The translations under genes and the position numbers were made by a program. This document shows, piece after piece, positions 1-64,000 of a DNA stretch of 64,000 nt (position 1 is its first letter; the number at the start of each line of letters is the position of its first letter). A model generated the notes under the pieces. The model was given only the letters and a program-made list of their open reading frames with translations. It searched no databases and was not told the DNA's origin. Origin of the DNA: Rhodobacter sp. SY28-1 (GTDB lineage: Bacteria > Pseudomonadota > Alphaproteobacteria > Rhodobacterales > Rhodobacteraceae); assembly GCF_005222785.1 (NCBI RefSeq), contig NZ_STGH01000001.1, forward strand, positions 1 through 64,000, in the 5' to 3' direction.

Positions 1-120
1 CCCGTCCCCGACGGCACCACATTCCCCGGCCTGAGGGAAGGCCTCGAAGGCGTCGCATTCGTCGATGCCTGCGTCAGGTCGTCCGAACGGAATGGGGCGT
101 GGGTCGGGCTGAATTTGTAA
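1..120 (+). CDS. Gfo/Idh/MocA-family oxidoreductase, C-terminal fragment
   Basis: The first 39 codons read in frame 1 to a TAA stop at 118-120. The visible tail, with a GLEGVAFVDAC stretch followed by an S-x-R-N-G-x-W segment, resembles the last helix and tail of Gfo/Idh/MocA NAD(P)-dependent sugar or inositol dehydrogenases. The gene begins outside the window, so the nucleotide-binding half cannot be examined. It converges on the alpha/beta hydrolase, whose stop lies 3 bp further on. A sugar dehydrogenase would suit the sugar importer and dehydratases downstream, but that link is inference. Confidence 0.6.
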   Translation, partial: PVPDGTTFPGLREGLEGVAFVDACVRSSERNGAWVGLNL

Positions 121-123
121 CGT

Positions 124-963
124 CTATCGGGCGGATTGCACCAGATCGGCCAGCGCCTGGCCAAGGGGCTGGCCGGGATCGGCGAGGTCCAGGACCACGT
201 TCATGTGGTTGAGGCCGGGAAGCAGCATGAGATCGCTGGCGATCCCGGCCGCAGCAAACCGGCGGTGCAGGCGCGCGGCCTGACTGTGGAACGGGGGCGT
301 CTCGTCCGCCCCAAGGGCGACGATGCGCCGTGGGCCGCAGTGCTGATGCGCGGTCAGGGGCGACCAGGCGGCAGCTTCGGCCTGGGTCATCCGGGCTTCG
401 TCCTTCAGGAAGCTGGCGGGAATGTCGGACAGGTCATAGATCCCGCTGAGGAGCAGAAACCCTGCGACCGGCGTCGAGGGGGGGTGCTGGTCACTTGGTC
501 CCGTTGCGGCAAGGTATGAGGCGAGATGCGCGCCTGCGGAATGGCCGCTGACTGTCAGCCGCGCAGGGTCGGCACCAAGATTGCGCGCCTGTGAGGCTAC
601 CCAGGCAGCGGCGCGGCGGATCTGATCGACCAGCACCGGCAACCTTGTGCCGGGCATCAGATCGTATTCCACAACCGCGGCGATCCCCCCAGCCGCCAGC
701 ACCGGAGCGGCGACGCAGGTGTAGTCCGCCTTGTCGCCGGAGCGCCAATAGCCGCCGTGGACGAACATGTGAATCGGTGCCCCATGCCGCAGGTTTGGCG
801 GCAACAGAATGTCCATCCGTTCGCGCGGACCTGTGCCGTAGGGGCTTCCCAGCCACATCATCGACCGTGCGGCCAGGGCGCGACTGCGGGCGGCGATCTC
901 GGCCGAGATCGCGTCGAAGTCGGGGACGAAGCTGCGGATGCGGTAGGGGTCTCTGGCGGCCAT
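124..963 (-). CDS. alpha/beta hydrolase (arylformamidase/esterase-like)
   Basis: A 279-residue alpha/beta hydrolase. It shows the HGGYW oxyanion-hole motif of kynurenine formamidase/BD-FAE-type enzymes, the nucleophile elbow GHSAG, a later acidic residue in GADET and a terminal histidine in GLNHM, so the Ser-Asp-His triad looks complete. The open frame extends upstream, but the ATG at 963 is chosen because GGGGAGG precedes it. It is the last gene of a minus-strand operon behind an aldehyde dehydrogenase and an iron alcohol dehydrogenase. In that setting it could open a lactone or cleave an ester to feed the dehydrogenases; formamidase activity is the alternative. Substrate unknown. Confidence 0.8.
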   Translation of the reverse strand: MAARDPYRIRSFVPDFDAISAEIAARSRALAARSMMWLGSPYGTGPRERMDILLPPNLRHGAPIHMFVHGGYWRSGDKADYTCVAAPVLAAGGIAAVVEYDLMPGTRLPVLVDQIRRAAAWVASQARNLGADPARLTVSGHSAGAHLASYLAATGPSDQHPPSTPVAGFLLLSGIYDLSDIPASFLKDEARMTQAEAAAWSPLTAHQHCGPRRIVALGADETPPFHSQAARLHRRFAAAGIASDLMLLPGLNHMNVVLDLADPGQPLGQALADLVQSAR

Positions 964-991
964 CACGCCTCCCCGGCGCAGGAGCGGTGGG

Positions 992-2455
992 TCAGAAGTC
1001 AATTGCAAGGTACTTGGGCTCCATGAATTCAAGGATGCCGGTGACCCCACCTTCGCGGCCAAGCCCGCTTTGCTTGACGCCGCCGAAGGGCGCGGCAGGA
1101 TCGGACATCAGGCCACGGTTGAGGCCGATCATGCCCGCCTCGATCCCGCGTGACACCCGGAAGGCGCGGGTGAGGTCGGTCGTGTAGACATAGGCGGCAA
1201 GGCCGTATTCGGTAGCATTGGCCAGGCGGAGGGCCTGCTCTTCGGTCTGGAACCGGTAGACCGGAGCGACGGGGCCGAAGATTTCCTCCTGCGCGATCGG
1301 GGCGTCGGGGGGAACGTGGGTCAAGACGGTGGGCGGGTAGTAGAAGCCGTCCGCTGCGGGAGGGCTTCCGCCGGTGACGATGCGTGCGCCCCGGTCAACC
1401 GCGTCGCGGACCAGACGGTCGATCTTCTGGACGGCCTTGCGGGTGATCATCGGGCCGCATTGTGTGGCAGGATCGGTGCCGGGACCGACCTTGAGCGCGG
1501 CCATGCGGCTGGCGAGCCCTGCCACGAAGGCGTCGTGGATGCCGTCCTGGACGTAGAAGCGGTTGGCGGCGGTGCAGGCCTCGCCCGCGTTGCGCATCTT
1601 GGCGACCATGGCGCCGTCGAGGGCGACGCTCAGGTCGGCGTCGTCGAAGACGAGGAAAGGTGCGTTACCGCCCAGTTCCATTGAGCAGCTGACCACGGTC
1701 TTTGCGGCCTCAGCCAGAAGGGTGCGGCCGACGCCGGTGGAGCCGGTGAAGGAGAGCTTGCGGACGCGCGGGTCGGCGAGGATGGCAGCTGTGACCGGGC
1801 CGGGTTGGGTCGTGGTCAGCACGTTGATGACACCGGGGGGCACGCCAGCCTCCTCCGCAAGGCGGGCCATGGCGTAGGCGGTCAGCGGGGTTTCCGAGGC
1901 GGGTTTCAGAATGACCGTGCAGCCTGCGGCCAGGGCGGGGCCGATCTTGCGGGTCGCCATCGCGGCGGGGAAATTCCATGGGGTGATGAGGAGCGAGATG
2001 CCGATGGGTTCGTGATCGACAAGGATGTTGTGCGAGCCGGAAGGCGTGCGGCGGAACTCGCCCGGGATGCGGGTCGCTTCTTCGGCATACCAGCGGAAGA
2101 ACTCGGCGGCATAGGCCACTTCGCCGCGCGCATCGCTGAGGGCCTTGCCGTTCTCTAGCGAGATGAGCCGGGCGAGGGCTTCAGCCTCTTCGGTCATCCG
2201 GATGAACATCCGGCGCAGGATTTCGGAACGCTGGCGGTGTGGCGTTGCGCGCCAGCCTGCAGCGGCGGCTTCGGCTGCGTCGATCGCAGCCTGCGCCTCG
2301 GCGAGGCCGGCATCAGCGACTTCGGCCAAGGTCTGGCCGGTCGAGGGGTCGGTGACGGGGATACCACGGCCGGAAAGCCAGCGGCCACCGATCCACAGGC
2401 CCTTGGCATGCAGATCAGGATCGGCGTAGTCGATGGGTGCGGCGTCAAGGGTCAT
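992..2455 (-). CDS. NAD(P)-dependent aldehyde dehydrogenase, succinate-semialdehyde dehydrogenase-like
   Basis: A 487-residue class I aldehyde dehydrogenase, full length for GabD. Visible motifs are TPWNFP in the cofactor site, FTGSTGVGR, the general base in MELGGNAP, and the catalytic cysteine in NAGEACTAANRFYV, which is close to the succinate-semialdehyde dehydrogenase signature. It would oxidise a semialdehyde to the acid in the cytoplasm. Its ATG overlaps the stop of the upstream alcohol dehydrogenase by 4 bp (ATGA), so the two are probably translationally coupled and act in sequence. Alpha-ketoglutaric semialdehyde is an alternative substrate, given the pentose-type genes nearby. Confidence 0.85.
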   Translation of the reverse strand: MTLDAAPIDYADPDLHAKGLWIGGRWLSGRGIPVTDPSTGQTLAEVADAGLAEAQAAIDAAEAAAAGWRATPHRQRSEILRRMFIRMTEEAEALARLISLENGKALSDARGEVAYAAEFFRWYAEEATRIPGEFRRTPSGSHNILVDHEPIGISLLITPWNFPAAMATRKIGPALAAGCTVILKPASETPLTAYAMARLAEEAGVPPGVINVLTTTQPGPVTAAILADPRVRKLSFTGSTGVGRTLLAEAAKTVVSCSMELGGNAPFLVFDDADLSVALDGAMVAKMRNAGEACTAANRFYVQDGIHDAFVAGLASRMAALKVGPGTDPATQCGPMITRKAVQKIDRLVRDAVDRGARIVTGGSPPAADGFYYPPTVLTHVPPDAPIAQEEIFGPVAPVYRFQTEEQALRLANATEYGLAAYVYTTDLTRAFRVSRGIEAGMIGLNRGLMSDPAAPFGGVKQSGLGREGGVTGILEFMEPKYLAIDF

Positions 2456-3666
2456 GCGGTCGCCTCGTGTGAGATCAGGGCGGGGGTGCCGTCATAGGCC
2501 GCGCGCAGAAGGAGGCGCATGTCGGCAGGGGACAGCGGGCGGGGGTTGTTCTGGATCAGGCGGGCGATGCCAAGCGACTGCGCGGCGACCCAATCGAGAC
2601 GGTCTTCCTTTAGCCCCAAGTCGCGCAGGGTGGGCGGGATGCCGATGCGGAGGAACAGCGCCGAGATGGCTGGGATCACCTGGTCGGCGCGCGACAGGCC
2701 CATGGCGCGGGCGATCTCTGTCAGTTCGGGTCCGATGGCCGGGGCGTTCCAGGCCATGACATAGGGCATCAGGCAGGCGACTCCGGTGCCGTGCGGCGTG
2801 TGGGTCAGTGCGCCGATGGGGTACTGGATGGCGTGGGCCGCCGCCGTGCCAGCGACGCCGAAGGCCAACCCGGCCAGTGTTGCGCCCAGCATGACCTTGC
2901 CGCGGGCATCGGCGTCCGCGCCATTGGTGCAGGCGGCCTCTAGCCCCTCGGCCAGAAGGGCGATCGCGCGCAGGGCGAAGTGGTCGGATGTCAGGTTCTT
3001 GCCAACGAAGACCCGCTCTTGCGCGAGGTCAGGGGTGGGCGCGCGGCGAATGGCGGTGAAGGCTTCGATGGCATGCGTCAGGGCGTCGGCACCGGCAATC
3101 GCGGTCAGGGCGGGTGGGCAGGTCAGCGTGAGGTCGGGGTCGCAGATCGCCGCGACGGGGATCAAGTGCGGGGAGGAGATGCCGACCTTCAGTGTCCGCT
3201 CGGAATCAGAAAGCACCGCGACGGGAGTCGCCTCTGACCCAGTGCCCGCCGTGGTCGGAACGGCAATCAGAGGCAGGATGGGGCCGGGGACGCGAAGCTC
3301 GCCATAATAGTCCTGCGGGCGGCCGCCGTGGGTGAGGAGCAGTGCCATGCACTTGGCCATGTCGAGGCAGGACCCGCCGCCGATGCCGATCACCAGGTCA
3401 GCCGCAAAGTCGAGTTGCGTGTCGGCTGCGGCGATGGCCGAAGAGACAGGTACGTCGGGAAGGGTGCTGGCGTCGATCCGGACCGTCAGCCCGGCATCGC
3501 AAAGGGCGGCGATCATGGCCTGAAACGTCGGATCACCGGCCAGCCGCGCATCGGTCACCACAAGGGCCCGTGTGCCCAGGCGCTTTGCCACCGCCGGAAG
3601 GGCATGCCGTTGCCCCGACCCGAACAGGATTTCGCGCGGGGACCGGATGATGGCGAAGTGCTGCAT
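2452..3666 (-). CDS. iron-containing alcohol dehydrogenase
   Basis: A 404-residue group III (iron-activated) alcohol dehydrogenase. It carries the NAD(P)-binding GGGSCLDMAK motif, a PTTAGTGSE segment, and metal ligands in GADALTHAIEAF and HAIQYPIG...HTPHGTG. Family members include 4-hydroxybutyrate dehydrogenase and maleylacetate reductase. The longer frame starts at 3849, but the ATG at 3666 is taken because GGGGGAAAAGGGA lies just upstream and the protein then starts like its relatives. It is the first gene of the dehydrogenase/aldehyde dehydrogenase/hydrolase operon and is divergent from a GntR regulator. A hydroxyacid-to-semialdehyde step, followed by the next gene, is the simplest reading. 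Confidence 0.85.
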   Translation of the reverse strand: MQHFAIIRSPREILFGSGQRHALPAVAKRLGTRALVVTDARLAGDPTFQAMIAALCDAGLTVRIDASTLPDVPVSSAIAAADTQLDFAADLVIGIGGGSCLDMAKCMALLLTHGGRPQDYYGELRVPGPILPLIAVPTTAGTGSEATPVAVLSDSERTLKVGISSPHLIPVAAICDPDLTLTCPPALTAIAGADALTHAIEAFTAIRRAPTPDLAQERVFVGKNLTSDHFALRAIALLAEGLEAACTNGADADARGKVMLGATLAGLAFGVAGTAAAHAIQYPIGALTHTPHGTGVACLMPYVMAWNAPAIGPELTEIARAMGLSRADQVIPAISALFLRIGIPPTLRDLGLKEDRLDWVAAQSLGIARLIQNNPRPLSPADMRLLLRAAYDGTPALISHEATA

Positions 3667-3714
3667 TGGTCCCTTTTCCCCCTGGTCGATGTGCGCGGAG
3701 TGCGCCAATATCAG

Positions 3715-3726
3715 ATCGTATACGAT
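3715..3726. promoter_or_regulatory. perfect 12-bp palindrome, likely GntR/FCD operator
   Basis: The sequence ATCGTATACGAT is its own reverse complement and lies in the 127-bp gap between the iron alcohol dehydrogenase and the divergent GntR gene. Its GTATAC core with flanking symmetric bases resembles operators of FCD-type GntR regulators. A TTGACA hexamer on the + strand lies at 3734-3739. Binding by the adjacent regulator and control of both directions are inferred. Confidence 0.55.
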
Positions 3727-3793
3727 AAACGATTTGACATGCGATAGGATATTTGCGACCGATTGCGCAGAGTCAAGCAAAGATGGTGGGCGG

Positions 3794-4480
3794 ATGGCAC
3801 TCGCGGCGGAAGAGGACAGACGGCAGGTCAGCTTGCGCCCGGTCAGCATGGTGGATGGGGTCTATGACAACATCTACGAACGGCTGATGTCGCTGGCGAT
3901 CGCCCCGGGCGCACGGATCGCCATCGACGTCCTGGCGCGCGAACTGGACATTTCGCAGACTCCCGTGCGTGAGGCCCTGAGCCGTCTGGAGCGTGAGGGC
4001 CTGGTGCGCAAGGCGCATCTGATTGGCTATTCCGCCGCGCCCCAGCTGACGCGCAAGCAGTTCGACGATCTTTACGAATTCCGCCTGCTGCTGGAACCCG
4101 AAGCCGCCCGACTTGCAGCCCGGAACATGACGCCCGAGTCCCTGGCCGAGATCGAGGCCGCCGCCGCCGACATGCAGAACGGTGCCCCTCCGGTCGACCG
4201 CAACAGCCGTTATTCCCGCTTTGCCCGGGCCGACGCGCATTTCCATGACGCCATCCTGCGGATCGGCGGGAACAACGTCATGCGGCAGGCTTTGTCCGGG
4301 CAGCATGTGCACCTGCACATCTTTCGCCTGATGTTCCACGCCCGCGTCACGGCCGAAGCGCTGGACGAGCACGAACGCCTGCTTGTCGCCTTCCGCAACC
4401 GCGACCCCGAAGCGGCGGCTCAGGCCATGCGCGACCATATCCAGCGGTCACATGACCGCCTGCTACCGGCCTTCGAATAG
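3794..4480 (+). CDS. GntR-family transcriptional regulator, FCD subfamily
   Basis: About 228 residues. The N-terminal winged helix-turn-helix includes SQTPVREALSRLEREGLV, followed by an all-helical FCD effector domain with acidic and histidine residues (DAHFHD, HVHLH, DEHERL) of the type that binds a metal and a small carboxylate. The ATG at 3794 is used because upstream codons run into the divergent promoter. A second ATG at 3851 would start nearer the DNA-binding domain. It probably represses the divergent dehydrogenase operon and itself through the palindrome at 3715-3726, responding to a pathway organic acid. The ligand is not predictable from sequence. Confidence 0.85.
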   Translation: MALAAEEDRRQVSLRPVSMVDGVYDNIYERLMSLAIAPGARIAIDVLARELDISQTPVREALSRLEREGLVRKAHLIGYSAAPQLTRKQFDDLYEFRLLLEPEAARLAARNMTPESLAEIEAAAADMQNGAPPVDRNSRYSRFARADAHFHDAILRIGGNNVMRQALSGQHVHLHIFRLMFHARVTAEALDEHERLLVAFRNRDPEAAAQAMRDHIQRSHDRLLPAFE

Positions 4481-4559
4481 GCCAAGATCGGGCTGCGGCC
4501 CCAACCATCTGCGTCGCCTATACAGCTGATCGACGCACGTCACCACGGAGGAGAAGACA

Positions 4560-5153
4560 ATGGCCGGCAAGAAGATTCTGATGCTTACGGGCGAGTTCAC
4601 CGAGGAGTACGAAATTTTCGTCTTCCAGCAAGGGATGGAGGCGGTCGGTCATACCGTCCATGTCGTTTGCCCCGACAAGAAGGCCGGCGACAAGATCCAG
4701 ACCAGCCTGCACGACTTCGAAGGCCACCAGACCTATATCGAACGCTTCGGCCACTTCGCCGACATCAACAAGACCTTCTCGGAGGCCGAGAAGCAGCTGG
4801 ACCAGTATGACGCCGTCTATTGTGCGGGCGGGCGCGGGCCCGAGTACATCCGTACCGACAAGCGCATCCAGGCAATGGTCCGGCATTTTCATGAGACGAA
4901 GAAGCCGATCTTCACCATCTGTCACGGGGTGCAGATCCTGGTCGCCGTGGATGGCGTGGTGCGCGGCAAGAAGGTCGCCGCCCTGGGTGCCTGCGAACCC
5001 GAAGTCATCCTCGCGGGCGGCACCTATATCGACGTGAAGCCGACCGAGGCCTATGTCGACGGCACGATGGTTTCGGCCAAGGGCTGGACCGGTCTGGCGG
5101 CCTTCATGCGTGAGTGCCTCAACGTTCTGGGCACGAAGATCGTCCACAGCTGA
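4560..5153 (+). CDS. DJ-1/PfpI family protein
   Basis: A 197-residue single-domain DJ-1/PfpI protein. The nucleophile elbow is FTICHGVQ with Cys121 and His122. An upstream acidic patch GEFTEEYE (about residues 11-17) supplies the usual partner glutamate. Family members act as stress-linked glyoxalases, deglycase-like or chaperone-like proteins, or amidohydrolases. A strong GGAGGAG lies 7 bp before the ATG. It forms its own transcription unit, ending at the hairpin at 5177-5212. Substrate unknown. Confidence 0.88.
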   Translation: MAGKKILMLTGEFTEEYEIFVFQQGMEAVGHTVHVVCPDKKAGDKIQTSLHDFEGHQTYIERFGHFADINKTFSEAEKQLDQYDAVYCAGGRGPEYIRTDKRIQAMVRHFHETKKPIFTICHGVQILVAVDGVVRGKKVAALGACEPEVILAGGTYIDVKPTEAYVDGTMVSAKGWTGLAAFMRECLNVLGTKIVHS

Positions 5154-5176
5154 GCCTTCGGTGAACTGAGATTTGG

Positions 5177-5212
5177 CGGCCCGGCATCCGGATCGGATGG
5201 CCGGGCCGTTTT
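5177..5212 (+). terminator. Rho-independent terminator after the DJ-1 gene
   Basis: CGGCCCGGCATCCG at 5177-5190 pairs with CGGATGGCCGGGCCG at 5194-5208 (one bulged base, 3-nt loop) and is followed by TTTT. It lies 24 bp after the stop and separates the DJ-1 gene from the next regulator. Confidence 0.8.
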
Positions 5213-5272
5213 GCCCTTTAGCGTCATTTGTCCTTCCAAAGTCCGGGCTCGGCCTCCGAAGCGGCTTTTCTA

Positions 5273-5313
5273 TTGACTTTATTTGTCAGACAAGTTGATT
5301 CTTGGTCCAACAA
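5273..5313 (+). promoter_or_regulatory. probable promoter with two FCD-type operators
   Basis: A TTGACT -35-like hexamer at 5273-5278 is followed about 16 bp later by TTGATT at 5295-5300. Between them lies TTGTCAGACAA (5283-5293), a perfect odd palindrome of the form used by FCD-type GntR regulators. A related partial copy, TTGGTCCAACAA, occupies 5302-5313. The arrangement suits autorepression by the gene that starts at 5328. The -10 assignment is weak. Confidence 0.55.
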
Positions 5314-5327
5314 ATGAGTCGCGACCG

Positions 5328-6044
5328 ATGCCCATCACCCGAAACGTCAGTGACGAGGACGAGACCGAGAGCGAAAGCAGCTCGGCAGTGGATGCGGTTC
5401 TGGCCCAGATCCGTGCGATGATCGTCGAGGGCGGACTGAAGGTCGGGGACAAGCTGCCGACCGAGCGCGAGTTGTGTGAACGCTTCAACTCCAGCCGGAA
5501 TACGGTGCGCGAGGCGATGCGGATGCTGAAAGCCTTCGGCGTGGTCGAAGTGCGCCCGAAGGTCGGTGCCACGATTGTCGACCAGCGCATGAACCGGGCC
5601 TTCGACCTGTTCGCGTTCAACGTCACCGAAATCTCGCGCCAGACCTTCGATGACATCCAGGGCTTTCGCGAGCTGATCGAAACGGGGTCGGTTACCCAGA
5701 TCTTCGCGGCGGTCACGCCCGAAAACCTGATCGAACTGCGCGAGATCAACCGCGAAATGGTGCGTGCGAAAAGCGTGATCGAAGCGTCGGAGCAGGACCT
5801 GCGGCTCCACACCCGGCTGGTCACGCTGATCGGCAACAAGTCGATCCTGGACATCTACCGGATCATGACCCCGGTGATCCTGCGCATCATGCAGCGCGGC
5901 AAGACGCGCCGGATCATCGAGGGCGAAACCTACCGTGAGCATCAGGCAATTCTGGACGCGCTGGAACGGCGGGATGCTCTCGCCTTCCAGTACCTGATGC
6001 GCACGCATCTGAGGGCCGGGCTGTCGACCTTCGAGGAGGAATAA
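5328..6044 (+). CDS. FadR/GntR-family transcriptional regulator (FCD)
   Basis: About 238 residues. A GntR winged helix (KLPTERELCERFNSSRNTVREAMRML) is followed by an FCD domain (FRELIETGSVTQIF, DLRLHTRLVTLIGN, EHQAILDALERRD). A TTG further upstream keeps the frame open, but it lies inside the palindromic operator, so the ATG at 5328 is preferred. No good Shine-Dalgarno sequence is visible before it. It is co-oriented with the sugar importer operon that begins 76 bp downstream and probably controls it, releasing DNA when a sugar acid is present. Ligand inferred only from context. Confidence 0.85.
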   Translation: MPITRNVSDEDETESESSSAVDAVLAQIRAMIVEGGLKVGDKLPTERELCERFNSSRNTVREAMRMLKAFGVVEVRPKVGATIVDQRMNRAFDLFAFNVTEISRQTFDDIQGFRELIETGSVTQIFAAVTPENLIELREINREMVRAKSVIEASEQDLRLHTRLVTLIGNKSILDIYRIMTPVILRIMQRGKTRRIIEGETYREHQAILDALERRDALAFQYLMRTHLRAGLSTFEEE

Positions 6045-6120
6045 GGCCGGTTCAGAGCACGACAAGACCAGAAGGGCAAAGCCCCGCAGAGGAACGAACA
6101 ACGACATCTGGGAGGACGTC

Positions 6121-7257
6121 ATGAAACTGAAAATTTCCCTTGCCGCCGTATTGGCGACATCGATGCTGACCTCGACGGCGGTCTGGGCAGGACCCGAGAT
6201 CGTCGCCGGACCCGGGGCCGAGCCCGAGTGCTTTGCGCCCTGGTCGGCAGACACCAAGTACATGCAGTGGCCCGCGAAAGAGGGCCCCTACAAGATCGCC
6301 ATCGTGAACGGCTTCGTCGGCAACACCTGGCGCATCCAGATGATCAAGACCGCCAAGGCCTATGCCGAGGACCCGGCAATCAAGGACAAGATCGCCGAGT
6401 TCAAGGTTGTGTCGACCGGCACCGATGCCCCTGCCCAGCTGGGGGCCATCGAGGACTTCATCAACCAGGGCTATGACGCCATCGTCACCATCGCGGTCGC
6501 GCCCGACGGGTTCGACCGGGTGATCCGGCTGGCCGACAAGAATAATGTCGTGCTGGTGCCCTTCGACAACGTGCTGGACACCGACGCCGTCATGCAGGTG
6601 AACGAGGACCAGCTGGCCATGGGCCGGATGTGGGCCGAGTTCGCCATGAAGGAACTGGCGGCGGCCGGCGTGACCGAAGGCAAGATCCTTGAGGTGCGAG
6701 GCTTGCCCGGCAACTCGGTCGACCGGGACCGGTCCATCGGGATCAACGAAGTGATCGCGGCCAGTGGCGGCAAGTGGGAAGTGGTATCGGTCGTCGGCAA
6801 CTGGGATGACGGCACCACGCAGAAGGTGGTGGCCGACGCCATCGCCGTGCATGGCCAGTTCGCGGCGATTGTCGGACAGGGCGGATCGAACGGCGTGATC
6901 CAGGCGATGAAGGACGCAGGGCACCCGTGGGTTCCGGTTGCCGGTGAATCCGAGAACGGATTCCGCAAGGCGATTGCCGAATACAAGGATGCGGGGCTGA
7001 AGGGAATCTCCATCGGGCAGTCTCCAGGTCTGGTGGCGGTTGCGATGAAGGCCGCCATCTCGGCGCTGGAAGGCAACCCGATGCCGCAGCTGATCTCGGT
7101 CCCGCTGCCGGTCGCCGACTACACCACTTTGGAGGACGGGAAGAACTTCTGGTCCGACCTTCCGGACAACTTCTTCACGGTCAACGAGTTTCCGCCCTGT
7201 GGCGTGAACATCTCGGGTCCGGCCATCATGGCCAAGGACGAATCGGACGTGAACTGA
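6121..7257 (+). CDS. sugar ABC transporter substrate-binding protein
   Basis: A 378-residue periplasmic binding protein of the ribose/xylose (Peripla_BP_4) type. A signal peptide (MKLKIS, hydrophobic core, cleavage near VWAG at about residue 22) precedes a domain opening with YKIAIVNGFVGNTWR. The sugar-contact pattern includes VAPDGFDRVI, NEDQLAMGRMWAEF, GLPGNSVDRDRS and IVGQGGSNG. GGGAGG stands before the ATG. It is the first importer gene, followed by a strong hairpin and then the ATPase and permease genes. It captures the sugar and delivers it to the membrane complex. The sugar is probably a pentose, judged from the downstream enzymes. Confidence 0.9.
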   Translation: MKLKISLAAVLATSMLTSTAVWAGPEIVAGPGAEPECFAPWSADTKYMQWPAKEGPYKIAIVNGFVGNTWRIQMIKTAKAYAEDPAIKDKIAEFKVVSTGTDAPAQLGAIEDFINQGYDAIVTIAVAPDGFDRVIRLADKNNVVLVPFDNVLDTDAVMQVNEDQLAMGRMWAEFAMKELAAAGVTEGKILEVRGLPGNSVDRDRSIGINEVIAASGGKWEVVSVVGNWDDGTTQKVVADAIAVHGQFAAIVGQGGSNGVIQAMKDAGHPWVPVAGESENGFRKAIAEYKDAGLKGISIGQSPGLVAVAMKAAISALEGNPMPQLISVPLPVADYTTLEDGKNFWSDLPDNFFTVNEFPPCGVNISGPAIMAKDESDVN

Positions 7258-7264
7258 AGTTGCC

Positions 7265-7295
7265 GGCGGCCCCCGTGCTCCCTGCGGGGGCCGCC
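7265..7295 (+). terminator. intra-operon hairpin after the binding-protein gene
   Basis: GGCGGCCCCCG (7265-7275) pairs perfectly with CGGGGGCCGCC (7285-7295) across a 9-nt loop, 8 bp after the binding-protein stop. No T-run follows, so it is more likely a 3'-end stabiliser or leaky terminator than a full stop. Such elements let a binding protein be made in excess over its membrane partners. Confidence 0.7.
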
Positions 7296-7315
7296 ACCTA
7301 TCTTGAAGGCACAGC

Positions 7316-8821
7316 ATGACGACCCCGATCATCGACCTGCGCGGCATCTCGAAATCCTATGCCGGGATTCGCGCGCTGGAGGGCGTGGATTTCGCGGCCC
7401 AGCGCGGGTCGGTCCATGCCATTCTGGGAGAGAACGGCGCAGGCAAGTCGACGCTGATCAAGATCATCTCGGGCGTCGTGCAGCCCGATGCCGGCGAAAT
7501 GCGACTTAAGGGCCAGCCGGTGCGGTTCTCGACCCCCTCGGCCGCGACGGCGCAAGGCGTGGTCTGCATGTTTCAGGAGCTGTCGCTGATCCCGGACCTT
7601 TCGGTCGCCGACAACATCTCGATCGCGGCGCCGCCCCGGCGGTTCGGGCTGATCGACCGCAAGGCACAGCTGTCGCGCGCCGCCGAGTTGCTGGCGCGCG
7701 TGCGGTGCGAGGATGTGGACCCTCGAACGCTGGTCCGTGACCTGTCGCTGTCGCGCCGCCAGATGGTGGAGATCGCCAAGGCGCTGGGGCGGGGTCCGCA
7801 GGTGCTGATCCTGGACGAGGCGACCTCCGCCCTGACGGCGCAGGATGTGCAGACGGTTTATGACCTGTTGGGCAAGCTGACGGGGGAAGGGGTCACGACC
7901 CTGTTCATCAGCCACCGGATGCACGAGGTCGAGGCCCTGTGCGACCGGCTGTCGGTGTTCCGCAATGGTCGCCACATCGAGACCTTTGCCAAAGGCGAGC
8001 GGACGGATGCCGAGATCGTGCGGCTGATGATCGGGCGGGACGTGACGGCGAAGTATCCGCCGAAGCCTGCGCCAGTGGTGCGTCCGCCGGTGCTGAAGGC
8101 CGAGGGGCTGGAGTGGGAAAGTGCCTTGAAGGGCGTGTCGCTGAGCCTTGGCAAGGGCGAGATCCTGGGGGTCGGGGGGCTGGACGGTCAGGGGCAGAAA
8201 GAGCTGCTGCTGGCGCTGTTCGGGGTGCTGAAGGGCGTGCGCGGCAAGGTGGAGTTGGGGGGGCGGGGTCTGCCATCCTCACCGGTCGACGCGAAGACCG
8301 GGCAGCCCCGGGTGGCGTTGATCCCCGAGGATCGGAAAACCGAAGGCTTGATGCTGCCCATGTCGATTGCCGACAACCTGGTGACGGCGGCCTTTGACCG
8401 GATCACACGGTCGGGGGTGATTAATCCTGCCCGGCTGGATGCGGCGGTTCAGGACGGGATCGCGCGGTTGCAGATCAAGGTGGGCAGCGTGACGGACGCG
8501 GTGCGAACGTTGTCCGGCGGGAACCAGCAGAAGGTGGTCATCGCCAAGTGGCTGATGACCGAGCCGGACATCATCCTGATGAACGACCCCACGCGGGGGA
8601 TCGACGTGGGCACAAAGCAGGAAATCTTCCGCATGATGCGGGACCTGGCGGATGGGGGGAAATCGATCCTGTTCTACTCTTCGGACTATGCCGAGCTGAT
8701 CGGCTGCGCGGACCGGGTCATCGTTCTGTATGACGGCCGGGTGGTGCGGGAACTGGAGGGCTCGACGATCACCGAAGAGGCCATTGTGGGCGCGTCGCTG
8801 AACATCGGGACGGCGGCGTGA
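7316..8821 (+). CDS. sugar ABC transporter ATP-binding protein (RbsA/XylG/MglA type)
   Basis: A 501-residue protein with two fused nucleotide-binding domains, the usual size of RbsA/MglA. The first has a normal Walker A (GENGAGKST), a DLSLSRRQMVEIAKAL signature and a LILDEATS Walker B. The second has a degenerate P-loop region (GVGGLDGQGQKE), a LSGGNQQKV signature and a NDPTRGIDVG Walker B, as in the whole family. It powers sugar import with the two permeases. Its stop overlaps the next start within GTGATG. An ATG at 7316 sits 20 bp beyond the hairpin that follows the binding-protein gene. Confidence 0.92.
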   Translation: MTTPIIDLRGISKSYAGIRALEGVDFAAQRGSVHAILGENGAGKSTLIKIISGVVQPDAGEMRLKGQPVRFSTPSAATAQGVVCMFQELSLIPDLSVADNISIAAPPRRFGLIDRKAQLSRAAELLARVRCEDVDPRTLVRDLSLSRRQMVEIAKALGRGPQVLILDEATSALTAQDVQTVYDLLGKLTGEGVTTLFISHRMHEVEALCDRLSVFRNGRHIETFAKGERTDAEIVRLMIGRDVTAKYPPKPAPVVRPPVLKAEGLEWESALKGVSLSLGKGEILGVGGLDGQGQKELLLALFGVLKGVRGKVELGGRGLPSSPVDAKTGQPRVALIPEDRKTEGLMLPMSIADNLVTAAFDRITRSGVINPARLDAAVQDGIARLQIKVGSVTDAVRTLSGGNQQKVVIAKWLMTEPDIILMNDPTRGIDVGTKQEIFRMMRDLADGGKSILFYSSDYAELIGCADRVIVLYDGRVVRELEGSTITEEAIVGASLNIGTAA

Positions 8822-9852
8822 TGGGTCGGCTGATTGCCCAGAACCGGGGGTTTGCCGGGGCGCTGCTGCTGTTCGCGGCGCTGTTTTTGACCTACAATCT
8901 GTTGCATCCGCGCGGGTTTTCTTCTGCGGTCTTCGTGCAGAATGCCAACGAATCCGTGGCAATCGCCTTTGTCGCCATGGCACAGACCGTGCCCGTGCTG
9001 ATGCGGGGCCTGGACCTGTCGGTCGGCGCGGTGATGACGCTGTCGGCCTGTGTGGCGTCCTACCTGCTAACAGGGTCGGCGTTGGAGATTTCCTTCGGCA
9101 TCGTCGCAGTGCTGGCCACGGGCACCGCCTTTGGCCTGATGAACGGGCTGATCGTTGTCTATGGCAGGTTGCAGCCGATCATTGCGACACTGGCGACCGG
9201 GGCGATTGCGATTGGCCTGGCGCTGCTGCTGCGCCCGCAGCCGGGCGGCGATGTGGACGGCGATCTGGGCTGGGCGCTGACCAACACCGTCTGGGATTTC
9301 GCCGATACCTACGGGATCGCGGACGGGGGTGAGGCCTGGTGGATCCGGCCCTTCGCCGACATCCCGGTGCCGCTGATCCTGCTGGTCGGCGTGGCGGCTC
9401 TGGTTTGGTTGCCGTTCAAGCGCACGGTCACCGGGCGCACGATCTATGCCATCGGGTCGGCGGAAGGGGCGGCTTATGTCTCAGGCCTGCCGATCAACCG
9501 GGCGAAACTGGCGGCTTTCACGCTGGCCGGGTTCTTTTCGGCCTGTGCGGGGCTGTACCTCGCCTTGCAGACCTCGACCGGGAACGCCGACACGGTGCAG
9601 GCGGGGGCCTATACGTTGAACTCCATCGCCGCTGTGGTGCTGGGCGGCACGGCGCTGGCGGGGGGGATCGGCGGGGCGATTGCGTCGGTGATCGGGGCGC
9701 TGATCCTGCGGCTGATCTCGTTCTATTTCCGCATTCTGGACATCGAGCCATTGTTGCAGCCGCTGATCGAGGGGCTGGTGCTGTTGCTGGCGGTCAGTGC
9801 GGGGGCGTGGCGGACATTCTCGGTCAAGAACCGGCTGGAGCTGTTCCGATGA
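8821..9852 (+). CDS. sugar ABC transporter permease 1
   Basis: A 343-residue RbsC-type inner-membrane permease with about eight or more hydrophobic segments. It has the family motif AIGSAEGAAYVSGLPINRAK in the cytoplasmic loop that contacts the ATPase, and LGGTALAGGIGGAIASVIGA near the C-terminus. Codons GTG (8818) and ATG (8821) both fit; the ATG overlaps the ATPase stop by one base. Its stop overlaps the next permease in ATGA, so both subunits are probably made together to form a heterodimeric channel. Confidence 0.9.
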   Translation: MGRLIAQNRGFAGALLLFAALFLTYNLLHPRGFSSAVFVQNANESVAIAFVAMAQTVPVLMRGLDLSVGAVMTLSACVASYLLTGSALEISFGIVAVLATGTAFGLMNGLIVVYGRLQPIIATLATGAIAIGLALLLRPQPGGDVDGDLGWALTNTVWDFADTYGIADGGEAWWIRPFADIPVPLILLVGVAALVWLPFKRTVTGRTIYAIGSAEGAAYVSGLPINRAKLAAFTLAGFFSACAGLYLALQTSTGNADTVQAGAYTLNSIAAVVLGGTALAGGIGGAIASVIGALILRLISFYFRILDIEPLLQPLIEGLVLLLAVSAGAWRTFSVKNRLELFR

Positions 9853-10802
9853 CCGCCCCAAGGATCAAGAGCGAAGACAAACCGCTGGTCATCGCTGCCG
9901 GGTTCACGCTGGTGATCCTGTTGATCGGCACCGGGTATACCCTGTCGACCCAAGGCACAGCACCGCTGCTGCAGCCGACCTACCTGTTGCAGCAATTGCA
10001 GATCGGGTCCTTCCTGGGCATCTGCGCGGCGGGGCTGATGCTGGTGATCTTGACCGGACATATCGACCTGTCGATCCCGGCGACGCTGACCGGGGCGGCG
10101 ATGATCGGGACGGCGATCGGCGGGCCTTGGGCGATCCCGGCGGCGCTGGCCTTCGGGCTGATAGTGGGGCTGATCAACGGGGCGGGGACGGCGGTGCTGC
10201 GGGTACCGTCGATGATCTTCACGTTGGGGATGGACACGGTGCTGCGCGGCGTGACTGTCGCCCAGACCGGAGGGTTCGCGCCGCAGGATCAGGCGACGCC
10301 GCTGATGCTGGCGCTGGCGAAGGACCGGTTTCTTGGCATTCCGGTGGCCCTGTATGTCTGGGCGGCCGTGTCGGTCCTGATCGCCTTCCTGCTGGCCCGC
10401 ACCGCCTTTGGCCGATCGCTCTATGCCATCGGCACGCGGGAACGCGTGGCTTACCTGTCGGGCATCCGGACCCGGCCGGTGATCGTTGGGGCCTTCGTCG
10501 CCTCGTCCCTGTGCGCTGCACTGGCGGGGGTGATGCTGGCGGGCTATTCGGCGAAAGCCTATCAGGGGATGGGCAACGCCTATCTGCTACCTGCCATTGC
10601 CGCAGTGGTCCTGGGCGGGACCAATGTGCTGGGTGGATCGGGGCGCTATGTCGGCACGCTGATCGGCGTGATCCTGATCGTGCTGCTGAACTCGGTCCTG
10701 TCGATCATGCAGATGCCCGAGGCGCTGCGACAGATCATCTATGGCGTCGTGATCGTGGTCATGCTTCTGATCTATGGGCGCGGCGACCGCGAAACTGGCT
10801 GA
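9849..10802 (+). CDS. sugar ABC transporter permease 2
   Basis: A 317-residue RbsC-type permease, paralogous to the preceding one. The loop motif AIGTRERVAYLSGIRTRPV and the LGGTNVLGGSGRYVGTLIGV segment are clear. It begins at an ATG overlapping the previous stop (ATGA); the longer frame that extends upstream is a shadow of permease 1. It is followed 13 bp later by a catabolic enzyme gene, tying uptake to metabolism in one operon. Confidence 0.9.
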   Translation: MTAPRIKSEDKPLVIAAGFTLVILLIGTGYTLSTQGTAPLLQPTYLLQQLQIGSFLGICAAGLMLVILTGHIDLSIPATLTGAAMIGTAIGGPWAIPAALAFGLIVGLINGAGTAVLRVPSMIFTLGMDTVLRGVTVAQTGGFAPQDQATPLMLALAKDRFLGIPVALYVWAAVSVLIAFLLARTAFGRSLYAIGTRERVAYLSGIRTRPVIVGAFVASSLCAALAGVMLAGYSAKAYQGMGNAYLLPAIAAVVLGGTNVLGGSGRYVGTLIGVILIVLLNSVLSIMQMPEALRQIIYGVVIVVMLLIYGRGDRETG

Positions 10803-10815
10803 ACAAGGACCAATA

Positions 10816-11979
10816 ATGCCCCTACACCTTTCTGCTGCCGATATCCTGCCCGACGACCCCGATGCGCTGCTGGTCGGACGAGTCTGGTCAAACGTGGTTG
10901 GCGGCCCCTGCCCAGTGATGTGCCGCGAGGGCGAGATCTACGACCTGACCTCCCTTTCGCCGACAATGTCAGGCCTGCTGGAGCTTGACGATCTGGCCGG
11001 GCGGCTGGTGGGCGAGCATCCCTATCTTGGCCCACTGGATGCGTTCCTGAACCTGGGCGACGGGACGGGGCGGCATGGCAGGCTGCTGGCACCCTGCGAT
11101 CTGCAGACGATCAAGGCTGCGGGGGTGACCTTTGCTGGGTCGATGATCGAACGGGTCATCGAGGAACGCGCCAAGGGCGATCCAGCGCGGGCGGAGGCGA
11201 TCCGGAATGAACTGGCTGGCATCTTGGGCGGCTCGCTTCGTGGGGTGAAACCTGGCTCAGACACGGCGGCGGCGGTTAAGGCCAAGCTGCAGGCGGCAGG
11301 CATGTGGTCGCAGTATCTGGAGGTCGGGATCGGCCCGGACGCCGAGGTCTTTACCAAGGCGCCGCCGATGGCCGCCGTGGGCTGTGGCGCGGAAATCGGC
11401 GTTCACGCGAAGTCGGCCTGGAACAACCCAGAGCCCGAGGTGGTGCTGGCGGTGAACTCTACGGGCCGTATCTGCGGGGCGACGCTTGGGAATGACGTCA
11501 ACCTGCGGGATGTCGAGGGACGTTCGGCCCTGCTGCTCGGCAAGGCCAAGGACAACAATGCCTCGGCCGCCATCGGGCCGTTCATCCGGCTGCTTGATGG
11601 CGGTTTCGACCTGGAAACGGTCAAGGCGCTGCGGGTGGGGCTGGAGATCAGGGGAGAGGACGGGTTTCTGTTGCAGGATCATTCCGACATGGGCCAGATC
11701 TCGCGCCCGCCCGAGGATATCGCAGCGCAGACGCTGAACCGCAGTCACCAATACCCTGACGGGTTCGTGCTGTACCTGGGCACGATGTTCGCACCGACGA
11801 AGGACCGGGACGCTCCGGGTCAGGGCTTTACCCACCATCGCGGCGACCGGGTGACCATCGCCTCTGCCCCGCTGGGCAAGCTGGTCAACACCGTCCGCGC
11901 CTGCGACGAGATCGATCCCTGGACCTTCGGGACGCGCGCCCTGATGGAGAACCTTGCCAAGCGCGGGGTTCTTGCATGA
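10816..11979 (+). CDS. FAH-family protein, likely 2-keto-3-deoxy sugar acid dehydratase
   Basis: A 387-residue fumarylacetoacetate hydrolase-family protein. The C-terminal FAH fold shows EPEVVLAVNSTGRICGATLGNDV with the expected acidic metal ligands, and GQGFTHHRGDRV later. Length and position beside an IlvD/Edd dehydratase match the Caulobacter XylX type, which dehydrates 2-keto-3-deoxy-xylonate to alpha-ketoglutaric semialdehyde in the Weimberg pathway. The ATG at 10816 is chosen over an upstream frame that overlaps the permease. Its stop overlaps the dehydratase start (ATGA). A hydrolase role on another acylpyruvate cannot be excluded. Confidence 0.78.
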   Translation: MPLHLSAADILPDDPDALLVGRVWSNVVGGPCPVMCREGEIYDLTSLSPTMSGLLELDDLAGRLVGEHPYLGPLDAFLNLGDGTGRHGRLLAPCDLQTIKAAGVTFAGSMIERVIEERAKGDPARAEAIRNELAGILGGSLRGVKPGSDTAAAVKAKLQAAGMWSQYLEVGIGPDAEVFTKAPPMAAVGCGAEIGVHAKSAWNNPEPEVVLAVNSTGRICGATLGNDVNLRDVEGRSALLLGKAKDNNASAAIGPFIRLLDGGFDLETVKALRVGLEIRGEDGFLLQDHSDMGQISRPPEDIAAQTLNRSHQYPDGFVLYLGTMFAPTKDRDAPGQGFTHHRGDRVTIASAPLGKLVNTVRACDEIDPWTFGTRALMENLAKRGVLA

Positions 11980-13742
11980 CGCGGCGCCTGCGCAGCCAGG
12001 ACTGGTTCGACAACCCCGACCACATCGACCTGGCCGCGCTGTATCTTGAGCGGTTCATGAACTACGGCCTGACACCCGAAGAGCTGCAGGCCGGGCGCCC
12101 GATCATCGGCATCGCTCAGTCGGGCAGCGACCTGTCGCCCTGCAACCGGCACCACCTAGAGCTGGCTGTGCGAGTCAAGGAGGGCATCCGCGATGCGGGT
12201 GGCATCCCGATCGAATTCCCGATGCATCCGATCTTCGAAAACTGCCGCCGCCCCACCGCCGCGCTGGATCGCAACCTGGCCTATCTGGGGCTGGTGGAGA
12301 TCCTGTTCGGCTATCCGCTGGATGGCGTGGTCCTGACGACAGGTTGTGACAAGACCACCCCCGCCGCGCTGATGGCGGCTTCGACGGTGGACATTCCGGC
12401 CATCGTCCTGTCGGGCGGGCCGATGCTGGACAGCCATTCGCGCGGGGAACTCACCGGATCGGGCACCGTGGTCTGGCGCTGTCGGCAGCAATATGCGGCG
12501 GGGGAAATCACGCGGGAGGAGTTCCTCCAGGCGGCGTTGGACAGCGCTCCTTCCGTCGGTCACTGCAACACGATGGGCACGGCGTCCACGATGAACGCGA
12601 TGGCCGAGGCGCTGGGCATGTCGCTGACCGGCTGCGCGGCGATCCCGGCGGCCTATCGGGAACGCGGGCAGATGGCCTATCGCACCGGGCGGCGGGCGGT
12701 GGAACTGGTGCATGAGGACCTGCGGCCCAGCATGATTCTCACGCGGGCCGCCTTCCTGAATGCGATCCGGGTCAACTCTGCCCTTGGCGGGTCGACCAAC
12801 GCCCAGCCGCACCTTTCTGCGATGGCCAATCACGCTGGCGTCAAGCTCGACCCGCAGGACTGGCAGGTGCATGGCCACGACATTCCGCTGCTGGCCGACG
12901 TCCAACCCGCCGGGCGATTCCTGGGCGAGCGCTTCCACCGCGCGGGCGGGGTGCCTGCCATCATGCACGAGCTTCTGTCCGCGGGGCAGCTCGACGGGAC
13001 ATGCATGACGGTGACCGGCACAACCGTTGGCGAGAACCTGAGGGACCGCGTGGCTTCGGATCGCGAGGTCATTCGGCCCTTTGAAGAGCCGTTGAAGGAA
13101 CGCGCCGGGTTCCAGGTGCTGACCGGCAATCTGTTCGACTTCGCGATCATGAAGACCAGCGTCATTTCGGACGAGTTCCGCAGCCGCTATCTTTCCACTC
13201 CGGGGCGGGAAGGACAGTTCGAAGGCCGCGTAGTCGTGTTTGACGGGGCCGAGGATTACCACGCGCGGATCAACGATCCCTCGCTGAACATCGACGACCA
13301 CTCGATCCTGGTCATCCGCGGGGCAGGTCCGTTGGGCTGGCCCGGCTCGGCAGAAGTGGTGAACATGCAGCCACCCGATGCGTTGATCCGGGCCGGGATA
13401 ACCAGCCTGCCGACCATCGGCGACGGGCGACAGTCAGGCACCTCGGCCAGCCCTTCGATCGTCCATGCCTCGCCCGAAAGCGCGGCTGGAGGTGGGCTGA
13501 GCTGGCTGCGAACCGGCGACATCATCCGGATCGACCTTGCAGCCGGGCGCTGCGACGCGCTGGTCAGCGACGCCGAAATCGTTGCGCGGAAGGCAGGGGG
13601 CGTACCTGCGGTGCCCGAAAGCCAGACGCCGTGGCAGCGGATCTACCGCAGGGAAGTCAGGCCCCTGTCGGAAGGCGCCGGGCTCGCCTCGGCCGAGGGT
13701 ATTCGCGGCATCGGCAGCGGGGTGCCGCGCCACAATCACTAG
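11976..13742 (+). CDS. IlvD/Edd-family sugar-acid dehydratase (arabonate/xylonate type)
   Basis: A 588-residue iron-sulfur dehydratase, the size of pentonate dehydratases. Cys56 (SDLSPCNRHH), Cys124 (TTGCDKTTPAA) and Cys197 (GHCNTMGTAST) are placed like the [2Fe-2S] ligands of L-arabinonate/D-xylonate dehydratases. GTCMTVTG and GDGRQSGTSASPS are further family motifs, the latter with the catalytic serine region. It would convert an aldonate to a 2-keto-3-deoxy acid for the preceding FAH-family enzyme. It ends the importer operon and converges on the acyltransferase gene 8 bp on. Which pentonate or hexonate it uses is not decidable here. Confidence 0.87.
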   Translation: MTRRLRSQDWFDNPDHIDLAALYLERFMNYGLTPEELQAGRPIIGIAQSGSDLSPCNRHHLELAVRVKEGIRDAGGIPIEFPMHPIFENCRRPTAALDRNLAYLGLVEILFGYPLDGVVLTTGCDKTTPAALMAASTVDIPAIVLSGGPMLDSHSRGELTGSGTVVWRCRQQYAAGEITREEFLQAALDSAPSVGHCNTMGTASTMNAMAEALGMSLTGCAAIPAAYRERGQMAYRTGRRAVELVHEDLRPSMILTRAAFLNAIRVNSALGGSTNAQPHLSAMANHAGVKLDPQDWQVHGHDIPLLADVQPAGRFLGERFHRAGGVPAIMHELLSAGQLDGTCMTVTGTTVGENLRDRVASDREVIRPFEEPLKERAGFQVLTGNLFDFAIMKTSVISDEFRSRYLSTPGREGQFEGRVVVFDGAEDYHARINDPSLNIDDHSILVIRGAGPLGWPGSAEVVNMQPPDALIRAGITSLPTIGDGRQSGTSASPSIVHASPESAAGGGLSWLRTGDIIRIDLAAGRCDALVSDAEIVARKAGGVPAVPESQTPWQRIYRREVRPLSEGAGLASAEGIRGIGSGVPRHNH

Positions 13743-13750
13743 GTCAGAGC

Positions 13751-14575
13751 CTAGAACTCCAGTCGACCCTTGCGCGAGGCCTGCACAACCGTCTCGATGA
13801 TCTGCGCCAGCATCACGCTGCCCACCAGCGAGAAGAGACCAAGCTCGATGTAGGTGATCCGCAGAGACTGGCCGATGACGATCATCAGGGGATGCGAGAG
13901 ATAGATCCACAGCGACAGCCGCGCACACCAATCCGAGGCCGCGGTCGTGGGCAGGTGGTTCGACAGGAACAAGAGCGCTAGACCAGTGCCTGCAAGGATT
14001 GTGATGTTGTCCGGCGACGGTTGCCCGACGAACAGGATCAGCGTGCTGAGGAACAACGTGGTGACTGCCAGCCGCCAGCCCCAGGAGAAATAAGCGATGC
14101 CGACAAAGACGGGGATCGCGCCAAAAGCCCATTGGCCGAAGGGGACAGTGGCGGGGCTGCCGTGCAGCACCATCAGCGTGGCGGTCAGGACCGCCGCCCC
14201 AAGCGAGGCCAATGGATGCCGGAGCCAGGGGGACACCACCGCGGCGAGGAAGGCGAAGGGCAGGAACCATAGGTGGATCCAAGTGCCCGACAGGATCATG
14301 TGCCAGCGCCACCAGTCGAACGGGGGGGCCTGGTTCTTCAGCGACAAGGCGGTGCTCAGCATGGCGAAGACCAACGACCAGGTCACGAAGGGCAGCAACA
14401 GCCGCTTTGCGCGTGTCGCCAGACTGGAACTGGACGGCATCGACAAAAGGACCAGGAAGAACGGCAGCGCGATATATGCAATGCGGGAGCCCGGCGCCTG
14501 GGTGTGAAACCAGACAATACCGAGCGCGGCCAGAAACCGGCCATAGTCGATCAGTCCGTTGCGTTCCCCACTCAC
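13751..14575 (-). CDS. acyltransferase 3 family membrane protein
   Basis: A multi-span membrane protein with the acyltransferase-3 (OafA/WecH-type) opening: an N-terminal R-F-L-A-A-L-G-I-V-W-F-H helix carrying the catalytic-type histidine, then a hydrophobic series of about eight to ten segments. The frame extends to 14797 but those codons are unlike protein. A GTG at 14575 preceded by GGGGAAG gives 274 residues. That is short for the family (about 350), and the loop between the first two helices is compressed. Such enzymes O-acetylate surface glycans. Start and target are uncertain. Confidence 0.65.
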   Translation of the reverse strand: MSGERNGLIDYGRFLAALGIVWFHTQAPGSRIAYIALPFFLVLLSMPSSSSLATRAKRLLLPFVTWSLVFAMLSTALSLKNQAPPFDWWRWHMILSGTWIHLWFLPFAFLAAVVSPWLRHPLASLGAAVLTATLMVLHGSPATVPFGQWAFGAIPVFVGIAYFSWGWRLAVTTLFLSTLILFVGQPSPDNITILAGTGLALLFLSNHLPTTAASDWCARLSLWIYLSHPLMIVIGQSLRITYIELGLFSLVGSVMLAQIIETVVQASRKGRLEF

Positions 14576-14708
14576 GACCGTCTTCCCCGACCCGTCGGCC
14601 CTTTCGACAGTGTGCGGGCAAATGTCCCGGCAATCCAGTTGCTTGATCGATGATTTCGCCCAATCCACGCGATAATGTTGCCCGACGGCGTCAAAACCGC
14701 GTCTGCGA

Positions 14709-16013
14709 TCAGGCGGGCAGAAGAGCCTTGTCGGCCTTGGGTTGAGCCGGGCGACGGCCGCGCAAGTAGCGGGCGTATCCGAGGTCGGCGGTGGCAATCT
14801 CGGTCTGGCGACCCGAGACGATGTCGGCCAGCACGCGACCAGAGCCTGCCGCCATCGTCCAGCCCAGGGTGCCGTGGCCGGTGTTCAGGAACAGGTTTGC
14901 GATCGGAGAACGGCCCAGGATCGGGGTTCCGTCGGGCGTCATCGGGCGCAGGCCGGTCCAGAAGCTGGCGCGGCTCTGGTCGCCGGCGCCACCGAACAGG
15001 TCCTCGACCGAATGGGTCAGGGTTGCCTGCCGCTTGGCCTTGAGGCTGTGGTCAAAGCCCGCGATCTCGGCCATGCCGCCGACGCGGATGCGATCGCCCA
15101 GTCGGGTGATGGCGATCTTGTAGGTCTCGTCCATCACCGTCGACACCGGGGCGCGGGCCTCCTCCACGATCGGAACGGTGATCGAGTAGCCCTTGACCGG
15201 ATAGACCGGGAGCTTGATCCCGAATTCGCGGACCAGCATCGGGGAATAGGACCCCAGCGCCAGCACGAAAGCGTCCGCCGTCACGCGGCCTTCCGAGGTG
15301 TGGACCGCGCTGATACGGCCGCCCTCCGCCTCCAACCGGTCGATGCTGACGCCATAGCGGAAGGTGACACCCTGCGCTTCGGCCAGCCGCGACAGGTTCT
15401 GGGTGAACTTGAAGCAATCGCCGGTTTCGTCGCCCGGAAGGCGCAGACCGCCAGCGATCTTGCCGCGCGAGGCAGCCAGCCCGGGTTCGGCGGCGACACA
15501 GGCATCGGCGTCCAGCACCTCGAATGGCACGCCATCGGCATTGAGAACCGCGATGTCCTTTTCCGCCGCGGCGACCTGCTTTTCGGTGCGGAACAGCTGG
15601 AGCGTGCCCTGGCTCCGCTCGTCATAGGTGATCCCGGTGTCGGCCCGCAGCTGGATCAGGCAGTCGCGGCTGTATTCGGCCAGCCGGACCATGCGCGACT
15701 TGTTCACGACATAGGCGTCAGCGGTACAGTTCATCAGCATCCGCGCCATCCAGCTGATCTTGGCCCAGTCGGGCTTGGGCTGCACGATCAGGGGGGCATG
15801 TTCCATGAACAGCCACTTCAGCGCCTTCATCGGGATGCCCGGGGCCGCCCAGGGCGAGGCATAGCCGGGGCTGATCTCGCCCGCGTTGGCGAAAGATGTC
15901 TCCAGCGCCGGGGCGGGCTGGCGGTCGATCACGGTGACCTCGTGACCGGCTTGCGCCAGATACCAGGCCGAAGTGACACCGATCACGCCTGCGCCAAGAA
16001 CCACGACCTTCAT
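14709..16013 (-). CDS. dadA: D-amino acid dehydrogenase small subunit
   Basis: A 434-residue FAD-dependent oxidoreductase of the DadA family. The N-terminal dinucleotide-binding motif [14 protein letters not shown] is followed by [14 protein letters not shown], which is diagnostic for DadA. The C-terminal part has [15 protein letters not shown] and [12 protein letters not shown]. It oxidatively deaminates D-amino acids to 2-oxo acids at the membrane. The ATG at 16013 gives family length; an in-frame ATG four codons earlier (16025) is possible. No racemase gene (dadX) is adjacent, unlike the classical alanine operon. The 240 bp upstream is shared with divergent lolA. Confidence 0.92.
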
Positions 16014-16265
16014 GCCCGTCTCCATTGCGAAAATCCTGAGAGGAAGATATCGCGGGCAAGGCGGGATTTCTTGGTGATATCGGCCACGTCTTAAGCCTAC
16101 AGCGCAATAATACTCTGCATTGTGTTGCAAGAGTCGAAGATTGTTCTCGGGCATTCGAATCCGGCGCAGGGATCGCCCGTCACCACGGATCACGGCCAAG
16201 GCAATTCCCGGCGAGCCCCCGCCGATGGGGGTGCAACGGGCGCACGCTTTGACTATATGAGGCGC

Positions 16266-16865
16266 ATGAACCGTCGCCTTGCCCTTCTGGCCCCGCTCGC
16301 CTTTCTGGTCCCGCTTCCGGCCCTGGCCGAGAAGATTCCGCTGTCTGCCATCTCGGACTATCTGAACGGGCTGACGACGGTGGAATCTGACTTCACCCAG
16401 GTGAACTCCGACGGCTCGATCTCGACCGGCAAGATCTTCATCAAGCGCCCCGGTCGCGTGCGGTTCGAATATGCGCCGCCTGACCGCAGCCTGGTCATCG
16501 CGGGGGGGCAGCAGGTCGCGATCTTCGACGCGAAATCGAACCAGCCGCCCGAGCAATACCCGCTGAAGCGGACGCCCTTGAACTTGATCTTGGCCCAGAA
16601 CATCGACCTGGGGCGGGCGAAGATGGTTGTCGGCCATACCGAGGACGGGACATCGACCCGCGTGCGGGCGCAGGACCCCGAGAACCCCGAATACGGCTCC
16701 ATCGAGCTGGTCTTCACCGCCAACCCGGTCGAGCTGCGGCAGTGGGTCATCACTGACGATCTGGGCGCCCAGACAACGGTGATCCTGGGCGAGATGAAGA
16801 AGGGCGGCAACCTTGGCGCGCGCCTGTTCGACATCACCGCCGAGACTGCGGCGCGGAGCAACTGA
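16266..16865 (+). CDS. lolA: outer-membrane lipoprotein carrier protein LolA
   Basis: About 199 residues. A signal peptide ([20 protein letters not shown], cleaved before EKIP) precedes a LolA-type half-barrel containing [29 protein letters not shown] and [14 protein letters not shown]. It shuttles lipoproteins through the periplasm from LolCDE to the outer membrane. Two nearby ATGs fit (16257 and 16266); AGG just before 16266 favours the second slightly. It converges on the lipoprotein gene that ends at 16881. Confidence 0.88.
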
Positions 16866-16880
16866 CCCCGCGTCCCCGGA

Positions 16881-17462
16881 TCAGCGGCAGTAGGCCAGCT
16901 GCTCGCGGTACATCTCGGCCCGCGATCCGACCTTCTGGGCCACTTCGACCAGCCAGGGCTTGTTCAGGTAGGACTGGTTGACATAGCCAGTGCGGCCTTC
17001 GTGATAGGCCAGATACTGCGCGCCCGCGTCCTCTTTGGAGATGCCGAGCCTCCGCGAGGATTCATCCATGTACCAGCCCATGAAATCGGTCGCGTCGCCG
17101 ATGTCGTCGCGCTGGGCCCGACGACTGCCCGCGCTGTTCTGGTACTCTTCCCAGGTGGCGTTCAGCGCCTGGCTGTAGCCGTAGGCCGTGCTTTGCCGCC
17201 CCATCGGGATCACGCCCAAGGCAAAGGTGTGCGGGGTCCGCGCGTTGCCGATGAACTTCGATTCCTGGTAGATCGTCGCCATCTGGACATGCACCGGGAT
17301 GCCCCAACGCCGCTCGGTCTGCTCCATCGCCCGCAGATACTGCGGCCGCTCGCGCAGGATCGCGCATGCGTCGTCCAACTGCCTCGGCGCCGAGTAGTTG
17401 CCCCCGCCCCCGCAGGACGCCAGACATAGAACCACCAGCGACGCACGGAGAAACCTGCTCAT
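16881..17462 (-). CDS. lytic transglycosylase-like lipoprotein
   Basis: A 193-residue lipoprotein. A signal peptide ends in a clear lipobox (LCLASC), so it should be anchored by Cys at about position 19. The body resembles the lysozyme-like SLT fold: WGIPVHVQMATIYQESKF with a catalytic-type glutamate, AYGYSQALNATWEEY, and a TDFMGWYMD segment. It probably trims peptidoglycan strands or is a related structural protein. GAGGGGCAG precedes the ATG at 17462. It is divergent from hspQ across 215 bp. Confidence 0.8.
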   Translation of the reverse strand: MSRFLRASLVVLCLASCGGGGNYSAPRQLDDACAILRERPQYLRAMEQTERRWGIPVHVQMATIYQESKFIGNARTPHTFALGVIPMGRQSTAYGYSQALNATWEEYQNSAGSRRAQRDDIGDATDFMGWYMDESSRRLGISKEDAGAQYLAYHEGRTGYVNQSYLNKPWLVEVAQKVGSRAEMYREQLAYCR

Positions 17463-17677
17463 CTGCCCCTCGTGCACTTTTCTTTTGCGACAAGTTTAGA
17501 CTATTCGCTGCCGGGATGAAATGGGGAAGGCCCGACTTGCCGATCAGAAACCCGCGAGAAGTCGCGAGCTTGCAGGACTGTAGGGCCTTGGCCCACAGAC
17601 TGTTTCCCTGCAGGCAGCGCGGTAAAGTGGACAGCCTGAATGCAAGGGCGTAAAGAAAATCTGGGGGACTGACGTCG

Positions 17678-18004
17678 ATGCAGACCACGCACGCCAAGTA
17701 CCATATTGGGCAGGTGCTTCGTCACAGGAAGCATCCGTTTCGTGGTGTCGTCTTCGATGTCGACGCGATGTTCTCGAACACCGAGGAATGGTACGACAAC
17801 ATCCCGGAAGACAGTCGCCCCTCGAAGGATCAGCCGTTCTACCACCTGCTCGCCGAAAATGGCCAAAGCTACTATGTGGCCTATGTGTCCGAGCAGAACC
17901 TGGTCCCGGATGAAACGGGTGAGCCCGTCGATCACCCCGATCTGGGCGACCTGTTCGGCGATTTCGAGGATGGGCGCTACCCGGTGACGTTCCAGCTGAA
18001 CTGA
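17678..18004 (+). CDS. hspQ: heat shock protein HspQ
   Basis: A 108-residue HspQ/YccV-type protein. KYHIGQVLRHRKHPFRGVVFDVD at the start, then EEWYDNIPEDSRPSKDQPFYHLL and YVAYVSEQNL, are the recognisable conserved blocks. In E. coli this small protein affects DnaA stability and acts as a Lon specificity enhancer. I looked for an RpoH promoter in the 215 bp upstream and found no convincing CCCCAT-type -10, so heat control is not shown. A serine-kinase/anti-sigma pair follows on the same strand 75 bp on. Confidence 0.92.
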   Translation: MQTTHAKYHIGQVLRHRKHPFRGVVFDVDAMFSNTEEWYDNIPEDSRPSKDQPFYHLLAENGQSYYVAYVSEQNLVPDETGEPVDHPDLGDLFGDFEDGRYPVTFQLN

Positions 18005-18079
18005 CGGACCCTCGGCCACTTACCAGTTGTTCATGCTTTGCCCCGTATCTTGCTGAAAAGGCAAGCAAGGGAAAAGGCC

Positions 18080-18421
18080 ATGCAACTGAAGACTCAGACA
18101 AGACCCAAGGTGATTTCGGTTCTGGTGATGGAAGACCGGATCGATGCTGCAACGGCCATCCAGTTCAAGGAACGGATGCGTGACGTCACAAAGGATGCTC
18201 CGGCCCGGGTTGTGCTGGACCTCGCGCGGGTGCAGTTTCTGGACTCCTCGGGTCTCGGGGCCATCGTTGCGGTGAAGAAACTGCTGGGGCCGGACCGTGC
18301 TTTGGAACTGTCCAGCCTGACACCTACCGTGGAAAAAGTGTTCCGCCTGACCCGCATGGACACTGTCTTCACCATCCACCCCTCGCTAGAGGTTGCCGTT
18401 GCCTCCGCAGCCAGTGTCTGA
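18080..18421 (+). CDS. STAS-domain anti-anti-sigma factor (RsbV-like)
   Basis: A 113-residue single STAS domain. The phosphorylatable serine region reads LDSSGLGAIVAVKK, the standard anti-anti-sigma signature, after a beta-strand VVLDLARVQF. It should bind the kinase encoded next and release whatever that kinase holds, depending on serine phosphorylation. The ATG at 18080 has AAGGGAAAAGG upstream; an earlier frame from 18038 is unlikely. Its stop overlaps the start of the kinase, so the pair is coupled. No sigma factor or RsbU phosphatase is encoded beside it. Confidence 0.85.
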   Translation: MQLKTQTRPKVISVLVMEDRIDAATAIQFKERMRDVTKDAPARVVLDLARVQFLDSSGLGAIVAVKKLLGPDRALELSSLTPTVEKVFRLTRMDTVFTIHPSLEVAVASAASV

Positions 18422-18860
18422 CCACGATCCTCGGCGATCCAGCCTGACGCTGGTGTTCCAGGCCGATCCGGTCTCCATCCGGCAGGCGCTGCAGGGGATG
18501 CTGACCTGTCCGCCGCTGTCGTGCCTTCGGGGCGAAGATCGCGGCATGGCCGAACTTGTACTGGCGGAAGTGCTGAACAACGTGGCCGAACACGCCTATG
18601 CCGAAGCCGGGGGGAAGGTGGAGATCCGTCTCGATGGTGACCCTCGGGGTTTGCGGTGCCTTGTCGTGGATGAAGGTCGCGAAATGCCGGGCGGCCAACT
18701 GCCCGAGGGCCGGTTGCCCTGCGGTCCCTACGTTGCGCTCGACGACCTGCCGGAGGGTGGGTTCGGCTGGCACTTGATCCGGTCGCTCTGCGCCGATCTG
18801 GCCTATGCGCGGGTGGATGGCCAGAACCGGCTGGCCTTTGTTCTTGCCACCGGTAGCTAG
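18414..18860 (+). CDS. HATPase anti-sigma factor/serine kinase (RsbW-like)
   Basis: About 148 residues with a GHKL ATP-binding fold: N-box ELVLAEVLNNVAEHAYAE (Glu and Asn for ATP/Mg), a VVDEGREMP D-x-G box, and a glycine-rich end GGFGWHLIRSL. This is the RsbW/SpoIIAB/BtrW pattern. The GTG at 18414 overlaps the STAS gene stop by 8 bp and starts at VSDHD; the longer TTG start at 18393 is also possible. It would phosphorylate the STAS protein and sequester a partner, perhaps a sigma factor encoded elsewhere. Confidence 0.8.
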   Translation: MSDHDPRRSSLTLVFQADPVSIRQALQGMLTCPPLSCLRGEDRGMAELVLAEVLNNVAEHAYAEAGGKVEIRLDGDPRGLRCLVVDEGREMPGGQLPEGRLPCGPYVALDDLPEGGFGWHLIRSLCADLAYARVDGQNRLAFVLATGS

Positions 18861-19234
18861 GGCGAAGATGCGATCGTTGCCGATGCGGTGGGCGTGCCGC
18901 TGACCCTGCAGGGTCGCAAGACCCTGCGCCGGCCGGTGTCAAGCGGGGTGCGCTGACAGTAACATCGCACCCCGGGATTGATCGGTCCAATGCAAGGCAA
19001 TCGTCGTCCTCTTGCCACGAAGGTGTACACTCGCGGCCCGGGATCACGGACAGGCTGTCACCGTGGCAGAAGCCGCACCCTGGCGCCCAACCCGATGTCC
19101 GACTCTCACCGGGCGCCAGGGGTTCTTCCCCCTTGGCTTCCCCCCTTCCCCGGCCTAGCTTCGGGTCTGGCCGCATGTCGGTCGAAGCCCGGCAGGACGG
19201 TTGCCGGGAAAAGGGGGAGGAGAAGTACAGCGAT
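18861..19234. other. 374-bp non-coding gap with several strong hairpins
   Basis: No credible gene. The + strand holds GCAGGGTC-gcaa-GACCCTGC (18908-18927, a GNRA-type loop), GGGGTGCG/CGCACCCC (18945-18973), an outer helix GCGGC/GCCGC (19033-19037 with 19072-19076) enclosing TCACGG/CCGTGG (19044-19066), CTGGCGCCC/GGGCGCCAG (19080-19119), and CCCGGCA/TGCCGGG (19188-19208). The last ends 5 bp before the GGGGGAGGAG ribosome-binding site of ggt. The first two may end the rsb transcript; the others could form a structured leader. Confidence 0.5.
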
Positions 19235-20857
19235 ATGGCAAGTTCAGGTGTCGGAAGCCTTCGGAAATCGCCTGTGGTGGGCGCACGCGATCTGCATCTT
19301 CCAGGGCGCTCGGCGGTCTATGCCGCAAACGGCATCTGCGCGACGTCGCATCCTATCGCGGCACAGGTCGCCATCGAGACGCTGAAATCCGGCGGCAACG
19401 CGGTGGACGCGGCCATTGCCGGGGCCCTCGTCCTTGGTATCGCCGAGCCGCAGATGACCGGAATAGGCGGCGACTGCTTTGTCCTCCTCAAGCCCCCCGG
19501 GTCGGAAGAGATCATCGCGCTGAACGGCTCTGGGCGCGCGCCGGCGGGGCTTCGGGCAGCCGACCTGCGGGCAAGGGGCCTTGACGCTGTTCCGATCCAG
19601 GGGATCGAAGCCGTCACCCTGCCGGGCGCCATCGACGCCTTCTGCCGCCTCAATGCCGACTATGGCCTGAAATCCCTTGCCGAGGTTCTGGCCCCGGCGA
19701 TCCACTATGCCGAGGAGGGCATTCCCGTCGCCCCCCGCGTGGCCTTTGACTGGGCCGATGACCTGCCCTGCCTGAAAGGGGCGGCGCGTGACTTCTACAC
19801 CATCGGCGGCAAGGCCCCGACTGTGGGTCAGCTGTTCCGCGCCCCGGGGCAGGCCGAGGTTCTGCGCCGCATCGCGCGCGACGGCCGAGCCGGGTTTTAC
19901 GAAGGCGAAGTGGCCGAGGACATGATTTCTTCGCTGCAGTCCCTTGGCGGGACCCATACGCTTGATGACCTTGCGGCGACGGCCTGCGATTATACCACTC
20001 CGGTTTCCGGTCCCTACCAGGGGATCGAACTGGTCGAGCATCCGCCGAACGGCCAGGGCGCGACGGCGATCCTTCTCCTCAACATCCTCAAGCACTTCGA
20101 CCTTGGTTCGATGGACCCGTTCGGCACGACCCGGGCCCATATCGAGGCGGAGGCGACGAAACTGGCTTACGATGCCCGCAACCGGTTCATCGCCGACCCC
20201 GACCACACGACGCGCCTGGCCCACATGCTGGCGCCCGAAACCGCCGCGAAGCTTGCCGCGCTGATCGACCCGAAAAAGGCGATGCCCGGGGCCGCCCCCC
20301 TGACCGAGGCTGTGCACCGCGATACGATCTACATCACCGTCGTCGACCGCGACCGGATGGCGGTGTCGCTGATCTATTCGATCTTCTGGGGCTTTGGGTC
20401 GGGTCTCGCCTCGACGAAGTTCGGGATCAACTTCCAGAACCGCGGGGCCGGTTTCACCCTGACCGAAGGCCACCCGAACGAAGCCGGTGGCGGCAAGCGC
20501 CCGATGCACACGATCATCCCGGGCATGCTGCGTCAGACCGGGCGCGTAGTGATGCCGTTTGGCGTCATGGGCGGCGCCTACCAGCCCTGCGGCCACGCAC
20601 GGTTCGTCACCAATCTGGTCGATTACGGCATGGACCTGCAAGCGGCGATCGACGCCCCGCGCTGCTTCTCGGGCGCGGAGGGGATGGAGGTCGAGCGCGG
20701 CTATTCCGACACCGTCCGCGCGGAACTGGCCGCGATGGGCCACAAGGTCGTGGTCCCCGACACGCCCCTTGGCGGCGCACAGGCGATCCGCCTTGACGGG
20801 GATGTGCTGATCGGCGCATCGGATCCCAGGAAGGACGGCTGTGCCCTTGGCTACTGA
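19235..20857 (+). CDS. ggt: gamma-glutamyltransferase family protein
   Basis: A 540-residue N-terminal nucleophile hydrolase of the gamma-glutamyltransferase family. The autoprocessing and catalytic threonine is Thr364 in HRDTIYITVVDRD. GGNAVDAAIAGALVLGIAEPQMTGIGGDCF at the start and KRPMHTIIPGM later are standard blocks. No clear signal peptide is seen, so a cytoplasmic acylase-like or gamma-glutamyl hydrolase role is possible. The ATG at 19235 follows GGGGGAGGAG by 12 bp, a long spacing. Its stop lies inside the next gene, which starts 17 bp earlier, so translation is probably coupled to the methionine sulfoxide reductase. Confidence 0.88.
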   Translation: MASSGVGSLRKSPVVGARDLHLPGRSAVYAANGICATSHPIAAQVAIETLKSGGNAVDAAIAGALVLGIAEPQMTGIGGDCFVLLKPPGSEEIIALNGSGRAPAGLRAADLRARGLDAVPIQGIEAVTLPGAIDAFCRLNADYGLKSLAEVLAPAIHYAEEGIPVAPRVAFDWADDLPCLKGAARDFYTIGGKAPTVGQLFRAPGQAEVLRRIARDGRAGFYEGEVAEDMISSLQSLGGTHTLDDLAATACDYTTPVSGPYQGIELVEHPPNGQGATAILLLNILKHFDLGSMDPFGTTRAHIEAEATKLAYDARNRFIADPDHTTRLAHMLAPETAAKLAALIDPKKAMPGAAPLTEAVHRDTIYITVVDRDRMAVSLIYSIFWGFGSGLASTKFGINFQNRGAGFTLTEGHPNEAGGGKRPMHTIIPGMLRQTGRVVMPFGVMGGAYQPCGHARFVTNLVDYGMDLQAAIDAPRCFSGAEGMEVERGYSDTVRAELAAMGHKVVVPDTPLGGAQAIRLDGDVLIGASDPRKDGCALGY

Positions 20858-21323
20858 CCCCACCCTGACCGTCGACCGCCCCGCGATCACCGTCGCGATC
20901 CGCGCCCTGACCCAAGGCGAAACGGACACGGTCGCGCTGATGGCCACCGTCGCCTGCGAGATCCACCACGCCCATCCCTGCTGCGACTGGACCGGCTTCT
21001 ACCGCGTCACCGGCCCCGAACTGCTGAAGATCGGACCCTATCAGGGCGGCCACGGCTGTCTCGTGATCCCCTTCAGCCGTGGGGTCTGTGGCGCTGCAGC
21101 CCGAAGCGGCCAGATCCAGAACGTGCCGGATGTCGAGGCCTTCCCCGGCCACATCGCCTGTTCGTCCAGCACCCGGTCAGAGCTTGTCCTGCCAGTCTGG
21201 AACGGCCAGGGCAAACTCCTTGGCGTGCTCGACCTTGACAGCGACAGCCCTGCGGCGTTCACGAAGGAAGACGAAGATTGGCTCGTCCCGCTGCTGGCTG
21301 AGGTTTTCCACGACGCGGTCTGA
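20841..21323 (+). CDS. free methionine-(R)-sulfoxide reductase (GAF domain)
   Basis: A 160-residue single GAF domain of the fRMsr (MsrC) family. Characteristic features are CCDWTGFYRV, the GPYQGGHGCLVIPFSRGVCGAAA block with a catalytic-region cysteine, and a further conserved cysteine in GHIACSSSTRSELVLPV. It reduces free Met-R-sulfoxide using thioredoxin-type electrons. It starts at a GTG (20841) that overlaps the ggt stop. Next to a homocysteine methyltransferase, it suggests a methionine repair and salvage unit. Confidence 0.9.
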   Translation: MPLATDPTLTVDRPAITVAIRALTQGETDTVALMATVACEIHHAHPCCDWTGFYRVTGPELLKIGPYQGGHGCLVIPFSRGVCGAAARSGQIQNVPDVEAFPGHIACSSSTRSELVLPVWNGQGKLLGVLDLDSDSPAAFTKEDEDWLVPLLAEVFHDAV

Positions 21324-21373
21324 ACACTTCGACTAAAATTGTGTTTTCTCTTCTCCAAATATCCCACGGGGGT

Positions 21374-21394
21374 CTGGGGGTGTGAAACCCCCAG
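21374..21394 (+). repeat. intergenic GC palindrome
   Basis: CTGGGGGT (21374-21381) and ACCCCCAG (21387-21394) form a perfect 8-bp stem with a 5-nt loop, 34 bp before the next ATG. Similar CTGGGGG...CCCCCAG elements are scattered between genes in rhodobacters as far as I recall, so this may be one copy of a dispersed family. It is followed by no T-run. Confidence 0.5.
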
Positions 21395-21427
21395 CCGCTG
21401 GGCAAAGACGCAACGACAGGACCCAAG

Positions 21428-22318
21428 ATGACTGAAATCACCCTTCTCGACGGCGGCATGGGCCAGGAACTGATCGCCCGTGCGGGCAGCGACCCTGGGC
21501 CGCTTTGGGCGACACGGGTGATGATCGACCACCCCGGTCTGGTCCGCGCGATCCATGAAGACTACTTCGCCGCCGGGGCCAGCCTGGCAACGACCAACAC
21601 CTACAACATCCTGCATGACCGTCTGATCCCGCACGGGCTCGACAGTCTCTACCACGCCCTCCACCTCCGCGCGCTGGCCGAGGCGCATGAGGCGCGGGCC
21701 ACTGCGGGACGCGGGAAGATTGCCGGGTCAATGGGCCCGCTCGGCGAAAGCTATCGCCCCGACCTGACCCCGCCGGTCGAGGTTTCGACCGCGCTTTATG
21801 CCGAGAAGGCGCGCATCCTTGCCGCCCATGTCGATCTGATCCTGATCGAGACGATTTCTTCGCTGGACCTGGCCCGTGGCGCGCTGAAGGGCGCGCGCAC
21901 CACCGACCGGCCGGTCTGGATTTCGGTCTCGGTGCAGGACCGAGACGGGACGCGGCTGCGCTCGGGCGAACCTGTCGCGGCTTTGGCGGATGTGCTGGCC
22001 GAGACGCCAGCGGATGCGGTCCTTGCCAACTGCTCGATGCCCGAGGCGATGTCCGCCGCGATGACGGCGCTGCAGCCGCTGGGGCTGCCGTTCGGGGCCT
22101 ATGCCAACGGGTTTTCCGAGATCACGCCGCACACCCATGGCACCAGCGCGCCAGAATATTGCGCGCGTCACGACCTGTCGCCCGAGCGCTATACCGAGTT
22201 TGCCATGGGCTGGGTCGCGCAGGGCGCCACGCTGATCGGCGGCTGTTGCGAGGTCGGTCCGGCCCATATCCGCCACCTCCACGCTCGCCTAATCACCGAA
22301 GGCCACACGGTTGCATAA
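21428..22318 (+). CDS. homocysteine S-methyltransferase family protein
   Basis: A 296-residue betaine/homocysteine methyltransferase barrel. It begins LLDGGMGQELI, and has the zinc-binding cysteines in VLANCSMPEA and LIGGCCEVGP (Cys about 273-274). It would methylate homocysteine to methionine with S-methylmethionine, S-adenosylmethionine or betaine as donor; which one is not visible. It lies 104 bp after the free methionine sulfoxide reductase gene, and its stop overlaps the TTG start of the rluA-like gene. Confidence 0.88.
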   Translation: MTEITLLDGGMGQELIARAGSDPGPLWATRVMIDHPGLVRAIHEDYFAAGASLATTNTYNILHDRLIPHGLDSLYHALHLRALAEAHEARATAGRGKIAGSMGPLGESYRPDLTPPVEVSTALYAEKARILAAHVDLILIETISSLDLARGALKGARTTDRPVWISVSVQDRDGTRLRSGEPVAALADVLAETPADAVLANCSMPEAMSAAMTALQPLGLPFGAYANGFSEITPHTHGTSAPEYCARHDLSPERYTEFAMGWVAQGATLIGGCCEVGPAHIRHLHARLITEGHTVA

Positions 22319-22979
22319 GCCCTCGCTGATCCCGGATTTTGCCTATGACCCGCCGGATGTGCCGCTGGACATCCTGCACGAAGATGCCGCGATCCTGGTG
22401 CTGAACAAGCCTGCGGGCCTGCTGACCGTTCCGGGCAAGCTAGAAAACCGGCAGGACTGTCTGATTGCCCGGCTTCAGGCCAAGCGCTGGGATGCGCTGA
22501 CGGTGCATCGGCTGGATTGCGACACCAGCGGTGTCATCATCTTCGCCCGCACCAAGCAGGCGCAGGGGTTCCTCGGGCAGGAATTCGAACTGCGCCGGGC
22601 CCAGAAGACCTATGTCGCGCGCCTGCAGGGCGACCTTGCGGGTGACAGCGGCACTGTCGACTTGCCCTTGGGCAGCGATTGGGACTACCGCCCGAGGCAG
22701 AAAGTGGACCACGACCATGGCCGCCCCGCTGTGACCGATTGGCAGGTGATCAGCCGCAGCCCCGGCGAAACCCGCGTCCGCCTGACCCCCCATACCGGGC
22801 GGAGCCACCAGCTGCGCGTCCACATGCTGTCACTCGGGCATCCGATCCTTGGCGACCAGATCTATGCGCCCGAAACCTTGACCCATCACAAGCGCCTGAT
22901 GTTGCATGCGGAATCCCTGTCGCTGCACCATCCCGTCACGAAAGACCGAATGACTTTCACCGCCCCCGTCCCGTTCTGA
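22311..22979 (+). CDS. RNA pseudouridine synthase, RluA family
   Basis: A 222-residue pseudouridine synthase, close to E. coli RluA in length. The catalytic aspartate is in HRLDCDTSGVIIFA; PHTGRSHQLRVHM and GHPILGDQIY are the other family blocks. It starts at TTG 22311, supported by GAAGG 8 bp upstream and the lack of any nearer ATG, and overlaps the previous gene by 8 bp. It has no S4 domain, consistent with RluA (23S U746/tRNA U32) rather than RluC/D. Target bases are inferred. Confidence 0.88.
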   Translation: MHKPSLIPDFAYDPPDVPLDILHEDAAILVLNKPAGLLTVPGKLENRQDCLIARLQAKRWDALTVHRLDCDTSGVIIFARTKQAQGFLGQEFELRRAQKTYVARLQGDLAGDSGTVDLPLGSDWDYRPRQKVDHDHGRPAVTDWQVISRSPGETRVRLTPHTGRSHQLRVHMLSLGHPILGDQIYAPETLTHHKRLMLHAESLSLHHPVTKDRMTFTAPVPF

Positions 22980-23042
22980 ATTCCGTTAAGCAAGTTTCAA
23001 GTTCCATGGTTAACTCTGGCCCGAACCGAACCGGGGGCTGGA

Positions 23043-24665
23043 ATGCTGTCCACGATCTTCAACCTGCGCTATGCGCTGATCACCTGGCCTGCGATCCTGA
23101 TCGTTGTGGCAGCCCTGCTGATGCTGGCTTTTCCGGGTCAGACCTGGTGGCTGCTGCCCGCAGGCGCGCTGTGCCTCCTCTCGGTCCTCGTGGGCCTGCA
23201 TGACCTGCGCCAGACCCGCCATGCCGTCCTGCGCAACTATCCGGTGGCAGCGCATCTGCGGTTCTTCCTGGAATCGATCCGTCCCGAAATGCGCCAGTAT
23301 TTCTTCGAAGGCGACAAGGACGGCACGCCGTTTCCGCGTGACAAGCGGGCCATCGTCTATCAGCGCGCCAAGCGCGATCTGGACAAGCGGCCCTTCGGCA
23401 CCCAATACGACGTCTATCAGGAACAGTACGAATGGCTGCACCACTCCATCGCCCCGGCCCAGGCCCTGACGCATGAGGCGATGCACGCCACCGTCGGCGC
23501 CGGGTGCAAGCAGCCCTATTCGGCAAGCCTCCTGAACATCTCGGCGATGAGCTACGGCTCGCTGTCGGCAAACGCCATCCGCGCCTTGAACAAGGGGGCG
23601 AAGGCGGGCGGGTTCTTCCATGACACCGGCGAAGGCGGGGTGTCGCCCTATCACCGCGAACACGGCGGGGATCTCGTCTGGGAACTTGGCTCGGGCTATT
23701 TCTCCGCGCGAGGGACCGACGGCCGGTTCGACCCGGCAAAGTTCGCCGATGTCGCGGCGGACCCGCAGATCAAGATGGTCGAGCTGAAGCTGAGCCAGGG
23801 GGCCAAGCCGGGCCACGGCGGCGTGCTGCCTGCTGCCAAGGTAACCGAAGAGATCAGCCGCATCCGGGGCGTGCCTATGGGGCAGGACTGCATTTCCCCG
23901 GCCAGCCATTCGGTCTTTTCGACTCCGGTCGGCCTTCTGGAGTTCATCGCCGAGATGCGGGACCTTTCGGGGGGAAAACCCGCGGGGTTCAAGCTGTGCA
24001 TTGGCCACCCGTGGGAGTTCATGGCGATCTGCAAGGCGATGCTGGCGACCGGGATCAGCCCCGATTTCATCGTCGTGGATGGAAAAGAGGGCGGCACCGG
24101 CGCGGCGCCGCTGGAGTTCATGGACCATGTGGGCATGCCGCTGCGCGATGGCCTCAGCCTGGTGCACAATGCTCTGGTGGGGATCGGCGTGCGGGACCGG
24201 GTGAAGATCGGGGCAAGCGGAAAGATCACCTCGGCCTTCGACATGGCGCGAGTCATGGCGCTGGGGGCGGACTGGTGCAACGCGGCACGCGGCTTCATGT
24301 TCGCGGTCGGCTGCATCCAGGCGCAGTCTTGCCATACGGGCGAATGTCCGACCGGGGTTGCCACGCAGGACCCGTTGCGCCAGCGCGCCATCGTGGTGCC
24401 GGACAAGGCCGAAAGGGTCACGAGCTTTCACCGCAACACGCTGCACACGCTGGCCGAACTGGTGGCTGCCGCAGGACTTGCGCATCCGTCCGATCTGCGG
24501 CCGCATCACTTCCTGCGCCGCGCCTCCTCGGACAAGGTGATCTCGCTGGCCGAGCAGTATGAGCAGCTTGCCCCGGGCCAGCTGACCGCCGATCCGGCCT
24601 CCTCGCCCCGATTTGCCGAGGCTTGGGCGCTTTCGACGGCCGGAAGCTTCGCGCGGGCGGGCTGA
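23043..24665 (+). CDS. membrane-anchored FMN-binding glutamate synthase family protein
   Basis: A 540-residue protein with two N-terminal membrane spans (about residues 12-30 and 34-54) and a glutamate synthase alpha-type TIM barrel. Visible motifs are ISAMSYGSLSANAI, KPGHGGVLP, VVDGKEGGTGAAP and a cysteine trio C-x5-C-x4-C in GCIQAQSCHTGECPTGVATQ, spaced like the [3Fe-4S] ligands of GltB. It lacks the glutaminase domain, so it is not a complete GOGAT. Stand-alone members are poorly characterised; some relate to methylglutamate metabolism. It converges on the polysaccharide unit with 9 bp between stops. Confidence 0.85.
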   Translation: MLSTIFNLRYALITWPAILIVVAALLMLAFPGQTWWLLPAGALCLLSVLVGLHDLRQTRHAVLRNYPVAAHLRFFLESIRPEMRQYFFEGDKDGTPFPRDKRAIVYQRAKRDLDKRPFGTQYDVYQEQYEWLHHSIAPAQALTHEAMHATVGAGCKQPYSASLLNISAMSYGSLSANAIRALNKGAKAGGFFHDTGEGGVSPYHREHGGDLVWELGSGYFSARGTDGRFDPAKFADVAADPQIKMVELKLSQGAKPGHGGVLPAAKVTEEISRIRGVPMGQDCISPASHSVFSTPVGLLEFIAEMRDLSGGKPAGFKLCIGHPWEFMAICKAMLATGISPDFIVVDGKEGGTGAAPLEFMDHVGMPLRDGLSLVHNALVGIGVRDRVKIGASGKITSAFDMARVMALGADWCNAARGFMFAVGCIQAQSCHTGECPTGVATQDPLRQRAIVVPDKAERVTSFHRNTLHTLAELVAAAGLAHPSDLRPHHFLRRASSDKVISLAEQYEQLAPGQLTADPASSPRFAEAWALSTAGSFARAG

Positions 24666-24674
24666 AGACCTCTG

Positions 24675-25454
24675 CTAGTCGCGCGCCCAAAGCGCCAGCA
24701 GGATCGACGAGACGCAGAAATACAGCCCGAAGATGCCGAAGGCCGAGACCAGGTAAAGCTGGAAGAAGAACAGTGGCCCGCCCAGCAGGCTGGAAATCAG
24801 CGAGATGACCATGGTCCCAAGGGCCAGGATGGTACCCGCTATGGCCGCCAGCACAACTGAGCCGACAAGTTCTAGCGGAGAGCGGCAGAACAGGAGCGTC
24901 AAGAGACCATGGGTCAGGATCAGCAGCACCAGGTTGGTGGTGAAGATCGGAACCAGGGTCAACCGGGCCGGGTCGATCCGACCAGGATCCACGAGGCTCA
25001 CCAGAAGGCAGAAGACGATCAGGAACAGGTGGACCACGATCGCCGGGAACAGCACCGAGTTCCGGAATAGCAGGAACAGGATCAAGAGAAGTGCCAGTTG
25101 CCCGACTGGCAGGACCAGCCGCATGACCTGGGGATCCAGGTCCATGGTTCGAAAAACGGTATCCGAAGCAACAAGGCTGGCGCGAAGGTCCGCGAGCGTC
25201 CCGGAGAACGACAGTGCAACGCCGACCAGCACAGCTGCCGAGACAAGGAAGGTGAAGACCTGCCAGTGCGCTCCGGCCGTGTCTTGCGGGCCTCTGCCCG
25301 AGGTCAGCGGACCGGAACGCAGCCGTTGTTCGGGCCCTTCCGATGTCGAGATCGGCAGGCGGGTATCGACTTGGCGCACCAGCCGCCAGCACAGGATGAA
25401 GACCAGCGCCACCAGACATTCGTAGACCACGACGGCAATCAGGGTGTTGAGCAC
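24675..25454 (-). CDS. seven-span membrane protein of the putative polysaccharide operon
   Basis: About 259 residues, unrecognised. One span at the N-terminus (residues 1-26) is followed by a polar loop of about 40 residues, then six hydrophobic segments, the last reaching almost to the C-terminus (ALWARD). No catalytic motif is apparent. The long frame upstream to 25883 is antisense-like shadow of the glycosyltransferase. The GTG at 25454 begins 11 bp after the glycosyltransferase stop and is the only start that fits. Position suggests a partner of the synthase, for export, acylation or regulation, but this is inference. Confidence 0.65.
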   Translation of the reverse strand: MLNTLIAVVVYECLVALVFILCWRLVRQVDTRLPISTSEGPEQRLRSGPLTSGRGPQDTAGAHWQVFTFLVSAAVLVGVALSFSGTLADLRASLVASDTVFRTMDLDPQVMRLVLPVGQLALLLILFLLFRNSVLFPAIVVHLFLIVFCLLVSLVDPGRIDPARLTLVPIFTTNLVLLILTHGLLTLLFCRSPLELVGSVVLAAIAGTILALGTMVISLISSLLGGPLFFFQLYLVSAFGIFGLYFCVSSILLALWARD

Positions 25455-25465
25455 CGACGCAGCCC

Positions 25466-26731
25466 CTATGCCGAGCCGCGGAAGCGCTGGGTCTTGTCCC
25501 ACTGCGTCGTGATGCCGAAAAGCTTGTCCTTCAAAAGCTGCAGAACCCCGACATTGCAGGCCAGAAGGCTGGTGAAGGACGACACGAACAGGAAAGGAAC
25601 CGCCGAAAAGGCCCGCCGCTGCCCGTCTGACACGCATCCTGCCGCGATCTGGTAGAAGGGGGCAAAGTTGCCGATGCCGGTAAACAGTGTCAGCGACACT
25701 GTCATGATCGACAGGCTTGCCCAAGTCTCGCCCAGTTGCGTGGGCATTGCCAGCGCGATGACAAGGTTCAAGAGCACGAGACTGGGAACGGTATAGACCA
25801 GCAGGACCAGGGCCGCATCGAGCCGCGCCATCAGCGGCTGGCGGGTCGCGCGCAGCGTTGCGAAGAAATAGCGCCCGAGGCAATCGTTATGCCCGATGGC
25901 CCAGCGCTTGACCTGGCGATAGCGCACCTGCCAGGTCTCGGGGCTCTCCTCATAGCATTCGGCGCCCGCGACATAGGCCACCCGCATGCCCGCGATGAAC
26001 AGCCGGTAGGTCAGGTCGGTATCCTCGGCCAGCGAGATGGTGTTCCAGCCCCCGACCGCCTCCAGCGCCGAGCGGCGAACCGCGCCAGTCGTGCCGCCGA
26101 ACTGCGGCAGAAGCGACATGCGGTGCCGCACTTCCTGGTCGACGACGTAGCCGCCCCGTCGCTCCAGATCCAGAAGCTTGGTCAGCATGTTGGCATTGGC
26201 GTTGTAGGGCACGACGCGGCCCATAGTGGCGCCGACCAGCGGGTCGGCGAAGGGCGCGACAAGACGGCGGATGATCTGGGGCGGTGGCAGGTAGTCGGCA
26301 TCGAAGAAGACCAGGATTTCCGAGGTCGAGCCGTTGATCGCGTCCAGAAGGGCAGCCGGCTTGCCGGGTGCCGCATCCTTTGGCCGGTGAATGACCCGCA
26401 CAAAAGGATGGCGCGCGGCGAAATCATCGGCGATGGCCCCGGTACCGTCCCGGGATCGGTCGTTGATCACGATGATCTCGTACCGGTCGGACGGATAATC
26501 CATCCGGGTCAGGCATTCGAGGCAGCCGTACAGCACCCGCTCTTCATTGTGGGCCGGGACGATCACCGTGACCTTGGGAAGGCTCTTGTCCGATACCAGA
26601 AGCCCTGAAGTCCCGCGCCGACCGAAGTGGAACAGCAAAGTCACCGTCACCTGACGGACTAGGACCATCAGGGCCAGAAGGGTCGTCGTGACGTTCCAGG
26701 CAACCAGGAGGGCGATTGCCGCCCCGGTCAT
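25466..26731 (-). CDS. processive family 2 glycosyltransferase
   Basis: A 421-residue membrane glycosyltransferase. An N-terminal span (about residues 3-35) leads into a GT2 domain: VTVIVPAHNEE, INDRSRDGTG, FFDADYLPP (D-x-D), AEDTDLTYRL (general base) and QVKRWAIGH, the Q-x-x-R-W motif typical of processive synthases such as cellulose, hyaluronan or poly-GlcNAc synthase. Three or more C-terminal spans (TVPSLVLLNLVIALA onward) could form the polymer channel. Its ATG overlaps the stop of the outer-membrane barrel gene (ATGA). The polymer made is unknown; there is no PilZ domain. Confidence 0.88.
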   Translation of the reverse strand: MTGAAIALLVAWNVTTTLLALMVLVRQVTVTLLFHFGRRGTSGLLVSDKSLPKVTVIVPAHNEERVLYGCLECLTRMDYPSDRYEIIVINDRSRDGTGAIADDFAARHPFVRVIHRPKDAAPGKPAALLDAINGSTSEILVFFDADYLPPPQIIRRLVAPFADPLVGATMGRVVPYNANANMLTKLLDLERRGGYVVDQEVRHRMSLLPQFGGTTGAVRRSALEAVGGWNTISLAEDTDLTYRLFIAGMRVAYVAGAECYEESPETWQVRYRQVKRWAIGHNDCLGRYFFATLRATRQPLMARLDAALVLLVYTVPSLVLLNLVIALAMPTQLGETWASLSIMTVSLTLFTGIGNFAPFYQIAAGCVSDGQRRAFSAVPFLFVSSFTSLLACNVGVLQLLKDKLFGITTQWDKTQRFRGSA

Positions 26732-27507
26732 AGGCCGAGTTTGAGACCGATGGAGGCGCCTTCCAGATCGTAGAGGTCGGTGTCCACGAACTCACCGCGT
26801 AGAATGACTTCGGCCTTTTCGGAGAACCGGTAGGACACGAAGGGCTTGAACGCAGTGTAGTCGTTGTTGACCGGGGCCAGCGGCGCCAGGTCATAAGCGA
26901 TCTGGCCGAAGCCGAGCTCTGCGCCAATGTTCAGGCCACTGGGGGTCACCAGCGTCGCAACCGCAGCGACGTCATAGCCCATGTCGGCCGAGCCGCTGTT
27001 GTCGACGATCGCCGCGCTGAGCTGGGTCACGAAATACGAACCATTCGCCATTTCGGGGAAGTACTTCACCACTTCGCCACGCAGGCTGGTGGATTCGATG
27101 TCGCCTTCATAGTTCGACCGGCTCAGCTCGAAATCGTAGATCGTGCTGGCGCCCGCATTGTAGCGATACCCGAGCGCATATTTCCAGTCGGGGGCGGTGC
27201 CGAGATCCGAATTGGAATGGTCTACGACAAAGCGCAGGCTGCCCGATCCGGCCGAGAATTCCGCCCCGAGGCTGATCGAAGTCACCTTCTCTTCGCGGTC
27301 CTGCTTGGTGATGTCCATAAGGATCGCGGTGCCCGAATTCAGGACAAACCGGGAATTGAGGCCGATGTAATCGCGGTCAGAAAAACCGTTCGTCGCGTCG
27401 ATCGAACCATAGGTCAGCTGGACGAACCCCGCGTCCTGCGCGTTCGCTGCAAGCCCGAAGGGCAGAAGTGCGCCAAGAATCAGGGCCTGCTTGATTGTTC
27501 TGCTCAT
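26728..27507 (-). CDS. predicted outer-membrane beta-barrel protein
   Basis: 259 residues. A signal peptide (MSRTIKQALILGALLPFGLA, cleaved near ANAQ) precedes alternating amphipathic strands rich in aromatic girdle residues, such as GFVQLTYGSIDA, YALGYRYNAG and FKPFVSYRFSEKAEVILRGE, and a final strand IGLKLGL. This looks like a roughly 12-strand barrel, similar in style to YaiO or the PgaA barrel. GGGAGAAAAAG lies before the ATG at 27507. It is the first gene of the unit with the processive synthase and would supply an exit pore. Sequence identity to a known exporter is not claimed. Confidence 0.75.
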   Translation of the reverse strand: MSRTIKQALILGALLPFGLAANAQDAGFVQLTYGSIDATNGFSDRDYIGLNSRFVLNSGTAILMDITKQDREEKVTSISLGAEFSAGSGSLRFVVDHSNSDLGTAPDWKYALGYRYNAGASTIYDFELSRSNYEGDIESTSLRGEVVKYFPEMANGSYFVTQLSAAIVDNSGSADMGYDVAAVATLVTPSGLNIGAELGFGQIAYDLAPLAPVNNDYTAFKPFVSYRFSEKAEVILRGEFVDTDLYDLEGASIGLKLGL

Positions 27508-27645
27508 CTTTTTCTCCCGCCGGAAGCGCATCTTTTCGCTGCCACGGATACCCTATTCGCGTTCTGGGAGAAAGGCTCATCGCGCTGGGCAAGTGCCGCT
27601 TTGACGGTCCTATGGCTTTCTTGCATCAAATCCCCCAGCCTATGC

Positions 27646-27662
27646 AACGAATGGAATTCGTT
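27646..27662. promoter_or_regulatory. inverted repeat upstream of the barrel-GT2 operon
   Basis: AACGAA (27646-27651) and TTCGTT (27657-27662) form a perfect 6-bp inverted repeat with a 5-bp spacer, 139 bp upstream of the barrel ATG in the 279-bp gap toward fnrL. It could be an operator for the polysaccharide operon. No convincing -35/-10 pair was fixed, and nothing else was recognised in this gap. Confidence 0.35.
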
Positions 27663-27786
27663 AACGCTTTTGGCAATCAGATTAAGTCTGGATCCAACTC
27701 GTGAAGGTCAGGCTAATGGCTGGCAATTGCTCGCGTGGCTACCCGATTGCCGGGATCAGGCCGGGTCAATCACGCGGTTGAAAGGG

Positions 27787-28524
27787 TCAGACCAGCATCC
27801 CGCCGTCGTTGTCGTCGCCGGCCTCTTCCAGAAGCCGGTCGATGTCGGGGACCGTGACGTGGCGATTGCCTTCCAGGCTGATGACACCGTCCCGCTTCAG
27901 CGCGCTGATCTGGCGGCTGACCGTTTCCAGCGTCAGCCCAAGGTAATCCGCCATTTCCTCACGGGTCAGCGGCAGATCGACGGACAGGGCGCCCGAGGCA
28001 CGCCGGTGATGCAGGGCGGCATCGCGCCGCGCGATGATCGAGATCAGCGAGGCGATCTTCTCGCGCGCTGTCTTGCGCCCCAGAAGCAGCATCCACTCGC
28101 GCGCTGCGTCCAGTTCGTCCAGCGTCATTTCCAGCAGACGTTGCGCGACATGCGGCGTTGTCGACATCAGCTCTTCGAACGGCTTCTTGCGGAAGCAGCA
28201 CATGACAAGGTCGGTCGTCGCCGTCACGTCGAAGGCCGCCGTGGGCCGGCCCGGCCGTCCGACAAAATCCGAAGGCAGCAGAAGCCCCACCATCTGGCGG
28301 CGCCCGTCCTCCATCGTCTGCGTCAGCGACGCGATGCCGCTGACCACCGAGCCCACGAACTCCATCCGGTCGCCCGACCAGATGATGGTCTGCCCGGCCT
28401 GGAAGCTGCGGTAGTACTTGATCTGCTCCAGCCGGGACAGTTCGTCGGTGTCACAGCGTGCGCAGACCGCACGGTGACGGATCGGGCATTCTCCGCACTG
28501 AACGTGAACCGAGTGCTCGATCAT
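27787..28524 (-). CDS. fnrL: Crp/Fnr family oxygen-responsive regulator FnrL
   Basis: A 245-residue FNR. The N-terminal cysteines VQCGECPIRHRAVCARC, spaced for a [4Fe-4S] cluster, identify it as an oxygen sensor. A cyclic-nucleotide-like beta-roll follows, and a C-terminal helix-turn-helix (LTREEMADYLGLTLETVSRQISAL) with the E-x-x-S-R recognition residues. Low oxygen stabilises the cluster and dimer, which binds TTGAT-N4-ATCAA sites. The ATG at 28524 fits family length. It is divergent from hemN with a near-consensus box between them, the arrangement known from Rhodobacter. Confidence 0.93.
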   Translation of the reverse strand: MIEHSVHVQCGECPIRHRAVCARCDTDELSRLEQIKYYRSFQAGQTIIWSGDRMEFVGSVVSGIASLTQTMEDGRRQMVGLLLPSDFVGRPGRPTAAFDVTATTDLVMCCFRKKPFEELMSTTPHVAQRLLEMTLDELDAAREWMLLLGRKTAREKIASLISIIARRDAALHHRRASGALSVDLPLTREEMADYLGLTLETVSRQISALKRDGVISLEGNRHVTVPDIDRLLEEAGDDNDGGMLV

Positions 28525-28539
28525 CCTGGCTGCCTCGCG

Positions 28540-28553
28540 TTGATCTGCGTCAA
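28540..28553. promoter_or_regulatory. FNR box between fnrL and hemN
   Basis: TTGAT-CTGC-GTCAA matches the FNR consensus TTGAT-N4-ATCAA at nine of ten positions. It lies 16 bp upstream of the fnrL start and 34 bp upstream of the hemN start, so FnrL could activate hemN and adjust its own expression. Confidence 0.75.
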
Positions 28554-28587
28554 GGAGCCGCCTGCCCCACAACCATATCCTAGACTG

Positions 28588-29943
28588 ATGGAACATGACC
28601 CGCAACTCGCCCGCCTCGGTCTATTCGACGCACGCGTGCCCCGGTACACCTCTTATCCGACGGCGCCGCATTTCGGGCCCGACGTGGGGCCGCGCAACTT
28701 TGCCGCCTGGATCGAGGCGGTGCCCGAATACAGCCAGATCTCGCTTTACCTGCATGTGCCGTTCTGTCGGCGGCTCTGCTGGTTCTGCGCCTGTCGCACG
28801 CAGGGCACCACTTCGGACGAGCCGGTGCGGGCCTATGTGCAGACGCTGAAGGCCGAGCTGGCGCTTCTGCGCGCCCACCTGCCCCGAGGGGTCTCGCTCA
28901 GCCGGTTGCATTGGGGTGGTGGCACGCCGACCCTGCTTTCGGCGGACCTGATTCGCGATCTGGCCAATACGATCCTGACCGTCGCACCGATGGAGGCGGA
29001 TGGCGAGTTCTCGGTCGAGATCGACCCGAACGAGATCGACGACGCGCGGCTTGACGCTCTGGCAGCGGCCGGGATGAACCGAGCCTCGATTGGCGTGCAG
29101 GACTTCGATCCGATGATCCAGAAGGCCATTGGGCGCGAGCAGGCCTATGACCTGACCCGGGATGTCGCTGCCCGGATCCGCGATCGCGGAGTGGCCAGCC
29201 TGAACGCCGACATCCTGTACGGCCTGCCGTTCCAGACCGGACCGCGTATCGCCGACTCCGTCCAGAAGCTGTTGACCCTGTCTCCGGATCGGGTCGCGCT
29301 GTACGGCTATGCCCATGTCCCGTGGATGAGTCGTCGGCAGCAGATGATTCCCTCGGATGCGATGCCCACCCCGGAGGAGCGCCTCTCGCTGTTCGAAACC
29401 GCGCGGCAGTTGTTCCTGTGGGATGGCTATGTCGAGGTCGGGATGGATCACTTCGCCCGGCCCGAAGACGGGATGGCGCGCGCCCTGCGGGCTGGCACGT
29501 TGCGGCGGAACTTCCAGGGCTACACCGACGATCCCGCCCCGGTCCTGATCGGGCTTGGCGCTTCGTCGATCAGCCGCTTTCCGCAAGGATTTGCGCAGAA
29601 TGCCTCGGGCACTGCCGAACACACCAAGGCGATCCGGGCGGGGCAGTTCTCGACCCACAGGGGGCACGCCTTCCGGGGCGAGGATCTGTTGCGCGCGCGA
29701 ATCATCGAGGCGCTGATGTGCGACTTCCAGGTGTCGCGGGCCGAGCTTCTGCAAGCGTTCGAGGTCAGTGCCGACCGGATCGAGACCCTGTTCCAGGCCG
29801 CTGTGGCAGAGTTCGGCGACATGGTGCGGGTGACAGAGGAGGGTCTGCGCATCCCCGATCGCGGCCGCCCCCTCACGCGAATGATCGCCCGCGCCTTCGA
29901 CGCCTATGACAACAGCCGGGCGAAACATTCCTCGGCCATCTGA
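28588..29943 (+). CDS. hemN: oxygen-independent coproporphyrinogen III oxidase
   Basis: A 451-residue radical SAM enzyme. Its cluster motif is C-x3-C-x2-C-x-C (FCRRLCWFCACRTQ), exactly the HemN pattern; GGGTPTLL, SIGVQDF and DILYGLPFQT follow, with a C-terminal HemN domain (GLGASSISRFPQG). It decarboxylates coproporphyrinogen III to protoporphyrinogen IX without oxygen. The ATG at 28588 is the natural start; the frame open for over 1 kb upstream is shadow of fnrL and the barrel gene. Expected to be induced anaerobically by FnrL. It converges on a GT4 gene 6 bp away. Confidence 0.94.
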   Translation: MEHDPQLARLGLFDARVPRYTSYPTAPHFGPDVGPRNFAAWIEAVPEYSQISLYLHVPFCRRLCWFCACRTQGTTSDEPVRAYVQTLKAELALLRAHLPRGVSLSRLHWGGGTPTLLSADLIRDLANTILTVAPMEADGEFSVEIDPNEIDDARLDALAAAGMNRASIGVQDFDPMIQKAIGREQAYDLTRDVAARIRDRGVASLNADILYGLPFQTGPRIADSVQKLLTLSPDRVALYGYAHVPWMSRRQQMIPSDAMPTPEERLSLFETARQLFLWDGYVEVGMDHFARPEDGMARALRAGTLRRNFQGYTDDPAPVLIGLGASSISRFPQGFAQNASGTAEHTKAIRAGQFSTHRGHAFRGEDLLRARIIEALMCDFQVSRAELLQAFEVSADRIETLFQAAVAEFGDMVRVTEEGLRIPDRGRPLTRMIARAFDAYDNSRAKHSSAI

Positions 29944-29949
29944 CGCCGC

Positions 29950-31173
29950 TCAGCTGCGCGCCAGCCGGGTCAGATGCGCGATCTGTCTCGGCAGGCAGAC
30001 CGACCGCAGGTCATAACGCTCTCTCACCAGTTGCCGGGCAGCCTCGCGCATCTGGAGATAGGCCTCGGGCCGGGCCAGCGCATCGGTCAGCGCCGCGGAC
30101 CAGGCCGGGACGTCGAAGAAGTCGACCAGGCGGCCGTTCACCCCGTCGGTGATGACTTCGGCCACGGGTCCGGTGTCCGAACCCACGACCAGCGTCCCGG
30201 CCGCCAGGGTCTCCACCATCGACCAGGACAGGACGAAGGGATAGGTCAGATAGGCGTGGACCCGGCTGACGTGGATCAGATTCACCAGCCGGTCATAGGG
30301 CACACGCCCGGTGAAATGGACGCGCGACAGGTCCAGACGATCCTTCACCTCATCCAGGATGACGTCCTTCCACGAGCGCCCGTCCTTGGGGGCATGGCCA
30401 TAGCTGACCTCGTTGCCGCCCACGATCACGACCTGCGCGTCGGGTCGGGCCGCCAGCACATCGGGCAGCGCCCGCATGAAGATGTGGTAGCCGCGATAGG
30501 GTTCGAGGTTCCGGTTGATGAAAGTCAGCACCTCATCGCCCCGGCGCAGGGTCCGTCCATTCGGCAGCGTGAAGGTCGCCTGCGGGTTCGGGGCCAGCCG
30601 GTCGCAGTCCACCCCGTCGAAGATCACCTCAAGCAGGTTGCGCAGGGCGGGGGGGTGCGTGCTGGCCTGCCAGCGCGTCGGCGTGACCCCGCCATCGGAA
30701 TGGACCAGGGCCTGCGCCATATAGGCCGCGCGCGACTGTGCAATCATCACCTGATCGAAACCCTGCGCCTGAAACTCGGGGTCAAAGCCGGTGTCGGCCC
30801 CATGCCCGCGATAGTAAAGCTCGGCAAAGACCAGCAGCTTCGCCTCGGGCCAGACCTCTTTCAGGAACAGCGTCTCGCCCCAGCCGGAATGGCCGTAGAT
30901 GACATCGGGCACATAGCCTTCGGCCCGCAGCTTCTGCGCAAAGCGCGCAACGACGACGGCCCGGTCGCTCATCACAGTGAAATTGCGGCCTAGGCGCGTT
31001 GCCTTCGAGTCCACTTCGGGCGGCTTGAAGGTATAGCGCAGGATCGGGATGTCCGACGTCTTGTCATTGGTCGCGTCGGTGATCGCCCGCACATCATGGC
31101 CAAGACGCTGCATCTCGGGGGCGAGATGCAGGAACTGGCCCGGAAAGTTCTGGTGGACGAACAGAAGCTTCAA
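29950..31173 (-). CDS. glycosyltransferase family 4 protein
   Basis: A 407-residue GT-B glycosyltransferase. The N-terminal half opens KLLFVHQNFPGQFLHLA; the C-terminal half has RGYHIFMRALPDVLA-type segments, VVIVGGNEVSYG, VSRVHAYLTYPFVLSWSMVETLA and a nucleotide-sugar E-x7-E-like region. Typical of enzymes adding sugars to lipid-linked or surface glycans. It begins 3 bp after the stop of the peptide-transporter ATPase and probably shares its transcript. Donor and acceptor are unknown. Confidence 0.82.
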   Translation of the reverse strand: MKLLFVHQNFPGQFLHLAPEMQRLGHDVRAITDATNDKTSDIPILRYTFKPPEVDSKATRLGRNFTVMSDRAVVVARFAQKLRAEGYVPDVIYGHSGWGETLFLKEVWPEAKLLVFAELYYRGHGADTGFDPEFQAQGFDQVMIAQSRAAYMAQALVHSDGGVTPTRWQASTHPPALRNLLEVIFDGVDCDRLAPNPQATFTLPNGRTLRRGDEVLTFINRNLEPYRGYHIFMRALPDVLAARPDAQVVIVGGNEVSYGHAPKDGRSWKDVILDEVKDRLDLSRVHFTGRVPYDRLVNLIHVSRVHAYLTYPFVLSWSMVETLAAGTLVVGSDTGPVAEVITDGVNGRLVDFFDVPAWSAALTDALARPEAYLQMREAARQLVRERYDLRSVCLPRQIAHLTRLARS

Positions 31174-31176
31174 GCG

Positions 31177-32760
31177 TCAGGCTCCGAAGGCGGCGGCCAT
31201 CAGAGCTTTGGTATAGGGGGTTTGCGGATCGGTAAACACGGCCTCGCATTCGCCAGCTTCGACCACATCGCCCGCCTGCATGACCATGACCTTGTGCGCC
31301 ATCGCCCGGATCACCCGCAGGTCATGACTGATGAAGATGAAGGCCAGCCCCCATTTCCGCTGAAGCTCACGCAGAAGTTCCACGATCTGGACCTGGACGG
31401 TCATGTCCAAGGCGCTGGTCGGTTCGTCCAGCACCACAAGCTTCGGCCGCAGGATCATGGCCCGAGCAATGGCGATGCGCTGGCGCTGGCCGCCACTGAA
31501 TTCGTGCGGGTAGCGATGCATCGTGGCCGGATCCAGACCGACCTCGCGCATGATCTCGGCCACCATCTCCTGCCGGTTCCGGCCGGCCTCGACGCCATGG
31601 ACCCCCAGACCTTCGGAAATGATCTCCTCGACCGTCATCCGCGGGGACAAGCTGCCGTAAGGGTCCTGGAACACGACCTGCATCTCTCGACGCATGCCAC
31701 GCAATTCGGACCGCCCCAGCGACTGCATGTCGTGGCCCAGAAAGGTCACCTTGCCGGTCGACCCAATCAGTCGCAGGATCGCCAGCGCCAGCGTCGTCTT
31801 GCCCGAGCCGCTTTCCCCGACGATCCCCAGCGTCTCACCCGCCCGGACCGAAAGCGTCGCATCGTTCACCGCCTTCACATGGCCGACGGTCTTGCGCAAC
31901 AGGCCCTTCTGGATCGGGAACCAGATGCGCAGGGCATCCGTCCGCACCACTTCCGTTGCAGTGTCAGGCACCGGCGTCGGGCCACCCTTCTGCTCGGCCG
32001 CCAGCAGCTTTTGCGTGTAGGGGTGCTGCGGATTGGCGAAAATCTCGGCCGTCACCCCCTGTTCAACGATCTCGCCGCCCTGCATGACGCAGACCCGGTC
32101 CGCGATGCGGCGGACGATGCCAAGGTCGTGGGTGATGAACAGAAGGCTCAGACCCTCGGCCCGCTTCAGATCGGCCAGCAAGTCAAGGATCTGCGCCTGG
32201 ATGGTGACGTCCAGCGCGGTGGTGGGCTCATCCGCGACCAGAAGTTCCGGCCCGTTCGCCAGCGCCATCGCGATCATCACCCGCTGGCGCTGCCCACCCG
32301 ACAACTGATGCGGATAGGCCCCAAGGCGACTTTCGGCATCCCGGATTCCGACCTTGCCCAGCAGCTCGATGATCCGGGCGCGCGCCTTGTCGCCGGTCAG
32401 CCCCTGATGCAGCGTCAGGCTTTCGGCAAGCTGCTTTTCGATGGTGTGCAGCGGGTTCAGCGAGGTCATCGGCTCCTGGAAGATGAAGCTGATGTCGTTG
32501 CCCCGGACTCGGCGCAACTCGCGCTCGGACGCGCCGACCATTTCCTTGCCCAGATAGGTGACCGAGCCGGAAACCTCGGCATTGTCCGACAAGAGCCCCA
32601 CAGTCGACAGCGCGGTCACGGATTTCCCCGACCCGCTTTCGCCGACCAAGGCGACCGTCTCGCCCTTCGATACGGAAAACGACACCCCCTTCACCGCCTG
32701 GATCACCCGCCCGTCCTGCCGGAACGAGACTGTCAGGCCTTTGACCTCAAGCACGCTCAT
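31177..32760 (-). CDS. yejF: peptide ABC transporter ATP-binding protein (YejF-like)
   Basis: A 527-residue protein with two complete ATPase domains, as in YejF. Each has Walker A (GESGSGKS near residue 42 and GESGSGKT near 320), a [18 protein letters not shown] signature, and Walker B ([12 protein letters not shown] and [12 protein letters not shown]). The [11 protein letters not shown] segment is typical of oligopeptide importers. Its ATG overlaps the YejE stop by 4 bp. It energises import of peptides; in E. coli the same system carries microcin C. Confidence 0.88.
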
Positions 32761-33866
32761 CGGAACGTCTTCCTCGGGTCAAAGGCATCGCGGACGCCTT
32801 CGAAGATGAAGACCAGCAGCGACAGCATGATCGCGAAGGTGAAGAAGGCGACGAAGGCGAGATGCGGCGCCTGCAGGTTCTGCTGCGCCTGGCGCGTCAG
32901 CTGGCCTAGGGACGGCAGGTCGGACGGCAAGCCGAAGCCAAGGTAATCAAGGCTCGCCAGCGTGCCGATAGCCCCGGTCACCGCGAAGGGGAGGAGGGTC
33001 AGCGTGGCGACCATGGCGTTCGGGAGGAGATGGCGGAACATGATCTGCCAGTCGGCCACCCCAAGCGCCCGGGCGGCGCGGACGTACTCGAAGTTCCGCG
33101 CGCGCAGGAATTCCGCCCTGACGACGCCGACAAGGCTGGTCCAGCCAAAGAGGACCATGAGGAAGACCAATAGCCAGAAACTTTTCGCCCAGACGGCGGT
33201 CACGATGATGATGACGTAAAGTGTGGGGACCGAGGACCAGAGCTCGATGAATCGCTGGAAGAGAAGGTCGGTCAACCCGCCGAAATAGCCCTGCACCGCC
33301 CCCGCCGCGATGCCGATGACAGAGGTGGCGAAGGTCACGATCAGCGCAAAGGTGACTGACAGGCGGAAGCCGTAGATGATCCGCGCCAGCACGTCGCGGC
33401 TGGTGTCGTCGGTGCCAAGCCAGTTCTGCGCCGAGGGCGACCCAGGGGCCACGCCGCCGGTGTCGACGATGGTATTGAAGCTGTAAGGAATCAGCGGCCA
33501 GACAATCCAGCCTGCCTGCACCGGCTCACCCGCAGCGGTGCCCTTTGTCTCCGCCTCGGCCTTGATGCCCTCGGGGTCGTCCCAGCAATCCAGCGACCCG
33601 CCCGAGACGATCAGGCACTGGACTTCGGGCGTGGTGTAGTCGGCCTCGGTCCGCAGGTCGCCGCCGAAGGCCACCTCGGGGTAGAACTTGAAGACGGGGG
33701 TGTAGTAGCTGCCCTGGTATTGCACGAGGACCGGGCGGTCGTTGGCGATAAGCTCGGCCAACAGCGAGATGCCGTAAAGGACCAGGAAGATCCACAAGGA
33801 CCAATAGGCCCGCCGGTTCGCCTTGAAGTTCCGCCAGCGCCGCTGGTTAAGGGCCGAAAGCGCCAT
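32757..33866 (-). CDS. yejE: peptide ABC transporter permease (YejE-like)
   Basis: A 369-residue DppC/YejE-type permease. An N-terminal span follows a basic RRWRNFKANRRAYWS leader. A long periplasmic insert (about residues 40-140) with two cysteines precedes the permease domain, which contains the EAA-like loop YVRAARALGVADWQIMFRHLLPNA. The long insert distinguishes YejE from DppC. GTG and ATG starts are adjacent; the ATG at 33866 overlaps the YejB stop by one base. It pairs with YejB to form the translocation channel. Confidence 0.87.
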   Translation of the reverse strand: MALSALNQRRWRNFKANRRAYWSLWIFLVLYGISLLAELIANDRPVLVQYQGSYYTPVFKFYPEVAFGGDLRTEADYTTPEVQCLIVSGGSLDCWDDPEGIKAEAETKGTAAGEPVQAGWIVWPLIPYSFNTIVDTGGVAPGSPSAQNWLGTDDTSRDVLARIIYGFRLSVTFALIVTFATSVIGIAAGAVQGYFGGLTDLLFQRFIELWSSVPTLYVIIIVTAVWAKSFWLLVFLMVLFGWTSLVGVVRAEFLRARNFEYVRAARALGVADWQIMFRHLLPNAMVATLTLLPFAVTGAIGTLASLDYLGFGLPSDLPSLGQLTRQAQQNLQAPHLAFVAFFTFAIMLSLLVFIFEGVRDAFDPRKTFR

Positions 33867-35029
33867 CACCCGCGCCTTTCAAAATCGATGCGGGGATCGA
33901 CGAAGACATACATCAGGTCGGACAGGATGCCGACGACAAGGCCGATCAGCCCAAAGGCGAAAAGCGTGCCGAAGATCACCGGGTAGTCACGTTCGACGGC
34001 AGAGCGGAAGCCAAGCTGGCCCAGACCGTCCAGCGAGAAGATGACCTCGATCAGCAGGCTGGAGCCAAAGAACACCGCCAGAAACAGGCCCGGAAAGCCC
34101 GCGATCACGATCAGCATGGCGTTGCGGAAGACGTGGCCGTAAAGGACCCGGCCCTCGGACAGGCCCTTGGCGCGGGCAGTCAGGACGTATTGCTTCTTGA
34201 TCTCGTCGAGGAAGCTGTTCTTCGTCAGCAGCGTCAGCACCGCGAAGGACGAAATCAGCTGCGCCGTCACCGGCAGGGTGATGTGCCAGAGGTAATCGAC
34301 CGTCTTGCCCCAGAGGCTAAGCTCCTCCCAGTTGTCGGACGTCAGCCCGCGCAGGGGGAACCACTGGAAGTAGGACCCGCCTGCGAAGACGACCATCAGC
34401 AGGATCGCGAACAGGAAGCCGGGGATCGCATAGGCCGCGATGATGACTCCGCTGGTCCAGGTGTCGAAGTGCGACCCGTCGCGCACCGCCTTGCGGATGC
34501 CCAAGGGGATCGAGACGAGGTAGGCGATCAGCGTCGACCAGAGGCCCAGCGTGATCGACACCGGCATCTTCTCGATCACAAGATCGACGACGGAGATCGA
34601 GCGGAAGTAGCTCTCGCCGAAGTCGAAGGTCAGGTAGTTGCCCATCATGATGAAGAAGCGTTCGACGGCCGGAATCTTCTCCTTCTGGCATTCCGGCGCG
34701 GTCACGCTGGGCGTACCGGTGAAGCCTTCGTCGCAGACGATGCGGGCAAAACCGAACTGCACCTCAAGCTTGGCGATGAACTCGGGCGGCAGGCCGCGCG
34801 CGCCGACATAGCCGTTGTCGCCGCCCGCGCTGAACTCACCTTCCTCCTGCACCCCGGCATTTTCGCTGCCGCCGAGGTTCTGGATGGAATCGCCGCCGCC
34901 TTCCAGCCGGGCGATGACCTGCTCGACCGGGCCGCCGGGGACGAACTGGGTCAGCGCAAAGTTGATGACCATCACGCCGAACAGCGTGGGGATCACCAGC
35001 AGCAACCGGCGGAGGATATAGGCGCCCAA
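33866..35029 (-). CDS. yejB: peptide ABC transporter permease (YejB-like)
   Basis: A 387-residue DppB/YejB-type permease starting [21 protein letters not shown] in the family style, with a periplasmic loop of about 80 residues after the first span and the loop motif [24 protein letters not shown]. The start is a TTG at 35029, required because no in-frame ATG precedes the conserved first helix; AGGGA lies just upstream. It begins 19 bp after the YejA stop. Glycine-rich residues 50-75 look like a flexible insert. Confidence 0.86.
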
Positions 35030-35048
35030 AGTCCCTGCCCGTCTTTCG

Positions 35049-36962
35049 TTACTTCAACACGCCCTTGGCCTTCAGCGCGTCGGCTTTTTCGGCGTTGTAC
35101 CACCAGATCGACAATTCGCCCAGAGCATAGGGGGGCAGCGTCTCGGGGTGTTCGTACATGTTGTAGTAGGCAACCCAGTTGTCGCGCTTGTAGTAGCGGG
35201 GGACGATCACCCATTGCGACCGCAGCACGCGGTCCAGCGCCTTGACTGTGGTGTGCAGCGCCTCGCGGCTGTCGGCGGCCTCGACCAGCTCCAGGATCTT
35301 GTCCACTGCCGGATCGGCATAGCCCATCCGGTTGCGGCTGGAATTGTCCTTTGCCACGCTTGCCCAGGCCTGTTTCAGCACGCCACCCGGTTCAAGCCCT
35401 CCGTTCACCACCGTGGTCGGCAGCGCGTCGAAGTCGAAGTTTGGCGGGCTGGCGCGTTCCTGCAGCTGCGGGTCGTCGATTATTTCAAAGCTCGCGTCCA
35501 CGCCCAGCGCGCGCAGGTTTTCGACATAGGCGTTCATCACCGGCAAAAGGTCGGTGCGGGAATGGACCATTGCCATCCGCAACGTCTTGCCGTCCTTCCG
35601 GCGCAGCCCGTCGTCGCCCACGGTCCAGCCCGCCTCGTCCAGAAGAGCAGATGCCGCGCGCAGGTTCTTGCGGTCCAGCGCCCGGTCCTCGGAGGAAACC
35701 GAGCCCATCTTCGCCTCGTCCGTCAGGATGCTGGCGGGCAGGAGACCCTCATCAACCAAGGGCTGCAGGATGGCGATCTCGCCCGGGGTGGGGACGCCCG
35801 TGGCGGCCATTTCCGAGTTCTCCCAGATCGAGTTGATCCGCGCCAGCAGCCCGTAGAACAGCGACTTGTTCGACCATTCGAAGTTGAAGACCAGGCCCAA
35901 AGCCTCGCGCACCTTGGGGTCCTGGAATTGTTCCCGGCGGAGGTTGAAGATGATCGACTGCCCGCCCGCGATATTGCCCGACGGGAACACCCCTTTGATC
36001 ACGTCACCCGAAGCGATTGTCGGGAAATCATAGCCCGTGGCCCAGCGCTTGGAATCGCCTTCGTTGCGGAAGGTGTAGACGCCCGCCTTGAACGCCTCCA
36101 TCGCGGCGTTGTCATCGCCGAAGTATTCGATCCGGATGCGGTCAAAGTTGTTCTGGCCGACGTTCAGCGGGTGCGCATTGCCCCAGTAATCCGGGTTGCG
36201 CTTGTAGATGACCTGCTGGCCGGGCTTGTAGCTTTCAAGGACGTAGGCCCCAGTGCCGAGGAAAGGCGTGAAGCTCGACTTTTCAAGGTCGAGCTTGTTG
36301 TCCTCGTAGTGCTTCTTCGAGAAGATCGGGCCGCTGCCGGCCTGGGCTGGCATGTCGCGGAAAGGCGTGCCGGGCGAAAACGTGAACTTGATGCGGTAGG
36401 GATCCAGCACCTCGACCGACTGGAACTTCTCGTTGGCCACCGATCGGTATTCCGGGATGCCCTTCTCGGCGAAAAGGTTGTGGCTGAAAAGCACGTCTTC
36501 CGCAGTGAACGGGGTGCCGTCCGAAAAGGTGACGTCCTTGCGCAGGTTGAAGATCACCCAGGACCGATCCTCGGGGTATTCGATCGTTTCGCACAGCAGG
36601 CAGTAGGCGGCGCTGACGTCGTCCAGCGTGCCGGACAGGATCGATTCGTAGAAGATCGAGGACAGGGCCGCGGCGTTGCCCTGGATGGTGTAGGGGTTGA
36701 AGCTGTCGAAGCTGCCGGGCGACCACTGGCTGATCTCGCCACCCTTGGGGGCATCGGGGTTCACATAGGGCAAGTGCGGAAAGTCGGCCGGAAGCGCCAG
36801 GTCGCCGAAGGTCGAAATCCCGTGCGACTTGAAGATCGTCTCCGCCCGGGCGGGGATCGCGACTGCGGCCAGTGCCAGGATCAGCGATCCCGTCGCGACA
36901 AGGGGGCCAAGCCCGGATTTCGCTGCTTTTGCCCGTGCTGCACTCCGCTTGTCTGTCCGCAT
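35049..36962 (-). CDS. yejA: peptide ABC transporter substrate-binding protein (YejA-like)
   Basis: A 637-residue family 5 solute-binding protein. A long signal peptide (cleavage near AIPARAET, about residue 40) is followed by [12 protein letters not shown], typical of Yej[32 protein letters not shown]-type loops and [13 protein letters not shown]-like C-terminus complete the fold. It binds oligopeptides in the periplasm. First gene of the yejABEF unit. Upstream, 36963-37070 contains no recognised promoter, and the cytochrome terminator lies beyond. Confidence 0.87.
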
Positions 36963-37070
36963 CCGTCAGCCTCCCCTTCGTTCCACCTGGATCATTCATT
37001 TATGCTAATTCAGGCTTTGTCGAGCCAACAAGCCGCGATTGTGCCGCGCGATTTCGTGAGCGGAATAAAG

Positions 37071-37094
37071 AAAGCCGCCCCGGGGGGCGGCTTT
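37071..37094 (-). terminator. terminator of the cytochrome c gene
   Basis: AAAGCCGCCCC/GGGGGGCGGCTTT forms a long GC stem flanked by A and T runs. Read on the minus strand it is followed by TTTCTTTATT, so it ends the cytochrome c transcript 22 bp after the stop. It could also work on the other strand. Confidence 0.8.
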
Positions 37095-37115
37095 GCTTTG
37101 CGATCAGGCAATCTT

Positions 37116-37652
37116 TCAGGGATTTGCCGCAAGGTAGGCGATGACGTTCGCCCGGTCTTCGGGCTTCGGCAGACCTGCGAAGGCCATCTTGGTGCCCGGC
37201 AGCGCCTTTTTCGGGTTTTCCAGGAAGGCGAACAGCGCCTCGGGCGTCCAGGGTTCGGCTGCCTTGGCGGCCATCGCTTCGGAATAGGCAAAGCCGGCCG
37301 CTGCCGCATGGTTGCGCCCGACGACGCCGTTCAGATGGGGACCGACGCCGTCCGACCCGTCCAGCTTGTGGCACGAGCCGCATTTCTTGAACACCGCCTC
37401 GCCGGCGGCCGCGTCCGCCGACGCCATCAGCGCCGCGACATCCACCGTCTCAACCTCGCCCTCGGCGGGTGCGGCCTCTTCGCCGGTGTCAATGGTGTAG
37501 GCCTGGGTCAGTTCCCCCTCGGCATGGTCGCCACCATGACCCGAAGCGCCGACGTGATACAGTCCGTCGGAAGCCCAGTTCACCAGCATCAGAACCAGCA
37601 GCGAGCCGCAGACCGCGCCCACCGCCTTGGTCATCGTCATCGTGTCGAACAT
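37116..37652 (-). CDS. membrane-anchored cytochrome c (cy/c552 type)
   Basis: A 178-residue class I cytochrome c. An uncleaved N-terminal anchor ([17 protein letters not shown]) is followed by an acidic, alanine-rich linker of about 50 residues and a heme domain with CGSCH and the axial methionine in GTKMAFAG. This is the layout of cytochrome cy/CycM, which carries electrons from bc1 to the cytochrome oxidases while tethered to the membrane. The ATG at 37652 has AGGTG 6 bp before it; the GTG three codons earlier is part of that site. It has its own terminator. Confidence 0.88.
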
Positions 37653-37775
37653 GGGTTTCACCTATCTGGGGTCTCGGGTTGCGCGGTATCTATCCGCTTC
37701 CCCCATCCGGTTTCAAGGTGTAGACGCGCGACGAAACGCCCCGCGGGGCAGGTTTTCGACGGGAGACGAGGTCAG

Positions 37776-38609
37776 ATGGTCGGTCGCATCGCGTTTCAGG
37801 GAGAGCTGGGGGCCTATTCGCACCAGGCCTGCCAGCAATCCAGGCCGGACATGGAAGCCGTCCCCAGCACCACCTTCGAGGAAGTGGTGGACAAGGTCGC
37901 CCGCGGTGAGGTCGATCTTGGCATGCTGGCCGTCGAGAATTCCACCTATGGCCGGGTCGCGGACGTCCATTCCCTGCTGCCGCGCGCCGGGCTGCACATC
38001 GTGGACGAGGCTTTTGTCCGGGTGCATGTCAACCTTCTCGGCGTGCCGGGCGCCCGGCTGGAGGACGTGCAGGAAGCCCACGGCCACGTCGTCATCCTGC
38101 CGCAATGCGCGGGCTTCCTGAAAAAGCACGGCATCCGGGGCAAGGTCAGCTCGGACAACGCCCGCGCGGCCCGCGAAGTGGCCGAAGCCAAGGACAAGAC
38201 CAAGGCGGCGCTGGCCAGCGAACTCGCAGCGTCGATCTACGGGCTGGACGTCCTGGCCCGGCACATCGAGGATCAGGCCAACAACACCACCCGCTTTCTG
38301 GTGATGTCGCGCACTCCCGACCTGACGCGGCGCGGAACGGGCAAGATGATCACCACCTTCACCTTCCGCGTCCGCAACATCCCGGCGGCACTTTACAAGG
38401 CGATGGGCGGCTTCGCGACCAACGGCGTCAACATGACCAAGCTGGAAAGCTACATGGTCGGCGGCACCTTCACCGCGACGGAATTCTACGCCGACATCGA
38501 GGGCCACCCCGAGGACCCGAACGTGGCACTTGCACTTGAGGAGCTGCGCTACTTCACCTCCGAGCACCGCATTCTCGGCGTCTATCCGGCTGACCGCGAG
38601 AGGGGCTAG
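37776..38609 (+). CDS. pheA: prephenate dehydratase
   Basis: A 277-residue monofunctional prephenate dehydratase: GELGAYSHQA at the start, VENSTYGRV, and the T-R-F catalytic motif in NNTTRFLVMS. The C-terminal ACT domain (about 195-270) reads GVNMTKLESYMVGG where many relatives have E-S-R-P, so phenylalanine control may differ. It converts prephenate to phenylpyruvate for phenylalanine synthesis. GGGAGACGAGG precedes the ATG at 37776; the enormous frame upstream is antisense to yejA. The stop overlaps the convergent SRPBCC gene by 4 bp. Confidence 0.92.
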   Translation: MVGRIAFQGELGAYSHQACQQSRPDMEAVPSTTFEEVVDKVARGEVDLGMLAVENSTYGRVADVHSLLPRAGLHIVDEAFVRVHVNLLGVPGARLEDVQEAHGHVVILPQCAGFLKKHGIRGKVSSDNARAAREVAEAKDKTKAALASELAASIYGLDVLARHIEDQANNTTRFLVMSRTPDLTRRGTGKMITTFTFRVRNIPAALYKAMGGFATNGVNMTKLESYMVGGTFTATEFYADIEGHPEDPNVALALEELRYFTSEHRILGVYPADRERG

Positions 38610-39082
38610 GCCTGTGACTGGCTGCGGTCGTAACGCTCCTTGATCCGCGAACCGAGCCGCGCCAACCCCTTTTCGAACCGGGCCTGCACCCGCCCCTTGG
38701 CCAGCCGCATCGTGTTGATGAAAAGCCGTGCCGCCAGCGTCTTCGGCTTCACTTCCAGATCCACGCGAAGCCTGCTGCGACGTGGCGACAGGACCATGAC
38801 CTCAAGACTGGTCACGCCGTCGATCGAGGGGCTGTCGATCCCCATCGCGATCCGCTGGCCCGGCGTCAGGTCATTGATGCGCAAGAGCATCTTCCGCGCC
38901 TTGCCGCGGAAATGACCACGGACGCGCCACTCCGCCCCAACGCCCATTGCGGGCGTCCCTGCCGGACGTTCGATTTCAACCCCGTTACGGATCGCCTCAC
39001 GCTCCCATGCCGCGTGGTCGATCAGTGTGGCATAGACGGCAGCCGCAGGCACTTCCAGGTCGGTCTTGGCCGTCAGTTTCAT
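38606..39082 (-). CDS. SRPBCC-family protein
   Basis: A 158-residue START/SRPBCC-like protein: LEVPAAAVYATLIDHAAWE at the start, an AEWRVRGHFRGKARKMLLRI strand pair, and a long basic C-terminal helix (RLAKGRVQARFEKGLARLGSRIKER). Such proteins form hydrophobic pockets for lipids or aromatic compounds, but no specific ligand can be named. It converges on pheA with a 4-bp overlap and sits 55 bp from nudC on the same strand. Confidence 0.75.
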   Translation of the reverse strand: MKLTAKTDLEVPAAAVYATLIDHAAWEREAIRNGVEIERPAGTPAMGVGAEWRVRGHFRGKARKMLLRINDLTPGQRIAMGIDSPSIDGVTSLEVMVLSPRRSRLRVDLEVKPKTLAARLFINTMRLAKGRVQARFEKGLARLGSRIKERYDRSQSQA

Positions 39083-39137
39083 CTGCGCTCCACGGGTGAA
39101 TGTCCGGTCAGGTCAACCGCATAGCAGGAAGATCGGG

Positions 39138-40088
39138 TCATTCAAGCCGATCCGCAAGCCAGTTGCGCAGAATGAAGTTCGCAATTGCGCCTTTCCGGCT
39201 GGGGCGGATGACCGGATGCCGACCGGCAAAGGCCTGCACCAGCTCTTCCCGACTGACCCAGAGCGCGGACTCCAGTTCCAGGGGGTCAATCTTGATCTCG
39301 GTCGTCGTCGCCTCGCACCGCGCGCCGATCATCAACGAGGCGGGAAATGGCCAGGGCTGGCTTGCCAGATAGCTGACCGCTCCACACCTGACGCCGGTCT
39401 CTTCCAGCACCTCGCGGCGCACGGCGGCCTCGATGGTTTCCCCGGGTTCGACGAATCCTGCCAGCAGGGAATACATCCCCTCGGGCCATCCGGGGCTCCG
39501 CCCCAGAAGCACCGAATTTCCCCGTGTTACCAGCATGATGACAACCGGATCCGTCCGCGGGAAGTGATCGGCACCGCAGGCCGGGCAGGTCCGCTGCCAG
39601 CCGCCCTCCGTCATCTCGGACCCCGCCCCGCAGGTCGAGCAGAAGCCATGGCTTCTGTGCCACTGCACCAGCGCCTTGGCGGTCGCCACCAGCTCGGCCG
39701 CGCGCGGGTCAAGCAGGGTCATCACACCGCGCAGTTCGGTGAAGCCGGTGTCGGACGCCAGCGCCGGATGCCGCTGGACCGTCTGGTCGAAGAACCCGCT
39801 TTCCGGCGCATCCGCCCCGGCCTCTGGCGCCCAGCCCGACAGATCGACGGCAAAGCGCGGCAGCCCTTCATCCATGCCCAGAAAGATCGCAGGCCCGCCC
39901 AAGGCCAGCACCGGATGGTCCTGCGGAACCCAGGCCAGACGATCGCCAGCCACCAGCGGCTTGCCCCGCCAGATCGGCAGCACCATCCCCCTGGCCAAGG
40001 CCTCGCCCAGTCCCTCGGCATCTCGCCGCAGCGCCGCGTTCCGGTCCAGTCCGGAGCCACCAAAAGTCACAGTCTCGGCTATACGCAT
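39138..40088 (-). CDS. nudC: NAD(+)/NADH diphosphatase (NudC)
   Basis: A 316-residue NudC. A zinc ribbon with two cysteine pairs (FCSTCGAG and TCPACGAD) separates the N-terminal domain from a Nudix domain with the box GFVEPGETIEAAVRREVLEETG. The SQPWPFPASLM motif downstream is the NudC hallmark. It hydrolyses NADH to NMNH and AMP and can remove NAD caps from RNA. The ATG at 40088 is preferred over an upstream frame beginning at 40139. Confidence 0.93.
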   Translation of the reverse strand: MRIAETVTFGGSGLDRNAALRRDAEGLGEALARGMVLPIWRGKPLVAGDRLAWVPQDHPVLALGGPAIFLGMDEGLPRFAVDLSGWAPEAGADAPESGFFDQTVQRHPALASDTGFTELRGVMTLLDPRAAELVATAKALVQWHRSHGFCSTCGAGSEMTEGGWQRTCPACGADHFPRTDPVVIMLVTRGNSVLLGRSPGWPEGMYSLLAGFVEPGETIEAAVRREVLEETGVRCGAVSYLASQPWPFPASLMIGARCEATTTEIKIDPLELESALWVSREELVQAFAGRHPVIRPSRKGAIANFILRNWLADRLE

Positions 40089-40312
40089 TTTGACCTGGTT
40101 GCCCCGCTTTTCAGACGGCGAAATCGCCGTCCGGATCACATCGCCTCAACTACGATTGAATGCAATTCGCAAGCGCTCAACCTTCGCGTGAATAACGACA
40201 ATTTGCCATAACATTGACACAACCAAAAAGGTAGATCGCACGCGTAAAGCGTGCATTAATCGTGGTGTTGACCGTCCGAGTGACCAGGTTGCAGGCAGTA
40301 ACTGGAAGTTCC
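40089..40312. promoter_or_regulatory. divergent nudC/cpdB intergenic region with two perfect hairpins
   Basis: GACGGCG-aaat-CGCCGTC (40114-40131) lies near nudC, and GCACGC-gtaaa-GCGTGC (40238-40254) nearer the nucleotidase. The region between is AT-rich for this genome, with a TTGACA at 40214-40219 on the + strand. It should hold both promoters; -10 boxes could not be fixed. Confidence 0.45.
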
Positions 40313-42274
40313 ATGTTGCAAGTTCCCGTCGTGTCAGTCGTCCCCGCACTTGGCCCGGTCTCGCCTGAGGCTGATGATGGCCCCCAAGGCGGCCATCCGG
40401 CTCCTGCAACGGCCCGCAAGACCGCACCCCGCGCGTCTTTGCGGGTGATTGCGACAAGCGACCTGCACGCCAGCCTGATGCCCTACGATTATTGCGCGAA
40501 CCGGCCCAATTCCAGCATGGGTCTGGGCGCAATTTCCCAGCAGATCGCCGAGGCGCGGGGCGAGGCGCAGAATTGCCTCTTGTTCGACAATGGCGATTTC
40601 CTCCAGGGCAGCCCGATTGCCGACTTTGCCGCCACTGCCCGGCGGCGGCGGGCGCATCCTGTCATTACGGCGTTCAACACGCTTGGCTATGACGCGGTCA
40701 CGCTGGGCAATCACGAATTCGACTATGGCCTGCGGTTCCTGGCGCAGGCTCTGACCAGCGCCCGGTTTCCCGTGGTATCGGCCAACATCGCCAGGCGGCT
40801 GGGGAAAAGCCCCGCGCGGGACGATACGCTTGTGCCGCCCTTCGCGATCCTGCGCCGCCAGATCGTTGACCATGCCGGCAAGACCCATGTGATCCGCGTC
40901 GGCGTGATCGGCTTTGCTCCGCCCCAGATCGAGGAATGGGACCGCGACACCCCGGATGGCGGGATCCTGACCCGCGACATCCTGGCATCGGCCCGCGCCT
41001 GGCTGCCCCGCCTTCGAGCGCGGGGTGCCGATATCATCGTGGCTCTGGCCCATACCGGGATCGGGCCGCTGGACCCCGAACACGGGACCGAAAACGCCGC
41101 GACGGCGCTGGCGGCACTGCCCGAGATCGACGCCGTCGTTGCCGGTCACAGCCACCAGGTCTTTCCGGGCCCGGACATCCCCGCGGCCGCGGCAGTTGAC
41201 CCCGTCGCCGGGCGGCTGGCCGGCAAGCCTGCCGTCATGCCCGGCCATTCGGCCAGCCATGTCGGGATCATCGACCTGGAACTGGAACGCTGCCCCTCCC
41301 GCTCGCGGCGCTGGCGGGTCGTGGGGGCCTCCACCCGCGTCGGCCAACGCAGCACCGCCGCTGCCATGGCCACCCCGGCGCTGCATCAGGCGCTTGCACC
41401 GGATCACCGCGCCGCCCTGGCCTGGTCGCGGCGGCATCTCGGCGAAACTTCGGTGCCGCTGCACAGCCATTTCGCGACCGTGGCACCGTCAGCGGCGCTG
41501 AACCTGATCGCAGAGGCCAAGGCGGACCACGTCCGGCAGGCCCTGGTCGGCACGGGTTGGGAGCATTTGCCGCTCCTTTCCTCGGGCACCCCCTTCCGGA
41601 CCGGCGGGCGTGGCGGCCCGATGAACTACACCGACATTCCGGCCGGACCCTTGCGGATGCGCAATCTCTCCGACCTCTATCCTTTCCCCAACACCATCGT
41701 CACTCTGCTGCTGACGGGGGCCGAACTTGCCACCTGGCTGGAACGCGCGGCGACCGTGTTCAACCGGATCGAACCCGGATCGGCCCAGACGCCCCTTCTC
41801 AACCCTGCCGTGCCCGGCTTTGTCTTCGAGATGATCCCCCAGCTCAGCTACGCCATCGACCTCAGCCAGCCCGCGCGCTTTGACCCGCAGGGGCGGCTGG
41901 AAAGCCCCGAGGCCCGGCGCATCACCGGCCTGAGCCATGGCAACCGCCCGGTGCGCGACGAGGACGGGTTCCTTCTGGTGACCAACAGCCATCGCGCCGG
42001 TCGGGCCCGTCTGCAGGACCCCGAAACCGAGCTGAAGGTCGTCTTCACCGACGGGGCGCGGGTGCAATCGGTCATCGCCTCGTATCTGCAGCGTCTGGGG
42101 ACCGTCAGCGGCGCTGTGCGGCGGAACTGGCATTTCCTGCCGATGCCCGGCACCAGCGCGATCATTGCTACCGGGGACCGCGCCGCACCTCACCTGGGCG
42201 ACATCGCCCCCTTCCGTCCCGTCGACCTTGGCAAGGACGGCGACGGCTTTGCCCACTACCGGCTGCACCTCTGA
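40313..42274 (+). CDS. bifunctional 2',3'-cyclic-nucleotide phosphodiesterase/3'-nucleotidase (CpdB-like)
   Basis: A 653-residue protein with an N-terminal metallophosphoesterase (ATSDLHASLMPYDY, DNGDFLQGSP, TLGNHEFDYG, ALAHTGIG, VVAGHSHQVF) supplying the dinuclear metal site, and a C-terminal 5'-nucleotidase domain with RTGGRGGPMNYTDIPAG and FPFNT-like segments. Family members are periplasmic, yet no signal peptide can be seen from the ATG at 40313 (GGAAG upstream) or from GTG 40262. The protein may be cytoplasmic or use another start. Confidence 0.85.
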   Translation: MLQVPVVSVVPALGPVSPEADDGPQGGHPAPATARKTAPRASLRVIATSDLHASLMPYDYCANRPNSSMGLGAISQQIAEARGEAQNCLLFDNGDFLQGSPIADFAATARRRRAHPVITAFNTLGYDAVTLGNHEFDYGLRFLAQALTSARFPVVSANIARRLGKSPARDDTLVPPFAILRRQIVDHAGKTHVIRVGVIGFAPPQIEEWDRDTPDGGILTRDILASARAWLPRLRARGADIIVALAHTGIGPLDPEHGTENAATALAALPEIDAVVAGHSHQVFPGPDIPAAAAVDPVAGRLAGKPAVMPGHSASHVGIIDLELERCPSRSRRWRVVGASTRVGQRSTAAAMATPALHQALAPDHRAALAWSRRHLGETSVPLHSHFATVAPSAALNLIAEAKADHVRQALVGTGWEHLPLLSSGTPFRTGGRGGPMNYTDIPAGPLRMRNLSDLYPFPNTIVTLLLTGAELATWLERAATVFNRIEPGSAQTPLLNPAVPGFVFEMIPQLSYAIDLSQPARFDPQGRLESPEARRITGLSHGNRPVRDEDGFLLVTNSHRAGRARLQDPETELKVVFTDGARVQSVIASYLQRLGTVSGAVRRNWHFLPMPGTSAIIATGDRAAPHLGDIAPFRPVDLGKDGDGFAHYRLHL

Positions 42275-42320
42275 TCGGCTATGGCACCGCCATCCGCCCC
42301 AGAGACCAAAGCCCGTGACC

Positions 42321-42950
42321 ATGACCTATGACGCCATCCTCTTCGATCTCGACGGCACACTGATCGACACCGAAAGCATCGCCCTTGCGACCGGCATGGC
42401 CGCCTTCGCGGCGCATGGCCATCCGGTGGACCACGCCTTCATGCACGGCCTTGTCGGCAAGGACGAGCCGACCGCCGCCCGCATCATCCGCGCCGCCCTG
42501 CCCGGTGTCGACCTAGCAGCGGTGAACCTGCACTGGCGCAAGGGATTCGATGACGGAGTGAATGCCGGTCTGGACCTGAAACCCGGCGCACGCGACCTGC
42601 TGCCTGCCCTCTCCGCCCCCCTGGCCATCGTCACCTCGACCGGCCGCACAGGCGCGCATCGCAAGCTGGGCATCGCCGGGATCGCCGATGCCTTCACCCA
42701 TGTCGTCACCCTCGACGATGTCCGGTCGCCCAAACCGGACCCGGAACCCTACCTGCTGGCCGCCACCCTGTTCGGCGTGGCCCCCGCACGGTGTCTGGTG
42801 TTCGAGGACAGCGAAACCGGGGCCGAGGCCGCACATCGCGCCGGATGCACCGTCGTTCAGGTGCCGGACATCGTCCCAAGCGAGGGTCGCTGGGCGCACC
42901 ATCTCGCGCCAGACCTCTTGACCGGCGCACGGATGGCCGGGCTTATCTGA
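42321..42950 (+). CDS. HAD-family hydrolase (phosphoglycolate phosphatase/beta-PGM type)
   Basis: A 209-residue HAD subfamily IA enzyme. Motif I FDLDGTLIDTES, motif II IVTSTGR, motif III with the lysine in KPDPEPY, and motif IV FEDSETG are all present, with a helical cap between I and II. It dephosphorylates or isomerises a small phosphorylated sugar or acid; the substrate cannot be told. GTG at 42315 and ATG at 42321 both fit; ATG preferred. Confidence 0.87.
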   Translation: MTYDAILFDLDGTLIDTESIALATGMAAFAAHGHPVDHAFMHGLVGKDEPTAARIIRAALPGVDLAAVNLHWRKGFDDGVNAGLDLKPGARDLLPALSAPLAIVTSTGRTGAHRKLGIAGIADAFTHVVTLDDVRSPKPDPEPYLLAATLFGVAPARCLVFEDSETGAEAAHRAGCTVVQVPDIVPSEGRWAHHLAPDLLTGARMAGLI

Positions 42951-42952
42951 CC

Positions 42953-43633
42953 TCAGCCCGCCTTGGCCAACACGCCGTCCTGCAGCTTCCGCTCCAGCGC
43001 CTCGGTCCACAGCGCGATCCCGCCAATGAAGTCATCCGTCGTGGCCAGCGCCAGTTCCGGCAAATCCTGTTCCAGGAACAGCCGCGACCCGATGTAGCGC
43101 TTCTTCGGGTTCGCATCGTGCCAGGCTATCGCCCCGCCCGGCGCCAGGATCGCCCGCGCAAGCTCGGTATCCTGCCGCACCCCTTCGCGCGAATGATCGC
43201 CGTCGATGAACACCAGATCCATCCGGCCATGGTCGCGGACAAAGGCCTTGGGGTCGATCTTGTGCGAATCTCCGATCAGCTGGGTAAAGCGGTCCCGGTT
43301 CCCGGGGCTGACCAGCGCCCCGACCTCGGCGATGCTCAACTCGTCATTGTTGAACTGCCGCCCGGCCTGGTCATTGACGAAGGCGATCGAGATCACTTGT
43401 GCGTCGGGCAACAGTTGCAGGATCATCTCGGACGAGGCCCCGCGATAGGTGCCGATCTCGAACACCCGGCTGGGGCGGCAATGCAGTACCGCCGCCGCCA
43501 GTGACTCCACGTCGATCCGGTGCATCATCCCTTGCGAGATTTCCAGCGTCCGCTCCAGCACCTCGCGCGACCGGTCCCGCAGGGCAGGCTCCACGTTCAG
43601 CAGCGAAAACCAGTCGGCATGGCGTTGCAGCAA
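42953..43633 (-). CDS. class I SAM-dependent methyltransferase
   Basis: A 226-residue methyltransferase with VFEIGTYRGASS (SAM loop I), MDLVFIDGDHSREGV and GGAIAWHDANP. This arrangement fits the Methyltransf_24/catechol-O-methyltransferase-like group often found with surface glycan or antibiotic genes. The start is TTG 43633, with AGGAG 9 bp upstream and no ATG available before the SAM loop. It converges with the HAD gene, 2 bp apart. Acceptor unknown. Confidence 0.78.
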   Translation of the reverse strand: MLQRHADWFSLLNVEPALRDRSREVLERTLEISQGMMHRIDVESLAAAVLHCRPSRVFEIGTYRGASSEMILQLLPDAQVISIAFVNDQAGRQFNNDELSIAEVGALVSPGNRDRFTQLIGDSHKIDPKAFVRDHGRMDLVFIDGDHSREGVRQDTELARAILAPGGAIAWHDANPKKRYIGSRLFLEQDLPELALATTDDFIGGIALWTEALERKLQDGVLAKAG

Positions 43634-43697
43634 GATGATCGTCTCCTGTCCGGGTGCGCTTAGGGTCTACAAAGCTTTCCCCGGCCTCACAACCGGA

Positions 43698-44063
43698 TCA
43701 GGCCTTGCGGGCGTGCAATTCGCACAGGCAGGACACGGGCTCGCCGTGATTGCGTTCGATGACCGCGTCGGGCGCCATCCGGTCCATCGCCTGGGCAAGG
43801 TCGATGTCCAGCTCGGTCAGGCCCTTGGCGGAATGGGTGGTCAGGGTCACATCCACGACATTGTAGCGGTTGGTCCAGTCCGGGTGATGATTCAGCTTTT
43901 CAGCCACCAGCGCCGCGCGGGACATGAACCCCCAGGCCTCCTGAAAGCTGCCAAACTTCCACACCTTTCGGATCGCATCCGTGCCCGGCACGGCGGCCCA
44001 TCCGGTCTCGGCCAGGGGCGGCAACTGGGCCTTGCGGTCGGTTTCGGTCATCAAGTCGGGCAT
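43698..44063 (-). CDS. phhB: pterin-4a-carbinolamine dehydratase
   Basis: A 121-residue PCD/DCoH fold. The active-site block KLNHHPDWTNRYNVVDVTLTTHSAKGLTELD shows the H-H-P-x-W pattern and the third histidine. It regenerates the pterin cofactor of aromatic amino acid hydroxylases; no hydroxylase gene is adjacent, and alphaproteobacteria use relatives for molybdopterin too. The ATG at 44063 follows GAGGAC. It is 41 bp after the stop of the GNAT-like gene on the same strand. Confidence 0.9.
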   Translation of the reverse strand: MPDLMTETDRKAQLPPLAETGWAAVPGTDAIRKVWKFGSFQEAWGFMSRAALVAEKLNHHPDWTNRYNVVDVTLTTHSAKGLTELDIDLAQAMDRMAPDAVIERNHGEPVSCLCELHARKA

Positions 44064-44104
44064 GATGTCCTCGCTGGGATCAAGGTGCAGGGCATTGCGC
44101 CAGC

Positions 44105-45262
44105 CTACTCCCGACCCTCGCACTTGCGGAAGGGGCCATAGGCGGTCAGCACCTCGATCTCTTCCCCCACTGCGCGGCGTTCCGCCTGCAGGTAGCGATC
44201 AACCGCCGTGCGGAAGCTGCGGTCGGCGATCCAGTGGATCGAATGGGTTTCCACCGGCAGATAACCCCGCGCCAGCTTGTGTTCGCCCTGCGCCCCCGCC
44301 TCGACGCGAGACATGCCGTGGGTGATCGCCCAGTCGATGGCTTGATAATAGCACAGCTCGAAATGCAGGCAGGGATGGTCCTCGACACAGCCCCAGTAGC
44401 GGCCATACAGCGTGTCGCGCCCGATGAAGTTCAGCGCGCCCGCCACCGCCCGGTCACCGTTGAAAGCCAGGACCAGCAGCATGTCGTTCCGCATCGTATC
44501 GTGGAACCGGGCAAAGGCCTTGCGGGTCAGGTAGGGCGTGCCCCATTTCCGGCTGCCGGTGTCCTGGTAGAAGGCCCAGAACGCATCCCAATGCTGCGGC
44601 TCGATCTGATCTCCGGTCAGCGCGCGGATCGTCAGGCCGCGTCCCTGCGCGGTCTCGCGTTCCTTGCGGATCATCTTGCGCTTGCGGCTGGCAAGGTCGG
44701 CGAGGAAGTCGTCAAAGGTCCCGTAGCCCCGGTTTTCCCAGTGGAACTGCTGCGTCACCCGGTGCAGGGTGCCTTCCACCCCGGCCAGGGCCTCGGCCTC
44801 CTCAGGCGTGCAGAAGGTCGCGTGCAGGGACGACAGCTTGTTCTGCGCCGTCACCGCGATGGCCCCTTGCCACAGCACCTCGCGATGGGCCGCGTTCCCA
44901 AGGAACCGCCGCCCGGTGGCAGGCGTGAAGGGGACCGCGATCTGGAGTTTCGGATAGTAGCGCCCCCCGGCCCGTTCCAGCGCATCCGCCCAGCCATGGT
45001 CAAAGATGTATTCGCCCTGGCTGTGGCCCTTCACATACAAGGGCGTCGCGGCGACAAGCCTGCCCTCCTCGCGCAGCACCAGCGGCCGCGCCTGCCAGCC
45101 GGTGCCGGTGCCTGTGGAACCCGAGGCCTCCAATGCCACCAGAAAGCGATGGGTCGTGAACGGGTCAATCGGCCGCCCCTCGGCCTGTTCGGGCGCGGCA
45201 ACGGCGTCCCACTCGGCGGCGGGAATGTCGGACAGGCTGTCGTGCAGGGTCAGGTCGTCCAT
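44105..45262 (-). CDS. GNAT-like protein of the DUF482/FemAB-like group
   Basis: A 385-residue protein made of two tandem GNAT-like folds, as in FemAB relatives. Recognisable stretches are FTTHRFLVALEASGS, ATPLYVKGHSQGEYIFDHGW, FDDFLADLASRKRKMIRKER and CLHFELCYYQAIDWAI followed by GAQGEHKLARGYLP. The family is annotated as peptidoglycan-related N-acyltransferase, but biochemical proof is thin. It precedes phhB on the same strand and follows the phosphodiesterase. Confidence 0.82.
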   Translation of the reverse strand: MDDLTLHDSLSDIPAAEWDAVAAPEQAEGRPIDPFTTHRFLVALEASGSTGTGTGWQARPLVLREEGRLVAATPLYVKGHSQGEYIFDHGWADALERAGGRYYPKLQIAVPFTPATGRRFLGNAAHREVLWQGAIAVTAQNKLSSLHATFCTPEEAEALAGVEGTLHRVTQQFHWENRGYGTFDDFLADLASRKRKMIRKERETAQGRGLTIRALTGDQIEPQHWDAFWAFYQDTGSRKWGTPYLTRKAFARFHDTMRNDMLLVLAFNGDRAVAGALNFIGRDTLYGRYWGCVEDHPCLHFELCYYQAIDWAITHGMSRVEAGAQGEHKLARGYLPVETHSIHWIADRSFRTAVDRYLQAERRAVGEEIEVLTAYGPFRKCEGRE

Positions 45263-45308
45263 TCGCGCCCCTCTGGTCGGGGGAAAGGTGGCGGGCGGGG
45301 CGCGAAGG

Positions 45309-46082
45309 TCAAGCCGGAAGCGCGGCCAGATAGCCCTCGAAGGTCACATTGTCGGCAACCTGCCGAGCCAGTGCCTCGTCGGCGGCAGAGCGGATGGTCC
45401 AGCACAGGATCGCGGCACCTTGCGCCTTCAGTTCGGCGACCCGGGGTCGGCCAAGGTCGCGGCCTTCGTGGCTGATGAAGCTTGACCCTGTCGCATCATA
45501 GTCCGGGATGGGACGCAGCCGGTCGCAGACCTCGACCGGCAGCGGCGCCCAGTCGTCGGGATTGTAGGCCGAGGTGGTGATCCCGCGCGGCAGCTGCGGG
45601 GCAAGACGCTCCATGTGGGCGATGGAATGGGGGTTGAAGGACATGACCGCGACATCGCCCCGATAGCCTGCCGGAGCCGCCGCCGTCGCCGCCTCAAGCC
45701 TGCCATCGGTCGGGCCCATGACCATGGTCTGGTCCTTGATCTCGATCAGCAGGGGGACCTTCCCGTCGATCAGCCCCAGCACCTCGGCCAGGGTCGGGAT
45801 CGTGTCCGTCGACCCCTTCAGCCCGATCCGGCCTAGCTCGGCCGCCGTGCGGGCATTGACCGGGCCGGTCTCAGCGGTCAGCCGGTCCAACTCCTCATCA
45901 TGGAAGACCATCGCCACGCCGTCCGACGACAGCTGCAGGTCGATCTCGATCCCATACCCCGCCTCGACCGTCGCCTGGATCGCGGCGGGTGAATTCTCGA
46001 TCCGCCCTGCCGCCCGGTCATGCAGGGCGCGGTGGGCGATGGGCAGGCGGAGGAAGCTGTTAGGCAGCGGGACGCGGGTCAT
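45309..46082 (-). CDS. glycerophosphodiester phosphodiesterase
   Basis: A 257-residue TIM-barrel GDPD. IAHRALHDRAAGRIENSPAA supplies the first catalytic histidine, EIDLQLSSDGVAMVFHDEELDRLT the metal-binding Glu/Asp and second histidine, and LLIEIKDQ a further glutamate. It cleaves glycerophosphodiesters to glycerol-3-phosphate and an alcohol. Cytoplasmic, as there is no signal peptide (UgpQ style). Its ATG overlaps the ridA stop by 4 bp, so the two are coupled. Confidence 0.9.
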   Translation of the reverse strand: MTRVPLPNSFLRLPIAHRALHDRAAGRIENSPAAIQATVEAGYGIEIDLQLSSDGVAMVFHDEELDRLTAETGPVNARTAAELGRIGLKGSTDTIPTLAEVLGLIDGKVPLLIEIKDQTMVMGPTDGRLEAATAAAPAGYRGDVAVMSFNPHSIAHMERLAPQLPRGITTSAYNPDDWAPLPVEVCDRLRPIPDYDATGSSFISHEGRDLGRPRVAELKAQGAAILCWTIRSAADEALARQVADNVTFEGYLAALPA

Positions 46083-46540
46083 TTCAGGGCGAAGATCGCC
46101 TCGATTTCCACGGCCACCCCCAGCGGCAGCGAGGCGGCCGAGACGGCGGACCGAGCATGACGACCCGCGTCGCCAAGCACTGCGACCAGGAAATCCGACG
46201 CGCCGTTGATGACCTTGGGCTGGTCGGTGAAATCGGGGGTGGAGTTGACGAAGCCCACCAGCTTCACCGCGCGGTCCAGCCGGTCCCAGTCGCCGCCGAC
46301 GGCCTTCTTCAGCTGGGCGAGCAAGGAGATCGCGCAGCGTTTCGCGGCCTCGGCGCCCTGTTCGAACGACAGGTCCTCACCCAGCCGGCCCTTGATCAGA
46401 CCGGCCTCGTTCTGGCTGATCTGGCCCGAGATATGGACCAGGTTCCCGACCTGCACGAAGGGCACATAATTCGCCGCCGGGGCAGGGGCGTCGGGGAGGG
46501 TGACGCCAAGCTCGGCAAGGCGGGATTCGATGGCGTGCAT
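46079..46540 (-). CDS. RidA/YjgF family protein
   Basis: A 153-residue member of the larger RidA subgroup (YjgH/Rid-like, longer than the 130-residue archetype). LVHISGQISQNEAG and VKLVGFVNSTPDF are typical, and the C-terminal RSAVSAASLPLGVAVEIEAIF holds the conserved arginine that contacts the imine substrate. It hydrolyses reactive enamines/imines from amino acid metabolism. AGGAGGACCCC precedes the ATG. The longer frame upstream is not coding. Confidence 0.9.
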   Translation of the reverse strand: MHAIESRLAELGVTLPDAPAPAANYVPFVQVGNLVHISGQISQNEAGLIKGRLGEDLSFEQGAEAAKRCAISLLAQLKKAVGGDWDRLDRAVKLVGFVNSTPDFTDQPKVINGASDFLVAVLGDAGRHARSAVSAASLPLGVAVEIEAIFALK

Positions 46541-46601
46541 GGGGTCCTCCTGACTGTTCGGAGGCAAGGTATCGCGGCAGGGAAAAGGGGGCAAGGGCGC
46601 G

Positions 46602-46620
46602 GCTGTCCACGCAGGACAGC
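46602..46620. repeat. short perfect hairpin upstream of ridA
   Basis: GCTGTCC-acgca-GGACAGC is a perfect 7-bp inverted repeat in the 263-bp gap between ridA and leuD. It may lie in the ridA leader. Apart from this and the leuD terminator, nothing else was recognised in the gap. Confidence 0.4.
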
Positions 46621-46768
46621 GATGGGCGATCATGCAATTTCAGTGGGTTGCTTGTGGGCGTTCACCATTCGGTAACGCATCGCCGCAGGGTGCAACCACC
46701 GGATCGACCCGGGTGCGCTGGGGTATCCTGTCGCGCCTGTGGCACTGGCGCGGGGCGATCCTGGTGTC

Positions 46769-46788
46769 GGGGGCGCAAACCCGCCCCC
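46769..46788 (-). terminator. hairpin after leuD
   Basis: GGGGGCG (46769-46775) pairs with CGCCCCC (46782-46788), 15 bp after the leuD stop on its 3' side. There is no T-run, so it may be a weak or Rho-assisted terminator. Confidence 0.5.
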
Positions 46789-46803
46789 AACCAGACCTGT
46801 CCC

Positions 46804-47409
46804 TTAAGCCCAGGGGCGCAGGGTGGCGTTCTTCGCCTCGAAGCTGTCGATCGCCGCGGCCTTCTCCAGCGTCAGGCCGATGTCGTCGAGACCGTTCAAG
46901 AGGCAATGCTTCTTGAAGGCATCGACCTCGAAAGCGAAGGTCTTGCCGTCCGAGGCGGTGACCGTCTGGCTTTCAAGGTCCACCGTGATCCGCGCATTCG
47001 CGCCCTTGCGGGCGTCGTCCATCAGGTAGTCGACCGCGTCCTGCGGCAGGACAACGGGCAGGATGCCGTTCTTGAAGCAGTTGTTGAAGAAGATGTCGGC
47101 AAAGCTGGTCGAGATCACGCAGCGGATGCCGAAGTCCAGAAGCGCCCAGGGCGCGTGTTCGCGCGAGGAGCCGCAGCCGAAGTTGTCACCGGCCACGATG
47201 ATTTCCGCCTTGCGGTACGCGGGCTGGTTCAACACGAAATCCGGGATCTCCTGCCCGTCCTGCGTGTAGCGCATCTCGTCGAAGAGGTTCTTCCCCAGGC
47301 CCGAGCGCTGAATGGTCTTCAGGAACTGCTTGGGGATGATCATGTCGGTGTCGATGTTGACCAGCGGCATCGGGGCCGCGACGCCGGTAAGAGTGGTGAA
47401 CTTGTCCAT
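46804..47409 (-). CDS. leuD: 3-isopropylmalate dehydratase small subunit
   Basis: A 201-residue LeuD swivelling domain. [14 protein letters not shown] and [17 protein letters not shown] are the signature blocks. With LeuC it isomerises 2- to 3-isopropylmalate in leucine synthesis. It begins at the ATG at 47409; the huge frame upstream is antisense to the glycosyltransferase. Unusually, a gene on the opposite strand separates it from leuC, so it needs its own promoter, probably in the 135 bp at 47410-47544. Confidence 0.95.
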
Positions 47410-47544
47410 CGGGCGATTCCGCAACGGTTGAGGTTGGAAACGGGCCATAGCGCTATTGCCGGGAAACGACAACCATGCCCTGCTAGACATTCCCGTCACG
47501 GCTGGCATAGCGTCGCACAAATTCATTTGCGGAAGCAGGATTCG

Positions 47545-48831
47545 ATGACCAGACCCCGCGTTCTTATCCTTGCGGAACAATGCAATCCGCTTTGGCCCTC
47601 GCTGCCGATCGTCGGCTACAAATATGCCCTGGCCCTGGCACAGCATTGCGATGTGAAGATCGTGACGCAGGTCCGCAACAAGGACAACGTCGTCGCGGAC
47701 GGGCGCGAGTTGGACAAGTTCGACTTTCTCGACACCGAATACATCGCCGCGCCGATGGAGCGGCTTTCGCAGTTTCTGCGGGGCGGCAACCAGGTGGCCT
47801 GGTCGACAGGCATGATGATGGCCTACCTGCCCTATCTGGCGTTCGAGCGGGACGCCTGGAAGAAGTACCGCTCGCAGATAGAGGGGGGCGCGTTCGACAT
47901 CATTCACCGGATCACACCGATGTCGCCGACGCTGCCAAGCTATATTGCGGGGCGGGGCGGGGTGCCCTTCGTAATCGGGCCGCTGAACGGCAATCTCGAC
48001 TGGCCAAAGGCCTTCCAGCGCGAGCAGAAGCGCGAGAAGGAGACGCTGCGGAAGCTGCGGAACTACTACAAGTACATGCCCTACGCCCGGAAGACCTATA
48101 CGAAGGCAGCGGCGGTGCTGGCGGCTTTCCGTCATACGGTCAAGGACATCTCCTGGACCCCGGCCGAACGGATCGTCCCCTTCCCGGAGATCGGCTTCGA
48201 CCCGGCGGTGTTTCCCGCCGAGCGCGAGAGGGCTCCGTTTGCCGGGGCGGGGGAGAAGACCTTCCTCTATGCCGGGCGGCTGGTGCCCTACAAGGTGCCC
48301 GAGGTGGTGGTGCGCGCCTTCGTGGGCGATGACCGGTTGCGCCAGCACCGGCTGCGGATCATCGGCGACGGGCCAGAGCGGGGCCGGATCGAGGCGATGG
48401 TGAAGGAAGCGGGTGCCGAGGACCGGGTCAGCTTTGAGGGCAACCAGACCCAGGCGACGGTGGCCAAGGCGATGCGCGAGAGCGATGCCTTCTGTTTCCC
48501 CTCGATCCGCGAACTGGGTGCGGGGGTCGTGATCGAGGCGATGGCCTCCGGCATCCTGTGCATCGTGACGGATTACGGCGCCCCGGGCGATCTGGTGGCG
48601 GACGGGCGCGGGGTGGCAATCCCTCTGGCGCCACTGGATGACCTGGTTGTTTCGTGCCGGCAGGCGATGCTTGGGGCGCTTGACCAGCCAGAGGCGCATG
48701 CAGCGCTGGCGAAGGCCGGGCAGGACCATGCGCTGCAGAATTATACCTGGGACGCAAAGGCCCGGCGCACGGTCGAGGTCTATGAGGCGGTGCTGGCCGG
48801 GAGACCCCCGGCCGAGCTTAGCCCTTATTGA
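47545..48831 (+). CDS. glycosyltransferase family 4 protein
   Basis: A 428-residue GT-B enzyme. The C-terminal half has [35 protein letters not shown] and [17 protein letters not shown], the E-x7-E nucleotide-sugar motif of GT4. The N-terminal half ([25 protein letters not shown]) is less conserved. It starts at the ATG at 47545 with AGCAGGA before it. It lies between leuD and leuC on the opposite strand, with its 3' end facing leuC. Function in glycan synthesis is assumed; substrates unknown. Confidence 0.82.
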
Positions 48832-48836
48832 TTTGG

Positions 48837-48859
48837 CGGGCGGGGGAAGGCCCCGCCCG
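48837..48859. terminator. bidirectional hairpin between convergent GT4 and leuC
   Basis: CGGGCGGGG-gaagg-CCCCGCCCG is a perfect 9-bp GC stem in the 33-bp space between the two convergent stops. No T-run on either side, so termination may depend on the stem alone or on Rho. Confidence 0.6.
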
Positions 48860-48864
48860 ATCCA

Positions 48865-50280
48865 TCAGGCCATTTCGCCCATCAACTCGCGCACGTCGGT
48901 CAGGTGGCCGGTGATCGCCGCCGCCGCCGCCATCGCGGGCGACATCAGATGCGTGCGGCCACCGCGGCCCTGACGGCCTTCGAAGTTGCGGTTCGAGGTC
49001 GCCGCGCAGCGTTCGCCGGGGGCCAGCTGGTCGGGGTTCATCGCAAGGCACATGGAGCAGCCCGCAAGCCGCCACTCAAACCCTGCGTCGATGAAGATCT
49101 GCGCCAGACCCTCTTCTTCCGCCTGCGCCCGGACGAGGCCCGAGCCCGGCACGACCATCGCGCGCTTCACCTTGATCTTCTTGCCCTTCAGGATCGCCGC
49201 CGCCGCCCGCAGATCCTCGATCCGGCCATTGGTGCAGGAGCCGATGAAGACCGTGTCGATGGCGATGTCGGTCAGCTTCTGGCCGGGGGTCAGACCCATA
49301 TAGTCCAACGACCGCTGCGCCGCATCGACCTTGCCGCCGGTAAAGCTTTCCGGAGCGGGGACAACGCCGGTGATCGGCAGCACGTCCTCGGGGCTGGTGC
49401 CCCAGGTGACGACGGGGGCGATGTCCTCGCCGCGGATCGTCACGACCTTGTCGAAATGCGCGCCTTCGTCGGTGTAAAGCGTCTTCCAGTAGGCCAGAGC
49501 GGCCTCCCACTTCGCGCCTTTCGGGGCGTGGGGGCGGCCCTTCACATATTCGAAGGTCTTCTCATCCGGGGCGATCAGGCCCGCGCGGGCACCGCCTTCG
49601 ATGGCCATGTTGCAGACGGTCATCCGGCCTTCCATCGACAGCTCGCGGATCGCCTGGCCGCAGTATTCGATGACATAGCCGGTGCCGCCCGCCGTGCCGG
49701 TCGCGCCGATGACCGACAGGGTGATGTCCTTGGCGGTCACGCCGGGGCGCAAGCTGCCGGTGATCTCGACCTTCATGTTCTTGCCCTTGCGCTGGATCAG
49801 CGTCTGGGTGGCAAGGACGTGTTCGACCTCTGACGTGCCGATCCCGTGCGCGAGGCTACCGAAGGCCCCATGGGTGGCCGTGTGGCTGTCGCCGCAGACC
49901 ACGGTCATGCCCGGCAGGGTCCAGCCCTGTTCCGGTCCGACGATGTGGACGATGCCCTGGCGGATGTCGGACACCGGGTAGTAATTGATCCCGAAATCCT
50001 TGGCGTTCTTGTCCAGTGCGGCCACCTGGATGCGGCTGTCTTCCGTCATCGTCGCGGCATTGGCGCGGTCGAGCGTCGTGGGCACGTTGTGGTCCGGTAC
50101 GGCGATGGTCTTTTCCGGCGCGCGGACCTTGCGGCCGGTCATGCGCAGGCCCTCGAACGCCTGGGGGCTGGTCACTTCGTGGACCAGATGCCGGTCGATA
50201 TAGAGGAGGCAGGTGCCGTCCTCGGCCTGATGGACGACGTGGTCGTCCCAGATCTTGTCATAGAGTGTACGAGGAGCCAT
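48865..50280 (-). CDS. leuC: 3-isopropylmalate dehydratase large subunit
   Basis: A 471-residue aconitase-family subunit. The [4Fe-4S] cysteines are in [10 protein letters not shown] and [26 protein letters not shown] and [12 protein letters not shown] are also diagnostic. It starts [16 protein letters not shown] at 50280 with AGGTGAGAG upstream. Leucine pathway partner of LeuD. The 219 bp upstream (50281-50499), shared with the divergent SOUL gene, is the likely control region; no leader peptide rich in leucine was seen. Confidence 0.95.
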
Positions 50281-50499
50281 GGCTCTCACCTGTTCGTTGG
50301 GATGGCGTAGGAAAAGGGTCGACGGGCCGTGCGCGCTGGTCAGGCGCGGGCAAGGACGTTGCGGGTCATGCCGAAGAAGCGGGCCGGAAGCCGCGCGTGG
50401 TCGGTGATGTTGAAATAGATGAACCCGGACATGGGGGCGATATACGCTCGAAATGCGGCCCAAGCAAGCTAGGTCACCTTGCAGGGAAGGGGTTTCAAG

Positions 50500-51078
50500 A
50501 TGCTGAAACGGATCATTCTGGCTGTGGGGGTGGCGATGGCAGGCGTTGCGGGGGCCGAGACGACACACAAGGGCTATGAGATGCCGCCCTACACGGTGGA
50601 CTGGCAGGACGGCGCGCGAGAGATTCGCAGCTATGGCCCGCATCTTCTGGCCGAGGTGAAAGTCTCGGGCAGCCGGTCGGGGGCGATCCAGAAGGGGTTC
50701 CGGGTCCTGGCCGGATACATCTTCGGCGGCAATGCGACCGGAGAGAAGATCGCCATGACGGTCCCGGTTGCCCAGACGCCGGACGGCGAGAGCTGGGTGG
50801 TCAACTTCATGATGCCCGCGCGCTATACGACAGAGACCCTGCCGACGCCCCGCACGGACGCGATCCGCTTCGTCAAGGCCGGGCCGTCGCGGCAACTGGT
50901 CGAGCGGTTCTCGGGGATACCGGGGACCGATGGCATGGCCGAGCGGGCCGAGGCGCTGGCGGTATGGGCGAAGGCGGAAGGGTACGAGGTCATCGCCGGG
51001 CCGCACTACTATTTCTACGACGCGCCGATGACCCTGCCCTGGAAGCGGCGGAACGAAGTGGCCTTCACCATCCGCTGA
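50500..51078 (+). CDS. SOUL-family heme-binding protein
   Basis: A 192-residue protein with a signal peptide ([19 protein letters not shown]) and a SOUL/HBP fold: [14 protein letters not shown]-type opening, [40 protein letters not shown] and a C-terminal [14 protein letters not shown] proteins bind heme or tetrapyrroles; here it should be periplasmic. GGGAAGGGG lies before the ATG. Not obviously tied to its neighbours, though other heme genes (hemN, cytochromes) occur in the window. Confidence 0.88.
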
Positions 51079-51092
51079 CCCCTCTGTCCGGC

Positions 51093-52622
51093 CTAAGGCG
51101 TGACGGATGCGTTCAGCATCCGCTCGATGCAGGGTTCGGGGCTGTCGACCTCGATCAGTTGCCCCCCGCCCCTGCCGCCGGTCTCGATCCACCAGAACCG
51201 CGTGCCGACCGCGCGGATCAGGCTGCGATCATGGCTGACAAGAAGCGTGGCCGCGCCCTTTTCGGTCAGTTCATCCTCCAGCGCCTCCTGTCCTTCGATG
51301 TCGAGATGGTTGGTGGGCTCGTCCAGCAGGAAGAAGTTCGGCCGTTGCAGCCTTAGGACCAGCAGCGCAAGCCGCGCCTTCTGGCCCCCGGACAGGGCCG
51401 CGATCGGTGTGGACTGCAGGGTCAGGCTGACCCCCGCCCCTGCAAGCACGGTGCGCGCCGCCTGATCGCCAAGGTCGAACCGGGCGGTGATTGTCCCATG
51501 CGGGGTCGCCTTCGGATCTAGCCCGGTCAACCCCTGATCGGCCACCCCGGCGATGACGGTGGGGGCGGCACGGATCGGACCCTCCCGCCCTTGCAGCGCC
51601 GCATCGACCATCGCCATAAAGCGGGATTTGCCCGCACCGTTCGGGCCCAGCAGCACGACCCTGTCACCCGGTGCGATCCAGAGCTGCGGACAGCGGAACA
51701 GGCGCCGCCCATCCGGCGCTATCACGTCACAGGGCGCGACCGAGATCAACGCCCGCGCATGCGCGTCCGAGGTTTCCAGCCGGATGTCTCCCGCGCTGCG
51801 TGGCTTGTAGGCCGGGGTCGCGGCGGCCTCGATCCGCGCAGCACGGTCGGTCAGCTGCTTCGTCTTGACCACCAGAAGGTCGGAACCGGAATTGATCCCG
51901 ATGTTCTTCAGTTTCGCCGCCTGCCGCCGCAGCTGGCGCGCGACATGCAGGTCCTGGTCATGCTGGCGCGCGGTCGCCGCGTCCACCTCGTCCAGTGCGG
52001 CCTGGGCGCGGGTGAAGGGCAACGCGAAGTCGCGGGACGCCCGGTCGCGCAGGAACAGGGTCCGGTTGGCGACGTCGTCCAGAAAGGCCCGGTCATGCGA
52101 GGCGATGACCAGCGCCGTCCCGCGCGGCAGACCCATGATCCAGCGCTGCAACTGGCCGATCCGCGACAGGTCCAGATGGTTCGTCGGCTCGTCCATCAGG
52201 ATCAGGTCGGGGGCCCTGACCCAGACCCGTGCCAGCATGACAAGGCGCTGCCAGCCACCCGACAGCGCTGACATAGGCAGGTCACGCAGGGCTTCGGGGA
52301 TGTCCAGGTCATCCAGCGCGATCTCGGCACGCCAGTCCTCGCCGTCGTCGACCGCAGCAAGAACCACGTCGCGGACGGTCTGACCCGCCAGCCCGGCCGG
52401 CACATCCTGCGCCAGAAACCCCGTCACCAGCCCGCGTTTGCGGGTCATCTGGCCCTCGGTCAGCTCGGTCAGGCCCGCGATAGCCCGCAACAGGGTCGAT
52501 TTCCCCCGCCCGTTCGGCGCGACCAGCGCCAGACGGTCCCCGGGGTGCATAGTCAGGTCAAGGTTGGAAAACAGCGGTGCGCCAAGCGTGATGCCTGCGT
52601 CTTTCAGGGTGAGAAGGCTCAT
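51093..52622 (-). CDS. ABC-F family ATPase
   Basis: A 509-residue soluble protein with two ATPase domains and no membrane spans. Signatures are [13 protein letters not shown] and [13 protein letters not shown]; Walker B sites [12 protein letters not shown] and [12 protein letters not shown] are characteristic of ABC-F ribosome factors. The P-loops deviate: APNGRGKST in the first and GPNGAGKSR in the second, where Thr/Ser is replaced by Arg. The inter-domain linker (about residues 220-260) is short and basic. It probably acts at the ribosomal E site. A role in antibiotic tolerance cannot be told from sequence. Confidence 0.88.
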
Positions 52623-52980
52623 GATCTCTCCGGTCCGGTCATGGCAGACAGGCTGCCGTTCGGGCAGATCAGAGAAGCGATGAACCCCCGATCAGCCCCG
52701 CACAGTCACATGCGGGGCAGGGACAGGGCCGGTCGTATGGTGGTGATTGGCGCGCAGGATCACCGAAGCCTCCATCAGATGGCGGAAGACTGGGCCAATC
52801 CCGGGGAAGCGTCAAGACAGCAGGGGCCTGGTCTTGTTCGCCAGAGGGCAGGGTCCGAAGTCGTTGCACAGGGCGAAACCGCCCCTTTCGTCCGGCAACC
52901 GGGGGTGATAGCCAGCCCGCGTCATGTCTGCCACGTCGACCGAACCCAAGCTGGCCGATCCCGTCCTTTCAGGCGGGGCA
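52623..52980. other. gap upstream of the ABC-F and DMT genes
   Basis: Divergent 358-bp region. It contains a perfect hairpin GCCCCGCA-cagtcaca-TGCGGGGC (52695-52718) and, on the minus strand, a 37-codon ORF (52812-52925) starting MTRAGYHPRLP. That ORF lies 189 bp ahead of the ABC-F start and could be a leader peptide. An in-frame ATG for the DMT gene at 52924 also lies here. Nothing else was recognised. Confidence 0.35.
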
Positions 52981-53937
52981 ATGACGCACAAGGCGACGCA
53001 GAACACCAAGCTTGGCATCTGGCTGATGATCGCCACGACTCTGGTCTTTGCGGCGCAGGACGGGATCTCGCGGCATCTGGGGTCGAACTATCCGGTCACC
53101 ATGGTGGTGATGGTGCGGTTCTGGTTCTTCGCCCTCTTCGTGATGGCCCTTGCCGCCCGCGCGCCGGGAGGGATCCGCGCCGCAGTCCGGTCGCACTATC
53201 CTTGGGTGCAGGCCTTGCGCGGGCTGATCCTGGTTGCTGAAATCGCGGTGATGCTCCTGGCATTCGTCAAGCTTGGGCTGATCGAGGCCCATGCCGTCTT
53301 TGCCTGCTATCCGCTGCTGGTCGCGGCGCTGTCAGGCCCAATCCTGGGCGAAAAGGTCGGCTGGCGGCGCTGGACGGCCATTCTGGTCGGGGCACTGGGT
53401 GTCCTCATCATCCTGCAGCCGGGGTTCGGCGTGTTCTCGCCCTGGGCGCTGGTGGCGCTGCTCGCTTCGACGATGTTCGCGGTCTATGGCCTGTTGACCC
53501 GCTATGTCGCACGGAAGGACAGCGCCTCGGTCAGCTTCTTCTGGACCGGCGTGGTGGCCGCCGTCGCGGTGACGCCGTTCGGGCTTCTGCAATGGACCTG
53601 GATGACGCCGGGCGACTGGGGCTGCATGGCGGTTCTGTGCTGCACGGCCGTGCTGGGTCACTGGCTTCTCATCAAAGCATTCGCCGTGGCCGAAGCCTCG
53701 GCGATTCAGCCTTTCGCCTATCTGCAACTGGTCTGGGCCAGCGCCATCGGCCTGTTGCTCTTTGGCGAGACACTGCGGATCAACGTCGCCGTTGGCGCGG
53801 GGATCGTCGTCGCGGCGGGGGTCTTCACGCTGTGGCGGCAACGGGTCCGCGAGAAGGCCGCCCTGCGCCTTCAGAGCGGCGGACAGGCCGTGTTGAGTGC
53901 GGCCGTTGAACCGGCAAGCGTGAATTCGGTCCGATAG
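52981..53937 (+). CDS. DMT superfamily (EamA) transporter
   Basis: About 318 residues with ten hydrophobic segments in two EamA repeats. The first starts LGIWLMIATTLVFAAQDGISRHLG, the second covers LVALLASTMFAVYGLLTRYVARKD onward. Members export amino acids or other small metabolites. The ATG at 52981 follows AGGCGGGG; the ATG at 52924 would add 19 residues. Its 3' end overlaps the convergent secreted-protein gene by 67 bp, an unusually long tail-to-tail overlap. Confidence 0.87.
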   Translation: MTHKATQNTKLGIWLMIATTLVFAAQDGISRHLGSNYPVTMVVMVRFWFFALFVMALAARAPGGIRAAVRSHYPWVQALRGLILVAEIAVMLLAFVKLGLIEAHAVFACYPLLVAALSGPILGEKVGWRRWTAILVGALGVLIILQPGFGVFSPWALVALLASTMFAVYGLLTRYVARKDSASVSFFWTGVVAAVAVTPFGLLQWTWMTPGDWGCMAVLCCTAVLGHWLLIKAFAVAEASAIQPFAYLQLVWASAIGLLLFGETLRINVAVGAGIVVAAGVFTLWRQRVREKAALRLQSGGQAVLSAAVEPASVNSVR

Positions 53938-54383
53938 GTCTTGCCGTCCTCGACAAACCGGCCCGGCATTTCCACCCGGATCACGCTGTTTGTCCTGATG
54001 TCAGCCGCCAGGTATTCGTTGATATCCGCCCAGAACGCGTCTTGCACGAATGTGAAGTTCCCGATGTCATAATCCGCGTTGGTGCCGTCAAATGTAAAGG
54101 TGAACTGGTTGCCCTGGGGGTCCTTGGGCAGGAAGTTCGGCTCCGTCCCGGGATAGATCCTTATCGTCCAGGTGTAGTCCCGCGTCGTGCTGCCAGTCTC
54201 ATGGCATTCGAGAAACAGCCGCTCGCCCCTGGCATTGTCGACATAGGCAAAGGGGATGCCCCCTTCGTTCGGCCCCACCTGCATCGGCCGCGATCCGCCG
54301 CTGCCGGCCAGGTACATCACCTGCCAGCCCTCTGCCGCGGCCGAGGTTGCACACATCGCCAGTGCTGCCGCAAGTTTCAACAT
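53871..54383 (-). CDS. hypothetical secreted protein
   Basis: A 170-residue protein with a signal peptide (LKLAAALAMCATSAAAEG). The mature part is beta-rich with YVDNARGERLFLECHETG and YRTEFTLAGSTAALNTACPPL; the two cysteines, one near the middle and one near the C-terminus, may form a disulfide. Pattern and signal argue that it is real, and its tail overlaps the DMT gene by 67 bp. I do not recognise the family; it bears a loose likeness to secreted IalB-type proteins. Confidence 0.6.
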   Translation of the reverse strand: MLKLAAALAMCATSAAAEGWQVMYLAGSGGSRPMQVGPNEGGIPFAYVDNARGERLFLECHETGSTTRDYTWTIRIYPGTEPNFLPKDPQGNQFTFTFDGTNADYDIGNFTFVQDAFWADINEYLAADIRTNSVIRVEMPGRFVEDGKTYRTEFTLAGSTAALNTACPPL

Positions 54384-54534
54384 CCCGCCACCATCCCCTG
54401 TCCAGACTGCCGCAGCGAAAGCATATTGCCCTGGTCCTCCGGGAACAGAGCGGATTTCCCTACGTGTTCACACCGGTTGCCCCGCCCGAGCCACGGGCGT
54501 AAAACCCAAGGCATCGCCTGGAAGGAGCCTGCCC

Positions 54535-56052
54535 ATGACCACCCCGAAACCCGTCGTCCTGTGCATCCTTGACGGCTGGGGCATCGGTCCGAACCCGGAA
54601 ACCAGCGCCCCCGCGCAGGCGCAAGTGCCGACCTTCAACCATCTCTGGGCCACCTGTCCGCATGCCACGCTGACGACCTTCGGGCCGGATGTGGGCCTGC
54701 CCACGGGGCAGATGGGGAACTCGGAAGTCGGGCACACCAACATCGGCGCGGGCCGCGTGGTGGCGATGGACCTGGGCGCGATCGACCTTGCGGTCGAGGA
54801 CGGCAGCTTTGCCAAGAACCCGGCGATTGTGGACTTTGCCGCCAAGGTGAAGGCCAAGGGCGGGGTGGCGCATCTGATCGGCGTCATCTCGGACGGCGGG
54901 GTGCATGGGCATGTGAACCATGTGCTCGCGGCCTGCCGGGCGATTGTGGCGCTGGGCGTCCCTGTCGCGCTGCATGCGGTGACGGATGGGCGCGACGTGG
55001 CCCCGTCCTCGGCGCAGGGCTACATGGAGGCGCTGGTCAAGCGGCTGCCCTATGGCGCCAGCATCGCCACGGTGACGGGCCGCTACTGGGCGATGGACCG
55101 CGACAACCGGTGGGAGCGCGTCAGCCGCGCCTACGAAGCGATGGTCCTGGCCCGCGGCGAAACCGCGCCCGACCCGCTGACCGCCATCTCGAACAGCTAC
55201 GGCAAGGGCGAGACGGATGAATTCCTCGCCCCCACGGTGATCGACGGCTACCACGGCGCGCGGGACGGTGATGGCATCTTCTGCCTGAACTTCCGCGCCG
55301 ACCGCGCGCGGGAAATCCTCGCGGCCATCGGCGACCCGGCCTTCACCGCGTTTGACACCGGCACGCGCCCGAACTGGTCGGCGCAGTTGGGAATGGTCGA
55401 ATATTCCGACCTCCACAATGCCTACATGGCCACGGCCTTCCCCAAGCGCGTTCTGGTCAACACCATCGGCGAATGGGTCTCCAGCCACGGGCTGACCCAG
55501 TTCCGCCTGGCGGAAACCGAGAAATACCCGCACGTGACCTTCTTCCTGAACGGCGGCCGCGAGCAGCCCTATCCGGGCGAAGACCGCGCCATGCCGCCCT
55601 CGCCCAAGGTCGCGACCTATGACCTGCAGCCCGAGATGAGCGCGGATCAGGTGTCGGACCATTTCGTTGCGGCCATCGAGAAAGGCTATGACCTGATCGT
55701 CGTCAACTACGCCAACCCCGACATGGTCGGCCATACCGGGTCGCTCCCCGCCGCGATCAAGGCGTGTGAGGCGGTGGACCGTGGGCTTGGCCGGGCCCTG
55801 GCGGCGCTGCAGGCCAAAGGCGGGGCGATGATCGTGACGGCAGACCACGGCAACTGCGAGGTGATGGTCGACCCCGTCACCGGCGGGCCACACACCGCCC
55901 ATACCACGAACCCGGTCCCGGTCATCCTGGTGGGTGGGCCGGATGGCGCCACCCTACGGACCGGCCGCCTGGCTGACCTCGCCCCCACGCTTCTGCAACT
56001 GATGGGCCTGCCGCAGCCGCCCGAGATGACGGGACAGACGCTCATCGCATGA
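54535..56052 (+). CDS. gpmI: 2,3-bisphosphoglycerate-independent phosphoglycerate mutase
   Basis: A 505-residue iPGM. LCILDGWGIG holds the first metal aspartate, GQMGNSEVGHTNIGAG the nucleophilic serine, DGRDVAPSSA and VTGRYWAMDRDNRWERV the substrate lid, and MIVTADHGNCE the metal-binding DHG. It interconverts 3- and 2-phosphoglycerate in glycolysis and gluconeogenesis using manganese. AAGGAG lies before the ATG. Its stop overlaps the envC start (ATGA), placing it first in a four-gene unit with cell-envelope genes. Confidence 0.95.
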   Translation: MTTPKPVVLCILDGWGIGPNPETSAPAQAQVPTFNHLWATCPHATLTTFGPDVGLPTGQMGNSEVGHTNIGAGRVVAMDLGAIDLAVEDGSFAKNPAIVDFAAKVKAKGGVAHLIGVISDGGVHGHVNHVLAACRAIVALGVPVALHAVTDGRDVAPSSAQGYMEALVKRLPYGASIATVTGRYWAMDRDNRWERVSRAYEAMVLARGETAPDPLTAISNSYGKGETDEFLAPTVIDGYHGARDGDGIFCLNFRADRAREILAAIGDPAFTAFDTGTRPNWSAQLGMVEYSDLHNAYMATAFPKRVLVNTIGEWVSSHGLTQFRLAETEKYPHVTFFLNGGREQPYPGEDRAMPPSPKVATYDLQPEMSADQVSDHFVAAIEKGYDLIVVNYANPDMVGHTGSLPAAIKACEAVDRGLGRALAALQAKGGAMIVTADHGNCEVMVDPVTGGPHTAHTTNPVPVILVGGPDGATLRTGRLADLAPTLLQLMGLPQPPEMTGQTLIA

Positions 56053-57164
56053 TCCGCGCTGCCGCCCTTCTGGTCCTCCTCGCTCTGCCCCTGCGGGCCG
56101 AAACCGTGGCCGAACAGGCGGCGAAGGCGTCCGCCGACCTGCAACAGGCCGTTGCCGCGCTGGAAGGCGCGACCGAAGCGCGGGACCGGGTGGCGGCGCT
56201 AAGCCAGACGATCCGCGCCTACGAGTCAGGCCTTGGCGCCCTGCGGTCTGCCTTGCGTGAGGCAGCCCTGCGCGAGGCCACCCTGACCCGCGCCTTCGAG
56301 GCCAAGCGCGACGGGATCGGGCGGCTTCTGGGCGTGCTGGCGACGATGGAGGCGAACCCTGGGCCGCTGCTGCTTCTGCACCCCGACGGGGCGCTGGGCA
56401 CGGCGCGGTCGGGGATGATCCTGGCAGACGTGACCCCGGCGCTTCAGTCCGAGGCGCTGGTGCTGAAGGCGGAACTGCAGGAACTCTCCGACCTCCGCGC
56501 CCTGCAACTGTCGGCGGGCGAGGTGCTGGAACGCGGACTGGCGACGGCCCAGACCGCCCGCACGGCCTTGTCGCAGGCCATTTCGGACCGGACCGACCTG
56601 CCGAAACGATTCACCGAAGACCCCGAGGTGCTGAAGGGGCTTCTGGACAGCGCCGATACGCTGGACGCCTTTGCCGCAGGCCTGTCGCCCGATGCCGAGG
56701 CCGGGACCAGCTTTGCCGGGGAAAAGGGCCGCCTGCCTCTGCCCGTCCTGGGCACCGTCCTGCGCCGCCCGAATGAGGCCGACGCCTCCAATGTCCGCCG
56801 CCCCGGCGTGACACTGGCCACCCAGGCCCGCGCCCTGGTGACCGCGCCCTGGCCCGCCACGATCCGCTTTCGCGGGCCGCTTCTGGACTACGGAAATGTG
56901 ATGATCCTTGAACCCGGCGACGGCTATCTTCTGGTGCTTTCGGGGATGGAAACCCTGTATGGCGAAGTGGGAGAAGTCGTGGCGGCAGAGGCCCCTCTTG
57001 GCTTGATGGGAGGATCGGCGGGCACGACCGCGGAATTCGTGACCCTGGGCCCAGATGGGTCTGGCGGGCGCGATACGGAAACGCTTTATATGGAACTCAG
57101 ACAGGGCGCGCAGCCCGTGGACCCGATGCCGTGGTTCGCAAGCCTCGCCCGCACAGGAGACTGA
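56049..57164 (+). CDS. EnvC-like murein hydrolase activator (degenerate M23)
   Basis: A 371-residue protein with a signal peptide (IRAAALLVLLALPLRAE), a long coiled coil (about residues 20-180) and a C-terminal LytM/M23-like domain (LVTAPWPATIRFRGPLLDYGNVMILEPGDGYLLVLSGM). The expected zinc ligands H-x-x-x-D and H-x-H are missing, as in EnvC, so it should activate an amidase rather than cut peptidoglycan. It follows gpmI with a 4-bp overlap and precedes the protease by 5 bp. Confidence 0.88.
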   Translation: MIRAAALLVLLALPLRAETVAEQAAKASADLQQAVAALEGATEARDRVAALSQTIRAYESGLGALRSALREAALREATLTRAFEAKRDGIGRLLGVLATMEANPGPLLLLHPDGALGTARSGMILADVTPALQSEALVLKAELQELSDLRALQLSAGEVLERGLATAQTARTALSQAISDRTDLPKRFTEDPEVLKGLLDSADTLDAFAAGLSPDAEAGTSFAGEKGRLPLPVLGTVLRRPNEADASNVRRPGVTLATQARALVTAPWPATIRFRGPLLDYGNVMILEPGDGYLLVLSGMETLYGEVGEVVAAEAPLGLMGGSAGTTAEFVTLGPDGSGGRDTETLYMELRQGAQPVDPMPWFASLARTGD

Positions 57165-57169
57165 CGAGC

Positions 57170-58519
57170 ATGAAGAAGCATGTGATGGCCGCCCTTGCCG
57201 GAACCGTGGCCGGGGTCGTGGCAACCACCCAGATCGCCGGTCCCCTTGTCGCGCAAGAGGCAGTACCGCAAAGTTCGATCTACGAACAACTTGACCTGTT
57301 CGGCGACATCTTCGAACGCGTCCGCGCCCAGTATGTCGAGGAAGTCCCGACCGAAGAACTGGTGACCGCCGCGATCAACGGCATGCTGACCTCGCTTGAC
57401 CCGCATTCCAGCTATCTGTCCGCCAAGGATTTCGAGGACATGCAGGTCCAGACCCGGGGCGAATTCGGCGGACTGGGGATCGAGGTCACCCAGGAAGAGG
57501 GCTTCATCAAGGTCATCGCGCCGATGGACGATACTCCGGCCGACAAGGCAGGGATCCTGGCCGGCGACTACATCACCCATGTCGACGGCGAGGCGGTGTC
57601 AGGTCTGCTGCTTGACGACGCGGTGGGAAAGATGCGCGGCCCGATCGGATCGGAGATCATCATCACCGTCGTCCGGCAGGGCACACCCGAACCCTTCGAC
57701 GTCTCGATCATCCGCGACACGATCAAGCTGACCGCGGTCCGGGGCAGGGTCGTCGGCAAGACCGTGGTCCTGCGGATCACCACCTTCAACGACCAGACCA
57801 CCTCCGGCCTGAATACCGAGCTGAAGAAGGCCCTGGAGGAATTGGGCGGGTTGGAGAACCTCGATGGCGTGGTCATCGACCTGCGCAACAACCCGGGCGG
57901 CCTTCTGAACGAGGCGATCACGGTGTCGGACGCCTTCCTCGACAAGGGCGAGATCGTGTCCACCCGCGGTCGCGCGCAGGGAAGTGGCGAGCGTTACAAT
58001 GCCCAGGCGGGCGACCTGATCGAGGGCAAGCCGATCGTGCTCTTGATCAACGGCGGCTCGGCTTCGGCGTCGGAAATCGTCGCGGGGGCGCTGCAGGACC
58101 ATCGCCGGGCCATCGTCGTCGGCACCAAGAGCTTCGGCAAGGGCTCGGTCCAGACGCTGATCCCGCTGCGCGGCGACGGGGCGATGCGCCTGACCACCGC
58201 GCGCTACTACACACCCTCGGGCCGGTCGATCCAGGCGTTGGGGATTTCGCCGGATATCGTCGTGCAGCAGCCGGTCCCCGAACCCGTCGATCCGAACGCC
58301 CCGGCGGAAGAGAAAAGCGCAGCCCTGCGTGAGCGGTCCGAAGCCGACCTGCGCGGTGCGATCACCAATGACTCGATGACGGACGAGGAAAAGCGGCTCT
58401 ACGAGGAAGAACTTACCCGGGCGGAAGAATCCGCCAAGCTGCGGGATGAGGATTACCAGCTGGCCTATGCGGTCGACATCATCAAGGGCCTGACCGCCAT
58501 AGCTCCGGACGCGCCCTGA
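57170..58519 (+). CDS. ctpA: S41 family carboxyl-terminal processing protease
   Basis: A 449-residue periplasmic protease with a signal peptide, a PDZ domain (about residues 95-175, [24 protein letters not shown]) and an S41 catalytic core: [12 protein letters not shown], the nucleophile in [15 protein letters not shown] and the lysine in [13 protein letters not shown]. It trims envelope proteins and, with an EnvC-type partner upstream, may regulate peptidoglycan hydrolases. The ATG at 57170 lies 5 bp after the envC stop. Confidence 0.92.
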
Positions 58520-58523
58520 CCCG

Positions 58524-59003
58524 ATGGCCGATCCGGAAAGCCTTCCCTACCGGCCCTGCGTGGGCGTGGTGCTGATCGACGCCCGCGGCATGGTCTTTGC
58601 CGGGCAACGGATCGACAGCCCCACCCCCGCCTGGCAGATGCCGCAGGGCGGGATCGACGAGGGCGAAAAGCCGCGCGAGGCCGCCTATCGCGAGCTGTGG
58701 GAAGAAACCGGCGTCACCCGTGACAAGGTGGAATTCGTCGGCAAGACCCACGGCTGGGTGACCTACGACCTGCCGCCCGAGCTTCTGGGCAAGGTCTGGG
58801 GTGGCAAATATCGCGGCCAGAAGCAGAAATGGTTCCTGTTCCGCTTCAAGGGCACGGATGCGGACGTGAAGATCGCGACCGACCACCCGGAATTTTCCAC
58901 CTGGCGCTGGATCCTGGCCGACGAGATGGTGGAGTCGATCGTCCCCTTCAAACGCGCGGTCTACGAGGAAGTCATCCGCAGCTTCCGCGCCTACCTCGCC
59001 TGA
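58524..59003 (+). CDS. rppH: RNA pyrophosphohydrolase
   Basis: A 159-residue Nudix hydrolase. [39 protein letters not shown] (Nudix box) and [14 protein letters not shown] are RppH hallmarks. It removes pyrophosphate from the 5' end of RNAs to start decay. It lies 4 bp after the ctpA stop and closes the gpmI-envC-ctpA-rppH unit, which ends at the inverted repeat at 59019-59065. Confidence 0.94.
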
Positions 59004-59018
59004 CGCCTCCTGCGTATC

Positions 59019-59065
59019 GACTTCGTCTCCTCGTCGGGCGGACGCCAGCGAGGAGTGACGAAGTC
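59019..59065 (+). terminator. long inverted repeat after rppH
   Basis: GACTTCGTCTCCTCG (59019-59033) pairs with CGAGGAGTGACGAAGTC (59049-59065) with a 2-nt bulge and 15-nt loop, starting 16 bp after the stop. Probably a transcript end without a T-run. The rest of the 298-bp gap to sat/cysC has only a CCCCGC/GCGGGG hairpin (59256-59274) near the next ATG. Confidence 0.55.
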
Positions 59066-59301
59066 ATCGACGAGCGGTATGGCAGAGAACAGAATTCCGA
59101 AACTTCGCAGAAAACGCGCGTTGACGGGAAATCCGTCGCGCACGTCGCGGCAGCGTAGAACCGTTGCCCAACCGCGGCATGTGCCCCGCGATTTCCGCCT
59201 TATCTGCGCAAAATCCCCTGCATTCGCTTGATGTCGCCCCCCCGGTCGGGCTACGCCCCGCGCAACTGGCGGGGTATCCGCCGCGCTGAAAGGTTGCCCG
59301 A

Positions 59302-61008
59302 ATGCAATTGCAGAACCACGCCCCGATCCCCGAACTCTACGTCTCCTACGACTCGGCCCAGAAGCTGAAGGCCGAGGCCGGGAACCTGCCCTCGTGGGAC
59401 CTGACCCCACGGCAGATCTGCGACCTCGAACTTCTGATGAACGGCGGGTTCAACCCGCTGAAGGGATTCATGGGGCAGGCGGACTATGACGGCGTCGTCG
59501 CCGACATGCGCCTTGCGGACGGCACGCTCTGGCCGATGCCGATCACGCTGGACGTCACTGAGGCCTTTGCCGACAAGGTCGAACCCGGACAGGACATCGC
59601 CCTGCGCGACCAGGAAGGCGTGATCCTTGCCATCCTGTCGATTAGCGACAAGTGGATCCCCAACAAATCCGTGGAGGCCGAGGGCGTCTTCGGCGCCGAC
59701 GATCTCGCCCACCCGGCGGTGAACTACCTGCACAACGTGGCGGGCAAGGTCTATCTCGGCGGCCCGGTGATTGGCATCCAGCAGCCGGTCCACTACGACT
59801 TCAAGGCCCGCCGCGACACGCCGAATGAACTCCGCGCCTTCTTCCGCAAGATGGGCTGGCGCAAGATCGTCGCCTTCCAGACCCGCAACCCCCTGCACCG
59901 CGCGCACCAGGAACTGACCTTCCGCGCCGCGCGCGAGGCCGAGGCGAACCTCTTGATCCACCCCGTCGTCGGCATGACCAAGCCCGGCGACGTCGACCAC
60001 TTCACCCGCGTCCGCTGCTATGAGGCAGTGCTGGACAAGTATCCAGCCCAGACCACCGCGCTGTCGCTTCTGAACCTCGCCATGCGCATGGGTGGCCCGC
60101 GTGAGGCCGTCTGGCACGGGATCATCCGTCGCAACCACGGCTGCACCCACATGATCGTCGGCCGTGACCACGCTGGCCCCGGCAAGAATTCTCAGGGCAA
60201 GGATTTCTACGATCCCTACGCCGCGCAGGAGCTCTTCGCCCAGCACGCCAAGGAAATCGGCATCGAGATGGTTGACTTCAAGCACATGGTCTATGTGCAG
60301 GAGAAGGCCCAGTACTACCCGGCAAACGAGATCCCGGAAGGCTCGACCGTCCTCGACATCTCGGGCACCGAACTGCGCCGCCGCCTGCGCGAAGGCCTGG
60401 ACATCCCGGAATGGTTCTCGTTCCCCGAGGTCGTCAACGAACTCCGCAAGACCTCGCCTGCCCGGTCCAAGCAGGGCTTCACGGTGTTCTTCACCGGCCT
60501 GTCCGGGTCCGGCAAATCCACCATCGCCAACGCGCTGATGGTCAAGCTGATGGAGATGGGCGGGCGTCCCGTCACGCTCCTCGACGGTGACGTGGTGCGG
60601 AAACACCTGTCCTCGGAACTCGGCTTCTCCAAGGAACACCGCGACATCAACATCAAGCGGATCGGCTATGTCGCCTCCGAGATCACCAAGAACGGCGGCA
60701 TCGCGATCTGCGCGCCCATCGCGCCTTACACCGCGACCCGCCGCGCCGTGCGCGAGATGATCGAGGCCTACGGCGCCTTCGTCGAGGTCCATGTCGCCAC
60801 CAGCATCGAGGAATGCGAACGCCGTGATCGCAAGGGCCTCTACAAGCTGGCGCGTGAGGGCAAGATCAAGGAATTCACCGGGATCTCCGACCCCTACGAA
60901 GCCCCGACCCAGGCCGAACTGGTGGTGGACACCGAAAATGTCGACGTCGACCACTGCGCGCACCAGGTGCTCTTGAAGCTGGAGCAGATGGGCCTGATCC
61001 GCGCCTGA
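59302..61008 (+). CDS. bifunctional sulfate adenylyltransferase/adenylylsulfate kinase
   Basis: A 568-residue fusion. Residues 1-390 are an ATP sulfurylase of the archaeal/Sat type, with QTRNPLHRAH, GRDHAGPGKN and ISGTELRRRL. Residues 395-568 are an APS kinase with P-loop GLSGSGKST and ICAPIAPY. Together they convert sulfate to PAPS for assimilation, channelling APS between domains. The ATG at 59302 is preceded by GAAAGG. It stands alone between the inverted repeat and a strong terminator. Confidence 0.95.
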   Translation: MQLQNHAPIPELYVSYDSAQKLKAEAGNLPSWDLTPRQICDLELLMNGGFNPLKGFMGQADYDGVVADMRLADGTLWPMPITLDVTEAFADKVEPGQDIALRDQEGVILAILSISDKWIPNKSVEAEGVFGADDLAHPAVNYLHNVAGKVYLGGPVIGIQQPVHYDFKARRDTPNELRAFFRKMGWRKIVAFQTRNPLHRAHQELTFRAAREAEANLLIHPVVGMTKPGDVDHFTRVRCYEAVLDKYPAQTTALSLLNLAMRMGGPREAVWHGIIRRNHGCTHMIVGRDHAGPGKNSQGKDFYDPYAAQELFAQHAKEIGIEMVDFKHMVYVQEKAQYYPANEIPEGSTVLDISGTELRRRLREGLDIPEWFSFPEVVNELRKTSPARSKQGFTVFFTGLSGSGKSTIANALMVKLMEMGGRPVTLLDGDVVRKHLSSELGFSKEHRDINIKRIGYVASEITKNGGIAICAPIAPYTATRRAVREMIEAYGAFVEVHVATSIEECERRDRKGLYKLAREGKIKEFTGISDPYEAPTQAELVVDTENVDVDHCAHQVLLKLEQMGLIRA

Positions 61009-61024
61009 TCCCGCCTTGAAACCA

Positions 61025-61055
61025 AAAGGCCGCGTCCCAGGGGGGCGCGGCCTTT
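61025..61055. terminator. bidirectional terminator between sat-cysC and cytochrome b561
   Basis: AAAGGCCGCG (61025-61034) pairs perfectly with CGCGGCCTTT (61046-61055), giving a stem with A on one flank and T on the other. It lies between two convergent stops (61008 and 61061) and can end both transcripts. Confidence 0.85.
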
Positions 61056-61060
61056 GTCAT

Positions 61061-61534
61061 TCATTCCGCCTTCATCATCCGGCGCAGAAGGCCGTCCTTC
61101 AGAACATACTGGTGATACAACGCCATCAGCGCATGGCCTAGGACGACCAGCATCAGGAGGTTCGCGGCAAGCCCGTGGACCTCGCCCACGTCCAGCCCCA
61201 GGAAAAAGACGCTGGCACCGCCCAGGGGCACCGCGACCATCAGCAGATAGATCAGCCGATGGCCCCAGTCCGCCGCCATCACCGAAACGCTTCCCGGTGC
61301 ACCGGGGGCAGCGGGAGCGCCGCGCGACAGCCGGACGACAATCCGCACGATCACCAGCGTCAGGATCGCAAGGCCAAAGGCCACATGCGGCACAAAGCCC
61401 GCAACTCCACCATCCTCGACGGCCTCCATCGCCTCTTCCGCCCCCTCGCCTGACAACCAGGCGACAAGGATCAGGACGGCGATGATCCAGTGCAGGGCGA
61501 TCTGCAGCCCCGAGTATCCGGTAGTGGTTTTCAA
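61061..61534 (-). CDS. cytochrome b561-family protein
   Basis: A 157-residue four-helix membrane protein. Histidines in LQIALHWIIA, FVPHVAFGLA and the last helix (EVHGLAANLL, LGHALMALYHQYVLKDG) are placed to bind two b hemes, as in CybB. It moves electrons from quinol or superoxide; the partner is unknown. It is the only gene on this strand before DUF1150 and uses the terminator at 61025-61055. Confidence 0.88.
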   Translation of the reverse strand: MKTTTGYSGLQIALHWIIAVLILVAWLSGEGAEEAMEAVEDGGVAGFVPHVAFGLAILTLVIVRIVVRLSRGAPAAPGAPGSVSVMAADWGHRLIYLLMVAVPLGGASVFFLGLDVGEVHGLAANLLMLVVLGHALMALYHQYVLKDGLLRRMMKAE

Positions 61535-61626
61535 GACGAACCTCCGTTGACGCTTACTCCGCTTACGATCAAGCGTAGCGGTTCCGTCGCGGAAGGCCAG
61601 TCAATGCTGGCTGCTGGGCCGGGGTA

Positions 61627-61857
61627 TCAGTGCACGCTTACAGGGGTGTAGTCGTGTTCGCGCGCCAGATGGAAGGCGAGCCTCTTGTCCGCGACCAGCG
61701 CAAGCTGCTGGCCATCGGCGCCGTGCACCGACCAGATCACCCGTGCGTCGCCCAACTGCTCGCGCACGTCATCCGGCAGGTCATCCACCGCAACCTCGCG
61801 CACATAGACGATGCGGTCCGTGCCCTGCGGCAATCCGTTGAATGGCGTATTCATCAT
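61627..61857 (-). CDS. DUF1150 family protein
   Basis: A 76-residue protein with REVAVDDLPDDVREQL and a C-terminal LALVADKRLAFHLAREHDYTPVSVH, the recognisable DUF1150 ending. Function unknown. Its ATG overlaps the Hsp20 stop by 4 bp, so it is translated from the heat-shock mRNA; the pairing is common in alphaproteobacteria as far as I know, which suggests a stress role. Confidence 0.85.
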   Translation of the reverse strand: MMNTPFNGLPQGTDRIVYVREVAVDDLPDDVREQLGDARVIWSVHGADGQQLALVADKRLAFHLAREHDYTPVSVH

Positions 61858-62291
61858 TTGCCCCCTTTCTGGCTGGCATCCTTGCGACCGATCCGGATCG
61901 TCTGGACCACGGTTTCCGGCACATGGCGGTGCAGGTCGACGTGGAGAAGCCCGTTCTCCATCGTGGCCCCTGCAACCTCAACGCCGTCGGCGAGCACAAA
62001 GCTCCGCTGAAACGCGCGGGACGCGATGCCCCGGTGCAGGAACACCCGGTCGCCCGTGTCTTCGGCCTGACGGCCACGAACGACAAGCTGCCGGTCCTCG
62101 ACGGTGATCGACAAGTCCTCCTCGCGGAAGCCCGCGACCGCCAGCGTGATCCGGTAGGCGTTTTCCGCCACCGCCTCGATGTTGAACGGAGGATAGCCCT
62201 CGGCCCCCGATTTCGCGGTGCGTTCCACCAGCCGTTCCAGCTGCTCGAACCCCAGAAGATACGGGTGGGCCCCAAAGCTTAACTTCGTCAT
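61854..62291 (-). CDS. Hsp20 family small heat shock protein
   Basis: A 145-residue IbpA-type chaperone. The alpha-crystallin domain runs from about residue 35 to 130 (YPPFNIEAVAENAYRITLAVAGF, then FLHRGIASRAFQRSFVLADGVEV and ENGLLHVDL). It holds unfolding proteins for Hsp70/ClpB. The ATG at 62291 has AAGGAC upstream. Expression should be RpoH-driven by the promoter at 62359-62387. DUF1150 follows with overlap. Confidence 0.93.
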   Translation of the reverse strand: MTKLSFGAHPYLLGFEQLERLVERTAKSGAEGYPPFNIEAVAENAYRITLAVAGFREEDLSITVEDRQLVVRGRQAEDTGDRVFLHRGIASRAFQRSFVLADGVEVAGATMENGLLHVDLHRHVPETVVQTIRIGRKDASQKGGK

Positions 62292-62358
62292 CGGACAGTC
62301 CTTGGCATAAGCGACGGTTCGGTCTGCGCGGCCCTGGATCAGGCACCGCACGGGTTGA

Positions 62359-62387
62359 ATATGGGGCGGGCAGGTCAGGCCCGCAAG
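62359..62387 (-). promoter_or_regulatory. RpoH (sigma-32)-type promoter of the hsp20 operon
   Basis: Read on the minus strand, CTTGCG (-35, 62382-62387) is followed after 15 bp by CCCCATAT (-10, 62359-62366). The -10 matches the sigma-32 consensus CCCCAT-N-T fully and the -35 matches CTTGAA at four of six. It would start transcription about 60 bp before the Hsp20 ATG. Confidence 0.75.
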
Positions 62388-62503
62388 GCCCAGCTATCCG
62401 GCGAGAGCAGGCGCTTTCCACGCGATTTTCGCCAGAAACCTTCCCGCAGCGGCAGAGCTTTCCTATATCCTACGGCAAAGGCAGGAACCGATTCGCCAGA
62501 CCC

Positions 62504-62722
62504 ATGAACGCGCCCACCGAACTCAGCCACGACGAAATGCTTGGCATCCGGCTTGAAGTCCTGCGTCGCGAACACCGCGACCTGGATGAGGCCATCCATG
62601 CGCTGGAGCAGACCGGCCGTCCAGATGCGCTGACCCTGCGCCGCCTGAAAAAGCAGAAGCTGGCGCTGAAGGACCAGATCGTGAAGATCGAGGATATGCT
62701 GATCCCCGATATCATCGCCTGA
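62504..62722 (+). CDS. YdcH/DUF465 family protein
   Basis: A 72-residue, highly charged, all-helical protein (VLRREHRDLDEAIHALEQTG and TLRRLKKQKLALKDQIVKIED), a predicted antiparallel coiled-coil hairpin. DUF465/YdcH members are abundant in alphaproteobacteria but unassigned. It stands alone between the hsp20 promoter and purE. Confidence 0.85.
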   Translation: MNAPTELSHDEMLGIRLEVLRREHRDLDEAIHALEQTGRPDALTLRRLKKQKLALKDQIVKIEDMLIPDIIA

Positions 62723-62797
62723 TTGCCCCGTCTCGCGCCTTAGACTTGCCCCTGCGCCCGCGCCAAGGTAATCGCCCCTGAAACCAAGGGGGCACGC

Positions 62798-63277
62798 ATG
62801 GCCGTATCCGTCGGAATCATCATGGGGTCGCAAAGCGACTGGCCGACGATGAAGGCTGCGGCTGAAATCCTGGACGAGCTTGGCATCGCCTATGAGGCGA
62901 AGATCGTCAGCGCCCACCGCACCCCTGACCGCCTCTGGGACTATGGCAAGACCGCCGTCCAGCGCGGGTTGAAGGTCATCATCGCAGGCGCGGGCGGCGC
63001 GGCGCACCTTCCCGGGATGATGGCGTCCAAGACCCGCGTTCCGGTGATCGGCGTCCCGGTGCAGACCAAGGCGCTGTCCGGCGTCGACTCGCTCTATTCG
63101 ATCCTGCAGATGCCCAAGGGCTATCCTGTCGCCACCATGGCGATCGGCGGGGCGGCGAATGCGGGCCTGATGGCCGCCGCGATCCTTGCGACGTCCGACC
63201 CAGCCGTTGCGGCGAAACTCGACGCCTGGCGGGAGGCCCTGTCCGCCTCTATCCCCGAGGAGCCGAAGGATGACTGA
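62798..63277 (+). CDS. purE: 5-(carboxyamino)imidazole ribonucleotide mutase
   Basis: A 159-residue class I Pur[25 protein letters not shown] with the catalytic histidine, and [11 protein letters not shown] are diagnostic. It moves the carboxylate from N5-CAIR to give CAIR in purine synthesis. Its stop overlaps the purK start by 8 bp. Confidence 0.96.
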
Positions 63278-64000
63278 ACTCCCGCAAGGGTCCACCATCG
63301 GCATCCTTGGCGGCGGGCAATTGGGCCGGATGCTGTCCGTCGCTGCCAGCCGGCTGGGCTACTGCTGCCATATCTTTGAACCGGGCGCTGCCCCGGCGGG
63401 AGACGTGGCGCTGAAGGTCACCACGGCATCCTACGAGGATGAAACGGCCCTGCGCGCCTTCGCGGCATCGGTCGATGTCATCACCTACGAATTCGAGAAT
63501 GTCCCGACCTCGGCGCTCGACCTCCTCGAAAGCCTCAAACCGATCCGCCCGAACCGCCGCGCGCTGGCCATCAGCCAGGACCGGATCAGCGAGAAATCGT
63601 TCCTGAACGACCTCGGCCTTGCCACCGCCCCCTGGGCCGCAGTGAACTCGGAGGCAGACCTTCGCGCAGCGGTCGAAAAGCTGGGCCTGCCCGCGATTCT
63701 GAAGACCACCCGCCTTGGCTATGACGGCAAGGGGCAGGCCAAGCTGACCGACGCCGCGGACATCCCCGCCGCCTGGGCCAGCATGAACAACGCGCCCTGC
63801 GTGCTGGAAGGTTTCGTCGCCTTCGACCGCGAAGTCAGCGTGATCGCCGCCCGCGCGCTCGACGGCCAGGTCGCCTGCTTCGACCCCGGCGAGAACATCC
63901 ACGAAGGCGGTATCCTGCGCACGACCACTGTCCCTGCGCGCCTCTCTCCCACCCAGCGGTCAGACGCGATCCTGCTGGCTGCCCGCATCCTGAACGCGCT
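63270..64000 (+). CDS. purK: N5-carboxyaminoimidazole ribonucleotide synthase, 5' part
   Basis: The first 243 codons of an ATP-grasp enzyme. It begins [18 protein letters not shown], with [27 protein letters not shown] (ATP lysine region) and [19 protein letters not shown] in the grasp fold. It makes N5-CAIR from AIR, ATP and bicarbonate, feeding PurE. It starts within purE at ATG 63270 and runs past the window edge, so the C-terminus is missing. Confidence 0.95.

Follow-up and report, generated by a model that had tools for sequence, protein, structure and literature searches.

A barrel, glycosyltransferase and membrane-protein unit co-inherited with WecB in Tabrizicola, a candidate exopolysaccharide machine

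Described synthase systems and the locus compared

The PNAG (pgaABCD) and cellulose (bcs) systems combine a processive GT2 glycosyltransferase with an outer-membrane protein. In Listeria monocytogenes, PssC is reported as the synthase of the Pss polysaccharide (PMC11439720, PMC4125290). PMC11439720 describes Pss as a chain of beta-1,4-ManNAc bearing galactose branches, and PMC4125290 describes PssE as a degenerate GGDEF receptor. E. coli encodes a YaiO-family barrel and a GT2 (YaiP) at one locus; among the literature matches listed for YaiO, most are E. coli detection papers. Clusters on E. fergusonii plasmid pRHB18-C04_2 and on Cupriavidus sp. P-10 pMTS1 encode a GT2, WecB, a YaiO barrel and a polytopic protein beside the barrel. 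We found no described function for these clusters, and the one in E. fergusonii gave no megablast match among the E. coli genomes searched.

The window analysed here is a stretch of 64,000 nucleotides from Rhodobacter sp. SY28-1 (contig NZ_STGH01000001.1), and it contains three genes on the minus strand that form a compact unit. The first (26728-27507) encodes an outer-membrane barrel of 259 aa with a signal-peptide-like N-terminal stretch, the second (25466-26731) a GT2 of 421 aa, and the third (24675-25454) a seven-helix membrane protein of 259 aa. The barrel stop overlaps the GT2 start in the sequence ATGA, and the membrane gene begins with GTG 11 bp past the GT2 stop, so that by coordinates the layout of the original prediction is exact. 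In all three orthologs within the genus, barrel and GT2 likewise overlap by ATGA and the membrane gene starts with GTG.

The GT2 shows the marks of processive GT2 synthases: the DxD, ED and QxxRW motifs (DAD at 144, EDTD at 236 and QVKRW at 273) and membrane segments on either side of them (hydropathy gives hydrophobic segments at both ends). It is a putative processive polysaccharide synthase. At E<=1, Pfam and NCBIfam give nothing for the barrel and a single sub-threshold Pfam line (E 0.42) for the membrane protein; neither protein has a credible sequence match in the PDB. The hydropathy of the membrane protein is compatible with seven helices, as drawn in an AlphaFold model with a mean pLDDT of only 50; at mean pLDDT values of 37 and 50, the quality of the structure models is too low for further use.

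Unlike the PNAG and cellulose systems, the unit is without a deacetylase, TPR porin, PgaD, PilZ or BcsB. The genes themselves and a Pfam scan bear out the earlier remark that the unit lacks a deacetylase, a TPR protein, PilZ and a c-di-GMP domain. Against the PNAG synthase model PgaC (TIGR03937) the window GT2 scores 120.5 bits where 422.3 are needed, and there are no pgaA, pgaB or pgaD neighbours; against the cellulose synthase model CelA (TIGR03030) it scores 46.5 bits (cut-off 699.1), with no PilZ in the Pfam scan. Pga and cellulose had been offered as the comparison for this locus, and they turn out not to be the nearest one, since the closest relatives are clusters with a YaiO-family barrel and WecB.

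The Listeria locus, which by eye and with PMC4125290 has the gene layout of pssA-E, resembles the unit in its GT2: PssC is 31% identical over 87% of the query and shares a side of the GT2 tree with the window protein. It differs in belonging to a Gram-positive organism with no outer membrane and in encoding extra proteins, and the unit contains no PssD- or PssE-like gene. The composition of Pss is not easily transferred to the unit, because the authors of PMC4125290 call composition prediction from PssC similarity unreliable. The E. coli locus shares with the unit the pairing of a YaiO-family barrel and a GT2. In contrast to the window GT2, YaiP (a weak match at 24%, E 7e-7) sits on a long branch in the opposite part of the tree, and unlike the WecB-linked clusters, the 12 kb read at its locus contain no WecB.

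Distribution of the unit and of WecB

Within the genus, the membrane protein occurs in four of 32 genomes and a full-length barrel in the same four (a barrel match of only 81 residues in G166, E=5.2e-4, was left out of the count). GT2 presence was read from the carrier loci, where the gene lies between the other two. The carriers include Tabrizicola flagellatus (L003) and the MAG Rhodobacterales bacterium 32-66-9 (L002), and all four hold the unit at the same site, after fnrL and on the same strand. Identity to the window is 88-92% for the GT2, 68-76% for the barrel and 59-71% for the membrane protein.

Outside the genus the unit is sparse. In family draws, sampled at close to one genome per genus, nothing but the window genome matched the membrane protein (1/149), the barrel (1/295) or the GT2 at E<=1e-60 (1/295). 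An order draw of 292 genomes gave GT2 matches at E<=1e-30 in 16; the strong ones were confined to the window genome, G179 and G350, and the others were 30-36% identical and mostly lay within much longer frames. The distant genome G350 encodes barrel, GT2 and membrane protein in the order of the window (38%, 58% and 24% identity), and a GT2 at E<=1e-50 is present in one of the five genomes of its genus. Its membrane protein is related to that of the window (Z 9.7, 0/1000 shuffles that kept the hydrophobic pattern). In a class draw, the GT2 profile at E<=1e-60 matched two of 385 genomes, the window genome and G591, in which a barrel-like gene and the GT2 are followed by a bactofilin-like gene (by eye) in the place of the membrane gene. 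The original prediction had staked the unit on its three genes occurring together, and they do so in the four carriers and in G350.

Three further readings were set aside. For plasmid carriage, no plasmid matched the membrane protein at E<=0.1. For phage carriage, 33 phage records matched the GT2, all at <60% identity, and the five matches listed were at 30-31%. For a recent foreign origin as judged by composition, the GC content of the unit (0.58-0.66) lies near that of its flanks (0.59-0.68) in 500-base windows.

The window genome encodes one WecB above the cut-off of the model for non-hydrolysing UDP-GlcNAc 2-epimerase (TIGR00236, 210.15 bits), which scores 375.9 bits and lies on another contig (G000:C2:831653-832882). 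Orthologs at 81-87% identity are present in exactly the four genomes of the 32 that have the unit. No WecB match at E<=1e-20 was found in 27 of the 28 non-carriers, and the non-carrier G155 has a relative at 28% identity; WecB is thus no general need in the genus. In the window genome wecB stands alone between ccoN-like and serralysin/RTX-like genes (L080, 8651-12415; by eye), and a ccoN match lies beside wecB in the three other carriers.

On a genus tree of fnrL and hemN (29 of the 32 genomes, three being left out as they had no fnrL match), the carriers make up four of a five-genome group (92/95). The fifth genome, G151, pairs with T. flagellatus as its sister (100/100), and both the unit and WecB are missing from G151. 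A single carrier clade is rejected (p-AU 0.0003), which implies that the unit changed state two or more times on the tree, and WecB presence tracks the unit at all 29 tips, following both changes. Two changes are too few for significance on their own, and because the marker genes adjoin the unit, local exchange could mislead this tree. The intergenic stretches of four non-carriers (G151, G161, G167 and G170) gave only short chance-level matches to the unit, so that scars cannot tell gain from loss.

Elsewhere the association is one of physical linkage. In G350 a WecB gene (366.1 bits against TIGR00236) lies directly upstream of the barrel, GT2 and membrane genes, in E. fergusonii WecB overlaps the YaiO gene, and in both Cupriavidus loci it is upstream of the GT2. 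The co-occurrence in the genus and the position of WecB in G350 are our main new result; with the linkage in E. fergusonii and Cupriavidus added, we consider it probable that WecB goes with the unit. Since an unlinked WecB accompanies the three genes, they probably do not constitute the complete system. The earlier idea of an envelope-spanning polysaccharide machine is supported as far as the pairing of a processive-type GT2 with a barrel is concerned, and needs correction as to its completeness.

On balance, the unit is probably a minimal synthase-dependent exopolysaccharide machine that is fed UDP-ManNAc by the unlinked WecB. This reading draws on the co-inheritance of WecB, its linkage elsewhere, the GT2 clade described below and the kinship with PssC. 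It is weakened by G591, in which no WecB match was found within the 18 kb fetched around the GT2, by the unlinked position of WecB in the window genome and by the failure of the window barrel to match the YaiO model. The first two of these points also fit the same machine making a GlcNAc-based polymer, or one of another sugar, with WecB serving another pathway of the same genomes, and so does the finding that PgaC_IcaA outscores the other curated models on the GT2, at a score far below its cut-off. Set against the 27 non-carriers in which WecB found no match, and against the linked WecB genes of G350, E. fergusonii and the two Cupriavidus loci, a polymer of that kind seems unlikely to us. The steps that we infer for the UDP-ManNAc-fed machine, from donor sugar and polymerase activity to pore function and the part played by the seven-helix protein, are these: WecB would turn UDP-GlcNAc into UDP-ManNAc, the GT2 would polymerise the sugar and, with the assistance of the seven-helix protein, move the chain through a membrane channel of its own, and the YaiO-type barrel would carry the chain across the outer membrane. 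The polymer may well contain N-acetylmannosamine.

Kinship of the glycosyltransferase, barrel and membrane protein

In a GT2 tree of 34 rows, the window GT2 and its three orthologs fall in a clade of nine (support 100/99) that also takes in G350, G591, E. fergusonii and two Cupriavidus rows. The window side of a 98/95 split also holds Listeria PssC, Enterococcus, A. baumannii, E. coli BcsA and three others; beyond the split lie PgaC, NodC, YaiP and most long Rhodobacteraceae rows. Deep placement is unsure, as several rows, YaiP, NodC, BcsA and L058 among them, have long branches. A tblastn search of plasmids with the GT2 ranked E. fergusonii (45%) and Cupriavidus (44%) ahead of Listeria (31%). 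The A. baumannii record (L075, 1971-7086) has a PssC-side GT2, after it a gene annotated as BcsB and, on the other strand, one annotated as WecB, which makes it a further case of a GT2 with an epimerase nearby.

A further possibility is that the GT2 makes a short glycan or glycolipid and no secreted polymer, with the barrel having another surface role. The unit has no gene for a periplasmic scaffold or regulator, and the mycofactocin glycosyltransferase model MftF scores 110.7 bits, near PgaC, both of which would suit such a product. Yet the GT2 has the QxxRW, DxD and ED motifs, the lipid transferase models HpnI (56.7 bits) and HpnB (50.7 bits) score well under PgaC, and a barrel accompanies the GT2 in all loci read for the nine clade rows, and we judge this alternative to be distinctly improbable. 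Clustering with non-processive lipid transferases had been named as the finding that would speak against the unit; the model scores point the other way, in a comparison that stays with the models, the tree containing no lipid transferases.

The barrel can be placed through its orthologs. The YaiO model TIGR04390 (cut-off 32 bits) matches the G350 barrel over its full length at 59.1 bits, and the second model, PF19413, just falls short on it (23.3 bits against a cut-off of 23.9). In G179 the ortholog shares 76% identity with the window barrel and reaches 31.8 bits with TIGR04390, 0.2 under the cut-off, and that of T. flagellatus 23.1 bits, whereas the L002 ortholog has no match and the window barrel itself none at E<=10. 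Judged by these orthologs, we regard the window barrel, whose own sequence does not match the model, as a putative diverged member of the YaiO family by descent.

For the seven-helix protein, no direct homology was found between the window protein and the E. fergusonii or Cupriavidus polytopic proteins. The score of the G350 membrane protein with the E. fergusonii protein was reached in 4/1000 and 2/1000 shuffles in the two directions, and 36 control comparisons (nine protein stretches by four queries) gave Z at most 1.5. A link between the window protein and the E. fergusonii polytopic protein is thereby suggested, through G350 only.

The E. fergusonii and Cupriavidus clusters, whose GT2s are 43-45% identical to that of the window, differ from the unit in their extra genes: bactofilin-like ones, ones that look hydrolase-like by eye, and genes for an acyltransferase or a deacetylase-like protein, the Cupriavidus matches lying below the Pfam cut-offs. 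The acyltransferase in E. fergusonii and the weak deacetylase-like match in Cupriavidus (18.8 bits, cut-off 23.1) raise the alternative that the same machine makes a modified or mixed polymer, for example with ManNAcA or acyl groups supplied by unlinked genes. UDP-ManNAc is the precursor of UDP-ManNAcA, which would suit such a polymer; however, no such enzyme was seen beside the unit or, by eye, in the 19 kb around wecB, and we consider this alternative improbable.

Separately, bactofilin-like genes are present in related GT2 clusters of E. fergusonii (annotated; L061, 2554-9179), G591 (by eye; L070, 7342-10385) and Cupriavidus (22.2 bits against a cut-off of 27.9; L062, 3837-13151). In these clusters a putative polymer-forming scaffold would thus be linked with polysaccharide synthesis.

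Returning to a ManNAc polymer, WecB, a YaiO-family pore, the GT2 clade and a polytopic partner could together represent an undescribed class of synthase-dependent system, found in Gram-negative alpha-, beta- and gammaproteobacteria, that secretes poly-N-acetylmannosamine. We put this forward tentatively. In such a class Tabrizicola and G350 would have the bare core, as their cluster encodes neither a deacetylase nor a TPR scaffold nor a c-di-GMP domain. The literature searched (titles and abstract openings, with few subscription papers) gave no description of a WecB-YaiO-GT2 system of this kind. If the proposal is true, a likely ManNAc polymer joins the synthase-dependent systems of Gram-negative bacteria and the YaiO barrel family gains a concrete role as a polysaccharide pore. 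With three linked genes and one epimerase the system would be small enough for full testing, and the absence of a scaffold gene from the cluster raises the question of how the polymer crosses the periplasm.

Upstream blocks and the fnrL neighbourhood

Upstream of the barrel gene, two blocks on the minus strand are conserved in the four carriers, one at 27553-27576 with the consensus GCCTTTCTCCCGGAACGCGAATGG and a second at 27611-27629, which reads TTGATGCAAGAAAGCCATA in the window. No known binding site was recognised in either. At two mismatches the GCCTTTCTCCCGGAACGCGAATGG consensus has one match in the window (0.00 expected). The first 19 bases of this block recur with one mismatch upstream of wecB in G350 (L059, 12396-12414), at the head of the cluster; in a shuffle control of the G350 locus, any block match at <=3 mismatches arose in 7/200. 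The block was not found in the wecB region of the window genome or in the G591 region. Its recurrence in G350 would fit an ancestral arrangement in which a single control site preceded wecB, the barrel gene, the GT2 gene and the membrane gene, in that order.

The position beside fnrL, mentioned in the original prediction, looks incidental, as an fnrL match occurs in 29 genus genomes and 25 of these do not carry the unit. Control of the unit by FnrL was rejected on the same count, and also because no FNR-box-like site with <=1 mismatch occurs in 24.6-27.8 kb. In the non-carriers G151, G161, G167 and G170, the four with both neighbours of the site in view, 163-1170 bp separate fnrL from a glutamate-synthase-like gene. 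This second neighbour was not detected in G179 (L013, 8201-8397), and in the MAG (L002, 2724-3399 and 6787-6996) it is a short remnant, while the match to fnrL runs across two frames. In the window, an FNR-box-like site with one mismatch is found at 28540-28553, between fnrL and hemN. In the fnrL frame (27787-28605), 27 residues precede a Met that begins MIEHSVHVQCGEC; stops lie inside the match in four of the 29 genus fnrL matches, and the true fnrL start may therefore be the Met of MIEHSVHVQCGEC.
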